Shown in pieces: positions 1-64,000 of a DNA stretch of 64,000 bases. Under the pieces are notes generated by a model. That model was not told where the DNA came from. It did no database searches and saw only the letters and a program-made list of their open reading frames with translations. The DNA is taken from positions 3,224,001-3,288,000 of the forward strand of contig NZ_LWLN01000001.1 in the NCBI RefSeq assembly GCF_001953745.1, given 5' to 3'. Source of the stretch: Natrinema saccharevitans (GTDB lineage Archaea > Halobacteriota > Halobacteria > Halobacteriales > Natrialbaceae). How positions within the stretch are numbered: position 1 is the first letter of the stretch; each line of letters starts with the position of its first letter. The translations under genes and the position numbers were made by a program.

Positions 1-230
1 GCGGGGTCGAACTCGGGAGCTTCGCGTTCCCCGACACCGACCGACCGGAGCTGGTCCGCCTCGCGGTACCGCGCCGTACGTACCACGCGGAACACTTCGA
101 ACACGTCGCCGAGACCGCTGCGACCGTCCTCGAGAAGCGCGAAGCAGTCGACGGACTCGAGATCACGTCCGAGCCCGAAAACCGCGAGTTGCGTCACTTC
201 ACTGCCAGCCTCGAGCCGAACCCGTCGTGA
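1..230 (+). CDS. tnaA: C-terminal end of tryptophanase / beta-eliminating lyase (partial)
   Basis: Only the last 75 codons are present; the frame enters at base 3 and ends at TGA 228-230. The segment LVRLAVPRRTYHAEHFEHV, then a stretch ending LRHFTASLEPN, matches the end of PLP-dependent tryptophanases and tyrosine phenol-lyases, where the small C-terminal domain carries an 'IPR.TY...H' strand and a terminal 'LRHFTA' motif. Tryptophanase splits tryptophan to indole, pyruvate and ammonia in the cytoplasm. The catalytic Lys and PLP-binding parts lie outside the window, so tryptophan versus tyrosine specificity cannot be judged. Gene identity is good at family level only. Confidence 0.7.
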   Translation, partial: GVELGSFAFPDTDRPELVRLAVPRRTYHAEHFEHVAETAATVLEKREAVDGLEITSEPENRELRHFTASLEPNPS

Positions 231-271
231 GAACGCGACCGATCGTGCGAGGCGGTCGCTGCACTGCACGA

Positions 272-640
272 TCAGCGACTCGAGAGGACGCGCTGGGCTC
301 GATCCTTCAGGCTCGGTTCCGCTTGCGGTTCCGCTGCGCGCCCGAGCCGCCGTTTCGCGACGGTTCGAACGCCCCGTTTCGCCGGTTCGGAGGTCGCAAG
401 CTCGATCGCCCAGTCGGGCACCTGTGCCTCGAGTTCCCGCCGTTTCTGGGTCCGCATCTTGCCGAACCGGCGTAGCGCCAGTCCGACGCCGAGGAACAGG
501 CCGGCGTCGCGCAACTCGCGTCGGAACCGCTCCCGGTCGTTGCGGACCGCGATCGCCTTCGCCAGCGAGAGCGCACCGATCGCCAGATAGACCTTCGAAC
601 TCTTCGACGGATCACCGCTGAGCAGCCGTTGGAGCGCCAT
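272..640 (-). CDS. Conserved-looking hypothetical protein, 122 aa
   Basis: I do not recognise a named family. The Met at 640 (MALQRLLSGDPSKSSK) was chosen because the reading frame upstream of it is low-complexity and unlike haloarchaeal coding sequence. The protein has one moderately hydrophobic stretch near residues 15-30 (VYLAIGALSLAKAIAV). An Arg/Glu-rich middle and a basic tail (RTVAKRRLGRAAEPQAEPS) follow. It could be a peripheral or single-pass membrane protein. It is convergent with the tryptophanase gene and has its own upstream region (641-779). Confidence 0.5.
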   Translation of the reverse strand: MALQRLLSGDPSKSSKVYLAIGALSLAKAIAVRNDRERFRRELRDAGLFLGVGLALRRFGKMRTQKRRELEAQVPDWAIELATSEPAKRGVRTVAKRRLGRAAEPQAEPSLKDRAQRVLSSR

Positions 641-779
641 GCGGCGGTTGCTACCACGGTCTGTCGGATAAAGCTGGGCCGGGCAGGCGACGGGCTCCGG
701 TCGTACGTCCTCCTGTCGCTGGGTCCCGACGATCGCAGGCAGTCGCTGTCGCGCCGGCACTGACTGACAGCAGTCCGTA

Positions 780-1202
780 TCAGTCGTCGTCTCCCCGCAC
801 CGCAACGCCGCGGTGTCGCCGGCCGTCGATCGCCTCGATCGCGAACCCCAGCCGTTCGTAGAACGGCCGTACGCCGTCGTCGAACCGGGCCGTGAGCCTG
901 CGCTCGCGCTTCAGGGCGCGGTCGATCAGCGTCGACCCGATCCCCCGGCCGCGGTGACGGCGGCGAACGCCGATCGACGCGACGTGGGCCCCCCGCTCGT
1001 CCGGGAGGGGCTCGAGGACGACGGTGCCGAGGATTCGATCGGTTCCGGCCGCGCCGTCGGCGCTCCCGCCGCGCCGGTCGCCCGCCACGAGAACGTCGCC
1101 GTCCTCGATCCGGGCCTCGACGTCGCCGGGCTCGAGCATGGCTGCGTCGAGGATTCGTCGCACGTCGAGGGACTCGTCGGGGGTCGCAGGACGGACGAAC
1201 AT
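780..1202 (-). CDS. GNAT family N-acetyltransferase
   Basis: A 140-aa protein with the GNAT fold: N-terminal FVRPATPDESLDVRRILDAA, the central strand HVASIGVRRRHRGRGIGSTL containing the acetyl-CoA pyrophosphate loop R-x-x-G-x-G/A (residues about 82-92), and the C-terminal 'PFYERLGF' motif typical of single-domain GNATs. It should transfer an acetyl group from acetyl-CoA to an amine; the acceptor cannot be read from sequence. Its ATG (1200-1202) directly abuts the stop codon of the SAMP2 gene (1203-1205), so the two are almost certainly co-transcribed and translationally coupled. That pairing hints at a link to ubiquitin-like modification or sulfur metabolism, but this is inference. Confidence 0.85.
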   Translation of the reverse strand: MFVRPATPDESLDVRRILDAAMLEPGDVEARIEDGDVLVAGDRRGGSADGAAGTDRILGTVVLEPLPDERGAHVASIGVRRRHRGRGIGSTLIDRALKRERRLTARFDDGVRPFYERLGFAIEAIDGRRHRGVAVRGDDD

Positions 1203-1454
1203 CTACCGGCTGCCGCCCTTGATGAGCCGCAGTACGGTCACCTGCTCGCTCTCGACCGGTCGGTCCTCGGGGACCGGACGGCCGTCGACGAGGACGCTCA
1301 CCTCGTGGGGGCTCAGATCGACCTCGTGCAGGAGATCGGCGTAGGTCGGCGACTCGGTGTCGCTCCCGTCGGCGGCGTCAGCGTCGGCTCCCGCGACCGC
1401 CTCGAGATCGAACTCGTAGGTGTCCTCGCCCTTGACGTCGACGGTGACGTACAT
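1203..1454 (-). CDS. samp2: SAMP2-type ubiquitin-like small archaeal modifier with C-terminal extension
   Basis: An 83-aa beta-grasp protein. The second half, LHEVDLSPHEVSVLVDGRPV followed by PEDRPVESEQVTVLRLIKGG, is very like Haloferax SAMP2, which is conjugated to lysines and supplies sulfur for tRNA thiolation through its C-terminal Gly-Gly after activation by UbaA. Two features are odd. An acidic 15-20 residue insert (about residues 22-37, AGADADAADGSDTES) separates the first strands. The diglycine is not terminal but is followed by Ser-Arg before TAG, so a protease would have to trim it before adenylation. The gene lies upstream of, and abuts, a GNAT gene. Confidence 0.85.
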   Translation of the reverse strand: MYVTVDVKGEDTYEFDLEAVAGADADAADGSDTESPTYADLLHEVDLSPHEVSVLVDGRPVPEDRPVESEQVTVLRLIKGGSR

Positions 1455-1538
1455 ACCACCACTTGCAACGGGGCGCTCTTGAGCGCGTCGCTCGCGGTCG
1501 ACGCGGTGGTTGGACCGGGTTCGCTTCCTCGGCCGTCG

Positions 1539-2639
1539 TCAGTCCGCGGTCGGCTCGTCGGGACCGCCGCCGACCGATCGTTCGCGGTCGCGACCCCGTG
1601 CGGTCCGCCAGTGGCCGACGAGTCCGCGAACGAGCCCGCCGAGCCCGAGCAGGAGGACGATCAGTCCGATCACCTCGCCGACGATCGGAACCGGCAGCTG
1701 CGAGAGGAGGGCCCCGGCGACCAGCCCGACGACGAGGGCGAGCCAGCGGTTCCCGAGCCCGACGAGCGACAGAATCCAGGCGGCGATGGCAAAACGACCG
1801 TAGATAATCCCGACCCACACTAGCAGGGCGAACACGAAGCCGCCGACGAACGACAGCGGGAGGCCGACGACGCTGATCGCGAGCGCGATCAGGAGGACGG
1901 GAATCACGACCAGGGCGGCTAGCCCGACCAGTCCCGACCGGAGCGGACCGCTCGCGACGCGATCGGCCACGCCGTCGGAGAACCGCGGGAACAGCCCGAG
2001 CAAGAGCGCGCCCAGCAACAGGTTCACCGCCAGGGCGTAGGCCGTGAACAGCCACGACGCGAACGGCTGGATCGTCGGCGCGACGTCGACCCCCAGCGAG
2101 GCGTCCGCCTCGATCTCGCCCGCGACCGCATCGGTGTTGCCCTCGAGGTCGCCGTCGTACCGCAGATCCCCGGCGATCGAGGCGGTCTCGCCCAGCCGGA
2201 TCGTCTCGGCTCCGATCTCGGCGTCGCCCTCGATCGTGCCGTCGATCGTCACGGTCCCGACGCCGGCCGTGACGGCTCCGCCGACGGTTCCGTCCTCGGT
2301 GATCGTCAGGCTCCCCGCGCCGGCGTCGACGTCGCCGTCGACGGTGCCGGCGACGGTGACGCTCCCGCCGGCCGCCTCGAGGTCGCCGCCGACCTCGCCG
2401 GTGCGTTCGATCCGTACGTCGCCGCCCACGGCACTGACGTCGCCGGTGACGGTTCCCCGAACCACGACGGTTCCCCCGAACGCCTCGAGGCTGTCGACCG
2501 TCTCGTCCTCCTCGACGACGACGGTGCCGCCGGTCTGGCCGTTCGACTGGGCGGCGACCGTCGCCGGGACGGTCCCACAGACCACGAGGACGACCAGCAC
2601 CGCGACGGCGATCCGTGATAGTGTGGCTCTCTCAACCAT
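1539..2639 (-). CDS. Exported bactofilin-like polymer-forming protein with C-terminal membrane helices
   Basis: A 366-aa protein starting at the Met at 2639, directly before a Sec-type signal (about residues 1-31, ending TVPATVAAQS). Residues about 40-150 are short beta-helix repeats such as VDGDVDAGAGSLTI and VTIDGTIEGDAEIGA, the right-handed beta-helix pattern of bactofilins. Several strongly hydrophobic helices follow (about 185-350, e.g. LLLGALLLGLF, LVVGLVAGALL), then a short basic tail. The repeats probably sit outside the membrane or at its surface as a scaffold, with the helices as anchor. The upstream region to rfcS (2640-2803) holds the divergent promoters. Function is inferred from fold only. 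Confidence 0.8.
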   Translation of the reverse strand: MVERATLSRIAVAVLVVLVVCGTVPATVAAQSNGQTGGTVVVEEDETVDSLEAFGGTVVVRGTVTGDVSAVGGDVRIERTGEVGGDLEAAGGSVTVAGTVDGDVDAGAGSLTITEDGTVGGAVTAGVGTVTIDGTIEGDAEIGAETIRLGETASIAGDLRYDGDLEGNTDAVAGEIEADASLGVDVAPTIQPFASWLFTAYALAVNLLLGALLLGLFPRFSDGVADRVASGPLRSGLVGLAALVVIPVLLIALAISVVGLPLSFVGGFVFALLVWVGIIYGRFAIAAWILSLVGLGNRWLALVVGLVAGALLSQLPVPIVGEVIGLIVLLLGLGGLVRGLVGHWRTARGRDRERSVGGGPDEPTAD

Positions 2640-2774
2640 TGCGTGTCGTCCTTCCTCGAGCAGGGTGTAAAACCCGCCACCACGGTTTCCGGGCGGGAAA
2701 CCGTCCGGTTTCGTGACCCGTCGGCAACGCGACCGAACCCGCGGACGCGCCGTCGGAGAGCGACCTTCGGTCGA

Positions 2775-2782
2775 TTTATTTT
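2775..2782 (+). promoter_or_regulatory. TATA-like box of rfcS
   Basis: TTTATTTT is centred about 26 bases before the ATG at 2804, the spacing expected for a leaderless haloarchaeal transcript. It supports the chosen rfcS start. Confidence 0.6.
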
Positions 2783-2803
2783 CCGGCCGCCCGTTCGCCC
2801 GGT

Positions 2804-3808
2804 ATGAGCGAGGCCGAGGCCGACACCGACGTCGAGGCGGCGGAGCCAACCCCCGGGAAAACGGAGGTCTGGATCGAGAAGTACCGCCCGGAACTGCTCG
2901 CCGATATCAAGGGTCACGAGAACATCGTCCCGCGACTCGAGAACTACGTCGAGCAGGACGACCTCCCCCACCTTCTTTTCGCTGGCCCAGCTGGAACAGG
3001 AAAGACCACGGCCGCACAGGCCATCGCCCGCGAAGTCTACGGCGACGACTGGCGCGAGAACTTCCTCGAGTTGAACGCCTCCGACCAGCGCGGGATCGAC
3101 GTCGTCCGCGACCGAATCAAGGACTTCGCACGCTCCTCGTTCGGCGGTTACTCGCATCGAATCATCTTCCTCGACGAGGCCGACGCCTTGACCTCCGACG
3201 CCCAGTCCGCGCTTCGCCGAACGATGGAGCAGTTCTCGAACAACACTCGCTTCATCCTCTCGTGTAACTACTCGAGCCAGATCATCGACCCCATCCAGTC
3301 GCGGTGTGCGGTCTTCCGATTCACCGAACTCACCGAGGACGCCATCGAGGCGCAGGTGCGCGAAATCGCCGCGAACGAGGGGATCGAGGTCACCGACGAC
3401 GGGGTCGACGCGCTGGTCTTCGCGGCCGACGGCGACATGCGGAAGGCGATCAACGGGCTGCAGGCCGCCGCCGTGATGGGCGAGACCGTCGACGAGGAGA
3501 CGGTCTTCGCGATCACCGCCACCGCCCGCCCCGAGGAGGTCGAGGCGATGGTCGAACACGCCATCGACGGCGATTTCACCGCCGCTCGGGCCGCCCTCGA
3601 GGACCTCTTGACCGAGCGCGGACTCGCCGGCGGCGACGTGATCGACCAACTCCACCGCTCGGCGTGGGAGTTCGACGTCCCCGAGCGGGCGACCGTGCGC
3701 CTGCTCGAGCGCCTCGGCGAGGTCGATTACCGGATCACGGAAGGGGCGAACGAACGGTTGCAACTCGAGGCGATGCTGGCGTCGCTGGCGCTCGAAAACG
3801 AGTCCTGA
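2804..3808 (+). CDS. rfcS: Replication factor C small subunit
   Basis: A 334-aa AAA+ ATPase of the clamp loader that opens the PCNA ring and places it on primed DNA. Visible motifs are: N-terminal [20 protein letters not shown] (RFC box II); Walker [10 protein letters not shown] (about residues 66-74); Walker [11 protein letters not shown]; sensor-1 region [11 protein letters not shown]; and the arginine-finger SRC motif (QSRCAVFRF). The C-terminal helical collar follows to residue 334, the normal length for archaeal RfcS. There is no intein, although some haloarchaeal rfc genes carry one. The gene is monocistronic by layout, with a TATA-like box 26 bases upstream. Confidence 0.95.
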
Positions 3809-3816
3809 GCGGTTGT

Positions 3817-4079
3817 CTACGTTTCGTCGTCGACCGAGTCGACGCCGCGGAAGGCGAAGGCGATGCCGCCGTCGTCGGCGTCTCGGCGAAGACGACGCAG
3901 TCGGACGCGGCCGCCCAGTTGCGGACCCGCTCGACCGTCGTCACCGCCTGGACCGACCGCGTCGGCCCCGACTCGACGGCCTCGAGCGCGTCGGCACCGT
4001 CGCTGGCCGCCCGTTCGGTGTCGGCCACGTAGAGAACCGTTCGGGGTCGCGAGGTCGCCGCAGGGGGTGCCGTCGCGGC
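3817..4079 (-). pseudogene. Remnant of a small receiver/HTR-like protein, frameshifted
   Basis: Reading the minus strand from about 4079, one frame gives coding-like sequence RPRTVLYVADTERAASDGA, then VQAVTTVERVRNWAAASDCVVFAETPT. This resembles the start of haloarchaeal response-regulator-like receiver domains (VLYVAD..., then a regulator-type strand). At about 3870-3895 the coding signal moves to another frame that ends DADDGGIAFAFRGVDSVDDE and a stop at 3817. No ATG or plausible start precedes the first part; an in-frame stop lies at 4080-4082. The likely interpretation is a gene that lost its start and most of its body and gained a frameshift. The assignment to receiver-type proteins is tentative. 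Confidence 0.5.
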
Positions 4080-4177
4080 TCACGTCTGTCCCACGTGACT
4101 GGACCCGTGGGACATAGTTCTGTTGCACGCATCGACCGCTGAACCGCGGCCGCCGATCGGATCGGCTCGAGGGGGGG

Positions 4178-5167
4178 TTAGTCGGCGGTGGTGTTCGTCC
4201 GCGGCTGCCACGCCGACCGGAGCCGGCGGAGCCAGTAGCTCCCGACGATCCCGGCGGGGACGAGCCAGAGCCCACCAAACGGTGCGTACCACTCGTAGAC
4301 GTACGCGGGCGCGGCGGCGACGAACCGGGCTACGCCGAACGCGGCGACGATCGACACGGCGGTGACGAACAGCAACCCGTCGTCGTCGATCGGAACCGCC
4401 CAGAACCGGAGCGAGCCCGCTCGCCGGGCGTCCGCCGCGACGAGCGCGACCGCGGCCGCGCTCGCACCGACGGTCAGTCCGGTCGCGAGGTCGAGACCGA
4501 GGACGTAGCTCCCGACGACGAGGTCGCCGAGGGCGACGGGAACCACCGGGAGGAGCGCGGCCAGTCCGGGACCGCCGTTCCAGAGCGCATAGCAGAAGGG
4601 AACGACCAGCAGCGTCAGCGTGACGAACGCGATGAAGACCATGCTGAGCGCGTCGAACCCCTTCGACGAGACGGTGTCGAGAACGTCGCCACCGACCGTC
4701 ACCTGTGCGCCGAGATAGCTGGTGACGAACATCGCGACTAGACCGCCCAGATACGCGATCGTCAGCGCCGTCCGCCGCCGATAGCGGCCGACGAGAGGAT
4801 GGTCGAGGGCGACACCGATCGACGCCGTCGCATCCGGCGCGTCGCTTTCGTCGGTGATCGGCTCGTCGACCCAGTCGGCGACCGCCGCCGGGGGCTCGGC
4901 GGCTTCGACCGTCCCGCTCGAGTCGGTTTCGTCCGGCGGGGACGGGAGCAGCGCCGCTCCGACGATCGTTCCGACGCCGGCCAGCCCGGCCTTTCGGAGG
5001 AGGCTCCGTCGCGTCGATACGGTTACCTCCGCCGTCGACGGCGTCGAACTACAGATGCCGGGGTCGGCGGCCGTTGCTCCGCACCGTCTCCGCCGATCGT
5101 TCGTCGTGTGTTCCGATCCCACAGCGTTTGCCTCATTGATAATTCGTTCTACAGGAACACGCCCCAT
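4178..5167 (-). CDS. Multi-pass membrane protein with Tat-like twin-Arg segment, unknown function
   Basis: A 329-aa protein. The ATG at 5167 is favoured because a TATA box lies 26 bases upstream, giving a leaderless mRNA. Residues about 52-77 read STRRSLLRKAGLAGVGTIVG, a twin-arginine signal-like stretch that is unusually far from the start. An acidic linker follows, then about six hydrophobic helices (e.g. LTIAYLGGLVAMFVTSYLGA, MVFIAFVTLTLLVVPFCYAL, GLLFVTAVSIVAAFGVARFV). No known transporter motif is visible. The nearest plausible idea is a membrane protein of a haloarchaeal-only family. Orientation is divergent from alaS, with an AT-rich promoter zone between them. Confidence 0.6.
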   Translation of the reverse strand: MGRVPVERIINEANAVGSEHTTNDRRRRCGATAADPGICSSTPSTAEVTVSTRRSLLRKAGLAGVGTIVGAALLPSPPDETDSSGTVEAAEPPAAVADWVDEPITDESDAPDATASIGVALDHPLVGRYRRRTALTIAYLGGLVAMFVTSYLGAQVTVGGDVLDTVSSKGFDALSMVFIAFVTLTLLVVPFCYALWNGGPGLAALLPVVPVALGDLVVGSYVLGLDLATGLTVGASAAAVALVAADARRAGSLRFWAVPIDDDGLLFVTAVSIVAAFGVARFVAAAPAYVYEWYAPFGGLWLVPAGIVGSYWLRRLRSAWQPRTNTTAD

Positions 5168-5187
5168 TACTTATTGATTTCTAACTA

Positions 5188-5198
5188 ATTATATAATG
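5188..5198 (-). promoter_or_regulatory. TATA box of the membrane protein gene
   Basis: On the minus strand the sequence ATTATATAATT is centred 26 bases before the ATG at 5167. This is a textbook spacing for a leaderless archaeal promoter and decides the start codon. Confidence 0.7.
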
Positions 5199-5330
5199 AA
5201 ATAATTTGCGACGGACGGCCCCTATCGGACCGCTCACGACCGCTCGCCGTCGGGTAACATCTGCGTTCGACTCTCGCGTTCCCGATACCGTTCGTCTCGT
5301 CATCCCCTTCGGGCGGCGGGGTTGCGGAAC

Positions 5331-5338
5331 TGTTTTAC
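5331..5338 (+). promoter_or_regulatory. TATA-like box of alaS
   Basis: TGTTTTAC lies about 28 bases upstream of the alaS ATG (5364), consistent with a leaderless transcript. Confidence 0.5.
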
Positions 5339-5363
5339 GCGCTGCAGGGGCAATAGACGCGTA

Positions 5364-8141
5364 ATGAGCGAACTGGCGGCAGAATACCGCCTCGAGTACT
5401 TCGAGGAGGAAGGGTTCGAGCGCAAGGAGTGCCCGAAGTGTGGCGCACACTTCTGGACGCGCGATCACGGCAGGGAGACCTGCGGTGAACCGCCCTGCGA
5501 GGAGTACGGCTTCATCGACAACTCGGGTTTCGAGGAGTCGTACGACCTCTCGGGGATGCGCGAGGCCTTTCTCTCTTACTTCGAGGATCACGACCACGAG
5601 CGAATCGAGCCCTACCCGGTCGCGGCGAACCGCTGGCGCGACGACGTCTTGCTGACCCAGGCGTCGATCTACGACTTCCAGCCGCTGGTGACCAGCGGCG
5701 AGACGCCCCCGCCTGCGAACCCGCTGACGGTCTCGCAGCCCTGCATCCGGATGCAGGACATCGACAACGTCGGCAAGACCGGACGACACACGATGGCCTT
5801 CGAGATGATGGCCCACCACGCGTTCAACACGCGCGAGGAGGTCGACGAAGACGAGTACGCCTACCACGGCGAGGTCTACTGGAAGGACCGGACCGTGGAA
5901 CTCTGTGACGGCTTCTTCGAGTCGATGGGCGTCGATCTCGAGGAGGTCATCTACATCGAGGACCCGTGGGTCGGCGGCGGCAACGCCGGGCCCGCCATCG
6001 AGGTCATCTACCGCGGCGTCGAACTCGCCACGCTGGTTTTCATGTCGATGGAGCAAGACTCCGACGGCGAGTACGAGATGAAAGACGGGAACCGCTACAG
6101 CCCGATGGACACCTACATCGTCGACACGGGCTACGGCCTCGAGCGCTGGACCTGGGTCTCCCAGGGCACTCCGACCGTCTACGAGGCGGTCTATCCCGAC
6201 ATGATCGCCTTCCTGAAGGACAACGCCGGACTCGACCACACCGACGAGCAGGAGGAACTGATCCACCGCGCCGCCAAGCTCGCGGGCCACATGGACATCG
6301 ACGAGGCCGAGGACATGGAGACCGCCCGCGGCGAGATCGCCGCGGAACTCGACGTCGACGTCGACGTCCTCGAGGACCTGATGGAACCGCTCGAGGATAT
6401 CTACGCCATCGCGGACCACTGTCGCACGCTGGCGTACATGCTCGGCGACGGCATCGTCCCCTCGAACGTCGGCACCGGCTACCTCGCGCGGATGGTGCTT
6501 CGCCGCACCAAACGGCTCTGTGACACCGTCGGGGTCGACGCGCCGCTGGACGAACTCGTCGACATGCAGGCCGAACGGCTCGAGTACGAGAACCGCGACA
6601 CGATCCGCGACATCGTCCGCACCGAGGTCGAGAAGTACCGCGAGACCTTAGAGCGGGGCGGTCGCCGGGTCGAGACGCTGGCCGAGGAGTACGCGGAGAA
6701 AGGCGAGCCGATCCCCACCGAGGACCTGATCGAGCTCTACGACTCCCACGGCATCCAGCCGGACATGGTCGCGGAAATCGCCGCGGAATCGGGCGCGGAC
6801 GTCGAGATCCCCGACGACTTCTATAGCCTCGTCGCGAAGCGCCACGACACGCCCGAGGCCGTCGCGGAGGCCGAAGACGAGGAGGACGAACGCTTCGCGG
6901 ACCTCCCTGAGACGGACAAGCTCTACTACGACGACCAGGGGCGCACCCAGTTCGAGGCGGTCGTGCTGGACGTCTTCGAGCGCGAGGACGGCTACGACGT
7001 CGTCCTCGATCAGACGATGTTCTACCCCGAGGGCGGCGGCCAGCCCGCCGACACGGGGACGCTCTCGACCGACGACACGACCGTCGAGGTCGAAGACGTC
7101 CAGATCGAGGACGGCGTGATCCTCCACCGGACCGACGAGAGCCCCGGCAAGGGCGAGTTCGTCAACGGGCAGGTCGACGGCGGCCGCCGTCGCCAGCTCA
7201 TGCGCCACCACACGGCGACCCACATCGTCATCCACGCCGCCCGACAGGTGCTTGGCGAACACATCCGCCAGGCCGGCGCACAGAAGGGCGTCGACTCCTC
7301 GCGGATCGACGTCCGCCACTACGACCGCATCTCCCGCGCGGACGTCAAGGAGATCGAGTCCCTGGCAAACGAGATCATCATGGACAACACGCAGGTCACC
7401 CAGGAGTGGCCCGATCGCCACGACGCCGAGGCCGAACACGGCTTCGACCTCTATCAGGGCGGAATCCCGCCGGGCGAGCAGATCCGGCTGGTCACCGTCG
7501 ACGACGACGTTCAGGCCTGCGGCGGCACCCACGTCGCTCGCACCGGCGACATCGGCACGATCAAGCTCCTCTCGACCGAGCGCGTCCAGGACGGCGTCGA
7601 ACGGATCACCTTCGCGGCCGGCGAGGCCGCCATCGAGGCCACGCAAGCGAAGGAAGACGCCCTCTACGAGGCCGCCGAGATCCTCGACGTCTCCCCGGAG
7701 GACGTCCCCGAGACCGCCGAGCGGTTCTTCGAGGAGTGGAAGGCTCGAGGCAAGGAGATCGAGGACCTGACCGAACAGCTCGCCGCGGCCCGCGCCGGCG
7801 GCGGTGGCGGCGGCGAGGAGGTCGAGGTCGGCGAGACGACTGCCGTCGTCGATCGCATCGACGCCGACATGGACGAGCTCCGGGCGACCGCCAACGCCCT
7901 CGTCGAGGACGGCAAGATCGCAGTGCTGGGCAGCGGCGAGAGCGGTGCCCAGTTCGTCGTCGCCGTCCCCGACGACGTGGGCGTCAACGCCGGCGAAGTC
8001 GTCGGCGAACTCGCCTCGAGAGTCGGCGGCGGCGGCGGCGGCCCGCCGGACTTCGCACAGGGCGGCGGCCCCAACGTCGACGATCTCGACGACGCGCTCG
8101 AGGACGCCCCCGACGTGTTGCGCCAGATCCTGAACGCCTGA
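5364..8141 (+). CDS. alaS: Alanyl-tRNA synthetase (archaeal type)
   Basis: A 925-aa cytoplasmic enzyme that charges tRNA-Ala. It begins with the archaeal N-terminal zinc-binding part ([20 protein letters not shown]), then the class II catalytic core ([29 protein letters not shown]). The editing domain has its metal-binding motifs [12 protein letters not shown] and [13 protein letters not shown]. It ends with the C-Ala/DHHA1-type glycine-rich domain ([19 protein letters not shown]). Length and order match archaeal AlaS. The Met at 5364 was chosen over an upstream one because it fits the TATA spacing and starts [13 protein letters not shown]. Confidence 0.96.
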
Positions 8142-8220
8142 TCGGAACCTCGAGCGCTCTCGAATCGAAACTCGAGTCGAAACCGTCCCCTTCTTTCACC
8201 GCGGTCCCGTCGGTTCTCCC

Positions 8221-9006
8221 ATGCCGACCGCATCGAACGGAGCCGTCTCGCTGTACTACGACCGCGCGGGCGAGGGCGAGCCCGTCGTCTTCGTCCCCGA
8301 GGCCGGCCTCGGCGGCTGGCTGTGGGGCTGGCAACACGCCGCCGTCGCCGGCCCCCACGAGGCCGTCGTCTGGGACCTCCGCGGGACGGGCCGCTCCGAC
8401 GCGCCGCCGGGCCCCTACGACCTCGAGACGCTCGTCGCCGATCTCGAGGCGGTGCTGGCGGACTGCGACGTTCGCAACGCCCACCTCGTTGGCTGTGGCC
8501 TCGGCGGGGCGATCGCGCTCGAGGCCGCCCGGACCTCGAGTCGCGTCGCGACGCTGACGCTGTTCGGCACGGCGGCTCGGGGCGAGGCGTTCGACCTCGA
8601 GCCCCTGTTCGCGCCGCCGGACGACCGGGACGCACTCGAGGCGTCGCTCGAGACGGGGCTCTCCGCGGACTTCCTCGAGAACCAGCCCGACGTACGCGAG
8701 GGGATCGTCGACTGGCGGGCCGACGGCGACGCCGATCGGGCGGGCTGGGAGGCACAGGTCGCGGCGCTCGAGGACGTTGCCGCGACCGACTGGCTGGTCG
8801 ACGTGACCCAGCCCACGCGGGTGATCCACGGCGGCGCGGACGAGTTGGTTTCGCCCGCGGCCGGGAAGGAGGTGGCACGAGGGCTGCCCCGCGGGGAGTT
8901 CCGGCCCCTCGAGGGCGCGGGCCACCTCTGTTTCGTCGAGCGCTCGCGGACGGTCAACGATCTGTTGCTGGGTTTTCTCGAGGCACAGACGACCGATTCC
9001 GAGTAA
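8221..9006 (+). CDS. Alpha/beta hydrolase with a cysteine in the nucleophile position
   Basis: A 261-aa single-domain alpha/beta hydrolase: oxyanion region FVPEAGLGGWLWGWQ, the conserved WDLRGTGRSDAPPGPYDLET, the nucleophile elbow, acid-bearing VIHGGADELVSP, and terminal catalytic His in EGAGHLCFVE. The elbow is usually G-x-S-x-G but here reads VGCGLGG, so Cys92 replaces the serine, as in dienelactone hydrolases. The substrate is unknown. Only 21 bases separate it from the downstream adenylate-forming protein, so the pair probably forms an operon acting on acyl substrates. The assignment to the superfamily is secure; the reaction is not. Confidence 0.85.
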   Translation: MPTASNGAVSLYYDRAGEGEPVVFVPEAGLGGWLWGWQHAAVAGPHEAVVWDLRGTGRSDAPPGPYDLETLVADLEAVLADCDVRNAHLVGCGLGGAIALEAARTSSRVATLTLFGTAARGEAFDLEPLFAPPDDRDALEASLETGLSADFLENQPDVREGIVDWRADGDADRAGWEAQVAALEDVAATDWLVDVTQPTRVIHGGADELVSPAAGKEVARGLPRGEFRPLEGAGHLCFVERSRTVNDLLLGFLEAQTTDSE

Positions 9007-9027
9007 CGGGCTCGACCGATACCGGGG

Positions 9028-10314
9028 GTGCTTGCGACTGACCCCCGCCATACTACGTACGCGAGCGTGGAAGCGACCGCCGTGACCCTCTCGCTGGCCC
9101 GCCGGGCGGACCGCTTCCCGAATCGGACGGCGGTCGTCGACATCTCGGAGGATCGGTTATACGCGCCCGCGGAGGCGATTCACGAGGATCGAGTCTCCTA
9201 CGGCGAGCTATCGGCGATCGCGACCCGGACCGCCGAACGCCTCGTCGCGCTCGGGATCTGTCCCGGCGACACGGTCTGTCTCGTCACCCGAAACCGGGTC
9301 GCGTCGCTGGCGCTGTTTTTCGCCTGCCGACGGCTCGGAGCGACGCTCGCGCCGGTTTCCCATCTGCTGACGCCTGCCACCGTCGACCGTCCGTTCGACG
9401 TCTTGGAGCCCGATCTCGTCGTCGCGGAGGCGGCCCAGCGCGATCTGGTGCGGTCGATCCCGTTCGACCGGTCGGTGACCCTCGAGGCGTTGTCCGAGAC
9501 CGACCGCGCCGGTATCGAGGTCGACGATCGCCGGCCGGGCGAGTTCCCCCTGCTCGCGCTCCACGGTCAGTCGGGACGGCCGATCGCGGGCTATGCGAGC
9601 GACACCCTCGAGCGAAACTGTCGCACGGGTATCGCCGCGTGGGGGCTGGCGGCGAACGACGTCGTTTCGCTCACGACGCCGCTGGCCGCTCCGGACGGAC
9701 TCGTCCGCGTCGCGGTGTCGGTCTTGTACGTCGGCGGCACGCTCCTGCTCGATCGGGCCTTCGACCCCGGCGACGCCGCAGCCGCGATCGCCGAGGAGGG
9801 GGCCACGCTGTTACCCGGCCGGGCGACGGTCCTCCGCGATATCGTCGCCGAACCGGACTTCGACGCCGCCGCCGACTCGCTCGAGCGGGCGGTCTGCGAA
9901 GCGCCGGTCGACGACGACGTGATCGAAACTTACCGGGACCGCGACGTCCAGGTCGCGCGGGTCTATGGCCGCCTCGAGTGTCCGACGGCCCTGAGCGAGG
10001 GCTTCGTCGACGACGCCCGCGCCGGCGACGCCGAGGGGTCACCGGTCGGCCGTCCGGTCCCGGACTGTCGTGCCCGGCTGGTCGACGACGCCGTCCTCGA
10101 GGGAGCGGCCGACGGCCGCCTCCAGCTCTCGGGCCCGGTGGTGGCCGACGGCTACGTAAGCGCTGCCGGAACCGACGACGAGCGGTCGGAGGGGCCGGCC
10201 GCACTCGAGCGCGCCGACGACGAGGCCGGCGACCGCGGCCGGTTCGTCGACGGCTGGTTCGACACCGGGGACCGGTTTCGGCGGGACGAGGCGGGGACCT
10301 ACTACCTGCGATGA
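9028..10314 (+). CDS. Truncated/degenerate adenylate-forming (AMP-ligase) protein
   Basis: A 428-aa protein beginning at GTG 9028. The N-terminal half is like acyl-CoA synthetases (RFPNRTAVVDISE; VSYGELSAIATRTAERLVAL; GDTVCLVTRNRVASLALFFA), and near the end it has GWFDTGDRFRRDEAGTYYL, the conserved 'GWF.TGD' motif. It stops right there, so the hinge and the C-terminal lid domain with the catalytic Lys are absent. The ATP P-loop 'TSGTTG' is replaced by LALHGQSGRPIAG. Ligase activity is therefore doubtful; it may bind acyl-adenylates or act as a regulator. It follows the hydrolase gene by 21 bases. Confidence 0.75.
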   Translation: MLATDPRHTTYASVEATAVTLSLARRADRFPNRTAVVDISEDRLYAPAEAIHEDRVSYGELSAIATRTAERLVALGICPGDTVCLVTRNRVASLALFFACRRLGATLAPVSHLLTPATVDRPFDVLEPDLVVAEAAQRDLVRSIPFDRSVTLEALSETDRAGIEVDDRRPGEFPLLALHGQSGRPIAGYASDTLERNCRTGIAAWGLAANDVVSLTTPLAAPDGLVRVAVSVLYVGGTLLLDRAFDPGDAAAAIAEEGATLLPGRATVLRDIVAEPDFDAAADSLERAVCEAPVDDDVIETYRDRDVQVARVYGRLECPTALSEGFVDDARAGDAEGSPVGRPVPDCRARLVDDAVLEGAADGRLQLSGPVVADGYVSAAGTDDERSEGPAALERADDEAGDRGRFVDGWFDTGDRFRRDEAGTYYLR

Positions 10315-10446
10315 GTCGGGTCGCGGACGTGACCGATTTCGATCCCGTCGGCGCTCGAGCGCGGGTGTCGAACTAGCCGTCGGCGGTCGCGGCAACGCCG
10401 ACACCGGGCGGAAGGCCTATTCTTGTCGAGTGACCACTATGGCGTA

Positions 10447-11169
10447 ATGAGCCACCCCCGAATCGCCGTCCTGAACGCGGCTCACCGGGACGAGAACACG
10501 ACGCGGAACTTCCGGCGCGAACTCGACGCCTCGCTGGCGGAGTTCGACGCCACCGACGGCACGGTCCCCGACGACTTCGACTACGACGGCGCCGTCGTCA
10601 CCGGCTCCCGATCGTCGGTCTACTGGGACGACGACTGGATGCGTCCGGTCAAGGAGTGGGTCGGCGAGGCGATCGATCGCGGCGTCCCCTTCCTCGGGGT
10701 CTGTTGGGGCCACCAGCTGCTCGCCGACGTCCTCGGCGGCACCGTCGAAGACATGGGCGTCTACGAAGTCGGTTACAGCGAGATCGACCACACCGGCGAG
10801 TCGCGGCTGTTCGACGGCGTCGACGAGACCTTCCTCTCCTTTACCAGCCACTCCGATGCTGTCACCGAACTCCCGCCCGGTGCCGAGCCGCTCGCCGAAA
10901 ACGACTACTCCAACCACGGCTTCCGCAAGGACCGCGTGTTCGGCGTCCAGTTCCACCCCGAGTACGACGCCAAGACCGCCCGCGAACTCGTCCACCGGAA
11001 GGAGCTCTCCGACGAGCGCCGCGAGTCGGTCCTCGCCGAGATTACCGACGCGAACTACCGGCGATCCTGCGAGGCGAAGTTAGTGTTCGAGAACTTCCTC
11101 GAGTTCGTCCGCGAAACCAAACGAGTCGACGCCACCGACGCTTCGGCTTCGACCGGTCGCTCTGACTGA
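10447..11169 (+). CDS. Class I glutamine amidotransferase (GuaA-like)
   Basis: A 240-aa protein with the triad of class I glutaminases: Cys in FLGVCWGHQLLADVLGG (about residue 90) and the His-x-Glu pair in VFGVQFHPEYDAKTA. The domain hydrolyses glutamine and passes ammonia to a partner. Unlike the compact GuaA subunit it has a C-terminal helical extension of about 60 residues (ELVHRKELSDERRESVLAEI). This suggests a stand-alone amidotransferase, perhaps acting on a small substrate such as a gamma-glutamyl compound. The start MSHPRIAVLNAA at 10447 is preferred over an upstream Met because it begins the Rossmann-like first strand. Confidence 0.85.
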   Translation: MSHPRIAVLNAAHRDENTTRNFRRELDASLAEFDATDGTVPDDFDYDGAVVTGSRSSVYWDDDWMRPVKEWVGEAIDRGVPFLGVCWGHQLLADVLGGTVEDMGVYEVGYSEIDHTGESRLFDGVDETFLSFTSHSDAVTELPPGAEPLAENDYSNHGFRKDRVFGVQFHPEYDAKTARELVHRKELSDERRESVLAEITDANYRRSCEAKLVFENFLEFVRETKRVDATDASASTGRSD

Positions 11170-11255
11170 TCGCCGAACCACCACGGTCTCCTTCTGGGGG
11201 TACACTCGAACGTCAGCGAGACAAACCTTTCCGATAGCAGTCACAGTGTCAGTGT

Positions 11256-11438
11256 ATGTGTCCGACGGTCGAACTCACGGAAGCGACGACCGATCGACTC
11301 GAGGAGCTACAGGCGGAAATCCGTCGCGAGACCGGTCGTGACGTATCGAAACGGATACTTCTCGAGCGGATCGTTCGGGTCGCCTACGAGTCGAGAGACG
11401 AAGTGATCGACCAATTTCGTGACGATTCTCCGTCGTAG
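11256..11438 (+). CDS. Small acidic helical protein, 60 aa, possible DNA-binding antitoxin-like
   Basis: Sixty residues, MCPTVELTEATTDRLEELQA followed by EIRRETGRDVSKRILLERIV. The pattern 'beta strand, then two helices with R..S/K' is reminiscent of ribbon-helix-helix or CopG-type regulators, but no firm motif identifies it. It has its own upstream region with an AT-richer patch (acaaacctttcc). No toxin partner is adjacent; the next gene, on the other strand, is the Fe-S oxidoreductase. Confidence 0.55.
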   Translation: MCPTVELTEATTDRLEELQAEIRRETGRDVSKRILLERIVRVAYESRDEVIDQFRDDSPS

Positions 11439-11525
11439 CTGGCCGATCTGTACTATCGATCGGCCGTTTTCGTGAACGCAACTCGAAGAGCGCGGTTCGA
11501 TCGGACAAAAGCGCCGAGGAGTCGA

Positions 11526-13712
11526 TCAGTCCGCGGCGACTTCGACTTTCGCTTCGTCCTCCTTGCCGATGGCCTCGACGATGAGTTCGGCGACGTCGAC
11601 GATCTCGATCTCGTCCTCGAAGTCGCCGGTCTTGCGGCCGTCCTCGTACATCGTCATGCACATCGGACAGGCGACGACGAACTTCTCGATCCCGCTGCCG
11701 GCGTCGGTGTCCTCGAGCGCCTCGCGGATCCGTTCCTCGCTCGGTTTCGGCTCCTCCTCGAAGTCCATCCAGAGGCCGCCGCCGCCGCCGCCACAGCAGA
11801 AGGAGTTGCTGCGGTTGCGAGGCATCTCATCGAGCGTACAGCCCGTCGCCTTGATGAGTTCGCGCGGGGCCTCGTACTCGTCGTTGTACCGGCCCAGATG
11901 GCAGGGGTCGTGGTAGGTGACCGTGTAGTCGAGTTCGGTTCCGTTCAGGTCGAGTTTGCCCTCCTCGACGAGTTCTTCCACCGCTTGAGTCCAGTGGTAG
12001 ACGTCGATCTCGCCGTCGTCGTTCCACTGCTCCTCGTACTCGAAGGGCATCATCGGGTCGTCGGCGAACTCGTCGAAGTTGACTTCGGGGTACTCGTTTT
12101 TGAACGTGTTGTAGGAGTGGGGGTCCGTACAGACGATCGTGTCGAACTCGCAGTCCTCCCACGTCTCGACGTGGTGGCCGGCCAGTTCGACGTAGAGCAG
12201 TTCCTCGCCGACCCGTCGGATGTCGTTGCCGTCGAACTTCTCGTCGTCGAAGAGGATGCCGAAGCTGACGTCGGCCTCTTTGAGAATGGTCGCCAGCGAG
12301 CGGGCGACCTGCTTGTTGCGCTCGTCGTAGCTCGGGAAGTCACCGACGTACCAGAGGTAGTCGACTTCCTCCTCGCGGGCGTCGGTCACGTCGAATTCGA
12401 GTTCTTCGGTCCAGTCACCGCGAGACCGCGGCGAGTCGCCGAAGGTGTTGCCGTTTTGCATGACGTTCTGGAAGACGTCCTGCATGCTCGAGGAGACGTC
12501 GCCCTGATCGGTCAGCTGGCGGTTGAGCCGGGTAAAGCTCTTGAGGTGTTCGATCTCGACGGGGCAGGCGTCCATACAGGCCATACAGGCCATACAGGAG
12601 TCCATCGTCTCGGAGTCGATCACCGAGGTGCCGCCGTCGGCGACGATCGGTTTCTCCTCGCCGCCGGCCTCGAGATCTTCTCGGTAGGATTTCAGATCGA
12701 GGATGACGTCGCGCGGGTCCAGCGGCCGGTCGGAGGCCTTGGCCGGACAGACCGAGGAACAGCGACCGCACTTGGTACAGGCGTCCTGGTCGAGGATCTC
12801 CTTCCAGGTGAAGTCGTCGATCGATTCGGCGTTGGTCGCGTCCAGATCCGAGGGGACGTTCGGCAGGCGCTTGCCGGCCTTCTCGTCGCGCGTGACGACG
12901 TTCGCAAAGGAGGAGATCATGTGGAACGGCTTCGCGTAGGGGATCCACGCGATGAAGAAGAAGGCGATCAGCGAGTGGGACCACCACGCGAGCCAGTGGA
13001 GGTTCTCGACGTTGAAGCCGGCCCCGTTCAGGCCGGCCTGCTCGGCACCCATCGTCGGGAGCCCGACGGCGTCGAAGCCGAGTGCCATCCCGTAGGCGAC
13101 GAAGCTGACGACCTCGTGGTCGGGAATGCCGGCGCTGTAGACGCGCAGTCCCTCGAGCAGGAAGCCGCCGACGCCCAGCGCGAACAGCGTCCAGATGAAG
13201 AGATCGTCCTCGTTGGAGGTGTGGCGGCCCCAGAGACGGTGGTTGCGGACCCAGTAGCGTCGGTACATCGCCATCCCGATGCCGACGACGAACAGCAGGC
13301 CCATGGCGTCGACCATGAACTGGTAGGCGAGATAGAAGTCACCCTCCCAGAACGCCATGTGCAGGATTTTCTGGCCGACATATAGATCGGCCCCCAGAAT
13401 TAGTGTCGCGATGAACAGCGTCAGGAATCCCCAGAGGATAAAGGAATGCATCAGGCCGCCGTAGAGGTCCCTGTTGAACTGTTTCTCGTTCGAGAGCGCG
13501 ATCTTGGCCGAGCTCACGATGCGGTTCGGCATGTCGTTCAGACGCGCGAAGGAGTCGTCGTCGCCCTGCGAGTAGCGGGCGAACCGCCGATAGACGCCGT
13601 AGGTGAAGACGGCGACGGCGGTGGCCGCGAGGAGGTAAAACGTCGCGTACTCGACGCTGGTAATGCCCCAGTACGTCTCCCTCGCCACGTCTGACTGTGC
13701 TAGCGCATGCAT
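11526..13712 (-). CDS. Membrane-bound heterodisulfide reductase-like Fe-S oxidoreductase (HdrE/HdrD-type fusion)
   Basis: A 728-aa fusion. The ATG at 13712 (MHALAQSDVARETYW) is preferred to a TTG two codons earlier. Residues about 20-260 form a cytochrome-b-like membrane part with several helices and histidines (LMHSFILWGF, HWLAWWSHSL) that could hold haem b. Two [4Fe-4S] motifs follow: CTKCGRCSSVCP and CMACMACMDACP (about 312-322 and 373-383). The C-terminal half is an HdrB/HdrD-type CCG domain, with CCGGGGGGLW at about residue 645. The first CCG repeat lacks its Cys (YVGDFPSYDERN). Such proteins in haloarchaea are linked to moving electrons between ETF/acyl-CoA dehydrogenases and quinones; that role is inferred. 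Confidence 0.88.
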   Translation of the reverse strand: MHALAQSDVARETYWGITSVEYATFYLLAATAVAVFTYGVYRRFARYSQGDDDSFARLNDMPNRIVSSAKIALSNEKQFNRDLYGGLMHSFILWGFLTLFIATLILGADLYVGQKILHMAFWEGDFYLAYQFMVDAMGLLFVVGIGMAMYRRYWVRNHRLWGRHTSNEDDLFIWTLFALGVGGFLLEGLRVYSAGIPDHEVVSFVAYGMALGFDAVGLPTMGAEQAGLNGAGFNVENLHWLAWWSHSLIAFFFIAWIPYAKPFHMISSFANVVTRDEKAGKRLPNVPSDLDATNAESIDDFTWKEILDQDACTKCGRCSSVCPAKASDRPLDPRDVILDLKSYREDLEAGGEEKPIVADGGTSVIDSETMDSCMACMACMDACPVEIEHLKSFTRLNRQLTDQGDVSSSMQDVFQNVMQNGNTFGDSPRSRGDWTEELEFDVTDAREEEVDYLWYVGDFPSYDERNKQVARSLATILKEADVSFGILFDDEKFDGNDIRRVGEELLYVELAGHHVETWEDCEFDTIVCTDPHSYNTFKNEYPEVNFDEFADDPMMPFEYEEQWNDDGEIDVYHWTQAVEELVEEGKLDLNGTELDYTVTYHDPCHLGRYNDEYEAPRELIKATGCTLDEMPRNRSNSFCCGGGGGGLWMDFEEEPKPSEERIREALEDTDAGSGIEKFVVACPMCMTMYEDGRKTGDFEDEIEIVDVAELIVEAIGKEDEAKVEVAAD

Positions 13713-13901
13713 ATCCAATGAGGGGGAAGGCTGTAACTTAATTCTTGTTACACCGTTCCAATATTCGCCTTGACGCTGTCTGTCGAAAATACTCCATCTA
13801 TTCTCAGTTTATAATAGATTGACACGCAATAGATCTCGGCGTTTGAACAAAAATAATGCGTCGGACGAAAGGACAAAAACCGGTGGACGTGACGACTCCA
13901 C

Positions 13902-14774
13902 TTACAGCGGGACTGCGACGAGGTGGAATAGTCCGAGCCAGGCATAGCTCCCGACGACGTGCCACTCGACAGCGTGACGGACCGTCATCGGATCGGTGCG
14001 ACCTCGCCCGAACGAGACCGTCGCGAACAGCGTTCCGGCGAGCAGCAGTACCGGAAGAACCATTGACGCCGGTCCCCGGTGAAAGAAACTGAGTAGGATC
14101 GCCGCCGAGACGGTGAGGCTCACAGCGATTGTCCCCGCAACCGCCGTCCGCGAGAGATCGCGACCGAGCGAGGCGATGCCAGCCTGCCGGTCGCCGTCGC
14201 TGTCGAGATACGCACCAATCGTATCGTGGCAGATATCCCACAACCAGGTCGCAGCGAAGATCGCGGCCAGCTCGACCGTGAGTCCGCCGTAGACGGTCCA
14301 TCCCATGACGCTGAACATCGAAACACTAGTCACTGTTACGAGCGTCGAGATCCCGGTAACGTTTAGCCGGTTGAAGACGAGTGGGTCCGCGATCAGGATC
14401 GCGTACAGGAGGGCCGCGGCTACGAGAAACGAGTCCCCGACGAGCACTGCCAGTCCCAGTCCGCCACCGAGCATTGCAGCCCCCATCCAGAACGCCTGCG
14501 TTCTGGTGACTAACCCCGACGGGATCGGACGGTGTGGTTTCTCGATCGCGTCAGATTCGGCGTCGAAATAGTCGTCGTGAGTGAGGATGCTACCGCGGAC
14601 GAGGAGCATACTCACGAACGCGATTCCCGCGGTGAGATCGATTCCGCCGTCTTGGACGGTGATCGCTAGCGGCAACCCAAATAGGGCTACATCAATCGCG
14701 AAGTAGCGGATCGGTGTCACCCGATTGAACGTCACGAACGCACGGAACGGGTCACTTGTCGATGACGTTGACAT
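13902..14774 (-). CDS. UbiA-family prenyltransferase
   Basis: A 290-aa integral membrane enzyme with about eight or nine helices. It has both Asp-rich motifs that bind the Mg2+-diphosphate of a prenyl donor: HDDYFDAESD (Asp67-Asp75) and WDICHDTIGAYLDSDGD (Asp180-Asp195). UbiA enzymes attach a polyprenyl chain to an aromatic ring, a sugar-phosphate or a lipid headgroup; the acceptor here is unknown. The start overlaps the end of the upstream phosphoribosyltransferase-like gene by 23 bases, so the two are translationally coupled. A role with a phosphoribosyl acceptor, as in mycobacterial decaprenyl-phosphoribose synthesis, is possible but speculative. Confidence 0.88.
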   Translation of the reverse strand: MSTSSTSDPFRAFVTFNRVTPIRYFAIDVALFGLPLAITVQDGGIDLTAGIAFVSMLLVRGSILTHDDYFDAESDAIEKPHRPIPSGLVTRTQAFWMGAAMLGGGLGLAVLVGDSFLVAAALLYAILIADPLVFNRLNVTGISTLVTVTSVSMFSVMGWTVYGGLTVELAAIFAATWLWDICHDTIGAYLDSDGDRQAGIASLGRDLSRTAVAGTIAVSLTVSAAILLSFFHRGPASMVLPVLLLAGTLFATVSFGRGRTDPMTVRHAVEWHVVGSYAWLGLFHLVAVPL

Positions 14775-15360
14775 TGTTACCCTCGATCTCGATAGCGATC
14801 GATGTCGTTACATCGACCCCGGTTTCCTCGGCGACGCGGTCGACGCCGTTTTTTCGCGTCTTTTCGACGATACAGTGAGCCTCCTCGACCACTGCACCCG
14901 CCTTCTCGATGGCCTCGATCATCGCGATCATCGTCCCGCCGGTACTGATCGTATCGTCGACGATCGTGACTGCGTCGCCGGGCTCGATGCCGTTCAGGTA
15001 GAGATCGCCAGAAAAGTACTCAGAATCGATTTCGACCGCTGACTGACGGTCAGCATTTAAATCGTACGTGTACCAGCGAGCGACCGCGAGCGGCAGCGAG
15101 TACTCCCGTGCGACCAACACCCCGAAGGGCAGTCCCTTGTCCTCTTCGACTGCGAGTTTGTCGACATCAAACGACCCTGCCCCCGAAAGCAGCGTTCTCG
15201 CTGCCTCAAGCGTCCGCGGTTGTAGTGCTGGGAGTTGGTCGGTCAACTGATTGACCGTCGTCGCGTGTTCGCCTGAGTGGGTTACCCCAGCGTCCTCGTA
15301 GACCGCCACAATTTGCTCCGTAGCCGCTTCTATACCCATCTCTGTATTTCTCATCGACAT
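14752..15360 (-). CDS. Phosphoribosyltransferase-like protein (APRT-type fold)
   Basis: A 202-aa protein with the type I PRTase PRPP-binding loop VTIVDDTISTGGT (residues 131-143), two acidic residues then T-x-x-T-G-G-T. It also has the upstream EEDKGLPFGVLVAREYSLPL segment that corresponds to the flexible hood and purine-binding part of adenine and xanthine PRTases. The N-terminal 60 residues are helical and unlike standard archaeal Hpt or Apt. The start at 15360 (MSMRNTEMG) fits a TATA element 31 bases upstream; Met at 15354 is an alternative. The gene is the first of a two-gene unit with the UbiA enzyme. The nucleobase or other acceptor is unknown. Confidence 0.8.
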   Translation of the reverse strand: MSMRNTEMGIEAATEQIVAVYEDAGVTHSGEHATTVNQLTDQLPALQPRTLEAARTLLSGAGSFDVDKLAVEEDKGLPFGVLVAREYSLPLAVARWYTYDLNADRQSAVEIDSEYFSGDLYLNGIEPGDAVTIVDDTISTGGTMIAMIEAIEKAGAVVEEAHCIVEKTRKNGVDRVAEETGVDVTTSIAIEIEGNNVNVIDK

Positions 15361-15570
15361 TGCGTTATAATTGAGAAACCTTTTGATTATATATTTTTCT
15401 ATAATAATTGTATTAATATGCGACATATACGTCTGTCGAGACGGTTAGGACGGCGACTGATGAGCGCCGTTCCACCGAATCTCCAACGGATGTTATGATG
15501 TACTATATAATATAAAAATCAAAACAATATTATAGTTATTAGTAGTAGGCTCGATGCGAACTGATTACTG
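15361..15570. promoter_or_regulatory. Divergent AT-rich promoter region between the PRTase-UbiA unit and the P450
   Basis: This 210-bp spacer is far more AT-rich than the surrounding genes. On the minus strand a TATATA core lies at 15389-15394, about 31 bases before the PRTase start. On the plus strand an ATATTATAG element near 15531-15539 lies about 36 bases before the P450 ATG. A second A/T block (tactatataatataaaaatc, about 15498-15517) could be another TATA element or a regulator site. The divergent arrangement suggests shared control of the two transcripts. Confidence 0.55.
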
Positions 15571-16968
15571 ATGAGGTGGTCACACTTGAAGCGGAATACG
15601 GAACCTACAGCGAACGTCGCGGATCGACCGCCGGGCCTCGACGGATTGCCCGTCATCGGGAGTACCTTGTCGTTCATCCGTAATCCGCTCGACTTCGTCC
15701 GATCGATCGGTGAGTACGGTGACGTCGTGAGATACGTGGCGTTCGGTCGCGAGTTCGTGGTGATTTCGGATCCCGAACTCGTCGAGACGGTTCTCGTTTC
15801 TCGCGACAACGAGTTCTGGAAGGGGGAGTTCGAGAGTCGGCTCGGTGACATCGTCGCCCCGGACGGCGTCTTCTACGCCGAGGGTAGCGATTGGCGGCGG
15901 CAACGATCTCTTCTGCAGTCACTGTTCACACCGAAACGGATCGAAGCATATGCGGCCGATATGGTCGACGAAACTGTTCGGATGACCGATGGGTGGACCG
16001 ACGGAACTATCGTGAACGTTCGGGAAGAACTGTCCACGTTTACCCTGGGTGTGCTGACCCGATCGTTGTTCGATCTCGACCTCGAGGACGAGCGCGCGGA
16101 TGTCGTCGTCCGAATGGTGGACGCCCTTGGCGAGTACGTCGACGCGGAGATGCTCGGCGTTCGATCCGTACTCCCGTCGTGGGTGCCGAGCAAACCGGAA
16201 CGGAAGTTCGATCGAGCGATGGCCGACCTCGACGCTCTCGTCGAATCGCTCGTCCACGAACACCGCGAGTCAGAGGGAGAGAGCGACGATCTGCTATCGC
16301 TGCTTGCGACGGCCGAATACCCCGACGGCACGACACCCTCGCCGAACGAAGTGTCCGATCAGCTCGTTCAGTTCCTCGTCGCCGGACACGAGACGAGTGC
16401 GACCGCGCTGACCTATACCTGCTGGCTACTCGCCAACGATCCCGAGATGCAGCGTCGACTCGCCCGTGAAATCGAGACCGTCTGTGGCGACCGGAACCCG
16501 AGGATCGATGACCTGGGTTCGCTGACGCTCTCGGAAGCTGTCATCAACGAGGCGATGCGTCTGTATCCGCCGTTTCCCTTCATTCACCGCCAGCCCCACG
16601 AATCGACGACGCTCGGCGGGTATCGAATTCCGCCGGAATCTACGCTTCAGTTGCCGTTATCCTCCGTTCATCTGGACGACCGCTGGTGGCGCAACGCGGA
16701 GTCGTTCCGCCCGGAGCGGTGGCTCCCTGAGACAGAGCAGAACGGTAACTGGAAATGCGACAGGCCCGAGTACGCGTACTTCCCGTTCGGCGGCGGACCG
16801 CGCCACTGTATCGGCATGCGATTCGCCATGACTGAGTTACAACTCTCCCTTGCGGCGATGATCCGTCGAATCGAATTCGAACCCGTTACCGAGTCCCTCG
16901 GTCCCACGTGGAAGGTTTCCCTCGACCCGGGACCGGTCAAGCTTCGGATCCGTACCCGCGACCGGTAG
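15571..16968 (+). CDS. Cytochrome P450
   Basis: A 465-aa haem monooxygenase. The I-helix oxygen-activation motif is AGHETS (271-276), the K-helix E-x-x-R is EAMR (327-330), and the PERF-like motif is FRPERW (379-384). The haem-binding loop FPFGGGPRHCIGMRFA carries the axial ligand Cys413. No N-terminal membrane anchor is evident (RPPGLDGLPVIGSTLSFI begins the proline-rich hinge), so it is soluble and needs external electrons, probably ferredoxin. It resembles bacterial CYP102/CYP4-like and haloarchaeal CYP174-type enzymes by motif pattern only. It lies between two UbiA genes, pointing to oxidation of a prenyl or isoprenoid product. The substrate is unknown. Confidence 0.92.
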   Translation: MRWSHLKRNTEPTANVADRPPGLDGLPVIGSTLSFIRNPLDFVRSIGEYGDVVRYVAFGREFVVISDPELVETVLVSRDNEFWKGEFESRLGDIVAPDGVFYAEGSDWRRQRSLLQSLFTPKRIEAYAADMVDETVRMTDGWTDGTIVNVREELSTFTLGVLTRSLFDLDLEDERADVVVRMVDALGEYVDAEMLGVRSVLPSWVPSKPERKFDRAMADLDALVESLVHEHRESEGESDDLLSLLATAEYPDGTTPSPNEVSDQLVQFLVAGHETSATALTYTCWLLANDPEMQRRLAREIETVCGDRNPRIDDLGSLTLSEAVINEAMRLYPPFPFIHRQPHESTTLGGYRIPPESTLQLPLSSVHLDDRWWRNAESFRPERWLPETEQNGNWKCDRPEYAYFPFGGGPRHCIGMRFAMTELQLSLAAMIRRIEFEPVTESLGPTWKVSLDPGPVKLRIRTRDR

Positions 16969-17028
16969 CAATCTCGTGATTCGAACCGTTGACGATCCGG
17001 TAGAAGGCGATTGCGGCCGTGCGACGGA

Positions 17029-17949
17029 TTAGGAGAAATAGAACGCGGTCGCAAACGAGACGAAAAACACCGCGTTGATGATCGTGATAGCGCGGTCCGT
17101 GGTCTCTCCTCCGTCCCACGACCAGAGAATATACGATCCGAACCCACCGAGAAGGGCGAAAAACGGGACGACGTAGTAGACATCGAACAGCATCGGAGTG
17201 AGAACAAACGTTGACGGGAGCGCGACGACCAGTATCTTGGTGAGTCGGTCCTTGCCGTACCGGACGACGAGATTATCGATACCAGCTTTCGCATCGTGTT
17301 CTGCGTCTTTGAGGTCTTGATACGAGATCGTGAGTATAATCACGAGCGCCAACACCGTCGCTATTTGCCACGCGTCGGCCGGCGGGGAGGTTCCGACGAC
17401 CGCACTGCCGAGAATCACGGATAGGAATCCGCCGATACCGAAACAGAATAGACTGGATATCGCTCCGTTTTTCAGACGGAGTGGAGGGACCGTGTATATC
17501 ATCGCTGCGAGAACCCAGGCCAAGGCACTCAGGAATCCGAGGGAGTTGACGGTGGCACCGTACGCGACGGCGAATGCCATCAACACGACTCCGACTGCGA
17601 TCGCTTCGCGCTCCGAAATGAGTCCCTGCGTGGTGGCTCTGTCGGCGTTTGCCCCCTGGTCGATCTCTTTGTCAGTGATGTCGTTTATGAACCATTGACC
17701 CCAGTGGGCGAGTATCATCGCAACGGTCACGCCAGCAAGCTTACTCCCCTCTACCCCTTCGAGGCCGATCGGTTTCATCGCAACCACGATTCCGACCCCG
17801 GTCAACGCGACCCACGCGAGCGTGATCGGGAGCATCTTTGATATCCGCCGAATCGTGAGCAGTGCTGTTTCCGTTGACCAGATCAGGTAAAACCCAGCGA
17901 TCACCACGAACGCACCGCTGAGTATCGCCTGATTTGATATCTGTTCCAT
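17029..17949 (-). CDS. Second UbiA-family prenyltransferase
   Basis: A 306-aa multi-helix membrane enzyme. Motif 1 is INDITDKEID (Asn89-Asp97, N-D-x-x-D-x-x-x-D) and motif 2 is YQDLKDAEHDAKAG (Asp212-Asp219), the two diphosphate-Mg2+ sites. A typical IYTVPPLRLKN loop lies between them. The start at 17949 (MEQISNQAIL) is fixed by a TATA box 26 bases upstream. It diverges clearly from the other UbiA protein in this cluster, so it is not a recent duplicate. It is convergent with the P450 and lies 64 bases downstream of the methyltransferase gene on the same strand. The acceptor and prenyl length are unknown. Confidence 0.88.
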   Translation of the reverse strand: MEQISNQAILSGAFVVIAGFYLIWSTETALLTIRRISKMLPITLAWVALTGVGIVVAMKPIGLEGVEGSKLAGVTVAMILAHWGQWFINDITDKEIDQGANADRATTQGLISEREAIAVGVVLMAFAVAYGATVNSLGFLSALAWVLAAMIYTVPPLRLKNGAISSLFCFGIGGFLSVILGSAVVGTSPPADAWQIATVLALVIILTISYQDLKDAEHDAKAGIDNLVVRYGKDRLTKILVVALPSTFVLTPMLFDVYYVVPFFALLGGFGSYILWSWDGGETTDRAITIINAVFFVSFATAFYFS

Positions 17950-17970
17950 ATTGTGTGGTAATAAATTAAG

Positions 17971-17980
17971 GTATATATTA
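17971..17980 (-). promoter_or_regulatory. TATA box of the second UbiA gene
   Basis: TATATA on the minus strand is centred 26 bases before the ATG at 17949. It implies a separate, leaderless transcript even though the methyltransferase gene lies just upstream. Confidence 0.65.
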
Positions 17981-18013
17981 TTAATTATTTTTGGCGTGCA
18001 GTCACCGTCCGTC

Positions 18014-18598
18014 TCAGCTCTTGTCTCCCACATCCTTGAGAAGTCGGCGGAAGGTCCTCCCGTCGACGAATCGGGGAACCCTCTCGCAGTACTCCTCATA
18101 CTCGCTCCCGTACTGTTCCGCTAACCACGCTTCTTCGGGGCGAGGGTGAATCCACAGCCAGACGATACAGAGCGCCAACAGCGGAACGAGTAGCTTCGCC
18201 GCCGCCGTCGCTATCAGTCCCACGGCGATTCCGATAAACCCGACATACTGTGGATTCCGGGTGTATCGGTACGCACCGCCAGTGTACAACTGTCCCTCGA
18301 GTCCGAGCGTTGCAGTTCGAATGTAATACGCAGAGACGGCGGTAAAGACAACACTCACCACGAGAACGATGGCACCGATGTACCTGATCCACAGCGGCAT
18401 TGCGAGTGTCCCCCTGTTCAGAATTGTAAGCGTCAGAACCGATCCGGTAAAAATCGTACTCGCCGTCCAGTACGTCCAGAACCGCCAGTCCCTGTCGCCC
18501 GGCGGCCAGAACGAAAAAGAGTCGTTGACTACCGTTCCGACGATGCCGACGAGCAACACTACTTGTGCGCCGAGCCCAGTAATGAATACTCCATTCAT
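18014..18598 (-). CDS. Membrane methyltransferase of the ICMT/PEMT family
   Basis: A 194-aa protein with four or five helices. The signature of isoprenylcysteine carboxyl methyltransferase and phospholipid N-methyltransferase-type enzymes is present: GAYRYTRNPQYVGF (108-121, the SAM-contacting G-x-Y-x-x-x-R-N-P) and the later PRPEEAWLAEQYGSEYEEYC (EE at 155-156). Members methylate isoprenoid-linked carboxylates, thiols or amines at the membrane, using S-adenosylmethionine. In this cluster it plausibly methylates the prenylated product. A TATA box lies 27 bases upstream of the ATG at 18598. Confidence 0.85.
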   Translation of the reverse strand: MNGVFITGLGAQVVLLVGIVGTVVNDSFSFWPPGDRDWRFWTYWTASTIFTGSVLTLTILNRGTLAMPLWIRYIGAIVLVVSVVFTAVSAYYIRTATLGLEGQLYTGGAYRYTRNPQYVGFIGIAVGLIATAAAKLLVPLLALCIVWLWIHPRPEEAWLAEQYGSEYEEYCERVPRFVDGRTFRRLLKDVGDKS

Positions 18599-18914
18599 TA
18601 ACTAAGATTAATTAACTAATTAATATATAAGTATTATGGGTCCAGTAACAATTACGCCTGCGTCGCCGTATTCGCTGCGGGTCGTGTCTGTACAACGTCC
18701 CCGGTATGTCCTACCGGCTTCGAGTAACGAGCCGACTCGTCGAAGGAACGATCTCGGCTACAGCGACCTCACGCTCAATAAAACCCAAATCAATCTAGTC
18801 GGTACTACCACTTCTATATTTAATTCCCTATGATATATAATAGAAACCAAAATGCCTCACTTTCACGCTTAACGGCAACAGGCTTAAATAGCCGCCCGTC
18901 GGGAGTGTCCACCC
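18599..18914. other. AT-rich intergenic region at the cluster edge
   Basis: A 316-bp spacer. It holds the minus-strand TATA element (taatatata, 18622-18630) of the methyltransferase gene and a plus-strand TTAAATA box (18884-18890) about 28 bases before the cmi4 ATG. A 65-codon open frame in between has no haloarchaeal codon bias. I see no RNA gene or repeat in it. It marks the right edge of the lower-G+C cluster. Confidence 0.55.
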
Positions 18915-19505
18915 ATGAACGACAAAACCGAGGAACTGCGGGACATCTTCACCGACGTCACCGACGGTGAGGAGACCGTCACCGAATCGCAGGAGGACAC
19001 CCGCGGCTCCTTAGAGCGGGACGAGCGGACCGATCGGGACCGCCTCGAGAGCGTCGTCCAGCAGATGCGCGAACGCTACGCGTTCGAAACGCCGCTCTCG
19101 GACGACGAACTACTCACCGTCGCTCGGGGGTTTTACGACGACCGCAGCGACGACGAGATCGCTTCGGACCTCGGCGTCGACCCCGACACCGTCTTCGAGG
19201 CCCGCATGTCGCTGCACCTCGTCGGCGAGGACGACGCCGCCGAGGTCGATCTCGCGGCGATCCGCGAGCGAGACGCCGACGACGCCACGCTCGCCGACGA
19301 CTACGGCGTCAGCGAGGCCGAGATCCGCCGCTACCGCCGGGTCGCCGAGGCCGAGGACCAGTCGCGGACCGCCAACGACCGCTACCGCGACGAGTTCGAC
19401 AGCGTCCTCGCCGACGCCGACCTCTCCGAACGCATGGCCTCCGACCTCCGCGAGGACGGCCTCGAGGACGCGACCGAGGGAATGGAGACGGACGTGGAGT
19501 TCTGA
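18915..19505 (+). CDS. cmi4: Conditioned-medium-induced protein 4 homologue
   Basis: A 196-aa, very acidic protein without membrane segments. The layout matches what I recall of haloarchaeal conditioned-medium-induced protein 4. A variable acidic N-terminus is followed by LESVVQQMRERYAFETPLSD, then a helix-turn-helix-like repeat (FYDDRSDDEIASDLGVDPDT, and again DDATLADDYGVSEAEIRRYR). The two 'D..IA.DLGV' units look like tandem HTH motifs, so DNA binding is possible. The gene has a TATA box about 28 bases upstream and a hairpin downstream. The family's molecular function is not known to me. Confidence 0.75.
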   Translation: MNDKTEELRDIFTDVTDGEETVTESQEDTRGSLERDERTDRDRLESVVQQMRERYAFETPLSDDELLTVARGFYDDRSDDEIASDLGVDPDTVFEARMSLHLVGEDDAAEVDLAAIRERDADDATLADDYGVSEAEIRRYRRVAEAEDQSRTANDRYRDEFDSVLADADLSERMASDLREDGLEDATEGMETDVEF

Positions 19506-19512
19506 CCCCACC

Positions 19513-19533
19513 TTTTACCCTCCCTCGGTAAAA
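19513..19533 (+). terminator. Hairpin after cmi4
   Basis: Perfect inverted repeat TTTTACC ... GGTAAAA with a 7-base loop, starting 7 bases after the cmi4 stop codon. No long T run follows on the plus strand, so termination would depend on the stem itself. Confidence 0.45.
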
Positions 19534-19550
19534 GCTGGACCAAAAGCACT

Positions 19551-19680
19551 CCTCCCTCCGTTTCGCTCACTTGACTCGCGGCTTGCGCCGCTCGTCTATA
19601 CGCGGCGCTTCGCGCCGCGCTTTCGTTCGCTTCACATCGGTCGTCGGCCCGCTCGCTCACCCTCCGGGTTCGCTCGCGGA
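19551..19680. repeat. Mosaic intergenic palindromic repeat, copy A
   Basis: A non-coding block built from short modules: CCTCCCTCCGTTTCG, a hairpin GCGGCTTGCGCCGC, the perfect 19-base palindrome CGCGGCGCTTCGCGCCGCG (19601-19619), CATCGGTCGTCG, CCGCTCGCTCAC and GTTCGCTCGCGG. The same modules recur in a different order at 36699-36820. Such stem-loop-rich repeats lie between genes in both places. Confidence 0.65.
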
Positions 19681-19752
19681 TGCAACGACTTGATTCACCT
19701 GCTTCCCGCTACGCTGCGAGACTTCTTATACGAAGCCGCGGCCAGACGGCCC

Positions 19753-20439
19753 GTGACCCGCTCTCCCGTCTCGTTCAGCGATCTGCGGACCGCCGCCTAC
19801 TGCCCCCGGAAGTGCTACTACCGGCAGCGACTGCCGGCAGCGGAGCGCGACCCGCCGCCCGAAGTCGACGCGATCCGGGCGCTCGAGCCCCGCTACGAAT
19901 CGCTGCTGGCGGCTCCGCCCGGCGCGCTCGAGGACGAACCGATCGCCGTCCCGTCGGTCCGGTATCGCGACCGGCTGACGGCGACCCGGGACCGGCTCGC
20001 GGAGCGTGGACAGTGGGACCGTCTCCGGAACCCTCGCGACCGCGACGCGTTCGCGGCCGGCCGCCACTGTCGCGGGATCGTCCACAAGGTGCTTTCCGAC
20101 CCGCTCGAGCCGGTGCTGATCTCTTCGGGGGACCCACCCGAGAGCGGCGTCTGGGAGTCCCAATCGGTTCAGGCGGTCGCGGCCGCGAAGGCAGTCGCCT
20201 GGGAACACGGGACGTCGGTCGAGCGGGCCTGGCTCGAGTATCCGGCCCACGGCGTGATCCGCTCGATCGACATGACGACGCGCCGGAAAGCGCAGTATCG
20301 GAGCGCGCTCCGGGCGGTTCGCGAGTTAGATGGCCCGCCGGCGCGGACGACCAGCCGCTCGAAGTGTGAGTCCTGTGAGTTCGCGGCCGAGTGCGGGGTC
20401 AAGACGCGGACGCTGCGGTCGCTGCTCGGGTTCGGCTAA
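19753..20439 (+). CDS. Stand-alone Cas4-like Fe-S protein with degenerate nuclease core
   Basis: A 228-aa protein. The GTG at 19753 is chosen because a TTATAC box lies 25 bases upstream. It has the Cas4/Dna2-type cysteine arrangement for an Fe-S cluster: N-terminal AAYCPRKCYYRQRLP and C-terminal KCESCEFAAECGVKTRT. Cas4 proteins are PD-(D/E)xK exonucleases used in CRISPR spacer acquisition. Here the region that should hold 'D...E-x-K' reads EPVLISSGDPPESGVWESQ, with no clear E-x-K, so catalysis is doubtful. No CRISPR array or other cas gene occurs in the window. It is probably a haloarchaeal housekeeping or orphan Cas4-like protein. Confidence 0.7.
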   Translation: MTRSPVSFSDLRTAAYCPRKCYYRQRLPAAERDPPPEVDAIRALEPRYESLLAAPPGALEDEPIAVPSVRYRDRLTATRDRLAERGQWDRLRNPRDRDAFAAGRHCRGIVHKVLSDPLEPVLISSGDPPESGVWESQSVQAVAAAKAVAWEHGTSVERAWLEYPAHGVIRSIDMTTRRKAQYRSALRAVRELDGPPARTTSRSKCESCEFAAECGVKTRTLRSLLGFG

Positions 20440-20467
20440 CCGTCTGTCACGGGTCGCCGTCGCGCCG

Positions 20468-21100
20468 TTAGGACTCTTCGAGCCAGGCCTCGATCTCGTC
20501 GGCCATCGCGCCGCGACGGTGAATCGTCTCGCTCGAGACGTCGACGACGGTACTCTCGGTCCCGGCGTCGGTTTCCCCGTCGTCAGACTCCGTCTGACGG
20601 GCCGACGAGTCTCCCTCGTCGACGTCCTCGAGGACGACGGCCGCGGCCTCGCGGATCTCGGGATCGAGGTCGGCGGATCGGCGCGCGCTCTCCCGGCCGC
20701 TGACGTTCGCGCTGGTCGACGTGATCGGCGTCCCGGCCCGCTCACAGAGCCGCAGCGCGACCGCGTGGTCCGGCACCCGGACCCCGACGCGGTCCCGCCC
20801 CGCTGTGAGTTCCTCCGGGACGCTCTCGCGTCGCCGACAGAGGACCGTCACGGGGCCGGGGAGAAACGTCCCCATGAACTGTCGTTCCCGTTCGGTCGCA
20901 CGGACGTGCTGTAGCGCCGACGGGACCGAGGGCACCGCCATGGAGATCGGCTTCGATCGGTCCCGGCCTTTCACCTCGAAGACCCGCTCGACGGCGGCGG
21001 GCGCGAGGGCGTCCGCGGCGAGGCCGTAGACCGTCTCCGTCGGGTAGACGACCAGGTCCCCGTTCTCGATCGCCTCGGCCGCGCGGTCGAACTCGCTCAT
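20468..21100 (-). CDS. Threonylcarbamoyl-AMP synthase (Sua5/YwlC/YrdC family)
   Basis: A 210-aa YrdC-domain enzyme that makes threonylcarbamoyl-adenylate from Thr, bicarbonate and ATP, the first step of t6A37 tRNA modification. Motifs are YPTETVYGLAADAL, KGRDRSKPISM (the K..R..K substrate loop), GPVTVLCRRR and TSTSANVSGRESA (the S-x-N motif). The Met at 21100 (MSEFDRAAEAIENGDLVVYP) gives the normal start of the domain. It lacks the extra Sua5 domain, and a 30-residue acidic insert (SSARQTESDDGETDAGTE) follows the core. It is convergent with the Cas4-like gene. Confidence 0.9.
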   Translation of the reverse strand: MSEFDRAAEAIENGDLVVYPTETVYGLAADALAPAAVERVFEVKGRDRSKPISMAVPSVPSALQHVRATERERQFMGTFLPGPVTVLCRRRESVPEELTAGRDRVGVRVPDHAVALRLCERAGTPITSTSANVSGRESARRSADLDPEIREAAAVVLEDVDEGDSSARQTESDDGETDAGTESTVVDVSSETIHRRGAMADEIEAWLEES

Positions 21101-21150
21101 TCGAGTCGAACTCGGCGGATGTCGAGCAAAAAGCTGTCGCTCGGTGTCGA

Positions 21151-21666
21151 TCACTCGAGGCCGAGTTCGGACTCGAGGTCGTCGTAGTCGGGGAAGTCGG
21201 GCCACTCGGTGGCGACCCACGCCCCCTCGACCGTGTGGTCGTCCGCGAGCGCGAAGAAGGCGACGCGGGGTTCGCCGAGGCCGGTCATTCCGTCGAGGTC
21301 GTGTGCAACGCCGTACGAGTCGGCGATCTCGTTGCTCGGATCGCTAAAGAACGTGAAGGGGTAGTCGTTGTCCCCGAGGAACCGCTTGACGCCGTAGGGG
21401 GTCGAAGCCGTGACGCCGACGACGCGGCCGGCCCGCTCGTCCCAGTTTCGCTCGGTCAGTTCGTCCCAGACGTACTTGGCGAGGAACGAGCCGGTCATCG
21501 GCGTGAACACGAGGATCGTCCGGCCGTCGGTCTCGGTGGCGATCTCCGACAGCGTCCGGTCCTCCCAGAACTCGCCGGTGACGAGCGGCCGGGTGAAGTC
21601 GGGCGCGTCCGCGCCGGGTTCGGGGTGATCCGCCGGGCCGAGGTCGACGACCTCGAATTCCGGCAT
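21151..21666 (-). CDS. Redoxin/peroxiredoxin-fold protein without cysteines
   Basis: A 171-aa thioredoxin-fold protein of the AhpC/TSA shape: GADAPDFTRPLVTGEFWEDR, then ILVFTPMTGSFLAKYVWDEL, then GVTASTPYGVKRFLGDNDYP and FFSDPSNEIADSYGV. In peroxiredoxins the segment after 'F.P' carries the peroxidatic Cys; here that position is Ala63, and the whole protein contains no cysteine. It cannot be a thiol peroxidase and may be a structural or regulatory relative. Its ATG overlaps the stop of the upstream glutaredoxin gene by one base, so the two are translationally coupled. Confidence 0.8.
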   Translation of the reverse strand: MPEFEVVDLGPADHPEPGADAPDFTRPLVTGEFWEDRTLSEIATETDGRTILVFTPMTGSFLAKYVWDELTERNWDERAGRVVGVTASTPYGVKRFLGDNDYPFTFFSDPSNEIADSYGVAHDLDGMTGLGEPRVAFFALADDHTVEGAWVATEWPDFPDYDDLESELGLE

Positions 21667-21956
21667 CAGTCGTCACCTCCGGCGCTCGCCGCGGCCCCGT
21701 CTCCGTACGTCGACTCGAGGTAGTCGACGATGTTGGCGCTTTCGGCCATCGTGACGCCGGTGTTCTCGTCGACGACGACGGGAACGGTTCGGACGCCGGC
21801 GACCCGTTTGACGACGTCTCGCTCCGAGTGCATCGGTTCGACGAACCGCGAGCGATAACCGAGGTCGTACTCCTCGAGGAGCCGCGCGACCCGCTCGCAG
21901 AACGGACAGCCCTGGAGCCGGTAGAACGTGATCGGTCGATCGTCGGTGTCGTTCAT
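21666..21956 (-). CDS. Glutaredoxin / GST N-terminal domain protein
   Basis: A 96-aa thioredoxin-fold protein: ITFYRLQGCPFCERVARLLE with the redox CPFC motif (residues about 16-19), the cis-Pro TVPVVVDENTG and the terminal MAESANIVDYLESTYG helix. It would reduce disulfides using a low-molecular-weight thiol, gamma-glutamylcysteine in haloarchaea. The Met at 21956 was chosen because it places the first beta strand at residue 8; an upstream start would add 20 unlikely residues. It overlaps the cysteine-free redoxin gene by one base. Confidence 0.88.
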   Translation of the reverse strand: MNDTDDRPITFYRLQGCPFCERVARLLEEYDLGYRSRFVEPMHSERDVVKRVAGVRTVPVVVDENTGVTMAESANIVDYLESTYGDGAAASAGGDD

Positions 21957-22064
21957 AGCCGAATATAGGGGAATCGGCCGGGTAAACGTGTCGTCACCGG
22001 CGGTGATGACCGTCATTGTAAAATGGGAAACGGTTAACCGATTCGGCTATTAGGCTGTATATCA

Positions 22065-23471
22065 ATGGCGTTGTCTCCGTCGCTTGCGGTCCCGTTGGCC
22101 GCCTACGAACTCCCGCTCGTGGGCGTCGAGCTCGACCAGTCGATGGTGACGATCATCGGCGTGCTCGTCATCGTCGTTCTCATCGCTCTGTCGGCGTTTT
22201 TCTCCTCCTCGGAGATCGCGATGTTCAACCTTCCGAAACATCGCCTCGAGGGGATGTTGGAGGAGGAGACCGCCGGCGCGGGGCTGGTGAAATCGCTCAA
22301 GGACGATCCTCACCGGCTGCTCGTGACGATTCTGGTCGGCAACAACCTCGTCAACATCGCGATGTCCTCGATCGCGACGGCGCTTCTCGGCCTCTACTTC
22401 GAGTCGGGGCTGGTGCCGGTCGTGCTGTCGACGTTCGGCGTGACGGCGATCGTTCTCCTGTTCGGCGAGAGCGTCCCCAAGTCCTATGCCGTCGAGAACA
22501 CCGAGTCGTGGGCGGTCAGCATCTCGAAACCGCTGAAGCTCACCGAGTACCTGCTCTTTCCGCTGATCGTTCTTTTCGATTATCTGACGCGACAGATCAA
22601 TCGTCTCATCGGTTCGACGGGTGCGATCGAGTCGCCTTACGTCACCCGCGACGAGATCCAGGAGATGATCGAGTCCGGCGAGCGCGAGGGGGTCTTGGAG
22701 GAGGAGGAACACGAGATGCTCACGCGGATATTCCGTTTCAACAACACTATCGTCAAGGAGGTGATGACCCCGCGACTCGATATGACGGCGGTGCCGAAAG
22801 ACGCCCCGATCGACGAAGCCATCGAGACCTGTATCCAGAGCGGCCACGCCCGCATCCCGGTCTACGAGGGCAGCCTCGACAACGTGCAAGGTGTCGTCCA
22901 CATCCGCGATCTCGTCCGGGACCTCAACTACGGCGAGGCGAGTGACGACGAACTCGAGCTGGCGGATCTCATCCAGCCGACGCTGCACGTCCCCGAGTCG
23001 AAAAACGTCGACGAACTGTTGACCGAGATGCGGGAAAACCGGATGCACATGGCCATCGTCATCGACGAGTTCGGCACTACCGAGGGGCTGGTGACGATGG
23101 AGGACATGATCGAGGAGATCATCGGCGAGATTCTGGAGGGCGGCGAGGAACAGCCGATCGAGGAGATCGCCGACGACACCGTTCTCGTCCGCGGCGAGGT
23201 CAACATCGAGGACGTCAACGAGGCGCTCGACATCGAACTCCCCGAGGGACAGGAGTTCGAGACCATCGCCGGCTTCATCTTCAACCGCGCCGGCCGCCTC
23301 GTCGAGGAGGGCGAGGAGATCACCTACGACGGCGTCCGCATCACCGTCGAGACCGTCGAAAACACCCGCATTCTGAAAGCCCGGCTCACGAAACTCGAGC
23401 GAGTGGCCGACGACGAACCGGAACCCGACGTGGAGCCCGCGCCGCTCGAGGCCGACGACGACCACGAGTAG
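22065..23471 (+). CDS. CNNM/CorC-type membrane protein with CBS pair (hemolysin family)
   Basis: A 468-aa protein. The N-terminal CNNM transmembrane domain has about four helices (MVTIIGVLVIVVLIALSAFF; SSSEIAMFNLPKHRLEGM; LLVTILVGNNLVNIAMSS; FGESVPKSYAVENT). It is followed by a CBS pair (VKEVMTPRLDMTAVPKDAPI ... VVHIRDLVRDL; ENRMHMAIVIDEFGTTEGLV) and a C-terminal CorC/HlyC domain (EIADDTVLVRGEVNIEDVNE). Family members are implicated in Mg2+ or Co2+ efflux or Na+/Mg2+ exchange. A short palindrome (CGGTTAACCG) and a TATA-like stretch lie between 22020 and 22060. Length and order are normal. Confidence 0.92.
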   Translation: MALSPSLAVPLAAYELPLVGVELDQSMVTIIGVLVIVVLIALSAFFSSSEIAMFNLPKHRLEGMLEEETAGAGLVKSLKDDPHRLLVTILVGNNLVNIAMSSIATALLGLYFESGLVPVVLSTFGVTAIVLLFGESVPKSYAVENTESWAVSISKPLKLTEYLLFPLIVLFDYLTRQINRLIGSTGAIESPYVTRDEIQEMIESGEREGVLEEEEHEMLTRIFRFNNTIVKEVMTPRLDMTAVPKDAPIDEAIETCIQSGHARIPVYEGSLDNVQGVVHIRDLVRDLNYGEASDDELELADLIQPTLHVPESKNVDELLTEMRENRMHMAIVIDEFGTTEGLVTMEDMIEEIIGEILEGGEEQPIEEIADDTVLVRGEVNIEDVNEALDIELPEGQEFETIAGFIFNRAGRLVEEGEEITYDGVRITVETVENTRILKARLTKLERVADDEPEPDVEPAPLEADDDHE

Positions 23472-23522
23472 TCCGCCGAGTCGCCGTTTTCCGTCCGGAC
23501 GAAGTCGTGTCTCGGGTCCGGA

Positions 23523-24242
23523 TCAGTTCTCCGGGCCGACGAGTCCGGCGACATCTCGTGCGACTGCCGGCGGCACGACGATTCGGCGGGGTCCCTGCAC
23601 GTACTGCCCGTCCGGCTGGGCATACGTGAGCGAGAGGACGGCCGCGTCGCCGAGTCGGCGGACCGAAACGGCCTCGATGACCCCGAGATCGATCACCTGT
23701 TCGGGTTCGTAGAGGTAGATCGTTCGGTCCTCGGGATCGAGTTTGCCGACCGACTGGAGAAACGACGCGAGAACGAGCGCGACGAGTGCGAGCGGAACGA
23801 ACGCCGCGGCGACGAAGGTAAACGGACTGGCACCGGCGGCCAGAAGTTCGTTTTGCGAGACGTACCGCCCGGCCCCCATCAACAGGCCGATGACGGCTCC
23901 CATCACGACGGTTCCGACGGCTGCGTCGATCGCGCGGTCGAGTCGCTTCTCGGAGGGCACGTCGACCGGGAGTCGCGCGAGGTGACGTTCGGTGTCGCTC
24001 GAGGCGGCGATCGCGAGAACGGTCGCGGCGACGGCTGCGATGAGCGCGACGACGACGGTTCGGCCGGTTCCGCCGGCCGCCTCGCCGGCGAGCCTGTAGA
24101 GCCGCCAGCAGACGACCGTCAGAATCGCGGCGAAAAAGGTGCCGACGCCGAACGTCCACAGCAGTCGGACGGTACGTGAGGTACTGGCGTCGCGACGCCA
24201 CTGGATCGTCTCGTCGGTGACGTCGACGGCGTCCTCGTCCAT
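23523..24242 (-). CDS. Hypothetical membrane protein with cytoplasmic C-terminal domain
   Basis: A 239-aa protein with two pairs of hydrophobic helices (LLWTFGVGTFFAAILTVVCW; TVVVALIAAVAATVLAIAAS; GTVVMGAVIGLLMGAGRYVS; FVAAAFVPLALVALVLASFL). A soluble C-terminal part of about 75 residues follows (RTIYLYEPEQVIDLGVIEAV ... PDGQYVQGPRRIVVPPAVAR). The C-terminal strand pattern looks like a PH-like domain of the kind fused to membrane helices in haloarchaea. I do not recognise a functional family. It lies between the CNNM gene (convergent) and the PiT gene (same strand, 50 bases). Confidence 0.6.
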   Translation of the reverse strand: MDEDAVDVTDETIQWRRDASTSRTVRLLWTFGVGTFFAAILTVVCWRLYRLAGEAAGGTGRTVVVALIAAVAATVLAIAASSDTERHLARLPVDVPSEKRLDRAIDAAVGTVVMGAVIGLLMGAGRYVSQNELLAAGASPFTFVAAAFVPLALVALVLASFLQSVGKLDPEDRTIYLYEPEQVIDLGVIEAVSVRRLGDAAVLSLTYAQPDGQYVQGPRRIVVPPAVARDVAGLVGPEN

Positions 24243-24291
24243 ACGTCGGACTCACGACCCGTCGGGTAAAGACCGTTCGATGTCGGCCGGT

Positions 24292-25485
24292 CTATAGGAG
24301 GATCGCGGCGACGGCGGTGTAGCCGACGAACGAGACGGTGATCGACCCGGCCAGCGATCCGATCCACGCGAGGACGGTCACGCCCATCTTGCGGGCGCTG
24401 ACGCCGCCGCCGGCGCCGGCCGCGGCGTAGCCGCTCCCGATGATCGCGCTGACGATGATCTCGTTGAACGAGACCGGGATGCCGTAGAGGACCGCCGCCT
24501 GAGCGATGATGAAGGAGGGAATGAGCGCGGCGATCGATCGCCGCGGGCCAAGCGAGGAGTAGTCCTGCGAGATCGCCTTGATCATCCGTGGTGCGCCGGT
24601 CCACGAGCCCAACAGGAGGCCGAACCCGCCGCCGATAAGCATCGCGAGCAGCGGCAACTCGAGTTCGCCCGACAGCGGGATCAGCGGGCCGATCGCCAGC
24701 CCGACCTGACTGCCGCCGGCGGAGAAAGCCACGAGCCCGCCCAACACGAGCAGGAAGTGCCGTTCGCCCCGTTCGGTGCCGTTGCGCAGGTCCAGCCCGA
24801 TCGCGACCGCCCACAGCGCCGCGATCACGGCCGTCGCGAGGACGGTGCCGGCGATCGCCGGCCCCGGAAGCGAGGCGCTCGAGGCCTGTGCGATCGACTG
24901 CCCGCCCGCGTCCGCCGGGCCCAGCAGCGCGAACTCGATGTTGGCGACGATCGCGCCGACGATCGCGGCCAGCACGACGATGAGATACTCCTCGGGGACC
25001 ACCTCGGCACGTAACGCGCGGGCGACCGCGTAGGCGATCGAACCGCCGACGAACGGCGTGAGGACCCACAGGGCGGTGATCTCGGTGTATTTGGCCCACG
25101 CCGGGTCGCCGCCCATCGCGAGGCCGACGCCGACGACCGCGCCCGTGACGGTAAACGCCGTCGCGATCGGATATCCCGTGAAGATCCCGATCGCGACCAG
25201 AGCGGCCGCGATCAGCAGCGCCAGCGTCGCGGCCAGCGAGGAGAGGGTCACGCCGCCGATCAGTTCCGTCCCGACCGCCTCGGAGACGTTCGCTCCCTGC
25301 AAGACCGCGCCGGAAAAACCGAGCAGCCCCACGAGAAAGCCCGCTCGCATCACCGAGATCGCGTTCGCGCCGACCGCCGGGGCAAAGGGCGTCGACCCGC
25401 TCGAGCCGGCACCGATCGCCCAGGCCATGAAGAGACTCGCGAGTGCGGCCACGGCAAAGGTCCCGAGCGTGGCGATTTCGACCAT
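24292..25485 (-). CDS. Inorganic phosphate transporter, PiT family (copy 1)
   Basis: A 397-aa, about ten-helix transporter with the duplicated PiT signature: N-terminal FMAWAIGAGSSGSTPFAPAV GAN-type repeat and C-terminal FSAGGSQVGLAIGPLIPLSG repeat. PiT proteins import phosphate with Na+ or H+. This copy differs clearly from the other two PiT genes in the window (40273 and 44204), which are close to each other. The central cytoplasmic loop is short. The start at 25485 (MVEIATLGTF) is preceded by an ordinary haloarchaeal promoter region. Confidence 0.88.
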   Translation of the reverse strand: MVEIATLGTFAVAALASLFMAWAIGAGSSGSTPFAPAVGANAISVMRAGFLVGLLGFSGAVLQGANVSEAVGTELIGGVTLSSLAATLALLIAAALVAIGIFTGYPIATAFTVTGAVVGVGLAMGGDPAWAKYTEITALWVLTPFVGGSIAYAVARALRAEVVPEEYLIVVLAAIVGAIVANIEFALLGPADAGGQSIAQASSASLPGPAIAGTVLATAVIAALWAVAIGLDLRNGTERGERHFLLVLGGLVAFSAGGSQVGLAIGPLIPLSGELELPLLAMLIGGGFGLLLGSWTGAPRMIKAISQDYSSLGPRRSIAALIPSFIIAQAAVLYGIPVSFNEIIVSAIIGSGYAAAGAGGGVSARKMGVTVLAWIGSLAGSITVSFVGYTAVAAILL

Positions 25486-25653
25486 TTACTGGCTTCCTAT
25501 TAGCGGCCCCTACAAGTGTGTGCCGACCTGCGGTCGCCAGTGGCGGCCGAGCGGCTAAACCGCGGAGTCTGCTCGAGTCAATGCGGTGGAAAGATCCGTG
25601 AGAAACTGTCCGATCACAGATCCGTTTTGTGCCGCGTCGGAAACCCGCATACA

Positions 25654-26070
25654 TCACTCCACTGGCTCGGAATCGGTCGCGACGTGCTCGAGAAAGAACG
25701 CCCTGTGTTTGTACAGGATCCATAGGCCGGTCAGCCAGAGTGTTGTGGCAGCCACGGCACTTAGTAGTAGATCGTCATCGCCTTGGACAGTACCTGAGTC
25801 GAGAATCCCAAGAAATCCCCCTGTAATATGAAAACTCCAACCGAGGAATCCACCGGCGAGGCCGATTGGCCGGCCAGTGATGATCGTCCAGCCGATACCG
25901 ACTGTACACACACTGAAGACGATTGCTGGCCAGATCTCCAGGGGGTTCTCTCCACTAATGGCTTGAATACCGTTCCTAATTCCGTTGATTAGGATGAGCC
26001 AGCCCAGTATTCCGACGCTGAACGGTGCTGTATTTGTATTCAGCTCAAGAAGTTTCCTTCTGGAAATCAT
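25654..26070 (-). CDS. Small four-helix membrane protein, unknown
   Basis: A 138-aa hydrophobic protein with about four helices (VGILGWLILINGIRNGIQ; IVFSVCTVGIGWTIITG; PIGLAGGFLGWSFHITGG; AVAATTLWLTGLWILYKH). It lies 68 bases downstream of, and on the same strand as, the Tat-exported protein. An AT-rich stretch around 26098-26115 looks like its own promoter. Base composition is lower in G+C than the neighbouring PiT gene. It could protect against or export the adjacent secreted protein, but nothing in the sequence proves it. Confidence 0.6.
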   Translation of the reverse strand: MISRRKLLELNTNTAPFSVGILGWLILINGIRNGIQAISGENPLEIWPAIVFSVCTVGIGWTIITGRPIGLAGGFLGWSFHITGGFLGILDSGTVQGDDDLLLSAVAATTLWLTGLWILYKHRAFFLEHVATDSEPVE

Positions 26071-26138
26071 TTCCTAGTACTAGTATCAATCAATTAGCAA
26101 TAATATATTATAATTGTGGGCTACTCAAATATCATTAA

Positions 26139-27068
26139 CTAGTCCCAATATTCTACTTCTAGACCATAGTGTGCTCCAGGAACAGCGGGAACACCGTCTC
26201 CTTCTTCCCCTGCTTCAGTAACATATTCACTAGCTGTCGTCTGACATACTGCTGTGAATTCACTAAATTCAGAAGGATCATGACAATCATACCAGATCCC
26301 AGTTGCAGCACCGTTAGCCAAAACACCGACAAGAGGGCTTAATGCCCACTTACAACTCCTTGCTGCTACTACGGTTGCAATTGCTTGTCTTGGATCCAAA
26401 GAACGTTGTGCACTAACATCAGTTGATGAACTAGATCCTAGGGATTCTGCTTCACTTGATTCAGGCACTGATTTTATGCTCGATAAACTAGAGAGGTCTC
26501 CTTGGACAAGTTCACATAACGAATCAAGGGCTAATGACTCTATTTTATCAGATGCATATCCTGGAAGGCTTGGCAATCCTGTATCTACTGCAAGGCCCCA
26601 TGTGTAATCTTGCTCAAATTGGGCTGCAGGACAATCTCCTTGGATATCTGTCCAGAATTCATATCCCGGATTCCATACATCGTCCCAATCAGGTAGATCA
26701 ATCTGTGGCTCAACTGAACCCTCTTTTTCAATCTTATTTTTCAATGAATCATCTTCCGAAACAGAAACTCGATTCTCATTCGCCTTTTTTACGTTGAGTT
26801 GCCCTTTCAAATTGGTTTCCGAGTTTCCACTATTGATCTCTATGATAAAATCCTGGCCATCGCTATAATGCACTATTCTCTTGTTTTCATCAGAGTACAA
26901 TATCTCTGTTTTAGACGATTTTCTGTCGTTATTTGTCCGGGTTGATTCTGATGCTGTACTAGTGCCCATGAGTCCAGTTGTCCCCACTGTTGCGAGAGCA
27001 CCCATTTGGAGGATCCGTCTTCGGTTAGTACAGCGATTATCGCTATCTCTCTTTTGCGTCATATTCAT
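26139..27068 (-). CDS. Tat-exported protein of unknown function in an AT-rich islet
   Basis: About 309 aa. The start at 27068 is favoured because a TATATA box lies 25 bases upstream; Met codons at 27080, 27077 and 27062 are alternatives. A Tat signal is clear: NRRRILQMGALATVGTTGLM followed by GTSTASES. The mature protein is Ser/Glu-rich. The C-terminal half has five cysteines, including a Cys-flanked, Gly/Ala-rich hydrophobic segment (SCKWALSPLVGVLANGAATG, then IWYDCHDPSEF). That arrangement recalls the cysteine-rich hydrophobic peptides released from halocin C8-type precursors, but there is no direct sequence match. The gene is much more AT-rich than its flanks, pointing to recent acquisition. 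Confidence 0.65.
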   Translation of the reverse strand: MNMTQKRDSDNRCTNRRRILQMGALATVGTTGLMGTSTASESTRTNNDRKSSKTEILYSDENKRIVHYSDGQDFIIEINSGNSETNLKGQLNVKKANENRVSVSEDDSLKNKIEKEGSVEPQIDLPDWDDVWNPGYEFWTDIQGDCPAAQFEQDYTWGLAVDTGLPSLPGYASDKIESLALDSLCELVQGDLSSLSSIKSVPESSEAESLGSSSSTDVSAQRSLDPRQAIATVVAARSCKWALSPLVGVLANGAATGIWYDCHDPSEFSEFTAVCQTTASEYVTEAGEEGDGVPAVPGAHYGLEVEYWD

Positions 27069-27080
27069 CCATAACATCAT

Positions 27081-27389
27081 AACAATCTAATATATACTTT
27101 TATATTCTAATAGAACTAATAGTTTATTAAGAACTAATTAAATACTATACTTACCAATCGCATTGACGGGTTTTGTTGGAGAAGTCTCATACCGTATTCC
27201 GAGAGATGGTAATTCGTGGAATTATACAAATGAAATCTAGTTTAAATTTTTTATTGCAATCTAAAATTAATTTTGCTCCTCTGTGACAGGAATATTGCTG
27301 TTTAAGTATAGTGAAGAATCTTTGAATTGCTGCTCTCTGTTATAGGATAATCACCTCTGTGCGATCAGAAAACGAAGTAGGTTGAACGT
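27081..27389. other. AT-rich intergenic region
   Basis: A 309-bp AT-rich spacer. It contains the TATATA promoter element of the Tat-exported gene (27091-27096) and several A/T runs (e.g. ttttttattgcaatc around 27245). I see no coding frame with haloarchaeal codon use, no tRNA-like cloverleaf and no clear inverted repeats. It ends abruptly in normal-composition sequence at about 27390. Confidence 0.5.
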
Positions 27390-28112
27390 TCAGTTCGTCG
27401 TCGACCGCGAATTATCGCCGTTTTCCGGCGGCGGCTCCGCGCCCTCGATGGCCTCGGCCGCGTCGGTGTCTTTCTCGACTTCGACGTGCCAGCGGTCGAT
27501 TTCGTCCTCGTACTCGGCGAGTCGTTCCGAGACGGCTTCCTTGAGGTCGTCGTCGTTGACGTTGACCTCGAAGACGAACCGCTCGCCGTTCCCGCCGTTG
27601 CGCGTCGACTGCTGGACGTTGGCGCTGACGAGTTCGTTGTCGAAGTAGTAGGGCGCGAGCTGGGTCATCACGTTCTGGTAGACCGTGTCCTCGACCCGAC
27701 GCAGGGCCTTGCGGCTCGCGGAGTCGGCCGCGCGCGCGACGTAGTCGATCGACTCCTTCCAGTTGTCGACCGCGGCCCCGGCGTCGTCGTCCTCGAGGCT
27801 CTCGTAGGACTCCGAGAGCTTCTCGCCGGCGGTCTTGATGTCCTCGTCGGGCTCTTTGCCGGCCTTTTCTCCTTTGCCTTCCTCGACGCTGGCCTGGTCG
27901 GCGGTCTTTTCACTGACGTCCGAATCGAGGGTTTCGTGGGCTTTGGGTCGCCACTCGTCCCATTCCTCGAAGGCGCGTGCGAAGCGCGCGCCCCACTCCT
28001 GGTCGGGATCGTGGACGTCGACGTCGCGGAGCGCGCGCGTGATGCGCTCCCCGTGTTCGACGATATCGCCCCAGTCACCGCGGACTTTGAACCCCGAGAT
28101 GCTCTCTTCCAT
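27390..28112 (-). CDS. Haloarchaeal DUF5828-like acidic coiled protein
   Basis: A 240-aa acidic, mostly helical protein starting MEESISGFKVRGDWGDIVEH at 28112. The N-terminal 60 residues (GERITRALRDVDVHDPDQEW) and the conserved middle (YVARAADSASRKALRRVEDT VYQ-type helix) are what I recall of a haloarchaea-specific family, DUF5828; the name is from memory. A beta-rich segment follows (STRNGGNGERFVFEVNVNDD), then a terminal helix. There are no membrane segments. Molecular function is unknown. The gene is monocistronic by layout. Confidence 0.65.
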   Translation of the reverse strand: MEESISGFKVRGDWGDIVEHGERITRALRDVDVHDPDQEWGARFARAFEEWDEWRPKAHETLDSDVSEKTADQASVEEGKGEKAGKEPDEDIKTAGEKLSESYESLEDDDAGAAVDNWKESIDYVARAADSASRKALRRVEDTVYQNVMTQLAPYYFDNELVSANVQQSTRNGGNGERFVFEVNVNDDDLKEAVSERLAEYEDEIDRWHVEVEKDTDAAEAIEGAEPPPENGDNSRSTTN

Positions 28113-28192
28113 TCGGCTGGCCGAGTGGTAGCGTGCGGACAGGCATAAACTTCTCTGCCGTCGTCCGCTTGCGTCGGCCACTGCGGGTCGGA

Positions 28193-28834
28193 CTACCGCT
28201 GGCCGCCGGTCTGTTGGCCGCCCATCGACTGTCGTCCCGTTCGTCGACCGCCTGCTCCCATCTGCCCGCCGGACTGTTGGGTTCCTCGTGTCGCCATCTC
28301 CTGGCTGCCGACCATCTCGAGCAGGGTCGTACAGGAATCCATCGTCCGATCGATCGCCGAAATCGTCTCGGCGACGTGGGGATGCTGTTGGTGCTGCTGG
28401 AGTTCCGGCAAGCTCTCCCGGGCGATTCGGATGAACGTGTCCGCGACCTCGGGACCGAACATCGAGTCGCGGGCGATCAGTTTCTCGTTGAACGCCGCCA
28501 GTTCCGCGATGTCGCGACAGATGGCCGCACACGTCGCGAGCTGTGGTCCCTCCGAGGCACACGTCTTCGCACACCAGTCGGCGACGTGGGACAGGTCGGT
28601 GAAGTCCTCGAGCGCGATCCGCAGTTCGTTCGTGAGGTGATCCTCGAACGATCGCTGTCCCCGTCCGCCCGTGTCCTGGCCGCCGCTCATCGGCTGCTGA
28701 CCGCCCGTCTGCTGGCCACCCGTCGGCTGTTGGCCGCTCATCCGTTGGTTGCCCGTTCCCTGCGTTCCGCCTCGGCTCGTCGGTTGCTGTCCCGTCGGTC
28801 CCTGTCGCGGCTGCTGGTGGTGTTGGTGACTCAT
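28193..28834 (-). CDS. Cysteine-containing four-helix protein (DUF326/Csp-like) with Gln/Gly-rich tails
   Basis: A 213-aa protein starting MSHQHHQQPRQGPTG at 28834. The core (about residues 60-170) resembles the DUF326 and copper-storage Csp four-helix family: LSHVADWCAKTCASEGPQLA, TCAAICRDIAELAAFNEKLI, then RESLPELQQHQQHPHVAETI and MDSCTTLLEMVG. Only five cysteines remain compared with the many in true copper-storage proteins. The core is flanked by low-complexity Gln/Gly/Thr repeats on both sides (QQPTGGQQTGGQQPM; QMGAGGRRTGRQS), unusual in an otherwise Asp/Glu-rich proteome. Metal binding is likely but unproven. Confidence 0.75.
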   Translation of the reverse strand: MSHQHHQQPRQGPTGQQPTSRGGTQGTGNQRMSGQQPTGGQQTGGQQPMSGGQDTGGRGQRSFEDHLTNELRIALEDFTDLSHVADWCAKTCASEGPQLATCAAICRDIAELAAFNEKLIARDSMFGPEVADTFIRIARESLPELQQHQQHPHVAETISAIDRTMDSCTTLLEMVGSQEMATRGTQQSGGQMGAGGRRTGRQSMGGQQTGGQR

Positions 28835-29112
28835 TGGAACTCCTCGCCCGTGATCGGGCACTCGAGGCTACGCCGATCGACCGATTAAACCGGAGCCACC
28901 GTTACGACCGTTTCGGCCGAGCGACGGCCGGTTTCGGGAGTCGCATCGACCGTCCGAATTCCGGACGGAGTGTGGCTCACGGCGCAGTAAAACCGTGTTA
29001 GCGGTCACAATTCGACCTTTCTCACGGCGCGACGGTCTCGAGACGGTATCGCGTCGCACGGTCGTCGCCGCTGATCGACACTGTGAACTACCCGGCGAGT
29101 GGCCATACGGGT

Positions 29113-29790
29113 ATGCCGATCGAAGACCGGGACAACGCCTATCTCATCACCCACGCACTGGCCAAGGACACGCTGAGTCGGATCCGCGACGTCGAGACCG
29201 AGCAGGTCAGCTTCCGGAAGGGACTGGTCAAACTCGGTCGGATCTGCGGCTACGAGATCATCGACGGCCGCATGGAGACCGAGTACGTCGAGATCGAGAC
29301 GCCCTTAGAGCAGACGATGGGCGAACGCGTCCGCGGGCTCGACGACGTCGTGATCATCAACGTCTTGCGCGCGGCGACGCCGTTCGTCGAAGGGCTGCTG
29401 AAGGCGTTCCCGCGAGCGCGACAGGGCGTCATCAGCGCGAGCCGCGACGAGGAGGCCGGCCGCGAGGAGGACGGCTCGTTCCCCATTACGGTCGACTACG
29501 TGAAACTGCCCGAGATCACCGAGGACGACACGGTCATCATCGCCGACCCGATGCTCGCGACCGGGAGTACGATGTGTACCGTCCTCGATCACGTCGTCGA
29601 GAACGCGGTGCAGCCGGAGAACCTCATCGTCCTCTCGGCGGTGTCGGCACCGGAGGGACTGCTCCGTGTCGACGAGGAGTTCGACGAGGCCGACCTGCTG
29701 ACGGTCTCGATCGACGACCGGCTCGACGACAACGGCTTTATCGTCCCCGGACTGGGCGACGCCGGCGACCGCGCGTTCCGCACGACCTGA
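29113..29790 (+). CDS. upp: Uracil phosphoribosyltransferase
   Basis: A 225-aa PRTase that salvages uracil to UMP with PRPP. The PRPP loop is [20 protein letters not shown], and the uracil-binding C-terminus is [20 protein letters not shown], the diagnostic '[12 protein letters not shown]' of Upp. The start [19 protein letters not shown] at 29113 is preferred; a Met 10 codons earlier would add non-conserved residues. Length is normal. Confidence 0.95.
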
Positions 29791-29849
29791 TACGGTTTGC
29801 CGTCCCGATGTCCCGGTGGGACCGCAGGGCGGTCGCGGTCCCACCGGCA

Positions 29850-30058
29850 ATGACGGACAGTCGACCGTACGAACTCGCGCTCGAGCGATCGCCGAACGAA
29901 CGGGTGGCGACGGACGCTTTCGGACCGCTTCGAATCGACCCACGGAGTACAGCGTCGTCGATCCGGACGACCTCGAGTACGCCGACGACCGGGCGTCCGT
30001 CGTGGCGATCGGTGTGCCGTCGGTCGACGCCGTCGCGCTCCCCCAACCCGAGACGTAA
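29850..30058 (+). pseudogene. Small gene broken by a single-base shift
   Basis: From ATG 29850 one frame reads MTDSRPYELALERSPNERVA TDAFGPLRIDP, with good haloarchaeal codon use. At about 29938-29942 the coding signal continues only in another frame, as PTEYSVVDPDDLEYADDRAS VVAIGVPSVDAVALPQPET and a TAA stop at 30056-30058. Restoring one base joins them into one plausible 69-residue protein (...GPLRIDPTEYSVVD...). No family is recognised. It follows upp by 59 bases on the same strand. The break could be a real mutation or a sequencing error. Confidence 0.55.
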
Positions 30059-30068
30059 GCCCGACCCC

Positions 30069-30272
30069 CTATCGTTCTCCGTCGTCGGTGTCGATTCCCA
30101 GCACTGCGTTGACCGGACACCGTCGGATGACCGCGGTCGCGAGCAGGTCGCTCCCGGCGATGAACGCGAGAGAACCCAGAGTCCGGTCCCGGTTCCGGTA
30201 GCCGACCACCAGCAAGGTCACCGCCAGCACCGTCCGGCCGATGCGATCGAGACCGCCGACGTTTCGCTCCAT
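30069..30272 (-). CDS. YgaP-like small membrane protein (DUF2892)
   Basis: A 67-aa protein, MERNVGGLDRIGRTVLAVTL followed by LVVGYRNRDRTLGSLAFIAG and RRCPVNAVLGIDT. The 'N.G..DR..R' start, two helices and 'R.CP....LG' end are the signature of the DUF2892/YgaP transmembrane domain, here without a rhodanese domain. Function is not established; some relatives are tied to sulfur handling. The start is fixed by the conserved MERNVG. Confidence 0.85.
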   Translation of the reverse strand: MERNVGGLDRIGRTVLAVTLLVVGYRNRDRTLGSLAFIAGSDLLATAVIRRCPVNAVLGIDTDDGER

Positions 30273-30463
30273 AGCGGGGATACGATTGCGAGTCGGGTAT
30301 AGCTTTCCCGCGACCTCCCTCGTTTCCGGTCGAGCCCCGCCACCGTCGGGCGGTCCCTCGGCAGGTCGGTCCAGTGGAACCGCCCGACAGAGCGGGGCCT
30401 CGCGACGCCGTGGTCCCTCACCATTCCCTTGCATTTTTAACACGAACGATCGTACGATCCGCC

Positions 30464-31315
30464 ATGACCTATCGCTCGCTCGAGGCCACCGAGTCGCCGG
30501 ACGTCCGCTTCCGTCTCGCGTTCGGGGCCTACGTCGGCCTGCTGGTCGCCGGCGTCGCCGCGGTCGTCGTCGTCGCGTTCGCGGACCCGACCGCGACGGC
30601 GCTGCTCGGAACGGCCGTCGCGGCGTTTCTCGGCGGCTGTCTCGCGGGCGTCGGCCTCGCGAGTCGGGTCCGCGGACTGGCGGTCCGGCTCGGCCGAACG
30701 TGGGGTCGTCGAGCAACGCTCGTCCTGTTGCCGGTCCCCTTCGGGCTCGCGGCCGCCGCATCGCTGGTGACGCCGCTCGAGTCGCCGGTCGGCGTCGTGG
30801 CGCTCGCGGCGGCGGTCGCCGTCGCCGTCGCGGGCTCGGTCCTCCGCTGGCTGGCCGCGACCCGCTCCGCCGACGCGCTCACGCCCGGGGACCCCACCGC
30901 CGCGTGGCGGTGGGAGTCGCCGAGTCGCCCCAGGCTGGACGCCCTCCTCCTCCTCGCGATGTGGCTCCTGTTGGGGATCGGCGACGGACTCGCCGGGAAC
31001 TGGGCGGGAGCGCTCGTCTGGGCCGGACTGGCGCTCGCGTGGGCGGCCGACGGGCTCGCCGAGGGCCGGTGGCGGCTCGGGTCGATCGGTTCGACGCCCG
31101 AGATCCGTGTCTACGAGAACGGCCTCGTCAAGCGCCGGCCCTACACCCGGGAGTTCGTCCCCTGGGACGACGTCGCTCACGTCCGACTCCGCGAGGACGA
31201 ACTCGTCCTCGATCGGGGGCTCTTCGACGTGCGTTTCGACCGCGACGAACTCCCGGACCTCGAGGCGGTCCGGGCCGAGATCGAGGGGCGGGTTCCGAAC
31301 GGTGCGACGGGATAG
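30464..31315 (+). CDS. Membrane protein with C-terminal PH-like domain
   Basis: A 283-aa protein starting MTYRSLEATESPDVRF at 30464. It has about six hydrophobic helices (AYVGLLVAGVAAVVVVAFAD; LLGTAVAAFLGGCLAGVGLA; VALAAAVAVAVAGSVLRWLA; LLLLAMWLLLGIGDGLAGNW). A soluble 70-residue end follows (EIRVYENGLVKRRPYTREFV PWDDVAHVRL), which looks like a PH-type beta barrel (YENGL...W.D). Haloarchaea have several such membrane-PH proteins of unknown role. Three bases separate its stop from that of the convergent YigZ gene. Confidence 0.65.
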   Translation: MTYRSLEATESPDVRFRLAFGAYVGLLVAGVAAVVVVAFADPTATALLGTAVAAFLGGCLAGVGLASRVRGLAVRLGRTWGRRATLVLLPVPFGLAAAASLVTPLESPVGVVALAAAVAVAVAGSVLRWLAATRSADALTPGDPTAAWRWESPSRPRLDALLLLAMWLLLGIGDGLAGNWAGALVWAGLALAWAADGLAEGRWRLGSIGSTPEIRVYENGLVKRRPYTREFVPWDDVAHVRLREDELVLDRGLFDVRFDRDELPDLEAVRAEIEGRVPNGATG

Positions 31316-31317
31316 GT

Positions 31318-31926
31318 TCACTCGAGGTCGGCTCGGCCGCTCGTCGCGCTTCGGAGCCGATCCCGTAGCGCTTCGCTTTCCGCGAGCGGGACGCGGACGT
31401 CGAAGGTGACCGCGGCCTCGTAGTCGGCGTCGAACTCGTAGCCCTCGCTCTCGAGGATCGAGCGGACGGTCCCCGAGTCGTCGTACTCGACGGTGATCAC
31501 GACTCGCTCGTGGGGCCGCTCCTCTACGACCCCTGCCGCTTCGACGGCCTCCTTCACCGCACGGGAGTAGGCTCGCACGAGGCCGCCGACGCCGAGGTTC
31601 GTGCCGCCGTAATACCGCGTCACGACGACCGCACAGTTCTCGATCTCCCGCTGGGTGAGAACGTTCAGCGCCGGCTTGCCGGCGGAGCCGGAGGGCTCGC
31701 CGTCGTCGCTCGAGTACTCCCGGAGGAACTCGCCGTCGTCGCCGGCCCGGACCCGGTAGGCGGGCACGTTGTGGGTCGCGTCGGCGTACTCCTCGCGGAC
31801 GGTCTCGACGAACGCCTCGGCTGCGTCGACGGACTCCACCGGGCGGACGTGGCCGAGAAACTCCGATCCTTGGACGACGAACTCGGCGGTTGCCGGCTCC
31901 GCGACGGTCCGGTAGGCGTCGCTCAC
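31318..31926 (-). CDS. IMPACT/YigZ family protein
   Basis: A 202-aa protein. The GTG at 31926 (VSDAYRTVAEPATAEF) is preferred to a GTG five codons earlier because GGAGGGG, a strong Shine-Dalgarno match, lies a few bases upstream of it. Conserved features of UPF0029/YigZ are present: EYSSDDGEPSGSAGKPALN and the VTRYYGGTNLGVGGLVRAYS signature, followed by a C-terminal DUF1949-like ferredoxin-fold domain. Eukaryotic relatives (IMPACT) regulate Gcn2 kinase; the archaeal role is unknown. Confidence 0.9.
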   Translation of the reverse strand: MSDAYRTVAEPATAEFVVQGSEFLGHVRPVESVDAAEAFVETVREEYADATHNVPAYRVRAGDDGEFLREYSSDDGEPSGSAGKPALNVLTQREIENCAVVVTRYYGGTNLGVGGLVRAYSRAVKEAVEAAGVVEERPHERVVITVEYDDSGTVRSILESEGYEFDADYEAAVTFDVRVPLAESEALRDRLRSATSGRADLE

Positions 31927-32135
31927 GGGCGTCCCCTCCACGATCGAGGCCGGACGCGTGCCATATTCGCCGGTAGACCGGCCGGAGAAAAGAGCCCGTC
32001 GGTCGGCGCTTCTCGGGCCCGCGACGACCGGCTTGCGGGCGTTCCCACGGGATCCGCGCCGGCGGTTCGTCGCTTCTCACGGGGTATGTCGCTGCGTCCC
32101 ATACCCTATTATCCCCCCACTCCCTATGTGGACAC

Positions 32136-32558
32136 ATGGACGGCGATGCAATCGATTCCGACCTCGCGGACGAGATCCACAGCGTCTGCCGAACGACGGT
32201 CGGCGACGAACTCCGCAGTATCACCTACTTCACCGAGGACGACGTCGAACAGCTGTATCTCCGCTCGGACCTGGAGCGGACGGCCGATCTGATCGGCTTC
32301 GCCGAACACGAACGGCTCGGGTTCCACTCCCAGTCGGCCTACCGGAACACCCAACTCGGCGAGTACGGGGCGACGATCCGAATGTTCGAGAACGGGTTCC
32401 TCTCGCGAGTCATTCGGGGCCCACACGGCGTCTGGGTGACGACCGACGACATGTCGATCGAGCGCTTCGAGGAACTGACGAGTGCGCTCGCGTCGGTGCT
32501 CGACGAGTACGCCGACGGCGTCGACGCGCTGGTTCCCGACGGGACCGACGCCGCCTGA
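32136..32558 (+). CDS. Conserved haloarchaeal protein, 140 aa (DUF7522-like)
   Basis: A soluble acidic alpha/beta protein: VCRTTVGDELRSITYFTEDD, then VEQLYLRSDLERTADLIGFA and ATIRMFENGFLSRVIRGPHG VWVTTDDMSIERFEELTSA. The LRS-TYF-xx-DD and QLYLRSDLE strings are typical of a haloarchaea-only family I recall as DUF7522, with moderate certainty. The final beta hairpin plus helix resembles a roadblock-like fold, but that is guesswork. The Met at 32136 follows an ordinary promoter region. Confidence 0.65.
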   Translation: MDGDAIDSDLADEIHSVCRTTVGDELRSITYFTEDDVEQLYLRSDLERTADLIGFAEHERLGFHSQSAYRNTQLGEYGATIRMFENGFLSRVIRGPHGVWVTTDDMSIERFEELTSALASVLDEYADGVDALVPDGTDAA

Positions 32559-32562
32559 GCCG

Positions 32563-33066
32563 TTACTGGAGTTCGATCTTCCGGACGAAGGGGAGATCGC
32601 GGATCTCGGTGATCACCTCGCCCGGCAGGTCGCCGTCGGTGATCAGGTAAAGTTTCGGCTCGTCGGTGAACTCGGGGTCCTCGCTGATCGTCTGGCGGAT
32701 CGAGATGCCGTTGTCCGCGAGCGTTCCCGTGACCTCGGCGACGATTCCCTCCTGTTCGGCGTTCTGGACCGCGACCGACAGGACCGTCAGATCCAGCACC
32801 GGGGCGAGGTCCATCAGGCTCGGTACCTGCGAGATGTTCTGGAAGATGCGACGCAGTTCCGGGTCCTCGAGGATGACGTCGGTCGTCGAGTCGACGACCC
32901 GCCGGTCGACGCCGATCTCGCGGGCGATGCCGGTGTTCGGGATCTCGATCCCGCCGGAGACGACCCGGCCGTCGTCGTTGACCGAGAACCCTCGCTCGAG
33001 CAACAGCCTGATGACCGCCTGCTGGCTCGGCGATCCCTCGAACTTCTCCATGATCTCGTCGAACAT
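32563..33066 (-). CDS. HTH plus ACT-domain regulator of amino acid metabolism
   Basis: A 167-aa protein. The N-terminal 90 residues are a helix-turn-helix region (PSQQAVIRLLLERGFSVNDD; IPNTGIAREIGVDRRVVDST). The C-terminal half is an ACT domain (LDLTVLSVAVQNAEQEGIVA; TGTLADNGISIRQTISEDPE; LYLITDGDLPGEVITEIRDL), a ligand-binding fold that often senses amino acids. COG2150-type archaeal proteins with this order are annotated as regulators of amino-acid metabolism. It is convergent with the upstream 140-aa gene, 4 bases apart. Confidence 0.85.
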   Translation of the reverse strand: MFDEIMEKFEGSPSQQAVIRLLLERGFSVNDDGRVVSGGIEIPNTGIAREIGVDRRVVDSTTDVILEDPELRRIFQNISQVPSLMDLAPVLDLTVLSVAVQNAEQEGIVAEVTGTLADNGISIRQTISEDPEFTDEPKLYLITDGDLPGEVITEIRDLPFVRKIELQ

Positions 33067-33199
33067 TCGTTGTCGGCCCTACGGTCGGAACGGTATAATG
33101 CCCGGTGATCGAACCCGTTCGGCCGTTGCTCTCCACTCCGGCGGACCGAGCGGCTCGTCTGACGTGGGCTTTTGTACGTCCCGTTCGATACCGCTCCGT

Positions 33200-33877
33200 A
33201 TGCGCGAACTCCGGAACTGCGACTTCTGTGACGGCGACGCCGCCGGGACGTTCGAGATCGTCCCGCCCGGACTCGAGCCGACCGAGGCCGAACAGCGACG
33301 GGTCGTCCTCTGTCCCGACTGCCGGGAGCGACTCGAAGGGCTGCTCGAGCCGCTGCTCGCGCGGGCTCGCGACGGCGGGGCCGCCGGTGGGGCAGAACCC
33401 AACGCGACCGACGACGAGCGATCCGACGGGGGCAGTTCGGCCGCGATCGCCCCGCCGAGCGCCGACGCGGCCGAGCCCGGCCCCGCCGATGCGGATGGCG
33501 ACTCCGACACCGATACCGCAGACTCGTCGCTCGAGGACGGGATCACGTTCGAACGCGACGAGGGCGGTTCCGACACCGAATCGGCCGTCGATACTGCCGG
33601 CGACGACGGCTCCACCGCGGCCGACGCCGCCGACGCCGCCGACAGCGAACTCGATCGAGGCGACGATCGGGACGGGACCGCGACCGCCCGACCGGCGGCC
33701 TACGCCAAGGTCGTTCGGCTCTTGCGCAACCGCGAGTTCCCCATGGACCGACGCGCCGTCGAGGACCTGGCCGCCGGGGCCTACGACCTCGAGGACCGCG
33801 AGGTCGAGGCGATCGTCGATCACGCGGTCGAAGAGGGGGAGTTCGTCGAGAAGGGAGACACCCTTCGGCGGCCGTGA
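33200..33877 (+). CDS. Zinc-finger / acidic linker / winged-helix protein
   Basis: A 225-aa protein with a modular layout. It has an N-terminal zinc ribbon (NCDFCDG ... LCPDCRERL), a very acidic Ala/Asp/Gly-rich linker of about 110 residues (DADGDSDTDTADSSLEDG), and a C-terminal winged-helix-like segment (YAKVVRLLRNREFPMDRRAV EDLAAGAYDLEDREVEAIVD). The design suggests a nucleic-acid-binding protein, with the linker keeping the domains apart at high salt. The C-terminal part recurs in other haloarchaeal zinc proteins. The partner or target is unknown. It ends flush against the convergent hisB stop. Confidence 0.7.
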   Translation: MRELRNCDFCDGDAAGTFEIVPPGLEPTEAEQRRVVLCPDCRERLEGLLEPLLARARDGGAAGGAEPNATDDERSDGGSSAAIAPPSADAAEPGPADADGDSDTDTADSSLEDGITFERDEGGSDTESAVDTAGDDGSTAADAADAADSELDRGDDRDGTATARPAAYAKVVRLLRNREFPMDRRAVEDLAAGAYDLEDREVEAIVDHAVEEGEFVEKGDTLRRP

Positions 33878-34465
33878 CTAGAGCGTCCCCTTCGTGCTTG
33901 GCGTCCCCTCCCGGCGCTCGTCGATTCGGGTCGCGTCGTCGAGCGTCCGCGCCAGCGCTTTGAACAGCGCCTCGACCTCGTGGTGGGCGTTCTCGCCGTC
34001 GACCTCGAGATGGAGCGTCAGGCCGCCGTTCATCGCCAGCGACTCCCCGAAGTGACGGGCCATGTCGCTGGTGAACCCGCCGATCGACGCCTGGGAAAAC
34101 GCCCCGTCGAAGTAAAACCGCGGGCGGCCGCTGACGTCGATGACGGCCCCCGCGACGGCCTCGTCCAGCGGGACGCGTCGGTCGGCGTACCGGACGATTC
34201 CCGATCGATCGCCAAGCGCCGCGTCGAACGCCTCGCCGAGGACGATCGCGACGTCCTCGACCGTGTGGTGGTCGTCGATCTCGAGGTCGCCGTCGCAGTC
34301 GACCTCGAGGTCGAACAGGCCGTGTTTCGCGAACGACGTCAGCATGTGATCGAAGAAGCCGATGCCGGTGTCGACCGCGGCCGTCCCGCTCCCGTCGATC
34401 TCGAGGGAACACTCGATCGACGTCTCGGCCGTCTCGCGCGTGACCGTTGCCGTTCGCTCGCTCAT
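33878..34465 (-). CDS. hisB: Imidazoleglycerol-phosphate dehydratase
   Basis: A 195-aa enzyme of histidine synthesis that dehydrates imidazole-glycerol phosphate. The Mn-binding motifs of HisB are present: [35 protein letters not shown] and [19 protein letters not shown]. The Met at 34465 ([19 protein letters not shown]) is preferred over a start nine codons earlier because the family begins there. It is the monofunctional archaeal form without the phosphatase domain. hisA lies 2.5 kb away. Confidence 0.95.
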
Positions 34466-34742
34466 GTCCAACGCATGCCGCCCCCGATACAAGGCGGTTC
34501 CGCTCGTCGGTGTCCGTGTCGTGGCGACGTCCGAATCGGTCGCCGAACCCGGCGTGATCCGTCTGGACTCACGAAACCGGCTGAGCTACGATAATAAAAC
34601 GTCTAAAAGAATCTGGGGCGGCATAAAACAGTCTTTTACGCGTCGTGCACGGGGGTGAAACGGACCGAAACGACGCCAACCGTCGACCCGTTATATGCAG
34701 CCTGCAGTGAATGTCTCACTCGAGACGAGGTGCCCCGATCCG

Positions 34743-35000
34743 ATGCCAAACCCCTCCCCACTGTCGAACGAATCGCTCGGCCCGTCGAATCCCGAGGCGG
34801 AGCGCGACCGCGGCCGACTCCGCCGGTCGGTCAAACGCCCCGTACAGTTCCTGTCGTTCTGGGGCGCGATCGCGTTACCCTTCATCCATCTGCCGCTTCT
34901 CACGCAGGGGCTGGGTGATCCCCACGTGACGCTGACCTTCCTGGCCCTGCTCGCGATCAACGTCCTCGCGCTCTACGTCGGCCACGGCTACAACCGGTAA
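34743..35000 (+). CDS. Small two-helix membrane protein
   Basis: An 85-aa protein starting MPNPSPLSNESLGPSNPEAE at 34743. It has a charged N-terminus (ERDRGRLRRSVKRPVQ) and two hydrophobic helices (FLSFWGAIALPFIHLPLL; LTFLALLAINVLALYVGHGY). A TATA-like TTATATG near 34690 would place transcription start about 34717, so this Met rather than an earlier one at 34695 is chosen. Function unknown; it lies 91 bases ahead of trkH on the same strand. Confidence 0.65.
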   Translation: MPNPSPLSNESLGPSNPEAERDRGRLRRSVKRPVQFLSFWGAIALPFIHLPLLTQGLGDPHVTLTFLALLAINVLALYVGHGYNR

Positions 35001-35091
35001 GTCCGGCTCGCGCGAGCGATCCCGGAACGGATACCTCGCCGCCCGGTGTCCGAATTGTTATTCCGGTTCGTCCCACATGTCGGCGTGTTCC

Positions 35092-36588
35092 ATGCGGATT
35101 CGCGTCGACTGGCGCTCGAGTTGTAGTCTCACCGGGACGGTACTGAAGTGGCTCGCCGTCCCGCTCGGCGGCCCGCTCGTACTCGCACTCCTCGACGGCG
35201 ACGATCCGCTCCCGTTTCTCGTCACGATCGCCGTCACCGTCGGTCTCGGAGCCGGCCTCGAGGCGCTGGCCGACGAGCGAGAGATTCGACAGCGGGAGGC
35301 GTTTCTGATGGTCGCGCTGACGTGGCTTGGCGTCGCGCTGATCGGGTCGCTCCCGTTTCTCGTCGCCGGTGACGGCGTCCTCGCGCGGCCGGTCAACGCC
35401 GTCTTCGAGAGTACCAGCGGCGTGACCACGACCGGCGCGACCGTGATCGCGGACTTTTCCGCCCACTCGCGGGCGATCATGCTCTGGCGGGCGATCCTCC
35501 AGTGGCTCGGCGGCCTCGGGATCCTGATCGTCGCGATCGGGCTGTTCTCGCACCTGCTCGTCGGCGGTGCCCAGTTGATGGAGACCGAAACGCAGACGCG
35601 AAACGTCCGCAAGCTCCGCCCTCACCTCGACGAGACTGCCCGCCTCATCTGGAGCATCTACATCGGCCTGACGGCGCTGACGACGCTCGTTCTGGTCGCG
35701 CTGTCGCTCGTCGGGCTCGCGCCCGAGATGGACCTCTACAACGCCGTCGCCCACGCGCTGACCAGCGTCTCGACCGCCGGCTTCTCGCCCCAGCCCGACA
35801 GCGTCGGCGCGTTCTCCCCGGCGGTCCAGTGGACGCTCATTCCCGTCATGATCGTCGGCGCGACCAACTTCGTGTTGCTCTATGCGATCACGCGGGGCGA
35901 CTTTCGCCGCCCCTTCGAGTCGGCCGAATTCCGCTTTTATGCCGGTCTGCTCGCGACGGTGACGGCGATCGTCATCGCGACGCTCGTCCTCGATCCGGAC
36001 CTCGCGATGGGGCTCGAGCCGACCGTTCGCCACGGGCTGTTCAACGTGGTGTCGATTGTGACGACGACGGGATACGCCTCGGCGAACTTCGATCTCTGGT
36101 CGCCCGGCGCGAAGCACATGCTGTTTCTGTGTATGTTCACCGGCGGAATGGCGGGCTCGACGACGTGTTCGATCAAGTCGTTACGGTGGCTGGTGGTACT
36201 CAAGGCCTTTCGCCGGAACCTGTTTACCGCCATCCACCCGGACGCGGTGCGACCGATTCGGCTCGACGACTCCGTCGTCGACGAGGAGACGGTCGGCGAC
36301 GTCTTCACCTACGTCACTCTCGCGCTGGTCATCTTCTTCCTGTTGACGGTCGTGATCGTCGTCGACGCCGCTCGCGTCGGGTCGCCGGTCGACGAGTTCG
36401 ACGCCCTCGGCGCGGCCGCATCGATCTTTCTCAACATCGGCCCCGCGTTCGGCGTCGCCGGCCCGTTCGACAACTACCTGGCGTTCTCGCCGCTGACCCG
36501 CGCGATCATGATCGTCATGATGTGGATCGGCCGTATCGAGATCATTCCCGTCCTCGTGCTGTTGACGCCGGAGTTCTGGCGGTCCTAA
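35092..36588 (+). CDS. trkH: Potassium uptake protein TrkH family
   Basis: A 498-aa membrane channel protein starting MRIRVDWRSSCSLTGTVL at 35092. It has the four P-loop half-filters that line the K+ pore: STSGVTTTGATV (1), TSVSTAGFSPQ (2), SIVTTTGYASANF (3) and NIGPAFGVAG (4). It imports K+ together with a TrkA-type regulator; high cytoplasmic K+ is how these organisms balance salt. No trkA gene is adjacent. Length and motif order are normal. A hairpin follows the stop. Confidence 0.93.
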   Translation: MRIRVDWRSSCSLTGTVLKWLAVPLGGPLVLALLDGDDPLPFLVTIAVTVGLGAGLEALADEREIRQREAFLMVALTWLGVALIGSLPFLVAGDGVLARPVNAVFESTSGVTTTGATVIADFSAHSRAIMLWRAILQWLGGLGILIVAIGLFSHLLVGGAQLMETETQTRNVRKLRPHLDETARLIWSIYIGLTALTTLVLVALSLVGLAPEMDLYNAVAHALTSVSTAGFSPQPDSVGAFSPAVQWTLIPVMIVGATNFVLLYAITRGDFRRPFESAEFRFYAGLLATVTAIVIATLVLDPDLAMGLEPTVRHGLFNVVSIVTTTGYASANFDLWSPGAKHMLFLCMFTGGMAGSTTCSIKSLRWLVVLKAFRRNLFTAIHPDAVRPIRLDDSVVDEETVGDVFTYVTLALVIFFLLTVVIVVDAARVGSPVDEFDALGAAASIFLNIGPAFGVAGPFDNYLAFSPLTRAIMIVMMWIGRIEIIPVLVLLTPEFWRS

Positions 36589-36630
36589 ATTTTGCTCTGC
36601 GGGCCGCGCCTAGCGGGCCTCGGCAAAATT
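36588..36630 (+). terminator. Hairpin directly after trkH
   Basis: AATTTTGC (36588-36595) pairs with GCAAAATT (36623-36630) around a GC-rich loop. It starts inside the stop codon of trkH. It is likely a transcription terminator or mRNA 3'-end structure. Confidence 0.45.
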
Positions 36631-36698
36631 CAGTATAAAAGCACCGGAAGACGAAAAGCGTCTTCCGAGCTCTCGTTCACTTCGTTCACGAGAACATT

Positions 36699-36820
36699 CC
36701 TCCCTCCGTTTCGGCTCGCAGAGCGAGCCTCCCCATCGGTCGTCGCCCCGCTCGCTCACTCGCTCACGGCTGCGCCGTTCGCCTGTTCGCGGCGCTTCGC
36801 GCCGCGCAATCGTTCGCTCG
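36699..36820. repeat. Mosaic intergenic palindromic repeat, copy B
   Basis: A non-coding block carrying the same modules as 19551-19680 in a different order: CCTCCCTCCGTTTCG, CATCGGTCGTCG, CCGCTCGCTCAC, a new hairpin ACGGCTGCGCCGT (36766-36778), the identical 19-base palindrome CGCGGCGCTTCGCGCCGCG (36788-36806), and GTTCGCTCGCGG. The rest of the 36589-36929 spacer holds the trkH hairpin and no gene. Confidence 0.65.
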
Positions 36821-36929
36821 CGGTCTGTAATTGGGAGCAGCCTTCCCTCCCCCGTGTCCCACGGCTCTCGCGGCGCTCGAGTCGCGCTCCCGGCCGCCGA
36901 CACCGTCTCTTTCGGTTCGCTCGAGCCGA

Positions 36930-37682
36930 CTACTCGTCACCGTCGACCGCGGTCTGTGCTTCCTCGAGAGTGAAATTGCCCTCGTAGAGCGCGCTCCCGA
37001 CGACCACGGCTGCCGCGCCGGCGTCGGCGAGGTCACGGACGTCCGCGAGGGTCGCGACGCCGCCGCTGGCGATCACCGGGATATCGGTCGCACCGACCAG
37101 TTCGCGGACCGGGTCGGTCGCGACGCCTTCGAGTCGCCCCTCGACGTCGACGTTGGTAAACAGGATTGCGGCGGCACCGAGGTCCTCGTAGCGCTTGGCC
37201 GCTTCGACGGGGCTGATCCCCGCGCCCTCGGTCCAGCCCTCGACGACGACCTCGCCGTCCTTCGCGTCGAGGCTGACCACGACGCTGTCCGGCTGTCGGT
37301 CGCTGATCTCGCCGACGATCTCCGGCGACTCGACCGCCGCCGTCCCGAGGATCACCCGGTCGACGCCCCGCTCGAGCAGATCGACGGCGTCGTCGGCGGT
37401 GCGGATGCCCCCGCCCAACTGCGTGGGGACCTCGACGGCGTCGATCACCGCGTCGATGGCGTCCGCGTTCTTCCGTTCGCCCTCGAATGCCCCGTCGAGG
37501 TCGATCAGGTGCAGCGATTCCGCGCCGGCGTCGATCCACCGCCGGGCGGCCTCGACCGGCTCGCCGTAGGTCTTTTCCGTGCCGCGCTCGCCCTGCACGA
37601 GCTGGACGACCTCGCCGTCCTGAATGTCGACCGCGGGGATCACCTCGAACTCGCCGAATTCGCCGCTCGCGTCGTCGGTCAT
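36930..37682 (-). CDS. hisA: Phosphoribosylformimino-5-aminoimidazole carboxamide ribotide isomerase (HisA)
   Basis: A 250-aa (beta/alpha)8-barrel enzyme of histidine synthesis. It has the catalytic Asp in EVIPAVDIQDGEVVQLVQGE, the N-terminal phosphate loop VPTQLGGGIRTADDAVDLLE, the second catalytic region DRVILGTAAVESPE and the C-terminal phosphate site IPVIASGGVATLADVRDLAD AGAAAVVVGSALYEG. It starts at ATG 37682. A shorter, decayed copy exists at 42070-42588. The 118-bp gap to the divergent transporter gene holds both promoters. Confidence 0.95.
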   Translation of the reverse strand: MTDDASGEFGEFEVIPAVDIQDGEVVQLVQGERGTEKTYGEPVEAARRWIDAGAESLHLIDLDGAFEGERKNADAIDAVIDAVEVPTQLGGGIRTADDAVDLLERGVDRVILGTAAVESPEIVGEISDRQPDSVVVSLDAKDGEVVVEGWTEGAGISPVEAAKRYEDLGAAAILFTNVDVEGRLEGVATDPVRELVGATDIPVIASGGVATLADVRDLADAGAAAVVVGSALYEGNFTLEEAQTAVDGDE

Positions 37683-37800
37683 ACTCGAGTGGGCGTGGCC
37701 GGCGCGAGTAAAGGCGACGGTTTCGGCGAACCGCCATCGCCGCGACACTGTTCCACTTCCGGACAGAATTACTACAAGTGGGGTCGGTGTGGGTCCGTCC

Positions 37801-39663
37801 ATGCCGCTGGTGGCGTTCGATTCGCTCGTCCAAACGACGTCCACGCAGCCCGAGATAACGGCGGACATGCTCGTGGTCTTCGGCGTCGTCGTCCTCGCGC
37901 TCGTGTTCTTTCTCACCGAGCGGTTGCCGATCGACGTGACCGCGATCCTGTTGATCGTGGTGCTGGTCGTCCTCGAGCCCTGGACGGGCGTCGACGCCGA
38001 GACCGGTATCTCGGGGTTTGCGAACGAGGCGACGATCACCGTGTTGGCCATGCTCATCTTGAGCGGTGGCATCAGCCGAACCGGACTCGTCCAAGCACTC
38101 GGACGGCGGATGGCCGCGTTCGCGGGCGATAGCCTCCGCAAGCAACTGTTCGCGACCGTCGCTGCGACCGGCCCGGTGTCGGGATTTTTGAACAACACGC
38201 CAGTGGTCGCACTGCTCGTCCCGGTGGTCACCGACATCGCGAACCGTGGGAACACGTCGCCGTCGAAGCTCCTCATCCCGCTGTCGTACGCCTCACAGAT
38301 CGGCGGGATGCTCACGCTGATCGGCACCTCGACGAATATCCTCGCGAGCGATGTCAGCGCCCGGCTGGGATCCCGGTATCCCGAACTCCACCGATTCTCG
38401 ATGTTCGAGTTTACGAAACTCGGCGTCATCGTCCTCCTCGTCGGGTCGCTGTATCTGATCTTCGTCAGTCACTACCTACTCCCCGCACGCATCCCGCCGC
38501 GGGCGGATTACCTCGAGACATACGATGTCGAAGACTACGTCGCCGACATCGCCGTCGTGCCGGGGTCCTCGCTCGCCGGTCGAACCGTTCGCGAGGCGAC
38601 CGCGGCGCTCGGCGCCAGCATCGATGTCGTTCAGGTCGTCCACGACGAGGGCCGATCGGTCGCGCCCCGGCAGGCGACGCGACTGACCGAAGGTGACGTA
38701 CTCGTCGTCCGGACCGATCGCGACGCCATCGCGACGCTCGAGGCCGTCGACGGGATCGAACCGGTCGGTCGTCCGACCGCCGTCGACGACCTCGCGATCC
38801 CGGCCGACGCGGGCGTCATTACGGAACTGGTCGTCTCGCTTGACTCGCGGCTCGTCGGCGAACGGCTCGACCCCGAGGCCTTCCGCGAGGAGTTCAACGC
38901 GGCGGTCCTCGGGCTTCGCCACCGGGGCGAACTCGTCGGCGACCGCATCGTCGGCACGCGCCTCGACGTCGGTGATACCCTGCTCGTTCAGGCGCCGCCG
39001 GACACGCTCGACCGACTCGCCCGCCGCGACGACGTGATCGTCGCGCGCGAGCCGCCCCGACCCGAGTACCGTGCGGATAAGGCACCGATCGCCGTCGCCA
39101 TCATGATCGGCGTCGTCGCCGTCGCCGCCCTCGAGATCTATCCGATCCTCGTCGCCGCACTCGCGGGCGTCGTCGCGATGGTCGTCACCGGCGTCTTGGA
39201 GCCCAACGAACTCTACGACGCCGTCGAGTGGGACATCATCTTCCTGCTGGCCGGCGTGATCCCGCTCGGCATCGCCCTCGAGGAGACCGGCGGCGCAGCG
39301 TATCTCGCCTGGCTGGTCGTCCAATCGGCGGGGTTCCTGCCGACACTCGTCGTCCTGTGGCTGTTCTACGTTCTGACTGGCCTGCTCACGGAGGTCATCA
39401 GCAACAACGCGAGCGTCGTCTTACTGATCCCGGTCGCGGCGGCCGCGGCGACGGGAATCGGCGCGAACCCGTTCGCGTTCGTGCTAGCGGTGACCTTCGC
39501 CGCGAGTACCGCCTTCCTCGGCCCGATCGGCTACCAGACGAACCTCTTCGTCTACGGACCGGGCGGCTATCGCTTCAGCGATTACGCGCGAGTCGGCGCG
39601 CCGCTGCAGTTGCTGCTGTCGATCGTCACCGTGCTTGGCATCGCGTTCTTCTGGGGCGTCTGA
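37801..39663 (+). CDS. SLC13/divalent-anion:Na+ symporter-type permease with two TrkA-C (RCK_C) domains
   Basis: A 620-aa membrane protein. Two transmembrane halves (MLVVFGVVVLALVFFLTERL ... SGFLNNTPVVALLVPVVTDI; and IAVAIMIGVVAVAALEIYPI ... VISNNASVVLLIPVAAAAAT) frame two cytoplasmic TrkA-C-like domains (VPGSSLAGRTVREATAALGA; ELVVSLDSRLVGERLDPEAF). 'NNTPVVA' and 'SNNASVV' are the substrate-binding hairpins of the SLC13/ArsB superfamily. The substrate is probably a divalent anion such as sulfate or phosphate; nearby PiT genes make phosphate attractive, but that is inference. Confidence 0.88.
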   Translation: MPLVAFDSLVQTTSTQPEITADMLVVFGVVVLALVFFLTERLPIDVTAILLIVVLVVLEPWTGVDAETGISGFANEATITVLAMLILSGGISRTGLVQALGRRMAAFAGDSLRKQLFATVAATGPVSGFLNNTPVVALLVPVVTDIANRGNTSPSKLLIPLSYASQIGGMLTLIGTSTNILASDVSARLGSRYPELHRFSMFEFTKLGVIVLLVGSLYLIFVSHYLLPARIPPRADYLETYDVEDYVADIAVVPGSSLAGRTVREATAALGASIDVVQVVHDEGRSVAPRQATRLTEGDVLVVRTDRDAIATLEAVDGIEPVGRPTAVDDLAIPADAGVITELVVSLDSRLVGERLDPEAFREEFNAAVLGLRHRGELVGDRIVGTRLDVGDTLLVQAPPDTLDRLARRDDVIVAREPPRPEYRADKAPIAVAIMIGVVAVAALEIYPILVAALAGVVAMVVTGVLEPNELYDAVEWDIIFLLAGVIPLGIALEETGGAAYLAWLVVQSAGFLPTLVVLWLFYVLTGLLTEVISNNASVVLLIPVAAAAATGIGANPFAFVLAVTFAASTAFLGPIGYQTNLFVYGPGGYRFSDYARVGAPLQLLLSIVTVLGIAFFWGV

Positions 39664-39779
39664 TGGGTGTTCCCCACAGTAATCTCACACGTTACCCTGA
39701 AATGACAGGACGTCGTCCGTTCCCGTATGGATCGAGTTCGAGACCGACCGGCGACTGCGCTGACGGGGCTGATCGAGCG

Positions 39780-40157
39780 ATGAAGCCGCGCTACATCGAC
39801 GCAATCATCGATCTCGCCTACGGCGGCCTGATTTTCGTCTCGGTCGTTTTGATCGTCGTCGAGGGAACGCGGGTCGGGTTAGCGCTCGGGTTGGGCGTCC
39901 TCGTCTCGTACGCGTTACACGTGATCTGGAAGATGGCGCGCTTCGATCCGGACTGGATGACGGGGGAGATGGAAGAGACGGTCGAAGAGGCCGTCGAACA
40001 GACGATCGGCGAGCAGGTCGACACGGTCCAGCAACGGATCGAAACCGTCGACGAACGGATCGACCGTCGGCCACGCGAGGACGAAATCGAGGATCTCCTC
40101 GAGGAGACGGTCGTCGACGCCGACGAACCGGACGAGACCGGCGACGCCGCTCGATAG
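39780..40157 (+). CDS. Membrane-anchored coiled-coil protein
   Basis: A 125-aa protein starting MKPRYIDAIIDLAYGGLIFV at 39780. It has two N-terminal hydrophobic helices (GGLIFVSVVLIVVEGTRVGL; LGLGVLVSYALHVIWKMA). A long Glu-rich helix with heptad pattern follows (METTVEEAVEQTIGEQVDTV-like run, then QQRIETVDERIDRRPREDEI EDLL). It probably anchors to the membrane and self-assembles in the cytoplasm. It lies between the SLC13 and PiT genes, same strand, in a possible transport unit. No family recognised. Confidence 0.6.
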   Translation: MKPRYIDAIIDLAYGGLIFVSVVLIVVEGTRVGLALGLGVLVSYALHVIWKMARFDPDWMTGEMEETVEEAVEQTIGEQVDTVQQRIETVDERIDRRPREDEIEDLLEETVVDADEPDETGDAAR

Positions 40158-40272
40158 CCCCTCGTCACCGATGCGTTTCGCCGATCGAAATCCCGCGTCC
40201 TGCGGCCGTCGATCCTCTCTGCGTACGAGACGGCATAACGAATATCCGAATCGACGTGATAGCCCTCTCAGT

Positions 40273-41451
40273 ATGGTGTCCGCGTTGCTTCTTGTCGGAA
40301 TTCTCGTCGCTGTTTTCGTGGGGTACAACGTCGGCGGTGCGACGACCGGCCCCGCGTTCGGCCCGGCCGTCGGTGCCGATGCGATCTCGAAGACTGCGGC
40401 CGGCGTGTTGATGACGGTGTTTTTCTTCGTCGGGGCGTGGACGATCGGTCGCCGCGTCGTCGATACCCTCGGCCGTGAACTCGTCCGGGATCCCGGCGTC
40501 TTCACGCTCGAGGCGAGTATCGGCGTCCTCTTCTTTATCGGCGCTGCGTTGTTCGTAGGCAATTTCTTCGGCGTCCCCGCGTCGACGTCGATGACTGCCG
40601 TCGGTTCGATCGCGGGACTCGGACTCGCCGCCGGCGAACTCGACGTAGCGGTCATGGGCGAGATCGCCATCTGGTGGATCGTCTCTCCGTTTATCGGCTT
40701 CTGGGTCTCGCTGATCATCGGCCGCTACTTCTACTCGTGGCTCAACCGACGGCTCGCGATGGCGCGCAGTGAGGGCCCCCTCTACCGGCTCGATCGGTCC
40801 CGTCGCGTTCCGATTCCGGTGCCGACCGAGACCACGAACCGGCGCGAACTGGGGGGCGTGGCGATGGTGATCGTCATCGGCTGTCTGATGGCCTTCTCCT
40901 CCGGGACCTCGAACATCGCGAACGCGGTCGCCCCGCTCGTCGGCAGCGGCGAACTCGCGATGAATCCCGCGATCGTCATCGGCTGTGCCGCGGTCGGGAT
41001 CGGCACGGTCACGATCGCGCGGCGCACCCTCGAGACGATGGGGAACGATCTCACGGAACTGCCGTTGACGGCGGCGATCGTCACCGCGACGGTGAGCGCC
41101 TCGCTCGTGATCTTCCTCTCCGTCATCGGCATTCCCGCGAGTTTCGTCATCATCGCGACGATGTGTATCATCGGTCTCGGCTGGGGACGGGCGACGCGTC
41201 CGATAACGGTGACCGACGCCGTCCGGGGCGAAGGGTCGGTCCCGATCTCCGTCGACGCCCTGACCGCCGACGAGGCGGGCGAAGCGCTGCCGCCGATCGG
41301 CGACGAGGACCCCGAACGGGTTCCCAGCGCGTCCGACCTCTTCGATCCGGCGACGACGGCCCGCGTGGTCCTCATGCAGAACGTCGTCCCGGTCATCGCG
41401 ACGGCCGGCGCGTACGCCACGTTTCGGTTCGTTCCGTTCTTCGGACTCTGA
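40273..41451 (+). CDS. Inorganic phosphate transporter, PiT family (copy 2)
   Basis: A 392-aa transporter starting MVSALLLVGILVAVFVGYNV at 40273. PiT signatures are GYNVGGATTGPAFGPAVGAD (N-terminal repeat) and FSSGTSNIANAVAPLVGSGE (C-terminal repeat). It shares long near-identical blocks with copy 3 (44204-45385), e.g. VPASTSMTAVG and GLGWGRATR, and the same C-terminal cytoplasmic tail pattern (DLFDPATTARVVLMQNVVPV). The two look like products of a local duplication. It imports phosphate with a cation; the direction has not been tested. Confidence 0.9.
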   Translation: MVSALLLVGILVAVFVGYNVGGATTGPAFGPAVGADAISKTAAGVLMTVFFFVGAWTIGRRVVDTLGRELVRDPGVFTLEASIGVLFFIGAALFVGNFFGVPASTSMTAVGSIAGLGLAAGELDVAVMGEIAIWWIVSPFIGFWVSLIIGRYFYSWLNRRLAMARSEGPLYRLDRSRRVPIPVPTETTNRRELGGVAMVIVIGCLMAFSSGTSNIANAVAPLVGSGELAMNPAIVIGCAAVGIGTVTIARRTLETMGNDLTELPLTAAIVTATVSASLVIFLSVIGIPASFVIIATMCIIGLGWGRATRPITVTDAVRGEGSVPISVDALTADEAGEALPPIGDEDPERVPSASDLFDPATTARVVLMQNVVPVIATAGAYATFRFVPFFGL

Positions 41452-41605
41452 CTCGAGGCGCCCTCTCAGTTCGCCGTGCTGGACTCGGGGCCGAGTATCG
41501 CGCTCGGCAGCGCCCGAGGCCGTCTCCCGTACCCGCTCGGTCTTCGATCCGATCCGGGACCGCGCCGCCCTGCGTGTTTATTCCTCTCGGTGTGGAACGG
41601 GACGT

Positions 41606-42031
41606 ATGGTTTCACGCGTTCTGGTTCCGATGGAGGACTCGGAAATGAGCGAACGCGCCCTCGAGTACGCCCTCGAGGTCTTTCCGGACGCCGAGATAAC
41701 CGTCTTACACGTCGTCGGCGAACCGTCCCAGATGTGGGGGTACGCGACGGGACTCGCGCTCGCCGACGATCTCGAGGAGGCGGCGGAGGAACGCGCCGAA
41801 AACGTGTTCGATCGCGCACGCGAGATCGTCGCGGACGCCGGCGGCGACGCAACACTCGAGACCGTGATCGCATTCGGCCATCCCGCTCGTGCAATCATCA
41901 ATCGGACCGACGACTACGAGACGGTCGTCATCGGCACTCACAGCGGGTCCGTTTCGGACCGCATCTTCGTCGGTAACGTCGCCGAGAAGGTATTCCGGCG
42001 GTCTTCGGTTCCCGTCGTGGTCGTCCGGTAA
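41606..42031 (+). CDS. Universal stress protein (UspA family)
   Basis: A 141-aa single Usp domain starting MVSRVLVPMEDSEMSERALE at 41606. The ATP-binding signature G-x2-G-x9-G-S/T is GTHSGSVSDRIFVGNVAEKV followed by FRRSSVPVVVV, so it is of the ATP-binding type. Its position just after a PiT gene matches the common haloarchaeal habit of pairing transporters with UspA proteins, which may tune their activity. It ends about 40 bases before the decayed hisA copy. Confidence 0.9.
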   Translation: MVSRVLVPMEDSEMSERALEYALEVFPDAEITVLHVVGEPSQMWGYATGLALADDLEEAAEERAENVFDRAREIVADAGGDATLETVIAFGHPARAIINRTDDYETVVIGTHSGSVSDRIFVGNVAEKVFRRSSVPVVVVR

Positions 42032-42069
42032 GCCGACGACCTGCCGTTGCCATCGGCCCGGACCGACCC

Positions 42070-42588
42070 GCGTCTCGAGCCGTCCCTCGACGTTCGTAAA
42101 GAGGAGCGTGGCGGCCCCGAGGTCCTCGTACCGCCCTGCGGCGTCCACGGGGTTGATCCCGGCACTTCGGTCCAGCCCTCGACGACGGCCTCGCCGTCCT
42201 TCGCGTCGAGGTTCGCCACGACGCCGTCGGGGTGGTCCTCGCTGATCTCGGTGACGATGTCGGGATCCTCGACGGCCGCCGTCCCGAGGATGACCCGGTC
42301 GACGCCGCGCTCGAGCAGGCCGACGGTCCGAATGCCCCCGCCCAATTGCGTCGGCACGTCGACGGCGTCGATCACCGCGTCGATGGCGTCGGCGTTTCGC
42401 CGCTCGCCGTCGAGATCGACCAGGTGCAGCGACCCCGCGCCGGCGTCGATCCATCGCCGGGCGGCCTCGACCGGCTCGCCGTCGCGCTTCTCGGTACCGC
42501 CTTCCCTCTGAACCAACTCGACGACGTCTCCGTCCGAGATGTCGACCGCCGGAATCACTTCGAACTCGCCGCTCGTATCGTCGGCCAC
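42070..42588 (-). pseudogene. Decayed second hisA copy
   Basis: From a GTG at 42588 the frame reads like the intact hisA: EVIPAVDISDGDVVELVQRE, EPVEAARRWIDAGAGSLHLV, VPTQLGGGIRT, LLERGVDRVILGTAAVEDPD. It has lost two groups of four residues (after DLDG and after GIRT). A frameshift at about 42165 follows GWTE, after which the match continues in another frame (AGINPVDAAGRYEDLGAATL LFTNVEGRLE). The match then stops, so the C-terminal phosphate-binding third is missing. The ATG is replaced by GTG. It cannot make active HisA. Confidence 0.85.
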
Positions 42589-42656
42589 ACTCGAGTTCGC
42601 GAGGGCGGCGCGAGTAGAGGCGACGGTTTCGCGGTCACTGCCGTCTCCGCACCCGA

Positions 42657-43982
42657 TCACGGCGGCTCGCTCCGCGGTCGTCGGGGCGACCCGGACTCGC
42701 GCCAGTCGACCGGCGGCTCGGCTCCGCACAGCCGACGGCCCCACTCGGCCACCCCGACGTCGGCGGGCACCAGCTCGTCGAGTTCGACGAGTCCGTCCTG
42801 AACGAACGGCAGCGGATCGTCCCGGCTCAAGACGTCGAACCTCGGCTGCCGGTAGCAAGAGGCCGCTATCTCCCCGATCGATCGGAGCAGCCCCGGTCGA
42901 TCGACGAGGGGCGATTCGTCGCGATAGAGACTTAGCAAGTAGTTCAGTTCCCCCTTCAGGTAGTGACAGCCGACGCCGTGCTCGTAGTCGGGATCGATCT
43001 CGTCCTCGCGACCGGTCGCGAGCTGCCAATAGTACCGCGGGAAATCGGCCCCCATCTGGACGTTCGCGGACAGCGAGGTCCACATCCGGGGGTTGATCTC
43101 CGTGAGGTAGAACTCCCCCGTCTCGGGGTGGCGCATGTACTCGATACAGGCGAGCCCGTGCCAGTCGAGTTCCTCGAGCAACCGACGCGCGACGTCCTCG
43201 AGTTCCGGGTCGAAGGTGGACTCGCGGTAGACCCCGCCCCCGCCGACGTAGGAGCTCCCTCGGATCTGTTCGTGTTGAAACGTCGCGACGGGCTCGCCGT
43301 GATCGTAGAGGGCACCGACCATGTACTCCTCAGCGATCGGGACGAACTCCTGGACGATCGGCTCGTGGCCGAACGCCTCCCGGAGGCGCGCGCGGTCGGG
43401 CGCCTCCCCGGGCTCGAGGTGTTCGACCGTCTTGTTCCGGACCGCCGCGCCGGCCGTCTCGGCGTCGACGTACTCGTCGACCACCAGATTGTACCGCGAT
43501 TTGACGATCGAGCGCGACTCGACCGTTCCGACATCGCCGACCGGGACGGTTCGCGGGACCGGGACGCCCGCCGCGTCCGCGGCGTCACGCAGGCGGAGTC
43601 GGTCGTGAACGCCCTCGAGGACCTCGAGGGACGGCCAGGGCGTCGCGACGTGATCGGCGAACGCCGCCCGGTGTTTCGAGAGGACGTACGCGTCCTCCTC
43701 GCGAAGCGGGATGATCGTTCGCACGTCCTCCCGGCGCGCGAGCGACCGCAGCGCGTTCGCGTACTCGTCGATCGCCGTCTCGGGGTCCGGAACCAGCACG
43801 GCCTCGTCGCAGTATTTCGAACAGACGGTCTTGGCCGTCGGCGTCTCCGAGGCGACGATCGTGGTGACGCCGGCGTTCGCCAGCGATCGAACGCAGGCGT
43901 CGGAACTCGGGACCGGGGACGCGGAGAGGACGACCGCATCCCCGTCGGTACCGTTCGGACGTGCGGGTGGGGCAGGATCCAT
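42657..43982 (-). CDS. ATP-grasp carboxylate-amine ligase-like protein
   Basis: A 441-aa ATP-grasp protein. The N-terminal pre-ATP-grasp part has VVLSASPVPSSDACVRSLAN; the ATP-binding domain has VPVGDVGTVESRSIVKSRYN (nucleotide Lys) and EPIVQEFVPIAEEYMVGALY; the Mg-binding 'E-I-N-P-R' is YLTEINPRMWTSLSANVQMG. Such enzymes join a carboxylate and an amine through an acyl-phosphate. The family resembles carbamoyl-phosphate-synthase-like ligases of polysaccharide or peptide modification pathways; the substrate is unknown. It sits between the decayed hisA and a PiT gene. Confidence 0.85.
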   Translation of the reverse strand: MDPAPPARPNGTDGDAVVLSASPVPSSDACVRSLANAGVTTIVASETPTAKTVCSKYCDEAVLVPDPETAIDEYANALRSLARREDVRTIIPLREEDAYVLSKHRAAFADHVATPWPSLEVLEGVHDRLRLRDAADAAGVPVPRTVPVGDVGTVESRSIVKSRYNLVVDEYVDAETAGAAVRNKTVEHLEPGEAPDRARLREAFGHEPIVQEFVPIAEEYMVGALYDHGEPVATFQHEQIRGSSYVGGGGVYRESTFDPELEDVARRLLEELDWHGLACIEYMRHPETGEFYLTEINPRMWTSLSANVQMGADFPRYYWQLATGREDEIDPDYEHGVGCHYLKGELNYLLSLYRDESPLVDRPGLLRSIGEIAASCYRQPRFDVLSRDDPLPFVQDGLVELDELVPADVGVAEWGRRLCGAEPPVDWRESGSPRRPRSEPP

Positions 43983-44203
43983 GGACTAGGAGCAACGACT
44001 GCTCCGACGGCGACCGTACTCGTTGTAATAGTGGTGATACAACCGATACGACGCTCCTACGCCGATCGCGTCGTCGCCCGTCTTCCCGTTCGGTGCGATT
44101 TACTTTGTACGGGCGAAGCGCCCGCCGCCGGATTCGCGTCCGATCCCTGAACGGTCCGCTCGAATAGCGTGATTTTTAGGGTCGGCTCTCGTCACGTCCG
44201 AAC

Positions 44204-45385
44204 GTGCCGGAAGTACTGCTTATCGTGGGGCTCCTCGTCGCCGTCTTCGTCGGATTCAACATCGGTGGTTCGACGACCGGCCCCGCGTTCGGACCGGCCG
44301 TCGGCGCGAACGTGATCACCAAGGTGATGGCCGCCGGCCTGATGTCGATCTTCTTCTTCGTCGGGGCCTACACCATCGGCCCGCAGGTCGTCACGACGCT
44401 CGGCGAAGAACTCGTTACCGACACCTCGATCTTCACGCTGCGCTCGAACGTCGCCGTCCTCTTTTTTATCGGCGGCGCGCTGTTCGTCGGCAACTACGCC
44501 GGCGTCCCCGCATCGACGTCGATGACCGCGGTCGGTGCCATCGCCGCGCTGGGGATGGCGACCGGCGAACTCAACTGGGACGTTCTCGGGGAGATCGTCG
44601 TCTGGTGGATCGTCGCGCCGATCCTCGGGTTCTGGGTCGCCGGCGTCGTCGGCCGGTACTTCTACCCGCGGATCAACGCCTGGATCGCCATCGAATCGAA
44701 AGAGGGGGGTCGACCGATGGTCTCGATCGACCGGTCCGGACTCGTCCCGCGACTCCAGTTCGGCGCCGACGCCGACCGCCGGGAGATCACGGGGGCGTTG
44801 ACCGTCGTCGCGATCGGCTGTCTCATGGGCTTTTCCTCGGGGACGAGCAACATCGCAAACGCGATCGCGCCGATCTACGGCACCGGCGACGTCGACATGG
44901 TGCCGCTGATCCTGATCGGCTCGGCGGCGGTCGCGGTCGGCTGTTTCACGATCGCCCGCCGGACGCTCGACACGCTGGGCAACGACATCACGAACCTGCC
45001 GCTGACGGCGGCGATCGTCGTCGCGGTCATCAGTTCGGGGATCGTCATCGGGCTGTCGTCGATCGGCGTCCCCGCCAGCTTCGTCGTCATCGCGACGATG
45101 AGCATCGTCGGGCTGGGCTGGGGTCGGGCCACCCGGACGACGACGCTGTCCGACGCCGCCCGCGGCGAGGAGACCCGGGTCTCGGTCGGCGCGCTGACCG
45201 CCGAGGAGGAGGGCGAACGCTCCCCCGAAATCGGCGAGGAAGACGTCGAGGACATCCCCAAGGCCTCGGACCTGTTCGATCCCTCGACGACCGCTCGAGT
45301 CATTCTGATGCAGAACGTCGTCCCGGCCATCTCGACGGTCGGGGCCTACTTCACCTTCCGATTCGTCCCGATCTTCGGGTTCTGA
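44204..45385 (+). CDS. Inorganic phosphate transporter, PiT family (copy 3)
   Basis: A 393-aa transporter beginning at GTG 44204 (VPEVLLIVGLLVAVFVGFNI). It carries both PiT repeats: GFNIGGSTTGPAFGPAVGAN and FSSGTSNIANAIAPIYGTGD. It is clearly paralogous to copy 2 (40273-41451) over its whole length, including the acidic cytoplasmic loop and the end DLFDPSTTARVILMQNVVPA. The upstream spacer (43983-44203) is ordinary. Phosphate import is the family role. Confidence 0.9.
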   Translation: MPEVLLIVGLLVAVFVGFNIGGSTTGPAFGPAVGANVITKVMAAGLMSIFFFVGAYTIGPQVVTTLGEELVTDTSIFTLRSNVAVLFFIGGALFVGNYAGVPASTSMTAVGAIAALGMATGELNWDVLGEIVVWWIVAPILGFWVAGVVGRYFYPRINAWIAIESKEGGRPMVSIDRSGLVPRLQFGADADRREITGALTVVAIGCLMGFSSGTSNIANAIAPIYGTGDVDMVPLILIGSAAVAVGCFTIARRTLDTLGNDITNLPLTAAIVVAVISSGIVIGLSSIGVPASFVVIATMSIVGLGWGRATRTTTLSDAARGEETRVSVGALTAEEEGERSPEIGEEDVEDIPKASDLFDPSTTARVILMQNVVPAISTVGAYFTFRFVPIFGF

Positions 45386-45732
45386 CCGCTCGCGGATCGA
45401 CGGCCAGTTTATCGCGTCCCGAGGCCCTCTGTGCCGACCGGGACCGTTCGATGCGTTCTTCCGTGTCTCCCCGAGGAGGACCGAACGTGGTCCGAGGCCA
45501 CCGCCTCGGCGACCAGCGACGATTCACCTCCGTGTCGGGGTTGATTTCGGATTCGGCAAATACAACCACTACTTGACGGGTTCCGTTCCACATTTCTTTT
45601 TGTTCTCGGGACTGTCCGCCGATCCTGTAACGAACAGGGTGATTCTTTCCTTCGAATTGGTCGATTCTGACTCATAGACAATTTAGGACTGAACAGCAAG
45701 CTATACCAGTGCGGGACTCGAACCGAAGACTG
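45386..45732. other. Intergenic region before the ferredoxin gene
   Basis: A 347-bp spacer with no convincing gene. Its second half is AT-richer (e.g. atttctttttgttctc near 45592) and contains a CTATACC element near 45699-45705, about 30 bases upstream of the ferredoxin ATG, as a probable TATA box. A short stretch at 45711-45724 looks like a tRNA T-arm on the minus strand, but no cloverleaf can be built. Confidence 0.45.
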
Positions 45733-46122
45733 ATGCCCACGGTAGAATACCTCAACTACGAAGTACTGGACGACCACGGCTGGGACATGGACGACGACGA
45801 CCTCTTCGATGAGGCCGCAGACGCGGGCCTCGACGACGAGGACTACGGGTCGCTCGATGTCGCCGAGGGCGAATACATCCTCGAGGCGGCCGAGGCTCAG
45901 GGCTACGACTGGCCCTTCTCGTGTCGCGCAGGTGCCTGTGCGAACTGCGCGGCGATCGTCAAGGAAGGCGAGATCGACATGGACATGCAGCAGATTCTCT
46001 CCGACGAGGAAGTCGAAGAGAAGAACGTCCGCCTGACCTGTATCGGCTCGGCCGAGACCGACGAGGTCAAGATCGTCTACAACGCAAAGCACCTCGACTA
46101 CCTGCAGAACCGCGTCATTTAA
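45733..46122 (+). CDS. fer: Haloarchaeal [2Fe-2S] ferredoxin
   Basis: A 129-aa plant-type ferredoxin, [20 protein letters not shown] at 45733. The cluster ligands are in [20 protein letters not shown] (C-x4-C-x2-C) and [20 protein letters not shown] (fourth Cys). The 30-residue acidic insertion near the N-terminus ([20 protein letters not shown]) is a known halophilic adaptation that binds water and salt. It is the general electron donor for 2-oxoacid oxidoreductases in haloarchaea and could also feed the P450. Confidence 0.95.
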
Positions 46123-46220
46123 ACAGCGCACCGGCGCTGTGACGGGCGACCTCTCTTTCGGTCGCGTTTTCCGCCGCTCCGTTGGTTCCGCAGTCACCGG
46201 CTCGTCGGGTTCGGTTATCC

Positions 46221-46304
46221 TATAGTAGCCGCTGAAAGTCATTGCACACCCGATCGCACGACAGCGTTGCGATCAGTGTGTGAATCGTTTCAGCGGCTAC
46301 TATA
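46221..46304. mobile_element. 84-bp palindromic MITE-like element, copy 1
   Basis: The element starts TATAGTAGCCGCTGAAAG and ends CTTTCAGCGG-type complement (TTTCAGCGGCTACTATA). The whole element is a long imperfect palindrome. The outer TA on each side fits a TA target duplication. Copy 2 (48668-48751) has the same length, lies in the opposite orientation and is identical at about 72 of 84 positions. The three base changes in the left arm (CGC to TCT) are exactly matched in the right arm (GCG to AGA), so the stems remain paired. The rest of 46123-46585 holds no gene other than the short one starting at 46586. Confidence 0.8.
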
Positions 46305-46585
46305 GCGCTCTTCCCCGCTCCATCGGTCCCGGCCGTTCGCGCGTGACACCGTTCATCTCGAGAGCGGAGTCGTTGCCCCGCCACGAGTTCTCCCTGCCGG
46401 TCGTCCCGGCCGTTGTTCCCGGCCGGGCCACTGTCTCTCCGCGATCCATCAGTTGAATTCTTTTTCAATAACTTGGTCCACTGCTTCATGATTCACTCCT
46501 CGACTATCCGATTTAAAACGAATGAATAGGGCGTGTTCGAATCTCGACCACAATAATTAATTGATCTAACTCTCAATTGTTGGTG

Positions 46586-46675
46586 ATGACACTCGCCACG
46601 GACCGATTACAGCACTATCTCGAGGACGAACTCGACGTTCTCTCGGCGCTGTTCGACGAGTTCAGTGACGCCTGA
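46586..46675 (+). CDS. Possible 29-aa small protein with leaderless promoter
   Basis: ATG 46586 to TGA 46673-46675 encodes MTLATDRLQHYLEDELDVLS ALFDEFSDA, an acidic amphipathic helix with strong haloarchaeal codon use (GAC, CTC, GAG). An AATTAATTGA box is centred 28 bases upstream, so a leaderless transcript is plausible. It may be a genuine microprotein or the surviving start of a larger gene cut off by the neighbouring HPP remnant. No homologue is known to me. Confidence 0.45.
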   Translation: MTLATDRLQHYLEDELDVLSALFDEFSDA

Positions 46676-46683
46676 CGCCGGCC

Positions 46684-47159
46684 TCAGCGTCCGGTCGGCA
46701 CGGACTCGCGGACCGGCCGATCGTGGGTGACGAGTTCGTGGACGCCGACGAGGACGACGGGCAGCGCGATGAGCGCGCCCTCGAACGTGACGCCAGCAGC
46801 CCCAGCGCGACGATCAAGATCGTCGCGCAGGCCGGCGCGCGGACCGCCTCGATCGCGAGCATCCTGCCCGCGGTCACCGCGACGGCGACGACGCCGCTCG
46901 TGACCAGCCGAAGCTGGTCGACCACGAACGTCGGCGCGGCGGTCGTGACCTCGAGCCCGGGCGCGATGGTGTGGTAGGCGACGATCCCGACGGCGTGGCC
47001 GCCGATCACCCGCCACGGCGCGGTCACCTCCCCCTCGCGGACCGTCGCCAGCAGGAACGCCGTGGGCCCCAGACTCGGAAAGAGCAGCGCCTGCCCGGAC
47101 ACCCACGCCAGCAGGCCCGGCACCGCGAGCAAAACGCCGGTGGGTCGAGAAGGCCGCAC
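46684..47159 (-). pseudogene. Frameshifted HPP-family membrane protein
   Basis: From GTG 47159 the frame reads VLLAVPGLLAWVSGQALLFP SLGPTAFLLATVREGEVTAP, with 'FPSLGPTAFL' being the HPP-type signature, then WRVIGGHAVGIVAYH and a third helix up to IVALGLL. At about 46795 the coding signal passes to another frame, GVTFEGALIALPVVLVGVHE LVTHDRPVRES, and stops at 46684. Adding one G at the junction rejoins them. HPP proteins are four-helix membrane proteins, some of which carry nitrite. The product as written is truncated and scrambled. Could be a sequencing error. Confidence 0.7.
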
Positions 47160-47265
47160 CGTCTCTCTTGCTCGAGACGTTCGGCGGACGGGCGGATCTG
47201 CCGTTTGCTGTGACGATCGCCGGGAGGCCGAAAACGTAACGGCACCGCGCTTCGGAGGAACGGCC

Positions 47266-48294
47266 GTGACACTCGCTGGTACCGTGGCGACGTGGCCGGA
47301 CCTCCTTCGACTCGTCGCCGTCCCCGTCTTCGCCTGGACGGCCTACCGCGACATCGAGTCCAGGCGCGTCTCGAGTACCGTCTGGATCCCCCTCTCGGTA
47401 CTCGGAACCGTCCTACTCGTCTGGGACGGCTGGCTCGCTTGGACCGCCGGCGGGACCGCCTGGACCTACGATTTCCTCGTCCCGACGGCGATCAGCCTGG
47501 GACTGGTCGTCCCCATCGCCTACCTGTTCTGGTGGGTCGGCGGCTTCGGCGGAGCCGACGCGAAGGCCCTGCTCGTTCTCGCCGTATTGTTCCCGATGTT
47601 CCCCGAGTACGCGCTGGGAGCGGCGACGCTGCCGCTCGAGCCGACCCGGATCGGTGCTTTCTCGTTCACGATCCTGACCAACGCCGTCCTCGTCGCGGTC
47701 GCGCTCCCGGTCGCGCTGGCGATCCGCAACGCCGCCGCGGGTCGGATCGCGCCGGTGATGTTCGTCGGCTGGCCGGTCTCGTGGGACCGGATCCCGGAGA
47801 CCCACGGCCGCCTGCTCGAGACGCCGACGGGGCTCTCGCGGGGCGGCCTCGACCTCGATGCCCTGCGGATGTACCTGCGCTGGCGCGGGCTCTCACTGGC
47901 CGAGCTACGTGAGGCCCCCGAGCGGTACCGCGACCCCGCGACCCTCCCGAACGAGCCGAATCCGCCGACCGACGGCGCGGTCACCGCGGACGTCGACCTC
48001 CGGGGCGACGGCGGGACGCTCGAGGGGGCCGAGGCCGAGACGGCCGCGACCGCGGCGTCCGACGCGCGGGGAGCGCCCGCGGTCGACGATCCGTGGGGTG
48101 CCGAGGCGTTCCTGGACGACATCGAGGGATCGGCCTACGGCACGACGCCCGAGACACTCCGGGAGGGACTCGAGGTGCTTTCCGAGAACGAGACGGTCTG
48201 GATATCGCCGGGAACGCCGTTCCTGGTGCCGATCTTCGCCGGACTGGTGATCGCGCTGGTCTACGGCGACCTCCTGCTCGGGACCCTACTCTAG
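47266..48294 (+). CDS. pibD: Archaeal prepilin/preflagellin peptidase (A24 family)
   Basis: A 342-aa membrane aspartic protease. The GTG at 47266 (VTLAGTVATWPDLLRLVAVP) has a GGAGGA Shine-Dalgarno match just upstream. The first catalytic Asp is in AYRDIESRRVSSTVW, and the second in GGFGGADAKALLVLAVLFP, the archaeal 'G-x-x-D' motif. It cleaves signal peptides of type IV pilin- and archaellin-like proteins. A long acidic cytoplasmic region (about residues 195-310) precedes a last helix (LVPIFAGLVIALVYGDLLLG). The C-terminus overlaps the convergent small gene by 9 bases. Confidence 0.9.
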   Translation: MTLAGTVATWPDLLRLVAVPVFAWTAYRDIESRRVSSTVWIPLSVLGTVLLVWDGWLAWTAGGTAWTYDFLVPTAISLGLVVPIAYLFWWVGGFGGADAKALLVLAVLFPMFPEYALGAATLPLEPTRIGAFSFTILTNAVLVAVALPVALAIRNAAAGRIAPVMFVGWPVSWDRIPETHGRLLETPTGLSRGGLDLDALRMYLRWRGLSLAELREAPERYRDPATLPNEPNPPTDGAVTADVDLRGDGGTLEGAEAETAATAASDARGAPAVDDPWGAEAFLDDIEGSAYGTTPETLREGLEVLSENETVWISPGTPFLVPIFAGLVIALVYGDLLLGTLL

Positions 48295-48516
48295 GGTCCG
48301 CTCGTAGAGTGGCACCAGCGCCGTCCAGAAGAGGACGAAGGCGACGCCCGCGCCGATCAGGACGAGCCACGGACCGCCCCGTCCGGTCGGCACGCCGGTC
48401 GAGAGGAGGACGAAGGTGCCGGCGAACAGCAGACAGCAGACGAGGACGCTGCCGAGTTCCAGGATCGTGGCGACGGGGTGGGCGCGAAACTGGGCGACGA
48501 TGCCGGCGATGGCCAT
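48286..48516 (-). CDS. Small two-helix membrane protein
   Basis: A 76-aa protein, MAIAGIVAQFRAHPVATILE, with two hydrophobic segments (LVCCLLFAGTFVLLSTGV; WLVLIGAGVAFVLFWTALVP). It overlaps the end of the prepilin peptidase gene tail-to-tail. No family function is recognised, but gene order with a small membrane protein after the peptidase is common in haloarchaea. Confidence 0.65.
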   Translation of the reverse strand: MAIAGIVAQFRAHPVATILELGSVLVCCLLFAGTFVLLSTGVPTGRGGPWLVLIGAGVAFVLFWTALVPLYERTLE

Positions 48517-48595
48517 ACGCGAGGGTCGCGTGCGGACGGCAAAAACGTCACGGCGGTCTCTTGCGCGGATCGCGTGACACCGCCGGCGTCGGCGC

Positions 48596-48890
48596 TCAAC
48601 CGACGACGTAGGACTGATCGTCGCCCCGCGTTTCGGTATCGACGAACTGGTGGCGGGGCCCAGACTCTATAGTAGCTCTTGAAACGATTTACACACCGCT
48701 CACAACGCTGTCCTGCGATCGGGTGTGCATTGACTTTCAAGAGCTACTATAACTCGCCCGCGAACGAGGGGTTGTCCGCGTCGGTGTCGTACTCCGCGTT
48801 CGCCCCGCGGAGATCGTGGGCCGCGAGCAGCTCGCGGAACGCGGTCGGCCCGCTCGAGACGCCGCCGGCCGCGCGAGAATCGGGTCGCGA
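48596..48890 (-). pseudogene. Gene split by MITE copy 2
   Basis: On the minus strand, coding-like sequence runs GPTAFRELLAAHDLRGANAE YDTDADNPSFAGEL up to the element at 48751, which supplies an immediate TAG stop. Beyond the element it resumes with ESGPRHQFVDTETRGDDQSY VVG and ends at TGA 48596-48598. Deleting the 82-bp insert together with one TA copy joins the two parts perfectly in frame (...FAGELESGPRH...). No start codon is visible at the left end, so the N-terminus may also be lost near the HIT gene (48893). The protein family is not recognised. Confidence 0.7.
48668..48751. mobile_element. 84-bp palindromic MITE-like element, copy 2
   Basis: It reads TATAGTAGCTCTTGAAAC at the left and TTTCAAGAGCTACTATA at the right, in opposite orientation to copy 1. 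It is inserted inside a gene remnant (48596-48890); the rejoined sequence shows a TA target-site duplication, as made by IS630/Tc1-mariner-type transposases. No transposase is encoded, so it must be moved by an enzyme from elsewhere. Confidence 0.8.
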
Positions 48891-48892
48891 TG

Positions 48893-49312
48893 TCAGGCTC
48901 GAGATTCGATGTCGTCGGCGATGTCGTCGAGTTCGTCCTCGGAGAGGTCGGGCCGCTCGCCCGCGACGGCGTGGATGGGGCCGCCGCCGTCGCCCTCGAA
49001 CCGGGGGACGATGTGACAGTGGACGTGAGGCACTTCCTGGCCGGCTTCCTCGCCGTTGTTGAACGCGACGGTGGTCGCGTCGGCGTCGACCGCGTCCTCG
49101 ACGACGGGAACCATGCGGTGGACGGTGTCGTAGAGGTCCGCGGCGACGTCGTCGGGGACGTCGTTCAGCCGCTCGTACTCGTCTTTGGGGATGACGAGCG
49201 TGTGGCCCGGCGCGAGCGGGTTGGCGTCCAGGAAGGCGATCGTCGTCTCGTCTTCGTACACGATCCGCGCGGGGATCTCACCCTCCACGATCTGGCTGAA
49301 GATCGTACTCAT
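48893..49312 (-). CDS. HIT family hydrolase
   Basis: A 139-aa histidine-triad protein starting MSTIFSQIVEGEIPARIVYE at 49312. The triad is VPHVHCHIVPRFEGDGGG (H-x-H-x-H). HIT proteins hydrolyse or transfer nucleoside monophosphates from nucleotide substrates such as adenosine phosphoramidate (Hint-like). Domain layout (LDANPLAPGHTLVIPKDEYE; TVAFNNGEEAGQ) is that of the Hint branch. The gene is followed closely by the MITE-split remnant on the same strand. Confidence 0.93.
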   Translation of the reverse strand: MSTIFSQIVEGEIPARIVYEDETTIAFLDANPLAPGHTLVIPKDEYERLNDVPDDVAADLYDTVHRMVPVVEDAVDADATTVAFNNGEEAGQEVPHVHCHIVPRFEGDGGGPIHAVAGERPDLSEDELDDIADDIESRA

Positions 49313-49344
49313 ACGCGGGTATGTGTCGCCTCGTGGTAAGAAGC

Positions 49345-50052
49345 TTACTCGCCGTCACCGCGGGCCGGGCCGCGACACAGGTCGTCGAGCGTTTCGCCGA
49401 TCGCGCCGAGGTACTCCGCGGGTTCGTCTCCCAACCGGCCGATCCACACGTCCTGATACGAGGGATGTAGAACCGGAACGAGCCACACGTCCAGCTCGTC
49501 GCATCGGACCGGCTCGAGGACGCTGTCGAGAAAGCCCCCGAGGTCTCGCCCCTCGGCCGCGAGTACCGTCTTCGTCGCGTGTTTGCCGGTCGCCAGAACG
49601 ACTATCGGATCGATCTCCTCGAGTTCGGTCAGTAGGTGCGATCGACAGGCCGCGCGCTCCTCGGGCGTCGGCTCGCGGTTCGTGGTCGGGTCGTCGGCGT
49701 CCGCAGGAAAACACTTCACCGCGTTCGTGTAGTAGGCGTCGTCGCCGTAGCCGACCTCGGCGAGTATGCGCCGGATTCGGCGACCGGAGTGTCTCGAGGT
49801 GTAGGCCTTGCCGGTCCAGTTACCGCCCCGCCAGCGGTCCGCCTCGGGGTTCCCGTAGCCGGGGGCCTCGCCGACGACCACGACGCTCGCGTCGGGCGGG
49901 CCGGTCCCCCACGAGATGCACTCGCGGGACTCGGCCAGTCGAGGACAGCGCGTGCAGTCGGGCTCGAGGACGTTGCGGTCGGTCGGGAGGGGAGGGTCGT
50001 CGCCGGTCGCCGAACCGTCGTCGGCGTCGGTCTCGGAATCGGACGCGGGCAC
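49345..50052 (-). CDS. Uracil-DNA glycosylase superfamily protein
   Basis: A 235-aa protein with an acidic N-terminus of 30 residues. A cysteine motif follows (CTRCPRLAESREC), suggesting a [4Fe-4S] cluster as in family 4/5 UDGs. Motif A is VVVVGEAPGYGNPEADRWRG and motif B is WLVPVLHPSYQDVW, the His-Pro-Ser of the superfamily. It would excise uracil from DNA. The sequence between motifs is longer than in standard family 4 (TGKAYTSRHSGRRIRRILAE), so it may be a distinct haloarchaeal branch or bind another damaged base. Confidence 0.82.
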   Translation of the reverse strand: MPASDSETDADDGSATGDDPPLPTDRNVLEPDCTRCPRLAESRECISWGTGPPDASVVVVGEAPGYGNPEADRWRGGNWTGKAYTSRHSGRRIRRILAEVGYGDDAYYTNAVKCFPADADDPTTNREPTPEERAACRSHLLTELEEIDPIVVLATGKHATKTVLAAEGRDLGGFLDSVLEPVRCDELDVWLVPVLHPSYQDVWIGRLGDEPAEYLGAIGETLDDLCRGPARGDGE

Positions 50053-50192
50053 GGTCCGGACTACGTCCCCAGCGGTTTAGCCGAGTCGGTTCCCGGTCGC
50101 GGTTGCCGGTCGAGTCGTCGTCGCCGCCCGTGCGGACGCGTCGCACGCGAGGGGACAGGTTTACCTTGTGTGGGTGGGTACTGGGGACACTG

Positions 50193-50423
50193 ATGACATC
50201 CATCGGGCCGGAACTGCTCGCGGAAGCACTGCAACTGCTCCTCTATACCGTCGTCGCCGGGGCCCTGACGGTCGGCGGCGTCCTCGTCGAACAGGCGAGC
50301 CTCCAGCACCTCGGTGCGGGTGAGGCGATGATCGCCCTGTGGCTCGGCGCGCTCGGCGGCCTCATGCTGTATGCCGGTGCGTACGGCGTCGGCTACCAGA
50401 AGGTCCTCTCCGAGTACGTCTGA
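50193..50423 (+). CDS. Small two-helix membrane protein
   Basis: A 76-aa protein starting MTSIGPELLAEALQLLLYTV at 50193. Two hydrophobic helices are VAGALTVGGVLVEQASLQHL and GLMLYAGAYGVGYQKVLSEY. There is no signal sequence, and no recognised family. It is divergent from the UDG-family gene and followed by tandem hairpins, across which it converges with the exported repeat protein. Confidence 0.6.
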   Translation: MTSIGPELLAEALQLLLYTVVAGALTVGGVLVEQASLQHLGAGEAMIALWLGALGGLMLYAGAYGVGYQKVLSEYV

Positions 50424-50496
50424 GTCGTCCGTTCGCCGGTCGATTTCGACCGCGCGTCGCAACCGATCCAAGTGATCGCTGCTGACAGTGTCACAA

Positions 50497-50551
50497 CCGA
50501 TCGCACGGCGGCCGTGCGATCGGCGTGAGCGCCGATTCGAGTCGCGCTCAC
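50497..50551. terminator. Two tandem hairpins between convergent genes
   Basis: Hairpin 1: CCGATCGCACGGC (50497-50509), one-base centre, GCCGTGCGATCGG (50511-50523), a perfect 13-bp stem. Hairpin 2: GTGAGCG (50525-50531) pairs with CGCTCAC (50545-50551). They fill the gap between the convergent genes ending at 50423 and 50576 and may end both transcripts. Confidence 0.5.
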
Positions 50552-50575
50552 CGGATGTCGGTGAGCGTCGGTCCG

Positions 50576-51592
50576 TTATGTGTCGTTACTCTTCCAGACG
50601 ACCGTCGAGCCGTCGGTATCGATCCGGCTACTCTCACTGGTTTCCAGCAGCGTGGCCGCATCGACCGACACGTCGCCGCTAGATGGGGAGACGACGACCG
50701 CCGTCTCGTGGTTGTCACCCGGTGCAGTAGCGTCGACGTGTATGTCACCGGTCGGCTCGACGCCGTGGACGGCCAGCGTGATCGTCTCGGCGGTCGGGAA
50801 CCGATCCCGTAACCGCTCCGTCGCCTCTTCGTCGTTCGTCACGAGCGTTCGAACCGTCTCGAGTTCGGCGTCGGTCAGTTCGCCGTCCGGATCGCGGACC
50901 GCGAGTTCGGCGTCGGTCGACGCACCGTCGGTGTCGTCGGCGTCGGTATCGACGGTGAACGTCTCCCCGTCGTCGCCGGTCGCTACCGACCGGACGTCGA
51001 ACCGGGTGACAGACTCCACGGTGGACGCCACGTCGGTCGACAGGTCGTCCACGATTGCGCCGTCGTCGACGAGTTCGATCCGCCGGTCGGACACGTCGAT
51101 ATCGGTCGCTTCCGTGGCCTCGAGTCGGGTATCCGACTCGACGGGATCGGTGTCGGTGCCGACGACGTCGACGGTGCCGGTATCGGTGTCGACCGTCGCC
51201 TCCAGCAGGGGACGCGCGTCCCCGTGTTCGGCCGTTCGATCCGGGTGGATGCGGACGTGCGCGCTGTCGTCGTCCCGCTGTAGCGAGCCGTAGACTTCGA
51301 GGACTAGGTCGTCCGTTTCGACGTGATCGCGGAGCCAGTCCCCGGCCTCGTCGTCGTTCAGTACCATCGCCGGGATCGCCTCGAGTTCGGCGGTTCGATC
51401 CGCGCCGAACCCGTCGTCTTCGTTCGAAACCGTAAACTCGTATCCGTCGACGTCGATCGTCGACTGGTGGTGCGGTTCGTCGGCCGGTTCGTCAGTCCCG
51501 GAACTCGCGCCGGTCGCGGCGGCGACGCCACCGGTCCCGATGGCGAGCAATACCGCGAGCGCGAGTGCGGTCAGTTTCGTTTTCGTTTGCAT
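50576..51592 (-). CDS. Sec-exported protein with two copies of a halophilic repeat domain
   Basis: A 338-aa protein starting MQTKTKLTALALAVLLAIGT at 51592, with a Sec signal to about residue 26. The mature part carries two related segments, about 74-145 (NDDEAGDWLRDHVETDDLVL EVYG) and 248-312 (TNDEEATERLRDRFPTAETI TLAVHG). They are separated by an acidic spacer. The same unit occurs once in the exported protein at 52482-53135. No enzymatic motif is visible. It may be a cell-surface or periplasm-facing sensor or decoy. The neighbouring membrane wHTH protein probably controls it. The family name is unknown to me. Confidence 0.7.
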   Translation of the reverse strand: MQTKTKLTALALAVLLAIGTGGVAAATGASSGTDEPADEPHHQSTIDVDGYEFTVSNEDDGFGADRTAELEAIPAMVLNDDEAGDWLRDHVETDDLVLEVYGSLQRDDDSAHVRIHPDRTAEHGDARPLLEATVDTDTGTVDVVGTDTDPVESDTRLEATEATDIDVSDRRIELVDDGAIVDDLSTDVASTVESVTRFDVRSVATGDDGETFTVDTDADDTDGASTDAELAVRDPDGELTDAELETVRTLVTNDEEATERLRDRFPTAETITLAVHGVEPTGDIHVDATAPGDNHETAVVVSPSSGDVSVDAATLLETSESSRIDTDGSTVVWKSNDT

Positions 51593-51710
51593 GATGTCTC
51601 TCGGGCGATCGCGACGACCGGCCGTCGACGGGCGTCGATCGTTCCGCCGGGTCGGTCGTTCGCGTCGCCCGGTTACGGGTCGTTTGAAAGCCCCCTTAGG
51701 CACCCGTTGA

Positions 51711-51722
51711 AAACGAGTTTCG
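51711..51722. promoter_or_regulatory. Putative operator copy (AAACGAGTTTCG)
   Basis: The 12-base string AAACGAGTTTCG occurs here, upstream of the exported repeat protein, and identically at 52431-52442, upstream of its relative. It suggests a common regulator site. Confidence 0.5.
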
Positions 51723-51764
51723 GAACGGTTACGGGCGGCATTTCGGCAGATTTGCGGATGATCC

Positions 51765-52337
51765 CTACAACAGCAGGACCGTGTTCCCCATCCCGCGTCG
51801 CTTCCGCTCGACGAGGTTCTTGGTCTCGAGGCCGTCCAATCCCCGACTGACGGTCGCTTTCGACAGGTCGGTCCGCTCGACGATCTCGCTCTGGGGCAAC
51901 ACGCCGTCGGCCTCGAGCAGCGTCTCGTAGATCTCGCGCTCGTTGTTCGCGAGTCGCTCGGCCGTCTCCTCCCACTCCCGGCGGCGGGCCTCGAGGAGTT
52001 CGTCGCTCGGTTCGCCGTCGGCTTTCGTTTCGGCGGGAGCCGGTCCCGCCTGTTCCTCGTCGCCGTTCGGCCGTCGCCGCGCCGTGCCGGAGTCCGCGCC
52101 TCCGTCTCCGAGGAGGATGTACGTGCCGCTCGCGCCGAGCGAACACGCCGCGACCGCGATCACTGCGACGTCGGCGTATTCGAAGTAGCCGCCCAGTTCG
52201 GCGACTTCGGTCCCGTTTTCGCCGACCGTGACCATGACCGGCGACGGGTTGATCAGTTGGATCGCCAGTACGATCGTCGACGCGAGAAAGAGGACCGCCG
52301 CGAAGAGCTGTCTGGTGTGGAGGGCCCGCAGGTCCAT
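51765..52337 (-). CDS. Membrane-tethered winged-helix transcription regulator
   Basis: A 190-aa protein starting MDLRALHTRQLFAAVLFLAS at 52337. Two N-terminal helices (FAAVLFLASTIVLAIQLINP; ADVAVIAVAACSLGASGTYI) are joined by an external loop. A cytoplasmic acidic linker of 40 residues leads to a MarR/TrmB-like winged helix (ANNEREIYETLLEADGVLPQ; SEIVERTDLSKATVSRGLDG; LETKNLVERKRRGMGNTVLL). Such one-component regulators sense something at the membrane. It sits between two exported repeat proteins and likely regulates them and itself. Confidence 0.85.
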   Translation of the reverse strand: MDLRALHTRQLFAAVLFLASTIVLAIQLINPSPVMVTVGENGTEVAELGGYFEYADVAVIAVAACSLGASGTYILLGDGGADSGTARRRPNGDEEQAGPAPAETKADGEPSDELLEARRREWEETAERLANNEREIYETLLEADGVLPQSEIVERTDLSKATVSRGLDGLETKNLVERKRRGMGNTVLLL

Positions 52338-52395
52338 AGGTCGCCATTCGAACACGTCTCCTAATGACCTCCGATTCGGTTCGGGAAAACAGCCG

Positions 52396-52442
52396 TGAAA
52401 CGACCCTGAAACAGGCCTGAAACGCGTTTCAAACGAGTTTCG
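52396..52442. promoter_or_regulatory. Helically phased TGAAAC repeats and palindrome (putative operator)
   Basis: In the divergent promoter between the regulator and the exported protein, TGAAAC occurs at 52396, 52407 and 52418, exactly 11 bases apart (one helical turn each). The last copy forms a perfect 14-bp palindrome TGAAACGCGTTTCA (52418-52431) followed by AAACGAGTTTCG (52431-52442). This fits cooperative binding of a dimeric regulator on one DNA face. The block starts about 60 bases before the regulator's start and ends 40 bases before the next gene. Confidence 0.6.
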
Positions 52443-52481
52443 ACACAACGTTGATGGGGGCTTCCGGACAACGACGTACGT

Positions 52482-53135
52482 ATGAACCGTCCCGTGGTCG
52501 TCCGGGTGATCGCGTTGCTCGCTCTCGCGTCGTTCGGCGTCGGAACGGCGTGGGCGGGGGCCGCCGTCGGGCTCGGCGACCCGATCGCGGCCGGCCCCGG
52601 CGGCGAGTTCAGCGTCTCCGAAACCGACGTGACGTTTTCGGACGGCGACCGCGAGGTCACCGTCCTCGAGAACGTCTCCGGAACCGAGTCGATCGAGATC
52701 GCGGCGGCCGACGGGCGACTGACCGTCGATTCCGAACCGGCCGATCCGCTGACGGACGCGGAACGCGACCGCGCCCTCGAGATCGCGCGCGACAACGAGA
52801 CCGTCACACGGCGGCTCGCGTCGATGGACGAGTACGAACTCGCGGTCGAACCCATCTACGGGATCCACGCTGACTCGGTGCAGCAAACGTCGATCTCCGG
52901 CTCCGAGTGGACGGTCGTCGAGGCGGAAAACGGGACCGAGGTCCGGACGTTCGACGTCGAATCCGAACCTTCCTCGGTCGAGCAAGGAGACGACGAAGTC
53001 GTGATTTCGCCCGCCGAGCAGTCGTACGCCGACGACGACGTCACCGTCGAGATCAGCGAACCGGGATCGAGCGAGCCGCGATACGAAGCGCAGGTCGATC
53101 TGGCGGCCGAGCGGGTCGTCATCGTCACGGACTGA
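52482..53135 (+). CDS. Exported protein with one repeat domain, relative of the 50576-51592 product
   Basis: A 217-aa protein with a Sec-type N-terminus (PVVVRVIALLALASFGVGTA WAGAA) and an acidic exported part. Residues about 88-150 (LTDAERDRALEIARDNETVT RRLA; DEYELAVEPIYGI) match the repeat of the protein across the regulator gene (LTDAELETVRTLVTNDEEAT ERL; ITLAVHGV). No catalytic motif is seen. It shares putative operators with that gene, so both are probably induced together. Confidence 0.7.
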   Translation: MNRPVVVRVIALLALASFGVGTAWAGAAVGLGDPIAAGPGGEFSVSETDVTFSDGDREVTVLENVSGTESIEIAAADGRLTVDSEPADPLTDAERDRALEIARDNETVTRRLASMDEYELAVEPIYGIHADSVQQTSISGSEWTVVEAENGTEVRTFDVESEPSSVEQGDDEVVISPAEQSYADDDVTVEISEPGSSEPRYEAQVDLAAERVVIVTD

Positions 53136-53230
53136 GCTGCCTGCGACGACGCCGAGCCGACACTGCGGCTATACCGCGCGGGACCCGCGATATCGATTCC
53201 TCTTTACTGCCGGAGGCGATTAGGTCGGGT

Positions 53231-56200
53231 ATGAGCAGGTTCGCCGAGGTCGACGACCAGTACGACCCCCACGAACTCGAGCAGCGGGTCTTCGAGTACT
53301 GGGACGACGTCGACGCCTACGAGCAGACGGTCGAGCATCGGTCCGACGGTGAGTCCTTCTTCTTCGTCGACGGCCCGCCGTACACGTCGGGGTCGGCCCA
53401 CATGGGGACGACCTGGAACAAGTCGCTGAAAGACGTTTACCTCCGCTTCTTCCGGATGCAGGGGTACGACGTCACCGACCGCCCCGGCTACGACATGCAC
53501 GGGCTCCCTATCGAGACTCGCGTCGAGGAGAAACTCGGCTTCGAGAACAAAAAGGACATCGAGGAGTTCGGCGAGGAGAACTTCATCCAGGAGTGCAAGG
53601 ACTACGCCGACGAGCAACTCGAGGGCCTGCAGGCGGACTTTCAGGACTTCGGGGTCTGGATGGACTGGGACGACCCCTACAAGACGGTCGAACCGGAGTA
53701 CATGGAGGCCGCGTGGTGGGGATTCTCGAACGCCGCCGACCGCGGCTTAGTCGAGAAGGGCCACCGATCGATCTCGCAGTGCCCCCGGTGTGAGACCGCG
53801 ATCGCGAACAACGAGGTCGAGTACGAGGACGTCGAGGACCCCTCGATCTACGTCAAGTTTGACCTCGAGGACCGGGACGGGAAACTCGTCATCTGGACGA
53901 CGACGCCGTGGACGATTCCCGCCAACACCTTCGTCGCGGTCGACGAGGAGGGCGAGTACGTCGGCGTCCGCGCCGAGAGAGACGGCGAGGAGGAACTGCT
54001 GTACGTCGCCGAGCCGAAGTTCGAGGAGGTACTGAAAGCGGGCCGCTACGACGACTACGAAGTCGTCGAGGAACACACCGGCGAGGACCTGCTCGGGTGG
54101 GCCTACGAACACCCGATGGCCGACCGCGTCCCCGCCCACCCCGACCACGAGGGGGCCTGTCAGGTCTACGCCGCGGACTACGTCGACACGCACGGCGACG
54201 GGACCGGCCTCGTTCACTCCGCGCCCGGCCACGGTGAGGAGGACTTCGAGCGCGGCCGCGAACTCGACTTCCCGATCTTCTGTCCCGTCGGCAGCGACGG
54301 CGTCTACACCGATCAGGGCGGCGCGTACGAGGGACAGTTCGTCCGCGACGCCAACGAGGAGATCATCGCCGACCTCGAGGACGACGGCGACCTGCTCGCG
54401 TCGGAGACGATCTCCCACAGCTACGGCCACTGCTGGCGCTGTGACACGGGCATCGTCCAGATCGTCACCGACCAGTGGTTCATCACGATCACCGACGTGA
54501 AAGACGAGCTGCTCGACAACATCGAGGACAGCGAGTGGCACCCCGAGTGGGCCCGCGACAACCGCTTCCGTGACTTCGTCGAGGAAGCGCCGGACTGGAA
54601 CGTCTCGCGCCAGCGCTACTGGGGCATCCCGCTGCCCGTCTGGACCCCCGAGGACCGCGACGACGACGAGGACCGCATCGTCGTCGGCGACCGCGAGGAA
54701 CTCGCCGAGCGGGTCGATCAGGAGATCGACCCCGACGAGGTCGACCTCCACAAGGACACCGTCGACGAGTTGACGATCACCGAGGACGGGACCACTTATA
54801 CCCGCGTCCCCGACGTTTTCGACGTCTGGCTCGACTCCTCGGTCGCCTCGTGGGGCACCCTGAACTACCCCTCCGACGACAGCCGCTTCGACGAACTCTG
54901 GCCCGCCGACTTCATCCTCGAGGCCCACGACCAGACCCGAGGTTGGTTCTGGTCCCAGCTGGGGATGGGCACCGCCGCGCTCGGCGACAGCCCCTACGAG
55001 GAGGTGCTGATGCACGGCCACGCGCTGATGCCCGACGGCCGCGCGATGAGCAAGTCCAAGGACATCCTGATCGATCCCCACGAGGCGATCGACCGCCACG
55101 GCCGGGACGTGATGCGGCTGTTCCTGCTGTCGAACAACCCGCAGGGCGAGGACATGCGCTTCGACTGGGACGGGATGCAGACGATGGAGAACCACCTCCG
55201 GACGCTGTGGAACGTCTTCCGGTTCCCGCTGCCGTACATGCGGTTAGACGAGTTCGATCCCACCGAGACGACCCTCGAGTCGGTCGACGACCACCTCGAG
55301 CCCCTCGACGAGTGGGTCCTCGCTCGGCTGCAGTCCACGAAGGCCGAGATGACCGACGCGTTCGAGGACTTCCGCCAGGACAAGGCCATCGACGCTCTCC
55401 TCGAGTTCGTCGTCGAGGACGTCTCCCGATTCTACGTGCAGGCGGTCCGCGAGCGCATGTGGGACGAGGCCGACAGCGATTCGAAACGGGCCGCCTACGC
55501 GACGCTCTACCGCGTGCTGCGGGAGACGGTCGCGCTGCTGGCTCCCTACGCGCCGTTCATCAGCGAGGAGATCTACGGCACGCTGACCGGCGACGACGGC
55601 CACCCGACCGTCCACATGGAGGACTGGCCCGCAGTCGAGGAGTACTGGGCCGACGAACAACTCGAGACCGACGTCGCGCTCCTCCGCGCGATCGAGGAAG
55701 CCGGCGCGAACGCCCGCCAGCAGGCCGGCCGCAAGCTTCGCTGGCCCGTCCCGCGGGTCGTCGTCGCCGCCGACGACGAGCGGGTCGTCGAGGCCGTGTC
55801 CCGCCACCCCGGCCTGCTCGAGGAGCGGCTCAACGCCCGCGAGATCGAACTCGTCTCGCCCGACGAGCGCTGGGGCGAACTCGCCTACAGCGCCGAGGCC
55901 GACATGAGCGAACTCGGGCCGGCCTTCGGCGACCGCGCCGGACAGGTCATGAACGCGCTCAACGAAGCCCGCATCGACGAGCCGGGTCTCGAGGCGATCG
56001 AAGACGCCGTGTCCGACGTCCTCGAGGACGACGAGGAGATCTCCGACGAGATGGTCTCGTTCGTGACTCAGACCCCCGACGACGTCGCCGGCACCGCCTT
56101 CGGCCTCGACGGCGACGACCGCGGCGTCGTCTACGTCGACGCCTCGCTGACCGACGACATCGAGAGCGAGGGCTACGCCCGCGAGGTCATCCGCCGGGTT

Positions 56201-56437
56201 CAGGAGATGCGCAAGGACCTCGACCTCGACGTCGAGGAGCGGATCGCGCTGGATCTCACGATCGAGGACGATCGCGTGGCCGATCTCGTCGCCGAACGCA
56301 CGGACCTCATCAGCGAGGAAGTCCGCGCCGACGAGCGCCGCGAGGTCGAGGACGGCCACCGCAAGGAGTGGGAGGTCGAGGGCGTGACGATGGAGATCGC
56401 GCTCGAGCCGCTTGCGGCCGCCGAGGCGTCGGACTGA
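53231..56437 (+). CDS. ileS: Isoleucyl-tRNA synthetase
   Basis: A 1068-aa class I synthetase that charges tRNA-Ile. The nucleotide-binding HIGH equivalent is PPYTSGSAHMGTTWNKSLKD, and the KMSKS motif is MPDGRAMSKSKDILIDPHEA. The editing (CP1) domain lies between (VIWTTTPWTIPANTFVAVDE; GTGLVHSAPGHGEEDFERGR), followed by the anticodon-binding domain and the archaeal C-terminal part (VRADERREVEDGHRKEWEVE). Full length is as expected. The ATG at 53231 starts the conserved MSRFAEVDDQYDPHELEQ. Confidence 0.97.
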   Translation: MSRFAEVDDQYDPHELEQRVFEYWDDVDAYEQTVEHRSDGESFFFVDGPPYTSGSAHMGTTWNKSLKDVYLRFFRMQGYDVTDRPGYDMHGLPIETRVEEKLGFENKKDIEEFGEENFIQECKDYADEQLEGLQADFQDFGVWMDWDDPYKTVEPEYMEAAWWGFSNAADRGLVEKGHRSISQCPRCETAIANNEVEYEDVEDPSIYVKFDLEDRDGKLVIWTTTPWTIPANTFVAVDEEGEYVGVRAERDGEEELLYVAEPKFEEVLKAGRYDDYEVVEEHTGEDLLGWAYEHPMADRVPAHPDHEGACQVYAADYVDTHGDGTGLVHSAPGHGEEDFERGRELDFPIFCPVGSDGVYTDQGGAYEGQFVRDANEEIIADLEDDGDLLASETISHSYGHCWRCDTGIVQIVTDQWFITITDVKDELLDNIEDSEWHPEWARDNRFRDFVEEAPDWNVSRQRYWGIPLPVWTPEDRDDDEDRIVVGDREELAERVDQEIDPDEVDLHKDTVDELTITEDGTTYTRVPDVFDVWLDSSVASWGTLNYPSDDSRFDELWPADFILEAHDQTRGWFWSQLGMGTAALGDSPYEEVLMHGHALMPDGRAMSKSKDILIDPHEAIDRHGRDVMRLFLLSNNPQGEDMRFDWDGMQTMENHLRTLWNVFRFPLPYMRLDEFDPTETTLESVDDHLEPLDEWVLARLQSTKAEMTDAFEDFRQDKAIDALLEFVVEDVSRFYVQAVRERMWDEADSDSKRAAYATLYRVLRETVALLAPYAPFISEEIYGTLTGDDGHPTVHMEDWPAVEEYWADEQLETDVALLRAIEEAGANARQQAGRKLRWPVPRVVVAADDERVVEAVSRHPGLLEERLNAREIELVSPDERWGELAYSAEADMSELGPAFGDRAGQVMNALNEARIDEPGLEAIEDAVSDVLEDDEEISDEMVSFVTQTPDDVAGTAFGLDGDDRGVVYVDASLTDDIESEGYAREVIRRVQEMRKDLDLDVEERIALDLTIEDDRVADLVAERTDLISEEVRADERREVEDGHRKEWEVEGVTMEIALEPLAAAEASD

Positions 56438-56450
56438 GACCGGTAATTCA

Positions 56451-56485
56451 CAGACCGGGAGGCGAAGCCGACCGGTCTGGTTTTT
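56451..56485 (+). terminator. Terminator hairpin after ileS
   Basis: CAGACCGG (56451-56458) pairs with CCGGTCTG (56472-56479) around a 13-base loop, followed by a T run (56481-56485), 14 bases after the ileS stop codon. This is a strong stem-T-tract terminator on the plus strand. Confidence 0.65.
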
Positions 56486-56500
56486 GGTCCAGATTTTTGC

Positions 56501-58345
56501 GTGAGCGGTCGCGAACATCGTGAGCGACCCGAGCGGAAAAAGGTGGATGCCGAGATCGCGCTCGAGCGAGGTGCGACCGTCGAGTCGACCACCGGCTTCG
56601 AGCGGACCGGCGAGCGGAGCCTCGAGTGGACGGGGACGACCGACGAGCCGACGGTACGATATACGATGCCGGCCGATCGAACGGGTGAGCGGGGTGCCGA
56701 CGCGATCGGCGAGGGGTATTCCTTCGTCGACACCGGCGAGTGGGCGGTCGTCCCGGTTCCGGACGTGGCGATCTCGCTGCGCCGGACGGATCCCGTCGGC
56801 ATCGAGGAGACGGTCCGCGTCGACGGCCCCGGCGCGACCGGCGGCGACATCGCGTTCTTCGGCGCGGTGACCGAACGCGAGCGGACCGTCGACGGGGAGC
56901 GGTTCCGGCTGGCCGTCCCCGAGGCCGCGACACTCGAGGAGTCGCCCGACGCGATCCTCGCGGCGCTGGCCGACGCGAGCGACCGGCTCGAGGTCGGAGC
57001 GCGACCCGACGAGACGTTCGTCGTCGCGGTCCCCGACACCGTCGACTGGGGACTGCGGGGCATCCAGTACGGCGAGTCCGACGCCTGGGTCGTCGCGGAC
57101 GAACCGCTCGACGGTCCGAACCCGGCCTGGCTCCACGAGTACGTCCACGTCCGCCAGCGCTTTGCAAACACCGCCGACGGGACGACGACCGAGACGGAGT
57201 GGGTCGTCGAGGGGCAGGCGGATTACCACGCGGGACTGCTGGCCCTCGAGGCCGGATACACCGATTTCGAGCAGTTCAGCCGACTGCTCGAGCGCGGGAC
57301 GGAGTCGCCTTACGCGGACGGCGCGCTCGCCGACCCCGCGACGTGGGACCACGAGCGCACCGATTACGTCAACGGCGCGCTTGTAGCCGGCGAGATCGAC
57401 CGACAGTTACGGGTCGCGACCGACGGGGATCGGACGCTGGCGGACGTCGTCCGGAAACTGAACGCCGACGATGACGCGGTGACCGAGGCGGACCTCCTGG
57501 AGTCGATCGAGGCCTACGGCGGGACGGCCGTTCGGACCGACGCCGAGCGCTACACCCGCACGGACGCGACGCCCGACGTGTGGAGCCGGTCGGATCACGG
57601 GGCCGCGTTCGACCAGTCGGTCGCGAGCTTCGCGTCCGGGTTCGGCACCGGCCCGATCGAGGTCGCCGGCGAGGAGTGGCCGCGGTGGTCGGCGTCCGAA
57701 GCGGGCGTCGAGGCCGGCACTGACGAGGCGATCGTCGTGCCCGCCGGCGAGGCGGTGACGGTCCCGGCGACGGTCGACAACGTTGGCGAGCGCGAGGGGA
57801 CGTACGACCTGACGCTGGGGGCCGACGGCAGGACCGTCGATCACCGGCAGGGGACGCTCGCGCCCGGCGAGGACCGCTCTCACCGGCTCTCGTGGACGCC
57901 CGCCGATCCCGGGACGTACGTCCTGCGAATCGGCTCGGACCGGCTGACGGCCGTCGTCCGCTCGGCCCCGAGCGTGACCGTCACCGACCTCCGACTCGAG
58001 CCCGAGTCGGCCGACCCCGGCGAGGCGGTGACGGCGACCGCAACAGTCGAGGCTGCCGCCGACGGTCCCGGAGCCGCCGTCCTCGCGTTCAGGACGATCG
58101 ACGGCGTCGCCGCCGAGCGACCGGTGGCGGTCCGCCCCGACGGGACGGCGACGGTCGAAGCCCAACTCCGGTTCGACGAGGCGGGTCGGTACGAGATCGG
58201 CGCCGGCGATCGAACGGCGACGGTCAGCGTCGGCGAGACGGGGCCGGCCGCGGCGCTCGAAGGCGTTCCCGGCTTCGGGGTGCCGGCGGCGCTCGGTGCG
58301 CTCCTGTTGCTGTTCGCGATCGCGTTCGCGCCGCGGCGACGGTAA
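56501..58345 (+). CDS. PGF-CTERM surface metallopeptidase (gluzincin-like), lacking a signal peptide
   Basis: A 614-aa protein. HEYVH in LHEYVHVRQRF (His212, Glu213, His216) and a downstream VVEGQADYHAG Glu give the H-E-x-x-H ... E zinc ligands of M1/M61-type peptidases. The C-terminal third has CARDB-like beta domains (PATVDNVGEREGTYDLTLGA). It ends in the archaeosortase signal GVPGFGVPAALGALLLLFAI plus a basic tail. The only possible start is GTG 56501, because stops precede it in frame, and residues 1-20 (VSGREHRERPERKKVDAEIA) are not a signal peptide. The N-terminus therefore seems lost, and the protein may not be exported. Confidence 0.75.
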   Translation: MSGREHRERPERKKVDAEIALERGATVESTTGFERTGERSLEWTGTTDEPTVRYTMPADRTGERGADAIGEGYSFVDTGEWAVVPVPDVAISLRRTDPVGIEETVRVDGPGATGGDIAFFGAVTERERTVDGERFRLAVPEAATLEESPDAILAALADASDRLEVGARPDETFVVAVPDTVDWGLRGIQYGESDAWVVADEPLDGPNPAWLHEYVHVRQRFANTADGTTTETEWVVEGQADYHAGLLALEAGYTDFEQFSRLLERGTESPYADGALADPATWDHERTDYVNGALVAGEIDRQLRVATDGDRTLADVVRKLNADDDAVTEADLLESIEAYGGTAVRTDAERYTRTDATPDVWSRSDHGAAFDQSVASFASGFGTGPIEVAGEEWPRWSASEAGVEAGTDEAIVVPAGEAVTVPATVDNVGEREGTYDLTLGADGRTVDHRQGTLAPGEDRSHRLSWTPADPGTYVLRIGSDRLTAVVRSAPSVTVTDLRLEPESADPGEAVTATATVEAAADGPGAAVLAFRTIDGVAAERPVAVRPDGTATVEAQLRFDEAGRYEIGAGDRTATVSVGETGPAAALEGVPGFGVPAALGALLLLFAIAFAPRRR

Positions 58346-58358
58346 TGCCCGCGCCGCC

Positions 58359-58898
58359 TCACTCGAAGTCGACCCGGAACCGACAGGCGTCGGCCCCGTC
58401 TTCGACGCAGTCGGTCTTCGTGACGGTCGCGTCGGCGTCGAACGCGGCGACGAGTCCGTCGAGAATGCCGTGGGCGAGCCCGCAGTACCGGCGGTCTCGG
58501 TGAGTGTCGTACGTGACGGTCGCGTGATCGGACTCGCGGGTACAGGACAGCTCCGGCAGTGACGTCTCGTCGGTGGCGGTTTCGATGTCGTCGTAGACGT
58601 CTTCGAGGCCGACCAGCAACTCGGGGAGGTCCCAGTCGCTGCCGACGTGTGCGCTGAACGTCGAGAGCAGCTCCGGGGCCAGCCGCCGGCCGAAGTCGCG
58701 TTCGATCGCGGCCCTGTCCTGTGTCGCCATCCCCGAGAGCGTCTCGAGGATGGCGTCGATCTCGTCGTCGTCGTAATGCGAGACGGGCAGATACAGCTTC
58801 GGCTCCAGTTCCGATCGCTCGACGATCGTGTCCCAGGTGTCGTCGTCGGTCCGTTCGACGACGTACTCCTCGAGGGTCTTGTGGACGATTCCGTGCAT
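58359..58898 (-). CDS. H-NOX/HNOB-like protein lacking the haem-ligating histidine
   Basis: A 179-aa protein whose start MHGIVHKTLEEYVVERTDDD and length match H-NOX haem domains that bind NO or O2. The canonical proximal His (about residue 102, in 'DEVH') is Tyr102 here (GLEDVYDDIE). The Y-x-S-x-R haem-propionate motif is replaced by YDTHR. Ordinary haem binding is therefore unlikely, unless Tyr serves as the ligand. The C-terminal TKTDCVEDGADACRFRVDF resembles a V4R-type Cys pair, so another ligand or metal is possible. Confidence 0.75.
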   Translation of the reverse strand: MHGIVHKTLEEYVVERTDDDTWDTIVERSELEPKLYLPVSHYDDDEIDAILETLSGMATQDRAAIERDFGRRLAPELLSTFSAHVGSDWDLPELLVGLEDVYDDIETATDETSLPELSCTRESDHATVTYDTHRDRRYCGLAHGILDGLVAAFDADATVTKTDCVEDGADACRFRVDFE

Positions 58899-58991
58899 GT
58901 TCCCCCGCGTTGCCGCCGCGCGGTCGATCCGACCGTGGCGTGCGACGCGATACCACCTAGACCCGTGTCCGGCGACTACTTAATCGTTTAC

Positions 58992-59849
58992 TTACAGGTG
59001 TTCGGCGAGCGTGGGGGCGACCGAGACGGTATCGACGCCCCGCTCGATGGTGTCGGTGCCGTAGATCGCCTCGACGCCGGCCCGCGAGAGCTTCGTGACG
59101 GCGTCGCGGGCGAGCAGCGGGTGGACGCAGGTGACGAACAGGCGGTCGGCGTCGCGCTCGGTGAGGACGCCGACGGCTTCGCTCATCGTCGAGCCCGTCG
59201 CGATGATGTCGTCGACGACGACGACGTCGCGGTCGGCTACGTCGACATCGCTGGGCGTGATCTCGACCTCGGTGCCGGAGTGGCGGGTCTTCTCGAAGTA
59301 GTCGGTTTCGCCCGTCCCGTAGGCGTCGCGGGCCGTCTCGGCCAGTTCGATCGCGCCGGCGTCCGGCGAGAGAAAGACGGGTTCGGTGAGGTCGTCGGGA
59401 AGGGGATCGGCCAACTGGCCAGCCGCGTCGACGGCCGTCGCCGTCGGCTCGAAGAACTCACAGACGGCGGTCTCGTGGGGATTGACGGTCAGCACGCGGT
59501 CGGTCCCGGTCGAGATCGCGCGGGCGACCGCCCGCGCGGAGACGGGATGGCCCGGCTCGAAGGGCGCGTCCTGACGGCCGTACCCCATGTAGGGTAGGAC
59601 GGTGACGATCTTCTCGACGCCGGCCTCGCGGACCGCGTCTTGCAACTGGAGCAGTTCGAGGTGGGCGTCGCTCGAGACGGTCGAGGCGACGATCACGGCC
59701 CGATCTGGGTCGGCCTCGGCGACGCCGGGGGCGGCCGCGAGCAGTTCGCCGTCGGGAAAGCGGTCGTACTCGACGGCGGCGAGCGGTTCCTCGAGTTCGC
59801 GTGCCAGCGCCGCGGCCAGTGCCTGCGACGCGGAGCCGCTGACGATCAT
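58992..59849 (-). CDS. prs: Ribose-phosphate pyrophosphokinase
   Basis: A 285-aa enzyme making PRPP from ribose-5-phosphate and ATP. The ATP/ribose-phosphate parts are YDRFPDGELLAAAPGVAEAD and VLPYMGYGRQDAPFEPGHPV (GRQD motif), and the PRPP signature is RDVVVVDDIIATGSTMSEAV. PRPP feeds the histidine genes, upp and the PRTase of this window. Archaeal length is normal; the start at 59849 begins MIVSGSASQALAAALA. Confidence 0.95.
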   Translation of the reverse strand: MIVSGSASQALAAALARELEEPLAAVEYDRFPDGELLAAAPGVAEADPDRAVIVASTVSSDAHLELLQLQDAVREAGVEKIVTVLPYMGYGRQDAPFEPGHPVSARAVARAISTGTDRVLTVNPHETAVCEFFEPTATAVDAAGQLADPLPDDLTEPVFLSPDAGAIELAETARDAYGTGETDYFEKTRHSGTEVEITPSDVDVADRDVVVVDDIIATGSTMSEAVGVLTERDADRLFVTCVHPLLARDAVTKLSRAGVEAIYGTDTIERGVDTVSVAPTLAEHL

Positions 59850-59916
59850 AGTCGGTTCGACAGCGCGGGGGCTAAACCAGTTTTCGTTCTGGACCCGCTC
59901 GAGACGGCCGCCGGGC

Positions 59917-60450
59917 TCACGATCCGGAGCCGGTCTCGGCCTCGTCGACCGTCGCCTCGCCCTCCCCGCAGGGGCCGCCGCCGGTATCGCCGCTGATCGT
60001 CAGTCCGCCCTCGCGTCCGATCAACACGAAGACGTTGACGCAGTTGGGGCCGTTCCACCGCTCCGGAGTGATCCGTGTCGGGTCGCCGCCGTCGAGGCGT
60101 ACCAGCACGCGGAACGCGCCGGGCTCGGTCGACCAGTCGCGCTCGAGATCGACGCCCTCGCCGCCCTCGAGGCCGTGGGTCGACCAGTGTTCGGGTTCGC
60201 CGTCGAACTCGACGATGACGTCGACGCTGTGTGACGTGTCGTCCAAGTTCTCGACGACGACGTTTCCGAGCAGCGTCCCGCCGGCGCCCTCGTCGGCGTC
60301 GGTCCCGTCATTGCCGGTCGAATCGTCGCCGTCCGTCGAGCCGTCCCCGTTGCCGTTCCCCGAATCGTCGCTCCCCGTACAGCCGGCGACCGCGCCGGTG
60401 AGGGCAGTGCCGGTCACGGCAAGCAGTCGCCGTCGTGGTATCGCTCCCAT
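59917..60450 (-). CDS. Tat lipoprotein of unknown function
   Basis: A 177-aa protein with an RR signal and lipobox: MGAIPRRRLLAVTGTALTGA VAGCTG, Cys24 being lipidated and anchored outside. An acidic Ser/Gly/Asp linker is followed by a beta-sandwich-like domain (GNVVVENLDDTSHSVDVIVE FDGEPEHWS; VNVFVLIGREGGLTISGD) with a Cys pair in the mature part. It resembles small haloarchaeal surface lipoproteins; ligand unknown. It converges on nothing and stands next to prs on the same strand. Confidence 0.75.
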   Translation of the reverse strand: MGAIPRRRLLAVTGTALTGAVAGCTGSDDSGNGNGDGSTDGDDSTGNDGTDADEGAGGTLLGNVVVENLDDTSHSVDVIVEFDGEPEHWSTHGLEGGEGVDLERDWSTEPGAFRVLVRLDGGDPTRITPERWNGPNCVNVFVLIGREGGLTISGDTGGGPCGEGEATVDEAETGSGS

Positions 60451-60517
60451 CTATCTCGTGGGTGGTCAGCCCGCGTAGTTAAACCTCCGTCAGACGCCGA
60501 TCGGGCAGTCGCCCCCG

Positions 60518-61348
60518 CTATCGAACGGCCAGCCCGGTCACCTCGCGGACCCCGATCGGGTGGGGACGCCACCCGTCCTCGCCGGCCGCGAGGAACGTCC
60601 CGGCTTCGGTCACGGCGTAGGTCGTCTCTCCGTAGCCGACGTCGACGATCGGTTCGCTCGCGTCCTCGATCGCCCGCCACTCGTCGTCGCCGGCGTAGCC
60701 GTAGATCTCCTCGCCAGCGATCGCGTATGCGCGTGCGAGTCGGCCCGGCTCCGAACGGGGGTCCGCCGAAACGGCGTCGAACGGCCCCTCTCGGATCGGC
60801 ATCCAGCCGTTACCCAGTTTGTACAGGCCCTCGGCGGTGGCCGCGAGCGGGACGCCGGCCGCCGAGACGTCTCGCACGTCGGTCAGACCGGCGTGGTCGA
60901 GCCCGCCGTCGCGGACCCGGTAGACACCGTCGTCCGTTCCGACGAGGTCGCCGTCGATCGCCCGCACCGCCGCGACGCCCTCGCCCTCGAGGTCGGTCCA
61001 CTCCTCGGTACCGGCCGGCCGGCGGGCGATCCGGCCGTCGGGGGCGGCCGCGAACAGTTCGCCGCCGTCGGCGCCGACGGCGACCGCCGGGCCGAACCCG
61101 GTCTCGGCGAACGTCTCCGTATCCTCGCCGTCCTCGAGTCGAGCAACCCGGACGTCCTCGTCGGTCGCGATCGCGACGGCCTCGTCGGTCGTCGCGACGT
61201 CTCGAGCCGGACGGCGTTCGCAGAGGCCGAACTCGCCGACGGTGTCGCCGGCGACGCGGACGCGGACGACGCCGGTCGCGCTCGCGACGTAGGCGGTGAT
61301 CGCGCCCTCGCGGTCGCCGTAGACGCGTTTCTCCTCGATCGAGTGCAT
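60518..61348 (-). CDS. HVO_0234-family beta-propeller protein
   Basis: A 276-aa protein starting MHSIEEKRVYGDREGAITAY. It consists of short beta-blade repeats of the form 'G-D-x-VYRVRDGGLDHAGLT' and 'AIAGEEIYGYAGDDEWRAIE', typical of a propeller. In haloarchaea a protein of this type lies beside glmM, as here, and I recall the family name HVO_0234. Its function is unknown; the conserved link to glmM suggests a role in cell-surface sugar supply. Confidence 0.75.
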   Translation of the reverse strand: MHSIEEKRVYGDREGAITAYVASATGVVRVRVAGDTVGEFGLCERRPARDVATTDEAVAIATDEDVRVARLEDGEDTETFAETGFGPAVAVGADGGELFAAAPDGRIARRPAGTEEWTDLEGEGVAAVRAIDGDLVGTDDGVYRVRDGGLDHAGLTDVRDVSAAGVPLAATAEGLYKLGNGWMPIREGPFDAVSADPRSEPGRLARAYAIAGEEIYGYAGDDEWRAIEDASEPIVDVGYGETTYAVTEAGTFLAAGEDGWRPHPIGVREVTGLAVR

Positions 61349-61451
61349 ACCTGACCGTGGACGGGGTGGGCCGAAAACGTTCCGTCCCGGGGCCGTCCCT
61401 CGGGATCGGTTTGCGGAATCACTATGGGGCGGCCCCGCCGACTAACGCGTA

Positions 61452-62828
61452 ATGGAGATATTCGGATCGAGCGGGACGCGGGGCGTCGCCAACGAGGAGC
61501 TGACGCCCGCGTTCGTTCTCCGCGTCGCGAAGGCGGCGGGGACGATCTGGGTCGAGGACGCCGGTGCAAAGCGGGTCGGGATCGCCCGCGATACCCGCTA
61601 CACCGGACGAATGCTGGCCGATGCGGCCGCGAGCGGGCTGGCGAGTATCGGCATCGACGTCGACCGACTGGGGATCGTTCCGACGCCGGGGGCACAGGCC
61701 TACGCCGAACGCGAGGGGGTCCCGGTGATCGTCGTCACGGCCTCGCACAACCCGCCCCAGTACAACGGGATCAAACTCGTCGGGGCCGACGGCGTCGAAC
61801 TCTCGGTCGCGACTCTCGAGGCCATCGAGGACCGGCTGCTGGCCGAGTCGTTCACGGCGGCCGCCTGGGACGAGACGGGCCGAGTCCGCGAGATCGACGG
61901 CGTTTGCCGGGCCTACGTCGAGCAGCTGCTCGCGGCCGTCGATCGCGAGCCGATCGCCGACGCCGACCTGACCGTCGCGCTGGACCCCGGCCACGGCGCG
62001 GGCGCGCTGACCAGCCCGGAGTTCTTCCGGGAACTGGGCTGTCGGGTCGTCACCGTCAACGGCCAGCCCGACGGTCGATTCCCCGGTCGCGACCCCGAAC
62101 CCGTCCCCGACAACCTCGCCGATCTGGGCCGGCTCGTCCGGTCGACCGACGCCGACGTCGGGATCGCCCACGACGGCGACGCCGACCGGGCGATCTTCTT
62201 CGACGAGGACGGCGAGTACGTCGAGGGCGACGCCACCCTCGCGGCGCTTGCCGCCGCCGAACTCGAGGCCGGCGACACGACCGTCTCGGCGGTCAACGTC
62301 TCCCAGCGGCTCGTCGACGTCGTGAACGAGGTCGGGGCCGACCTCGAGCTCACGCCGATCGGCTCGACGAACATCATCACCCGCATCCGCGAACTCGAGG
62401 ACTCGGGCAAGCGGGTCCCGATCGCCGGCGAGGGCAACGGCGGGATCTTCTTCCCGAACTACCGGCTCTCGCGGGACGGTGCCTTCACCGCCGCCCGGTT
62501 CCTCGAACTCGTCGCCGAACGGCCGGTCAGCGAGATCGTCGCCCCCTACGACGGCTACGTCAACGTCCGGCGCAACCTCGAGTACGAGTCGACGGCGGAA
62601 CGCGACGCGATGCTCGACGCGGCGGCCAACCAGGCCAAAGCGGCCGACGCGGACCTCAACACTCGAGACGGCTACCGGCTCGATTACGGCGACGCGTGGG
62701 TGCTGGCCCGTCCGTCCGGCACCGAGCCTCTCGTCCGGATCTACGCCGAGGCCCGCGAGGGCGACCGCGCCGAGGAACTCGTCGCGGACATGTACGACGC
62801 GTTGGCCGACGCGAAAGCCGACGCCTGA
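61452..62828 (+). CDS. glmM: Phosphoglucosamine mutase
   Basis: A 458-aa alpha-D-phosphohexomutase. The phosphoserine loop is VIVVTASHNPPQYNGIKLVG, the Mg-binding loop is GIAHDGDADRAIFFDEDGEY, the sugar-binding loop is IAGEGNGGIFFPN, and the phosphate-binding loop is ARPSGTEPLVRIYAEAREGD. It interconverts glucosamine-6- and 1-phosphate for UDP-GlcNAc synthesis used in glycosylation. It is divergent from the propeller gene, with a GC-rich palindrome (GGGGCGGCCCCGCC, 61425-61438) in the promoter gap. Length and order are normal. Confidence 0.93.
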   Translation: MEIFGSSGTRGVANEELTPAFVLRVAKAAGTIWVEDAGAKRVGIARDTRYTGRMLADAAASGLASIGIDVDRLGIVPTPGAQAYAEREGVPVIVVTASHNPPQYNGIKLVGADGVELSVATLEAIEDRLLAESFTAAAWDETGRVREIDGVCRAYVEQLLAAVDREPIADADLTVALDPGHGAGALTSPEFFRELGCRVVTVNGQPDGRFPGRDPEPVPDNLADLGRLVRSTDADVGIAHDGDADRAIFFDEDGEYVEGDATLAALAAAELEAGDTTVSAVNVSQRLVDVVNEVGADLELTPIGSTNIITRIRELEDSGKRVPIAGEGNGGIFFPNYRLSRDGAFTAARFLELVAERPVSEIVAPYDGYVNVRRNLEYESTAERDAMLDAAANQAKAADADLNTRDGYRLDYGDAWVLARPSGTEPLVRIYAEAREGDRAEELVADMYDALADAKADA

Positions 62829-62926
62829 ATCCGGTTTCTATCGTCCGCTCGAGCGGCCTAACTGTTTCAGTACAGGTGGTATAGTTATCGGGACTACGCC
62901 TCGTCTCTTCGGTTGCTATCCAAGTA

Positions 62927-63346
62927 TCAGCACCTTCTATCGGCTGATAGCATAAGGTCAGTGAGTTCACTATTACTATTGGATAGCTTATACCAGAAGG
63001 CCACTTGAAGACAAAAATCTTCATCAACGTCATCCACTCCACTGAACTCAACATAATCTGCGAAGTCGTCAGCAGTTCCATGTAACGCTACGGGTGATGA
63101 ATCTTCAGGTGGCGTAATCTCGACCGATTTTGCGGTTTCTGCGTCGACAGGGTACGACTCCCATTCCATGATTTCGCTTTCAAGTTCGAGAGCGAGGTGA
63201 AACTCGTGAGTTTCGTCATCTCCGTTGTGGAGTTCAACGTGTACTTCCTGAAGTGAGCCAGTTGTTTTGAATGTATCCAGACAACCAGCGAACGTCGAAC
63301 TCAGAAGAGGTCCGCCAGCGAGGAGCGTTTCACGTCGTGAGGGCAT
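62927..63346 (-). CDS. Small Tat-type lipoprotein in AT-richer sequence
   Basis: A 139-aa protein with a short Tat/lipobox signal: MPSRRETLLAGGPLLSSTFA GCLDT, Cys21 for lipidation. The mature part is mostly beta (LQEVHVELHNGDDETHEFHL ALELESEIMEWESYPVDAET; ALHGTADDFADYVEFSGVDD). It resembles one-domain haloarchaeal surface proteins. An ATG at 63346 was chosen over a TTG five codons upstream. Base composition is clearly lower in G+C than glmM next door. Confidence 0.65.
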   Translation of the reverse strand: MPSRRETLLAGGPLLSSTFAGCLDTFKTTGSLQEVHVELHNGDDETHEFHLALELESEIMEWESYPVDAETAKSVEITPPEDSSPVALHGTADDFADYVEFSGVDDVDEDFCLQVAFWYKLSNSNSELTDLMLSADRRC

Positions 63347-63664
63347 AGTATGAGTTATCAATTCGCTTGATTAAACTGTTATGGGCCACGGGACACCCAT
63401 GCTGCGTGAATTAACCATCCCCACACACCATTCAATCTACCATCGAAGTAGATGCAATCAACACCGTGGGATGAGTTCTAGGACACCCTCTTCAACATTT
63501 GAAATAGTGTAGAAATGGTTTGTGTAAACATATCAGTAGTTGGTAGTACGGTTTCTTTATTCAGAGTTCAGTGCGAAACTCACGGTCAGTATAGGTGAAC
63601 GACTAATCGCTCATTGGAATCCCAGGACAGAATATGTTCAAGGGCCGAGGATGTACGTACCTAT
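63347..63664. other. AT-richer intergenic region
   Basis: A 318-bp spacer with no coding frame of haloarchaeal type. It holds the upstream AT-rich promoter zone of the lipoprotein (TTTAATCAAG on the minus strand, near 63370) and the promoter of the following gene. I see no RNA gene or repeat. Confidence 0.45.
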
Positions 63665-64000
63665 ATGACTACTGAGTTATCTCGCGCAGAGAGTGATACC
63701 TTACTCCGCGAGTCAGGCGTTGGTGTGTTAGCACTTACTGACAGCACAGAAGCGTATTCAATTCCCGAATCATTCGGCTACGACGGTGAGACACTGTACT
63801 TCCAGTTCGTCTACACACCGGAGAGCAAGAAGATGGCGTTCCTAGAACCAACAGAGACAGCGACGTTCACCGTCTACGACGAACAGCCAGCAAAGAGCGT
63901 CATCGTAAGTGGAACGCTCGAACCGGTCCCAGAAGACGAAGAACCCAAGGCCGCGACAGCGATCACGGAAAACGCTTCCATTCCTACGCTAAACGTCTAT
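63665..64000 (+). CDS. Pyridoxamine 5'-phosphate oxidase-fold (flavin split-barrel) protein, start only
   Basis: The first 112 codons are present and run off the window. MTTELSRAESDTLLRESGVG VLALTDSTEAYSIPESFGYD, then TLYFQFVYTPESKKMAFLEP and ETATFTVYDEQPAKSVIVSG TLEPVP. This is the N-terminal half of the PPOX/NimA-like split barrel that binds FMN or F420. The usual role is reduction of nitro compounds or haem-type substrates, but this cannot be decided from half a domain. ATG 63665 follows an AT-rich spacer. Confidence 0.75.
   Translation, partial: MTTELSRAESDTLLRESGVGVLALTDSTEAYSIPESFGYDGETLYFQFVYTPESKKMAFLEPTETATFTVYDEQPAKSVIVSGTLEPVPEDEEPKAATAITENASIPTLNVY

Follow-up and report, generated by a model that had tools for sequence, protein, structure and literature searches.

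In the fungus Antrodia cinnamomea, the tps1 cluster combines a UbiA-type bisabolene synthase with a cytochrome P450 and a methyltransferase, and its product is a sesquiterpene methyl ester (PMC9835599). Fungal UbiA-type terpene synthases are defined by the motif I NxxX(G/A)xxxD in place of NDxxDxxxD (PMC9835599). In Mycobacterium tuberculosis, the horizontally acquired locus Rv3377c-Rv3378c is responsible for 1-tuberculosinyladenosine, in which a terpene is joined to a purine (PMC11476799). For archaea, according to a 2023 survey, halocins and bacterioruberin were the only secondary metabolites that could be traced with confidence to a gene cluster (PMC10105419). Clusters of the kind analysed here were not described in the open-licence literature on haloarchaeal terpene synthases, UbiA enzymes with phosphoribosyltransferases (PRTases), archaeal P450 clusters and methanogenesis marker 12.

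The window (the whole stretch of DNA that was analysed, 64,000 nucleotides of Natrinema saccharevitans) carries a five-gene island encoding two UbiA proteins (UbiA1 and UbiA2), a PRTase (PRT), a P450 and an ICMT/PEMT-type methyltransferase (ICMT). Like the tps1 cluster, the island places a UbiA-superfamily enzyme beside a P450 and a SAM methyltransferase, and its UbiA2 has the motif II QDxxDxxxD. Unlike this fungal cluster, it has a different motif I, a second UbiA protein and a PRTase; in addition, the Antrodia methyltransferase was purified as a soluble protein, whereas the island enzyme is of the ICMT/PEMT membrane type.

With the 1-tuberculosinyladenosine locus, the island shares its horizontal acquisition and a suspected terpene-purine joining, suggested by the purine genes beside UbiA2. 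Relatives of the island also carry cyclases of the DxDD type, and Rv3377c is a class II cyclase. The two systems differ in that the window genome lacks a cyclase and that the putative joining step would fall to a UbiA protein rather than to an enzyme of the Rv3378c type. The haloarchaeal enzymes MenA, DGGGPS, haem O synthase and the lycopene-elongase type have the superfamily and the Asp-rich motifs in common with the island UbiA proteins, which nevertheless belong to none of these families and occur alongside every one of them in the same genome. Finally, decaprenyl-phosphate phosphoribosyltransferase Rv3806c (PDB 8J8J), a UbiA-fold enzyme that uses PRPP, gave a weak profile and fold match and represents a UbiA fold that handles phosphoribosyl groups. 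In contrast to Rv3806c, the PRPP enzyme of the island is a separate, soluble-type PRTase, and the family cut-offs were not reached.

The acquired island and its insertion site

The five-gene block is a genuine acquired, rare, mobile and selected island, probably for a prenyl pathway. The open reading frames listed in the preliminary description were confirmed as intact by an ORF check and by Pfam matches. Its Fe-S oxidoreductase neighbour was likewise recovered, and the name cmi4 for the other neighbour was not borne out by any family model. All features are specified in the table below.

Table. Features of the island and its flanks (positions in the window)
Feature	Positions	Strand	Basis
Left flank, outside the island: Fe-S oxidoreductase (CCG domain)	11526..13718	-	Pfam profile
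Acquired island (insert), ~5.06 kb	~13818..18873	.	Flank identity to empty sites stops near 13817 and restarts at 18874
UbiA1: membrane prenyltransferase, unnamed clade, 290 aa	13902..14774	-	Pfam UbiA (PF01040) 98.3 bits (cut-off 34.2)
PRT: PRPP-dependent purine-type phosphoribosyltransferase (most likely start)	14752..15360	-	PRPP loop; near-match to PRK12560
AT-rich divergent promoter region, PRT-UbiA1 versus P450	15361..15570	.	GC 0.40 over 15427-15570
Cytochrome P450, 465 aa	15571..16968	+	Pfam 277.8 bits
UbiA2: membrane prenyltransferase/cyclase candidate, rare mobile clade, 306 aa	17029..17949	-	Pfam UbiA 100.9 bits (cut-off 34.2)
ICMT: ICMT/PEMT-type integral membrane methyltransferase, 194 aa	18014..18598	-	Pfam PEMT 39.6 bits (cut-off 25), ICMT 24.2 bits (cut-off 24)
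Right flank, outside the island: HTH-like protein (cmi4 of the preliminary description)	18915..19505	+	

The block was found with identical gene order and flanks in four genomes of two genera: the window genome, Natrinema ejinorense (UbiA2 93% identical to the window copy) and two Natronolimnohabitans species (both 86%). At 27 of the 30 family loci with the HTH gene (window counted) the site is empty, with just 171-242 bp, mostly ~175 bp, between this gene and the Fe-S oxidoreductase. The three filled sites belong to the window and to two genomes of one genus, probably Natronolimnohabitans. Alignment to the empty sites indicated that ~34 bp of the ~175-bp divergent intergenic site were replaced by the insert.

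The lower G+C of the cluster, remarked upon in the preliminary description, was measured as 0.576, versus 0.676 and 0.669 in the flanks. The intergenic spacers of the island have a GC of 0.33-0.46, except for the short convergent gap between P450 and UbiA2 (0.58), and GC3 is 0.68-0.74 in the island genes and 0.87-0.91 in the neighbouring flank genes. Three apparent transcription units are present: ICMT-UbiA2 (-), P450 (+) and PRT-UbiA1 (-).

The dN/dS ratios of the island genes (0.13-0.22) correspond to purifying selection on every gene, and their synonymous divergence is similar to that of the flank genes. From these two results, the block has been selected since the lineages shared it, or was swapped along with its flanks. 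The gene order held in four genomes, the dN/dS ratios and the clean empty site elsewhere place the island well beyond chance. Gene calls in the genomes of relatives were obtained with a home-made caller. A defence-system reading of the island was rejected, since PADLOC gave no credible match.

The island proteins and the housekeeping prenyl pathways

The sequence motifs expected of active enzymes were all seen. As described before, both UbiA proteins keep two Asp-rich motifs (HDDYFDAESD and DSDGD in UbiA1; NDITDKEID and QDLKDAEHD in UbiA2) and the P450 keeps its haem Cys (FGGGPRHCIG, with EAMR as the ExxR signature). The RNPQY...EE core of ICMT is conserved in alignment, and the PRPP-binding loop of PRT (VTIVDDTISTGGT) is intact, which classes PRT as a type I phosphoribosyltransferase.

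In the tree, UbiA1 and UbiA2 each fall into a clade of their own (support 1.0 and 0.988), apart from the housekeeping UbiA proteins. Both scored below every NCBIfam equivalog cut-off (MenA, DGGGPS, CtaB, 4HB prenyltransferase, DPPR synthase, EboC), with best values of 69.8 for UbiA1 and 52.4 for UbiA2, each versus 269. The start of UbiA2 was placed at 17949, not 18099, by alignment to relatives. UbiA2 is predicted to have the UbiA fold: its AlphaFold model (pLDDT 88.4) had as top PDB matches 4TQ3/4TQ4 (AfUbiA, the UbiA of A. fulgidus, GPP- and DMAPP-bound). The predicted model of UbiA1 was poor (pLDDT 46.9).

Haem O synthase (CtaB), DGGGP synthase (DGGGPS), MenA and PRK12875 (lycopene-elongase-type prenyltransferase) are encoded by separate genes of the genome that pass the NCBIfam cut-offs, so both island UbiA proteins are extra. 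The preliminary description had set its reading apart from known quinone or carotenoid pathways, and for the UbiA genes this distinction held: with dedicated genes elsewhere in the genome, a housekeeping quinone, carotenoid or core-lipid role was rejected. The island might instead alter one of the usual membrane constituents, whether menaquinone, bacterioruberin or archaeal ether lipid, and yield, for instance, a quinone or headgroup that bears hydroxyl or methyl groups. UbiA proteins and methyltransferases are typical of quinone and lipid pathways, and a Haloferax larsenii locus related to the island includes a geranylgeranyl-reductase-family gene and a lycopene-elongase-like UbiA. We consider such an alteration improbable, however, given the dedicated genes above their cut-offs, the position of the island UbiA proteins under all equivalog cut-offs, and the fact that most relatives without the island still make these components.

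Motif I of UbiA2 is the transferase-type NDxxDxxxD in full, and not the NxxX(G/A)xxxD of the UbiA-type terpene synthases EriG, Fma-TC and Tps1A. Because this defining feature fails, UbiA2 was not filed among the fungal UbiA-type synthases. It could still be a terpene cyclase of that type, in which case the product of UbiA2, P450 and ICMT would be the methyl ester of an oxidised terpene, lacking a head group, and UbiA1 and PRT would have a separate function. The motif II of the window UbiA2 and its near relatives does match the QDxxDxxxD of the fungal synthases, the Antrodia enzymes offer a precedent for the methyl ester (PMC9835599), terpene genes are found among the neighbours of the UbiA2 clade, and the top NCBIfam models for the P450 are the albaflavenone and pentalenene oxygenases (both under cut-off), which act on sesquiterpenes. 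The P450 ranking is weak evidence, because the same ranking is common to haloarchaeal P450s at other loci. Moreover, the Q of motif II is replaced by K or W in other clade members, and the H. larsenii plasmid carries UbiA1, PRT and UbiA2 together without P450 and ICMT. Together with motif I, these points make the cyclase alternative unlikely, though it deserves more weight than a change to a membrane component.

The PRT open reading frame opens at 15426; judging by alignment to relatives, its start is most likely at 15360. PRT scored 35.8 bits with Pfam Pribosyltran and fell just under the equivalog cut-off of the adenine phosphoribosyltransferase PRK12560 (183.7 vs 188 bits; 164.4 bits for the H. 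larsenii homologue). It is distinct from two housekeeping purine PRTase paralogues in the genome, which pass their own cut-offs. PRT and UbiA1 overlap by 23 nt, and this overlap is preserved across the window-type islands. ICMT did not reach the equivalog cut-off of the protein-S-isoprenylcysteine O-methyltransferase NF040696 (35.2 vs 160 bits). Against the pathway proposed below, PRT is the sole purine-type gene of the window locus, which also lacks a class II cyclase and a prenyl synthase of its own. A search for class II diterpene cyclases (PF13243) gave zero matches in the window genome and matches in some relatives.

Relatives of UbiA2 and their gene clusters

The UbiA2 clade was detected in 6 of 322 Halobacteria, and the GTDB contig set yielded eight loci, which represent further species; two of the copies are plasmid-borne. 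UbiA1 profile matches were found in three of the 322 genomes, all three of which also carry UbiA2 (hypergeometric 4e-6, ignoring genome kinship). Dereplication of the UbiA2 loci gave six cluster types, as follows. Type 1 is the five-gene island of the window. Type 2, on the H. larsenii plasmid, consists of a geranylgeranyl reductase, UbiA1, PRT, a SnoaL-like protein, the third, lycopene-elongase-like UbiA, UbiA2 and a hydrolase; identities to the window proteins are 57% for UbiA1, 60% for PRT and 40% for UbiA2, and P450 and ICMT are absent. Type 3 (Halocatena marina, and a plasmid of Halorussus caseinilyticus) contains a deaminase, a methanogenesis-marker-12 (mm12) homologue, a deoxyribosyltransferase-like gene (NDT), ABC genes, a DxDD class II cyclase, MMPL, a polyprenyl synthase and UbiA2, with a GMP-reductase-like gene in Halorussus. 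Type 4 (Haloarcula amylolytica) comprises NDT, mm12, UbiA2, a deaminase, a methyltransferase and a P450; type 5 (Natrinema mahii) comprises UbiA2, three P450s, a methyltransferase, NDT and mm12. Type 6 (Halobacteriales QS_1_68_20) has two cyclase-like proteins (one with DxDD), NDT, mm12, UbiA2 and a PurA/PurZ-like gene. CMAS/GPP-methyltransferase-like enzymes and P450s adjoin some of the UbiA2 relatives.

The UbiA2 clade marks a family of haloarchaeal clusters that mix terpene and purine genes. Each of the six cluster types has one or more purine or N-glycosyl genes (PRTase, NDT-like, GMP-reductase-like, deaminase or PurA/PurZ-like). The NDT-like genes match PF05014 only under the gathering score (E ~1e-5 to 2e-4), so their N-glycosyl chemistry is presumptive. 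Of 197 genomes, two had an NDT-like gene, and both also carry UbiA2 (hypergeometric 3e-4, assuming four UbiA2 carriers in the sample and ignoring kinship); mm12 was present in 5 of 322 genomes, three of them UbiA2 carriers (hypergeometric 4e-5, again ignoring genome kinship); since both tests were chosen once the loci had been seen, these values are descriptive. The purine theme as a whole was spotted after the loci were seen, and rests on six cluster types. A methanogen-like NDT-mm12 pairing was rejected, as NDT was adjacent at none of 30 mm12 loci from the wider phylum.

That the five genes move together, as the preliminary description proposed, was borne out to the extent that one acquired island keeps its order in four genomes and is missing from empty sites. 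They do not form an obligate set: the H. larsenii plasmid has UbiA1, PRT and UbiA2 without P450 and ICMT, P450s of 50-60% identity occur elsewhere, and ICMT relatives are scattered over 87 of the 322 genomes. This scatter would also suit a chance set of unrelated cargo at an insertion hotspot, as would genome G298, where the opposite side of the same Fe-S gene carries mm12, NDT and a cyclase, so that the region may attract inserts. Chance cargo is nonetheless very unlikely, given the gene order shared by four species from two genera, the purifying selection acting on each gene, the retained PRT-UbiA1 overlap, and the joint recurrence of UbiA1, PRT and UbiA2 (40-60% identical) on a plasmid from a different family. 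Since these three recur there without P450 and ICMT, the latter are probably tailoring genes recruited onto a UbiA1-PRT-UbiA2 core.

Proposed product and pathway

On balance we lean, with a little better than even confidence, towards the island being a horizontally acquired specialised-metabolite locus with a prenyl or terpenoid product, likely a meroterpenoid whose head is a nucleotide or derives from a purine. A specialised prenyl pathway taken on its own is probable; a purine or ribose-phosphate head is a tentative assignment, somewhat short of an even chance. The preliminary description, whose interpretation is reasonable and partly supported, had suggested a ribose-phosphate core. This hint was strengthened by the purine and N-glycosyl genes beside every examined UbiA2 cluster type, the chemistry itself being putative.

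The scheme below combines observations (gene content, co-inheritance, fixed-site insertion, purifying selection and genomic associations) with catalytic steps that we infer throughout. Within the membrane, UbiA2 would convert a housekeeping prenyl diphosphate (C15-C25) to a prenyl conjugate or terpene skeleton. The P450 would then oxidise the chain made by UbiA2, possibly to an alcohol or acid, and the ICMT-type enzyme would cap the oxidised group by O-methylation, giving a methyl ester or ether. Translational coupling presumably links PRT and UbiA1 as a pair: PRT would form a 5'-phosphoribosyl (purine-like) compound, and this product or a partner compound may serve UbiA1 as polar acceptor for a second prenyl transfer.

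Extended to the whole clade, the scheme becomes doubtful: UbiA2 may mark mobile haloarchaeal clusters making terpene-purine conjugates (archaeal terpene nucleosides or nucleotides), in which UbiA proteins would join prenyl or cyclised chains to purine heads supplied by PRTase, NDT-like, deaminase, GMP-reductase-like or PurA/PurZ-like enzymes, several lineages having an mm12 homologue. The island and its relatives hint at an undescribed archaeal natural product. If the purine association mirrors the product, this would be a new meroterpenoid class and the first chemical-context lead for methanogenesis marker 12. The island and its relatives are small and mobile, have sharp boundaries and occur in part in culturable species, which allows the product to be sought directly by comparing strains with and without the genes.

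P450 and ICMT are members of large families present in other haloarchaeal contexts, which counts against the specialised-pathway reading. The P450s of 50-60% identity are located at a conserved and unrelated site on the chromosome, close to an mdh-like gene (a name read from sequence) and often to an HTH_10 regulator. Genome G233 has a P450 gene directly beside an ICMT-like gene, and in G265 two such genes are ~2 kb apart, with a methyltransferase gene between them; these arrangements modestly support an oxidise-then-methylate pair.

Pairing of mm12 with NDT-like genes and associated cyclases

Homologues of methanogenesis marker 12 (mm12, TIGR03281) were paired with a deoxyribosyltransferase-like (NDT-like) gene in non-methanogenic haloarchaea; NDT adjoined mm12 in none of 30 loci of the wider phylum. 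Squalene-hopene-cyclase-like haloarchaeal proteins that kept the class II DxDD motif were all located in mm12/NDT loci.

Coordinates of features in the window and in loci of relatives (L numbers; L018, Haloarcula amylolytica; L019, Natrinema mahii; L025, Halobacteriales QS_1_68_20; L080, G298)
Feature	Locus	Position	Strand
mm12 + NDT-like pair	L019	16420-17948	
mm12 + NDT-like pair	L018	7662-9243	
mm12 + NDT-like pair	L025	8248-9764	
mm12 + NDT-like pair	L082	1-1300	
mm12 + NDT-like pair	L104	3953-5561	
mm12 + NDT-like pair	L080	9784-11321	
Squalene-hopene-cyclase-like, DxDD	L017	14419-16659	
Squalene-hopene-cyclase-like, DxDD	L025	2346-4385	
Squalene-hopene-cyclase-like, DxDD	L104	7765-9846	
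Squalene-hopene-cyclase-like, DxDD	L080	7159-8973	
Secreted-looking protein, 313 aa, within AT-rich stretch	Window	26139-27080	minus

Genomic placement

The UbiA2 clusters of H. amylolytica and N. mahii, whose host families differ, were both housed in the nuo (NADH-dehydrogenase-like) region, flanked by nuoCD-like and nuoH-like genes (names assigned by reading ORFs). In the Haloarcula-like G298 (L080:9784-14171), cyclase, mm12 and NDT directly adjoined the Fe-S oxidoreductase, the same gene that flanks the window island, on the opposite side from the island.

Other neighbouring genes

UbiA2 of QS_1_68_20 was adjoined by a short adenylosuccinate-synthetase-like protein (L025:11067-12236; PurZ score 230.9 versus a cut-off of 300). 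Near the Haloferax larsenii UbiA cluster, two Cys-rich proteins with a Tat signal (L016:2124-3983) look, from their sequences, like halocin-C8-type precursors. Elsewhere in the window, positions 25600-27500 were strongly AT-rich (GC ~0.41).
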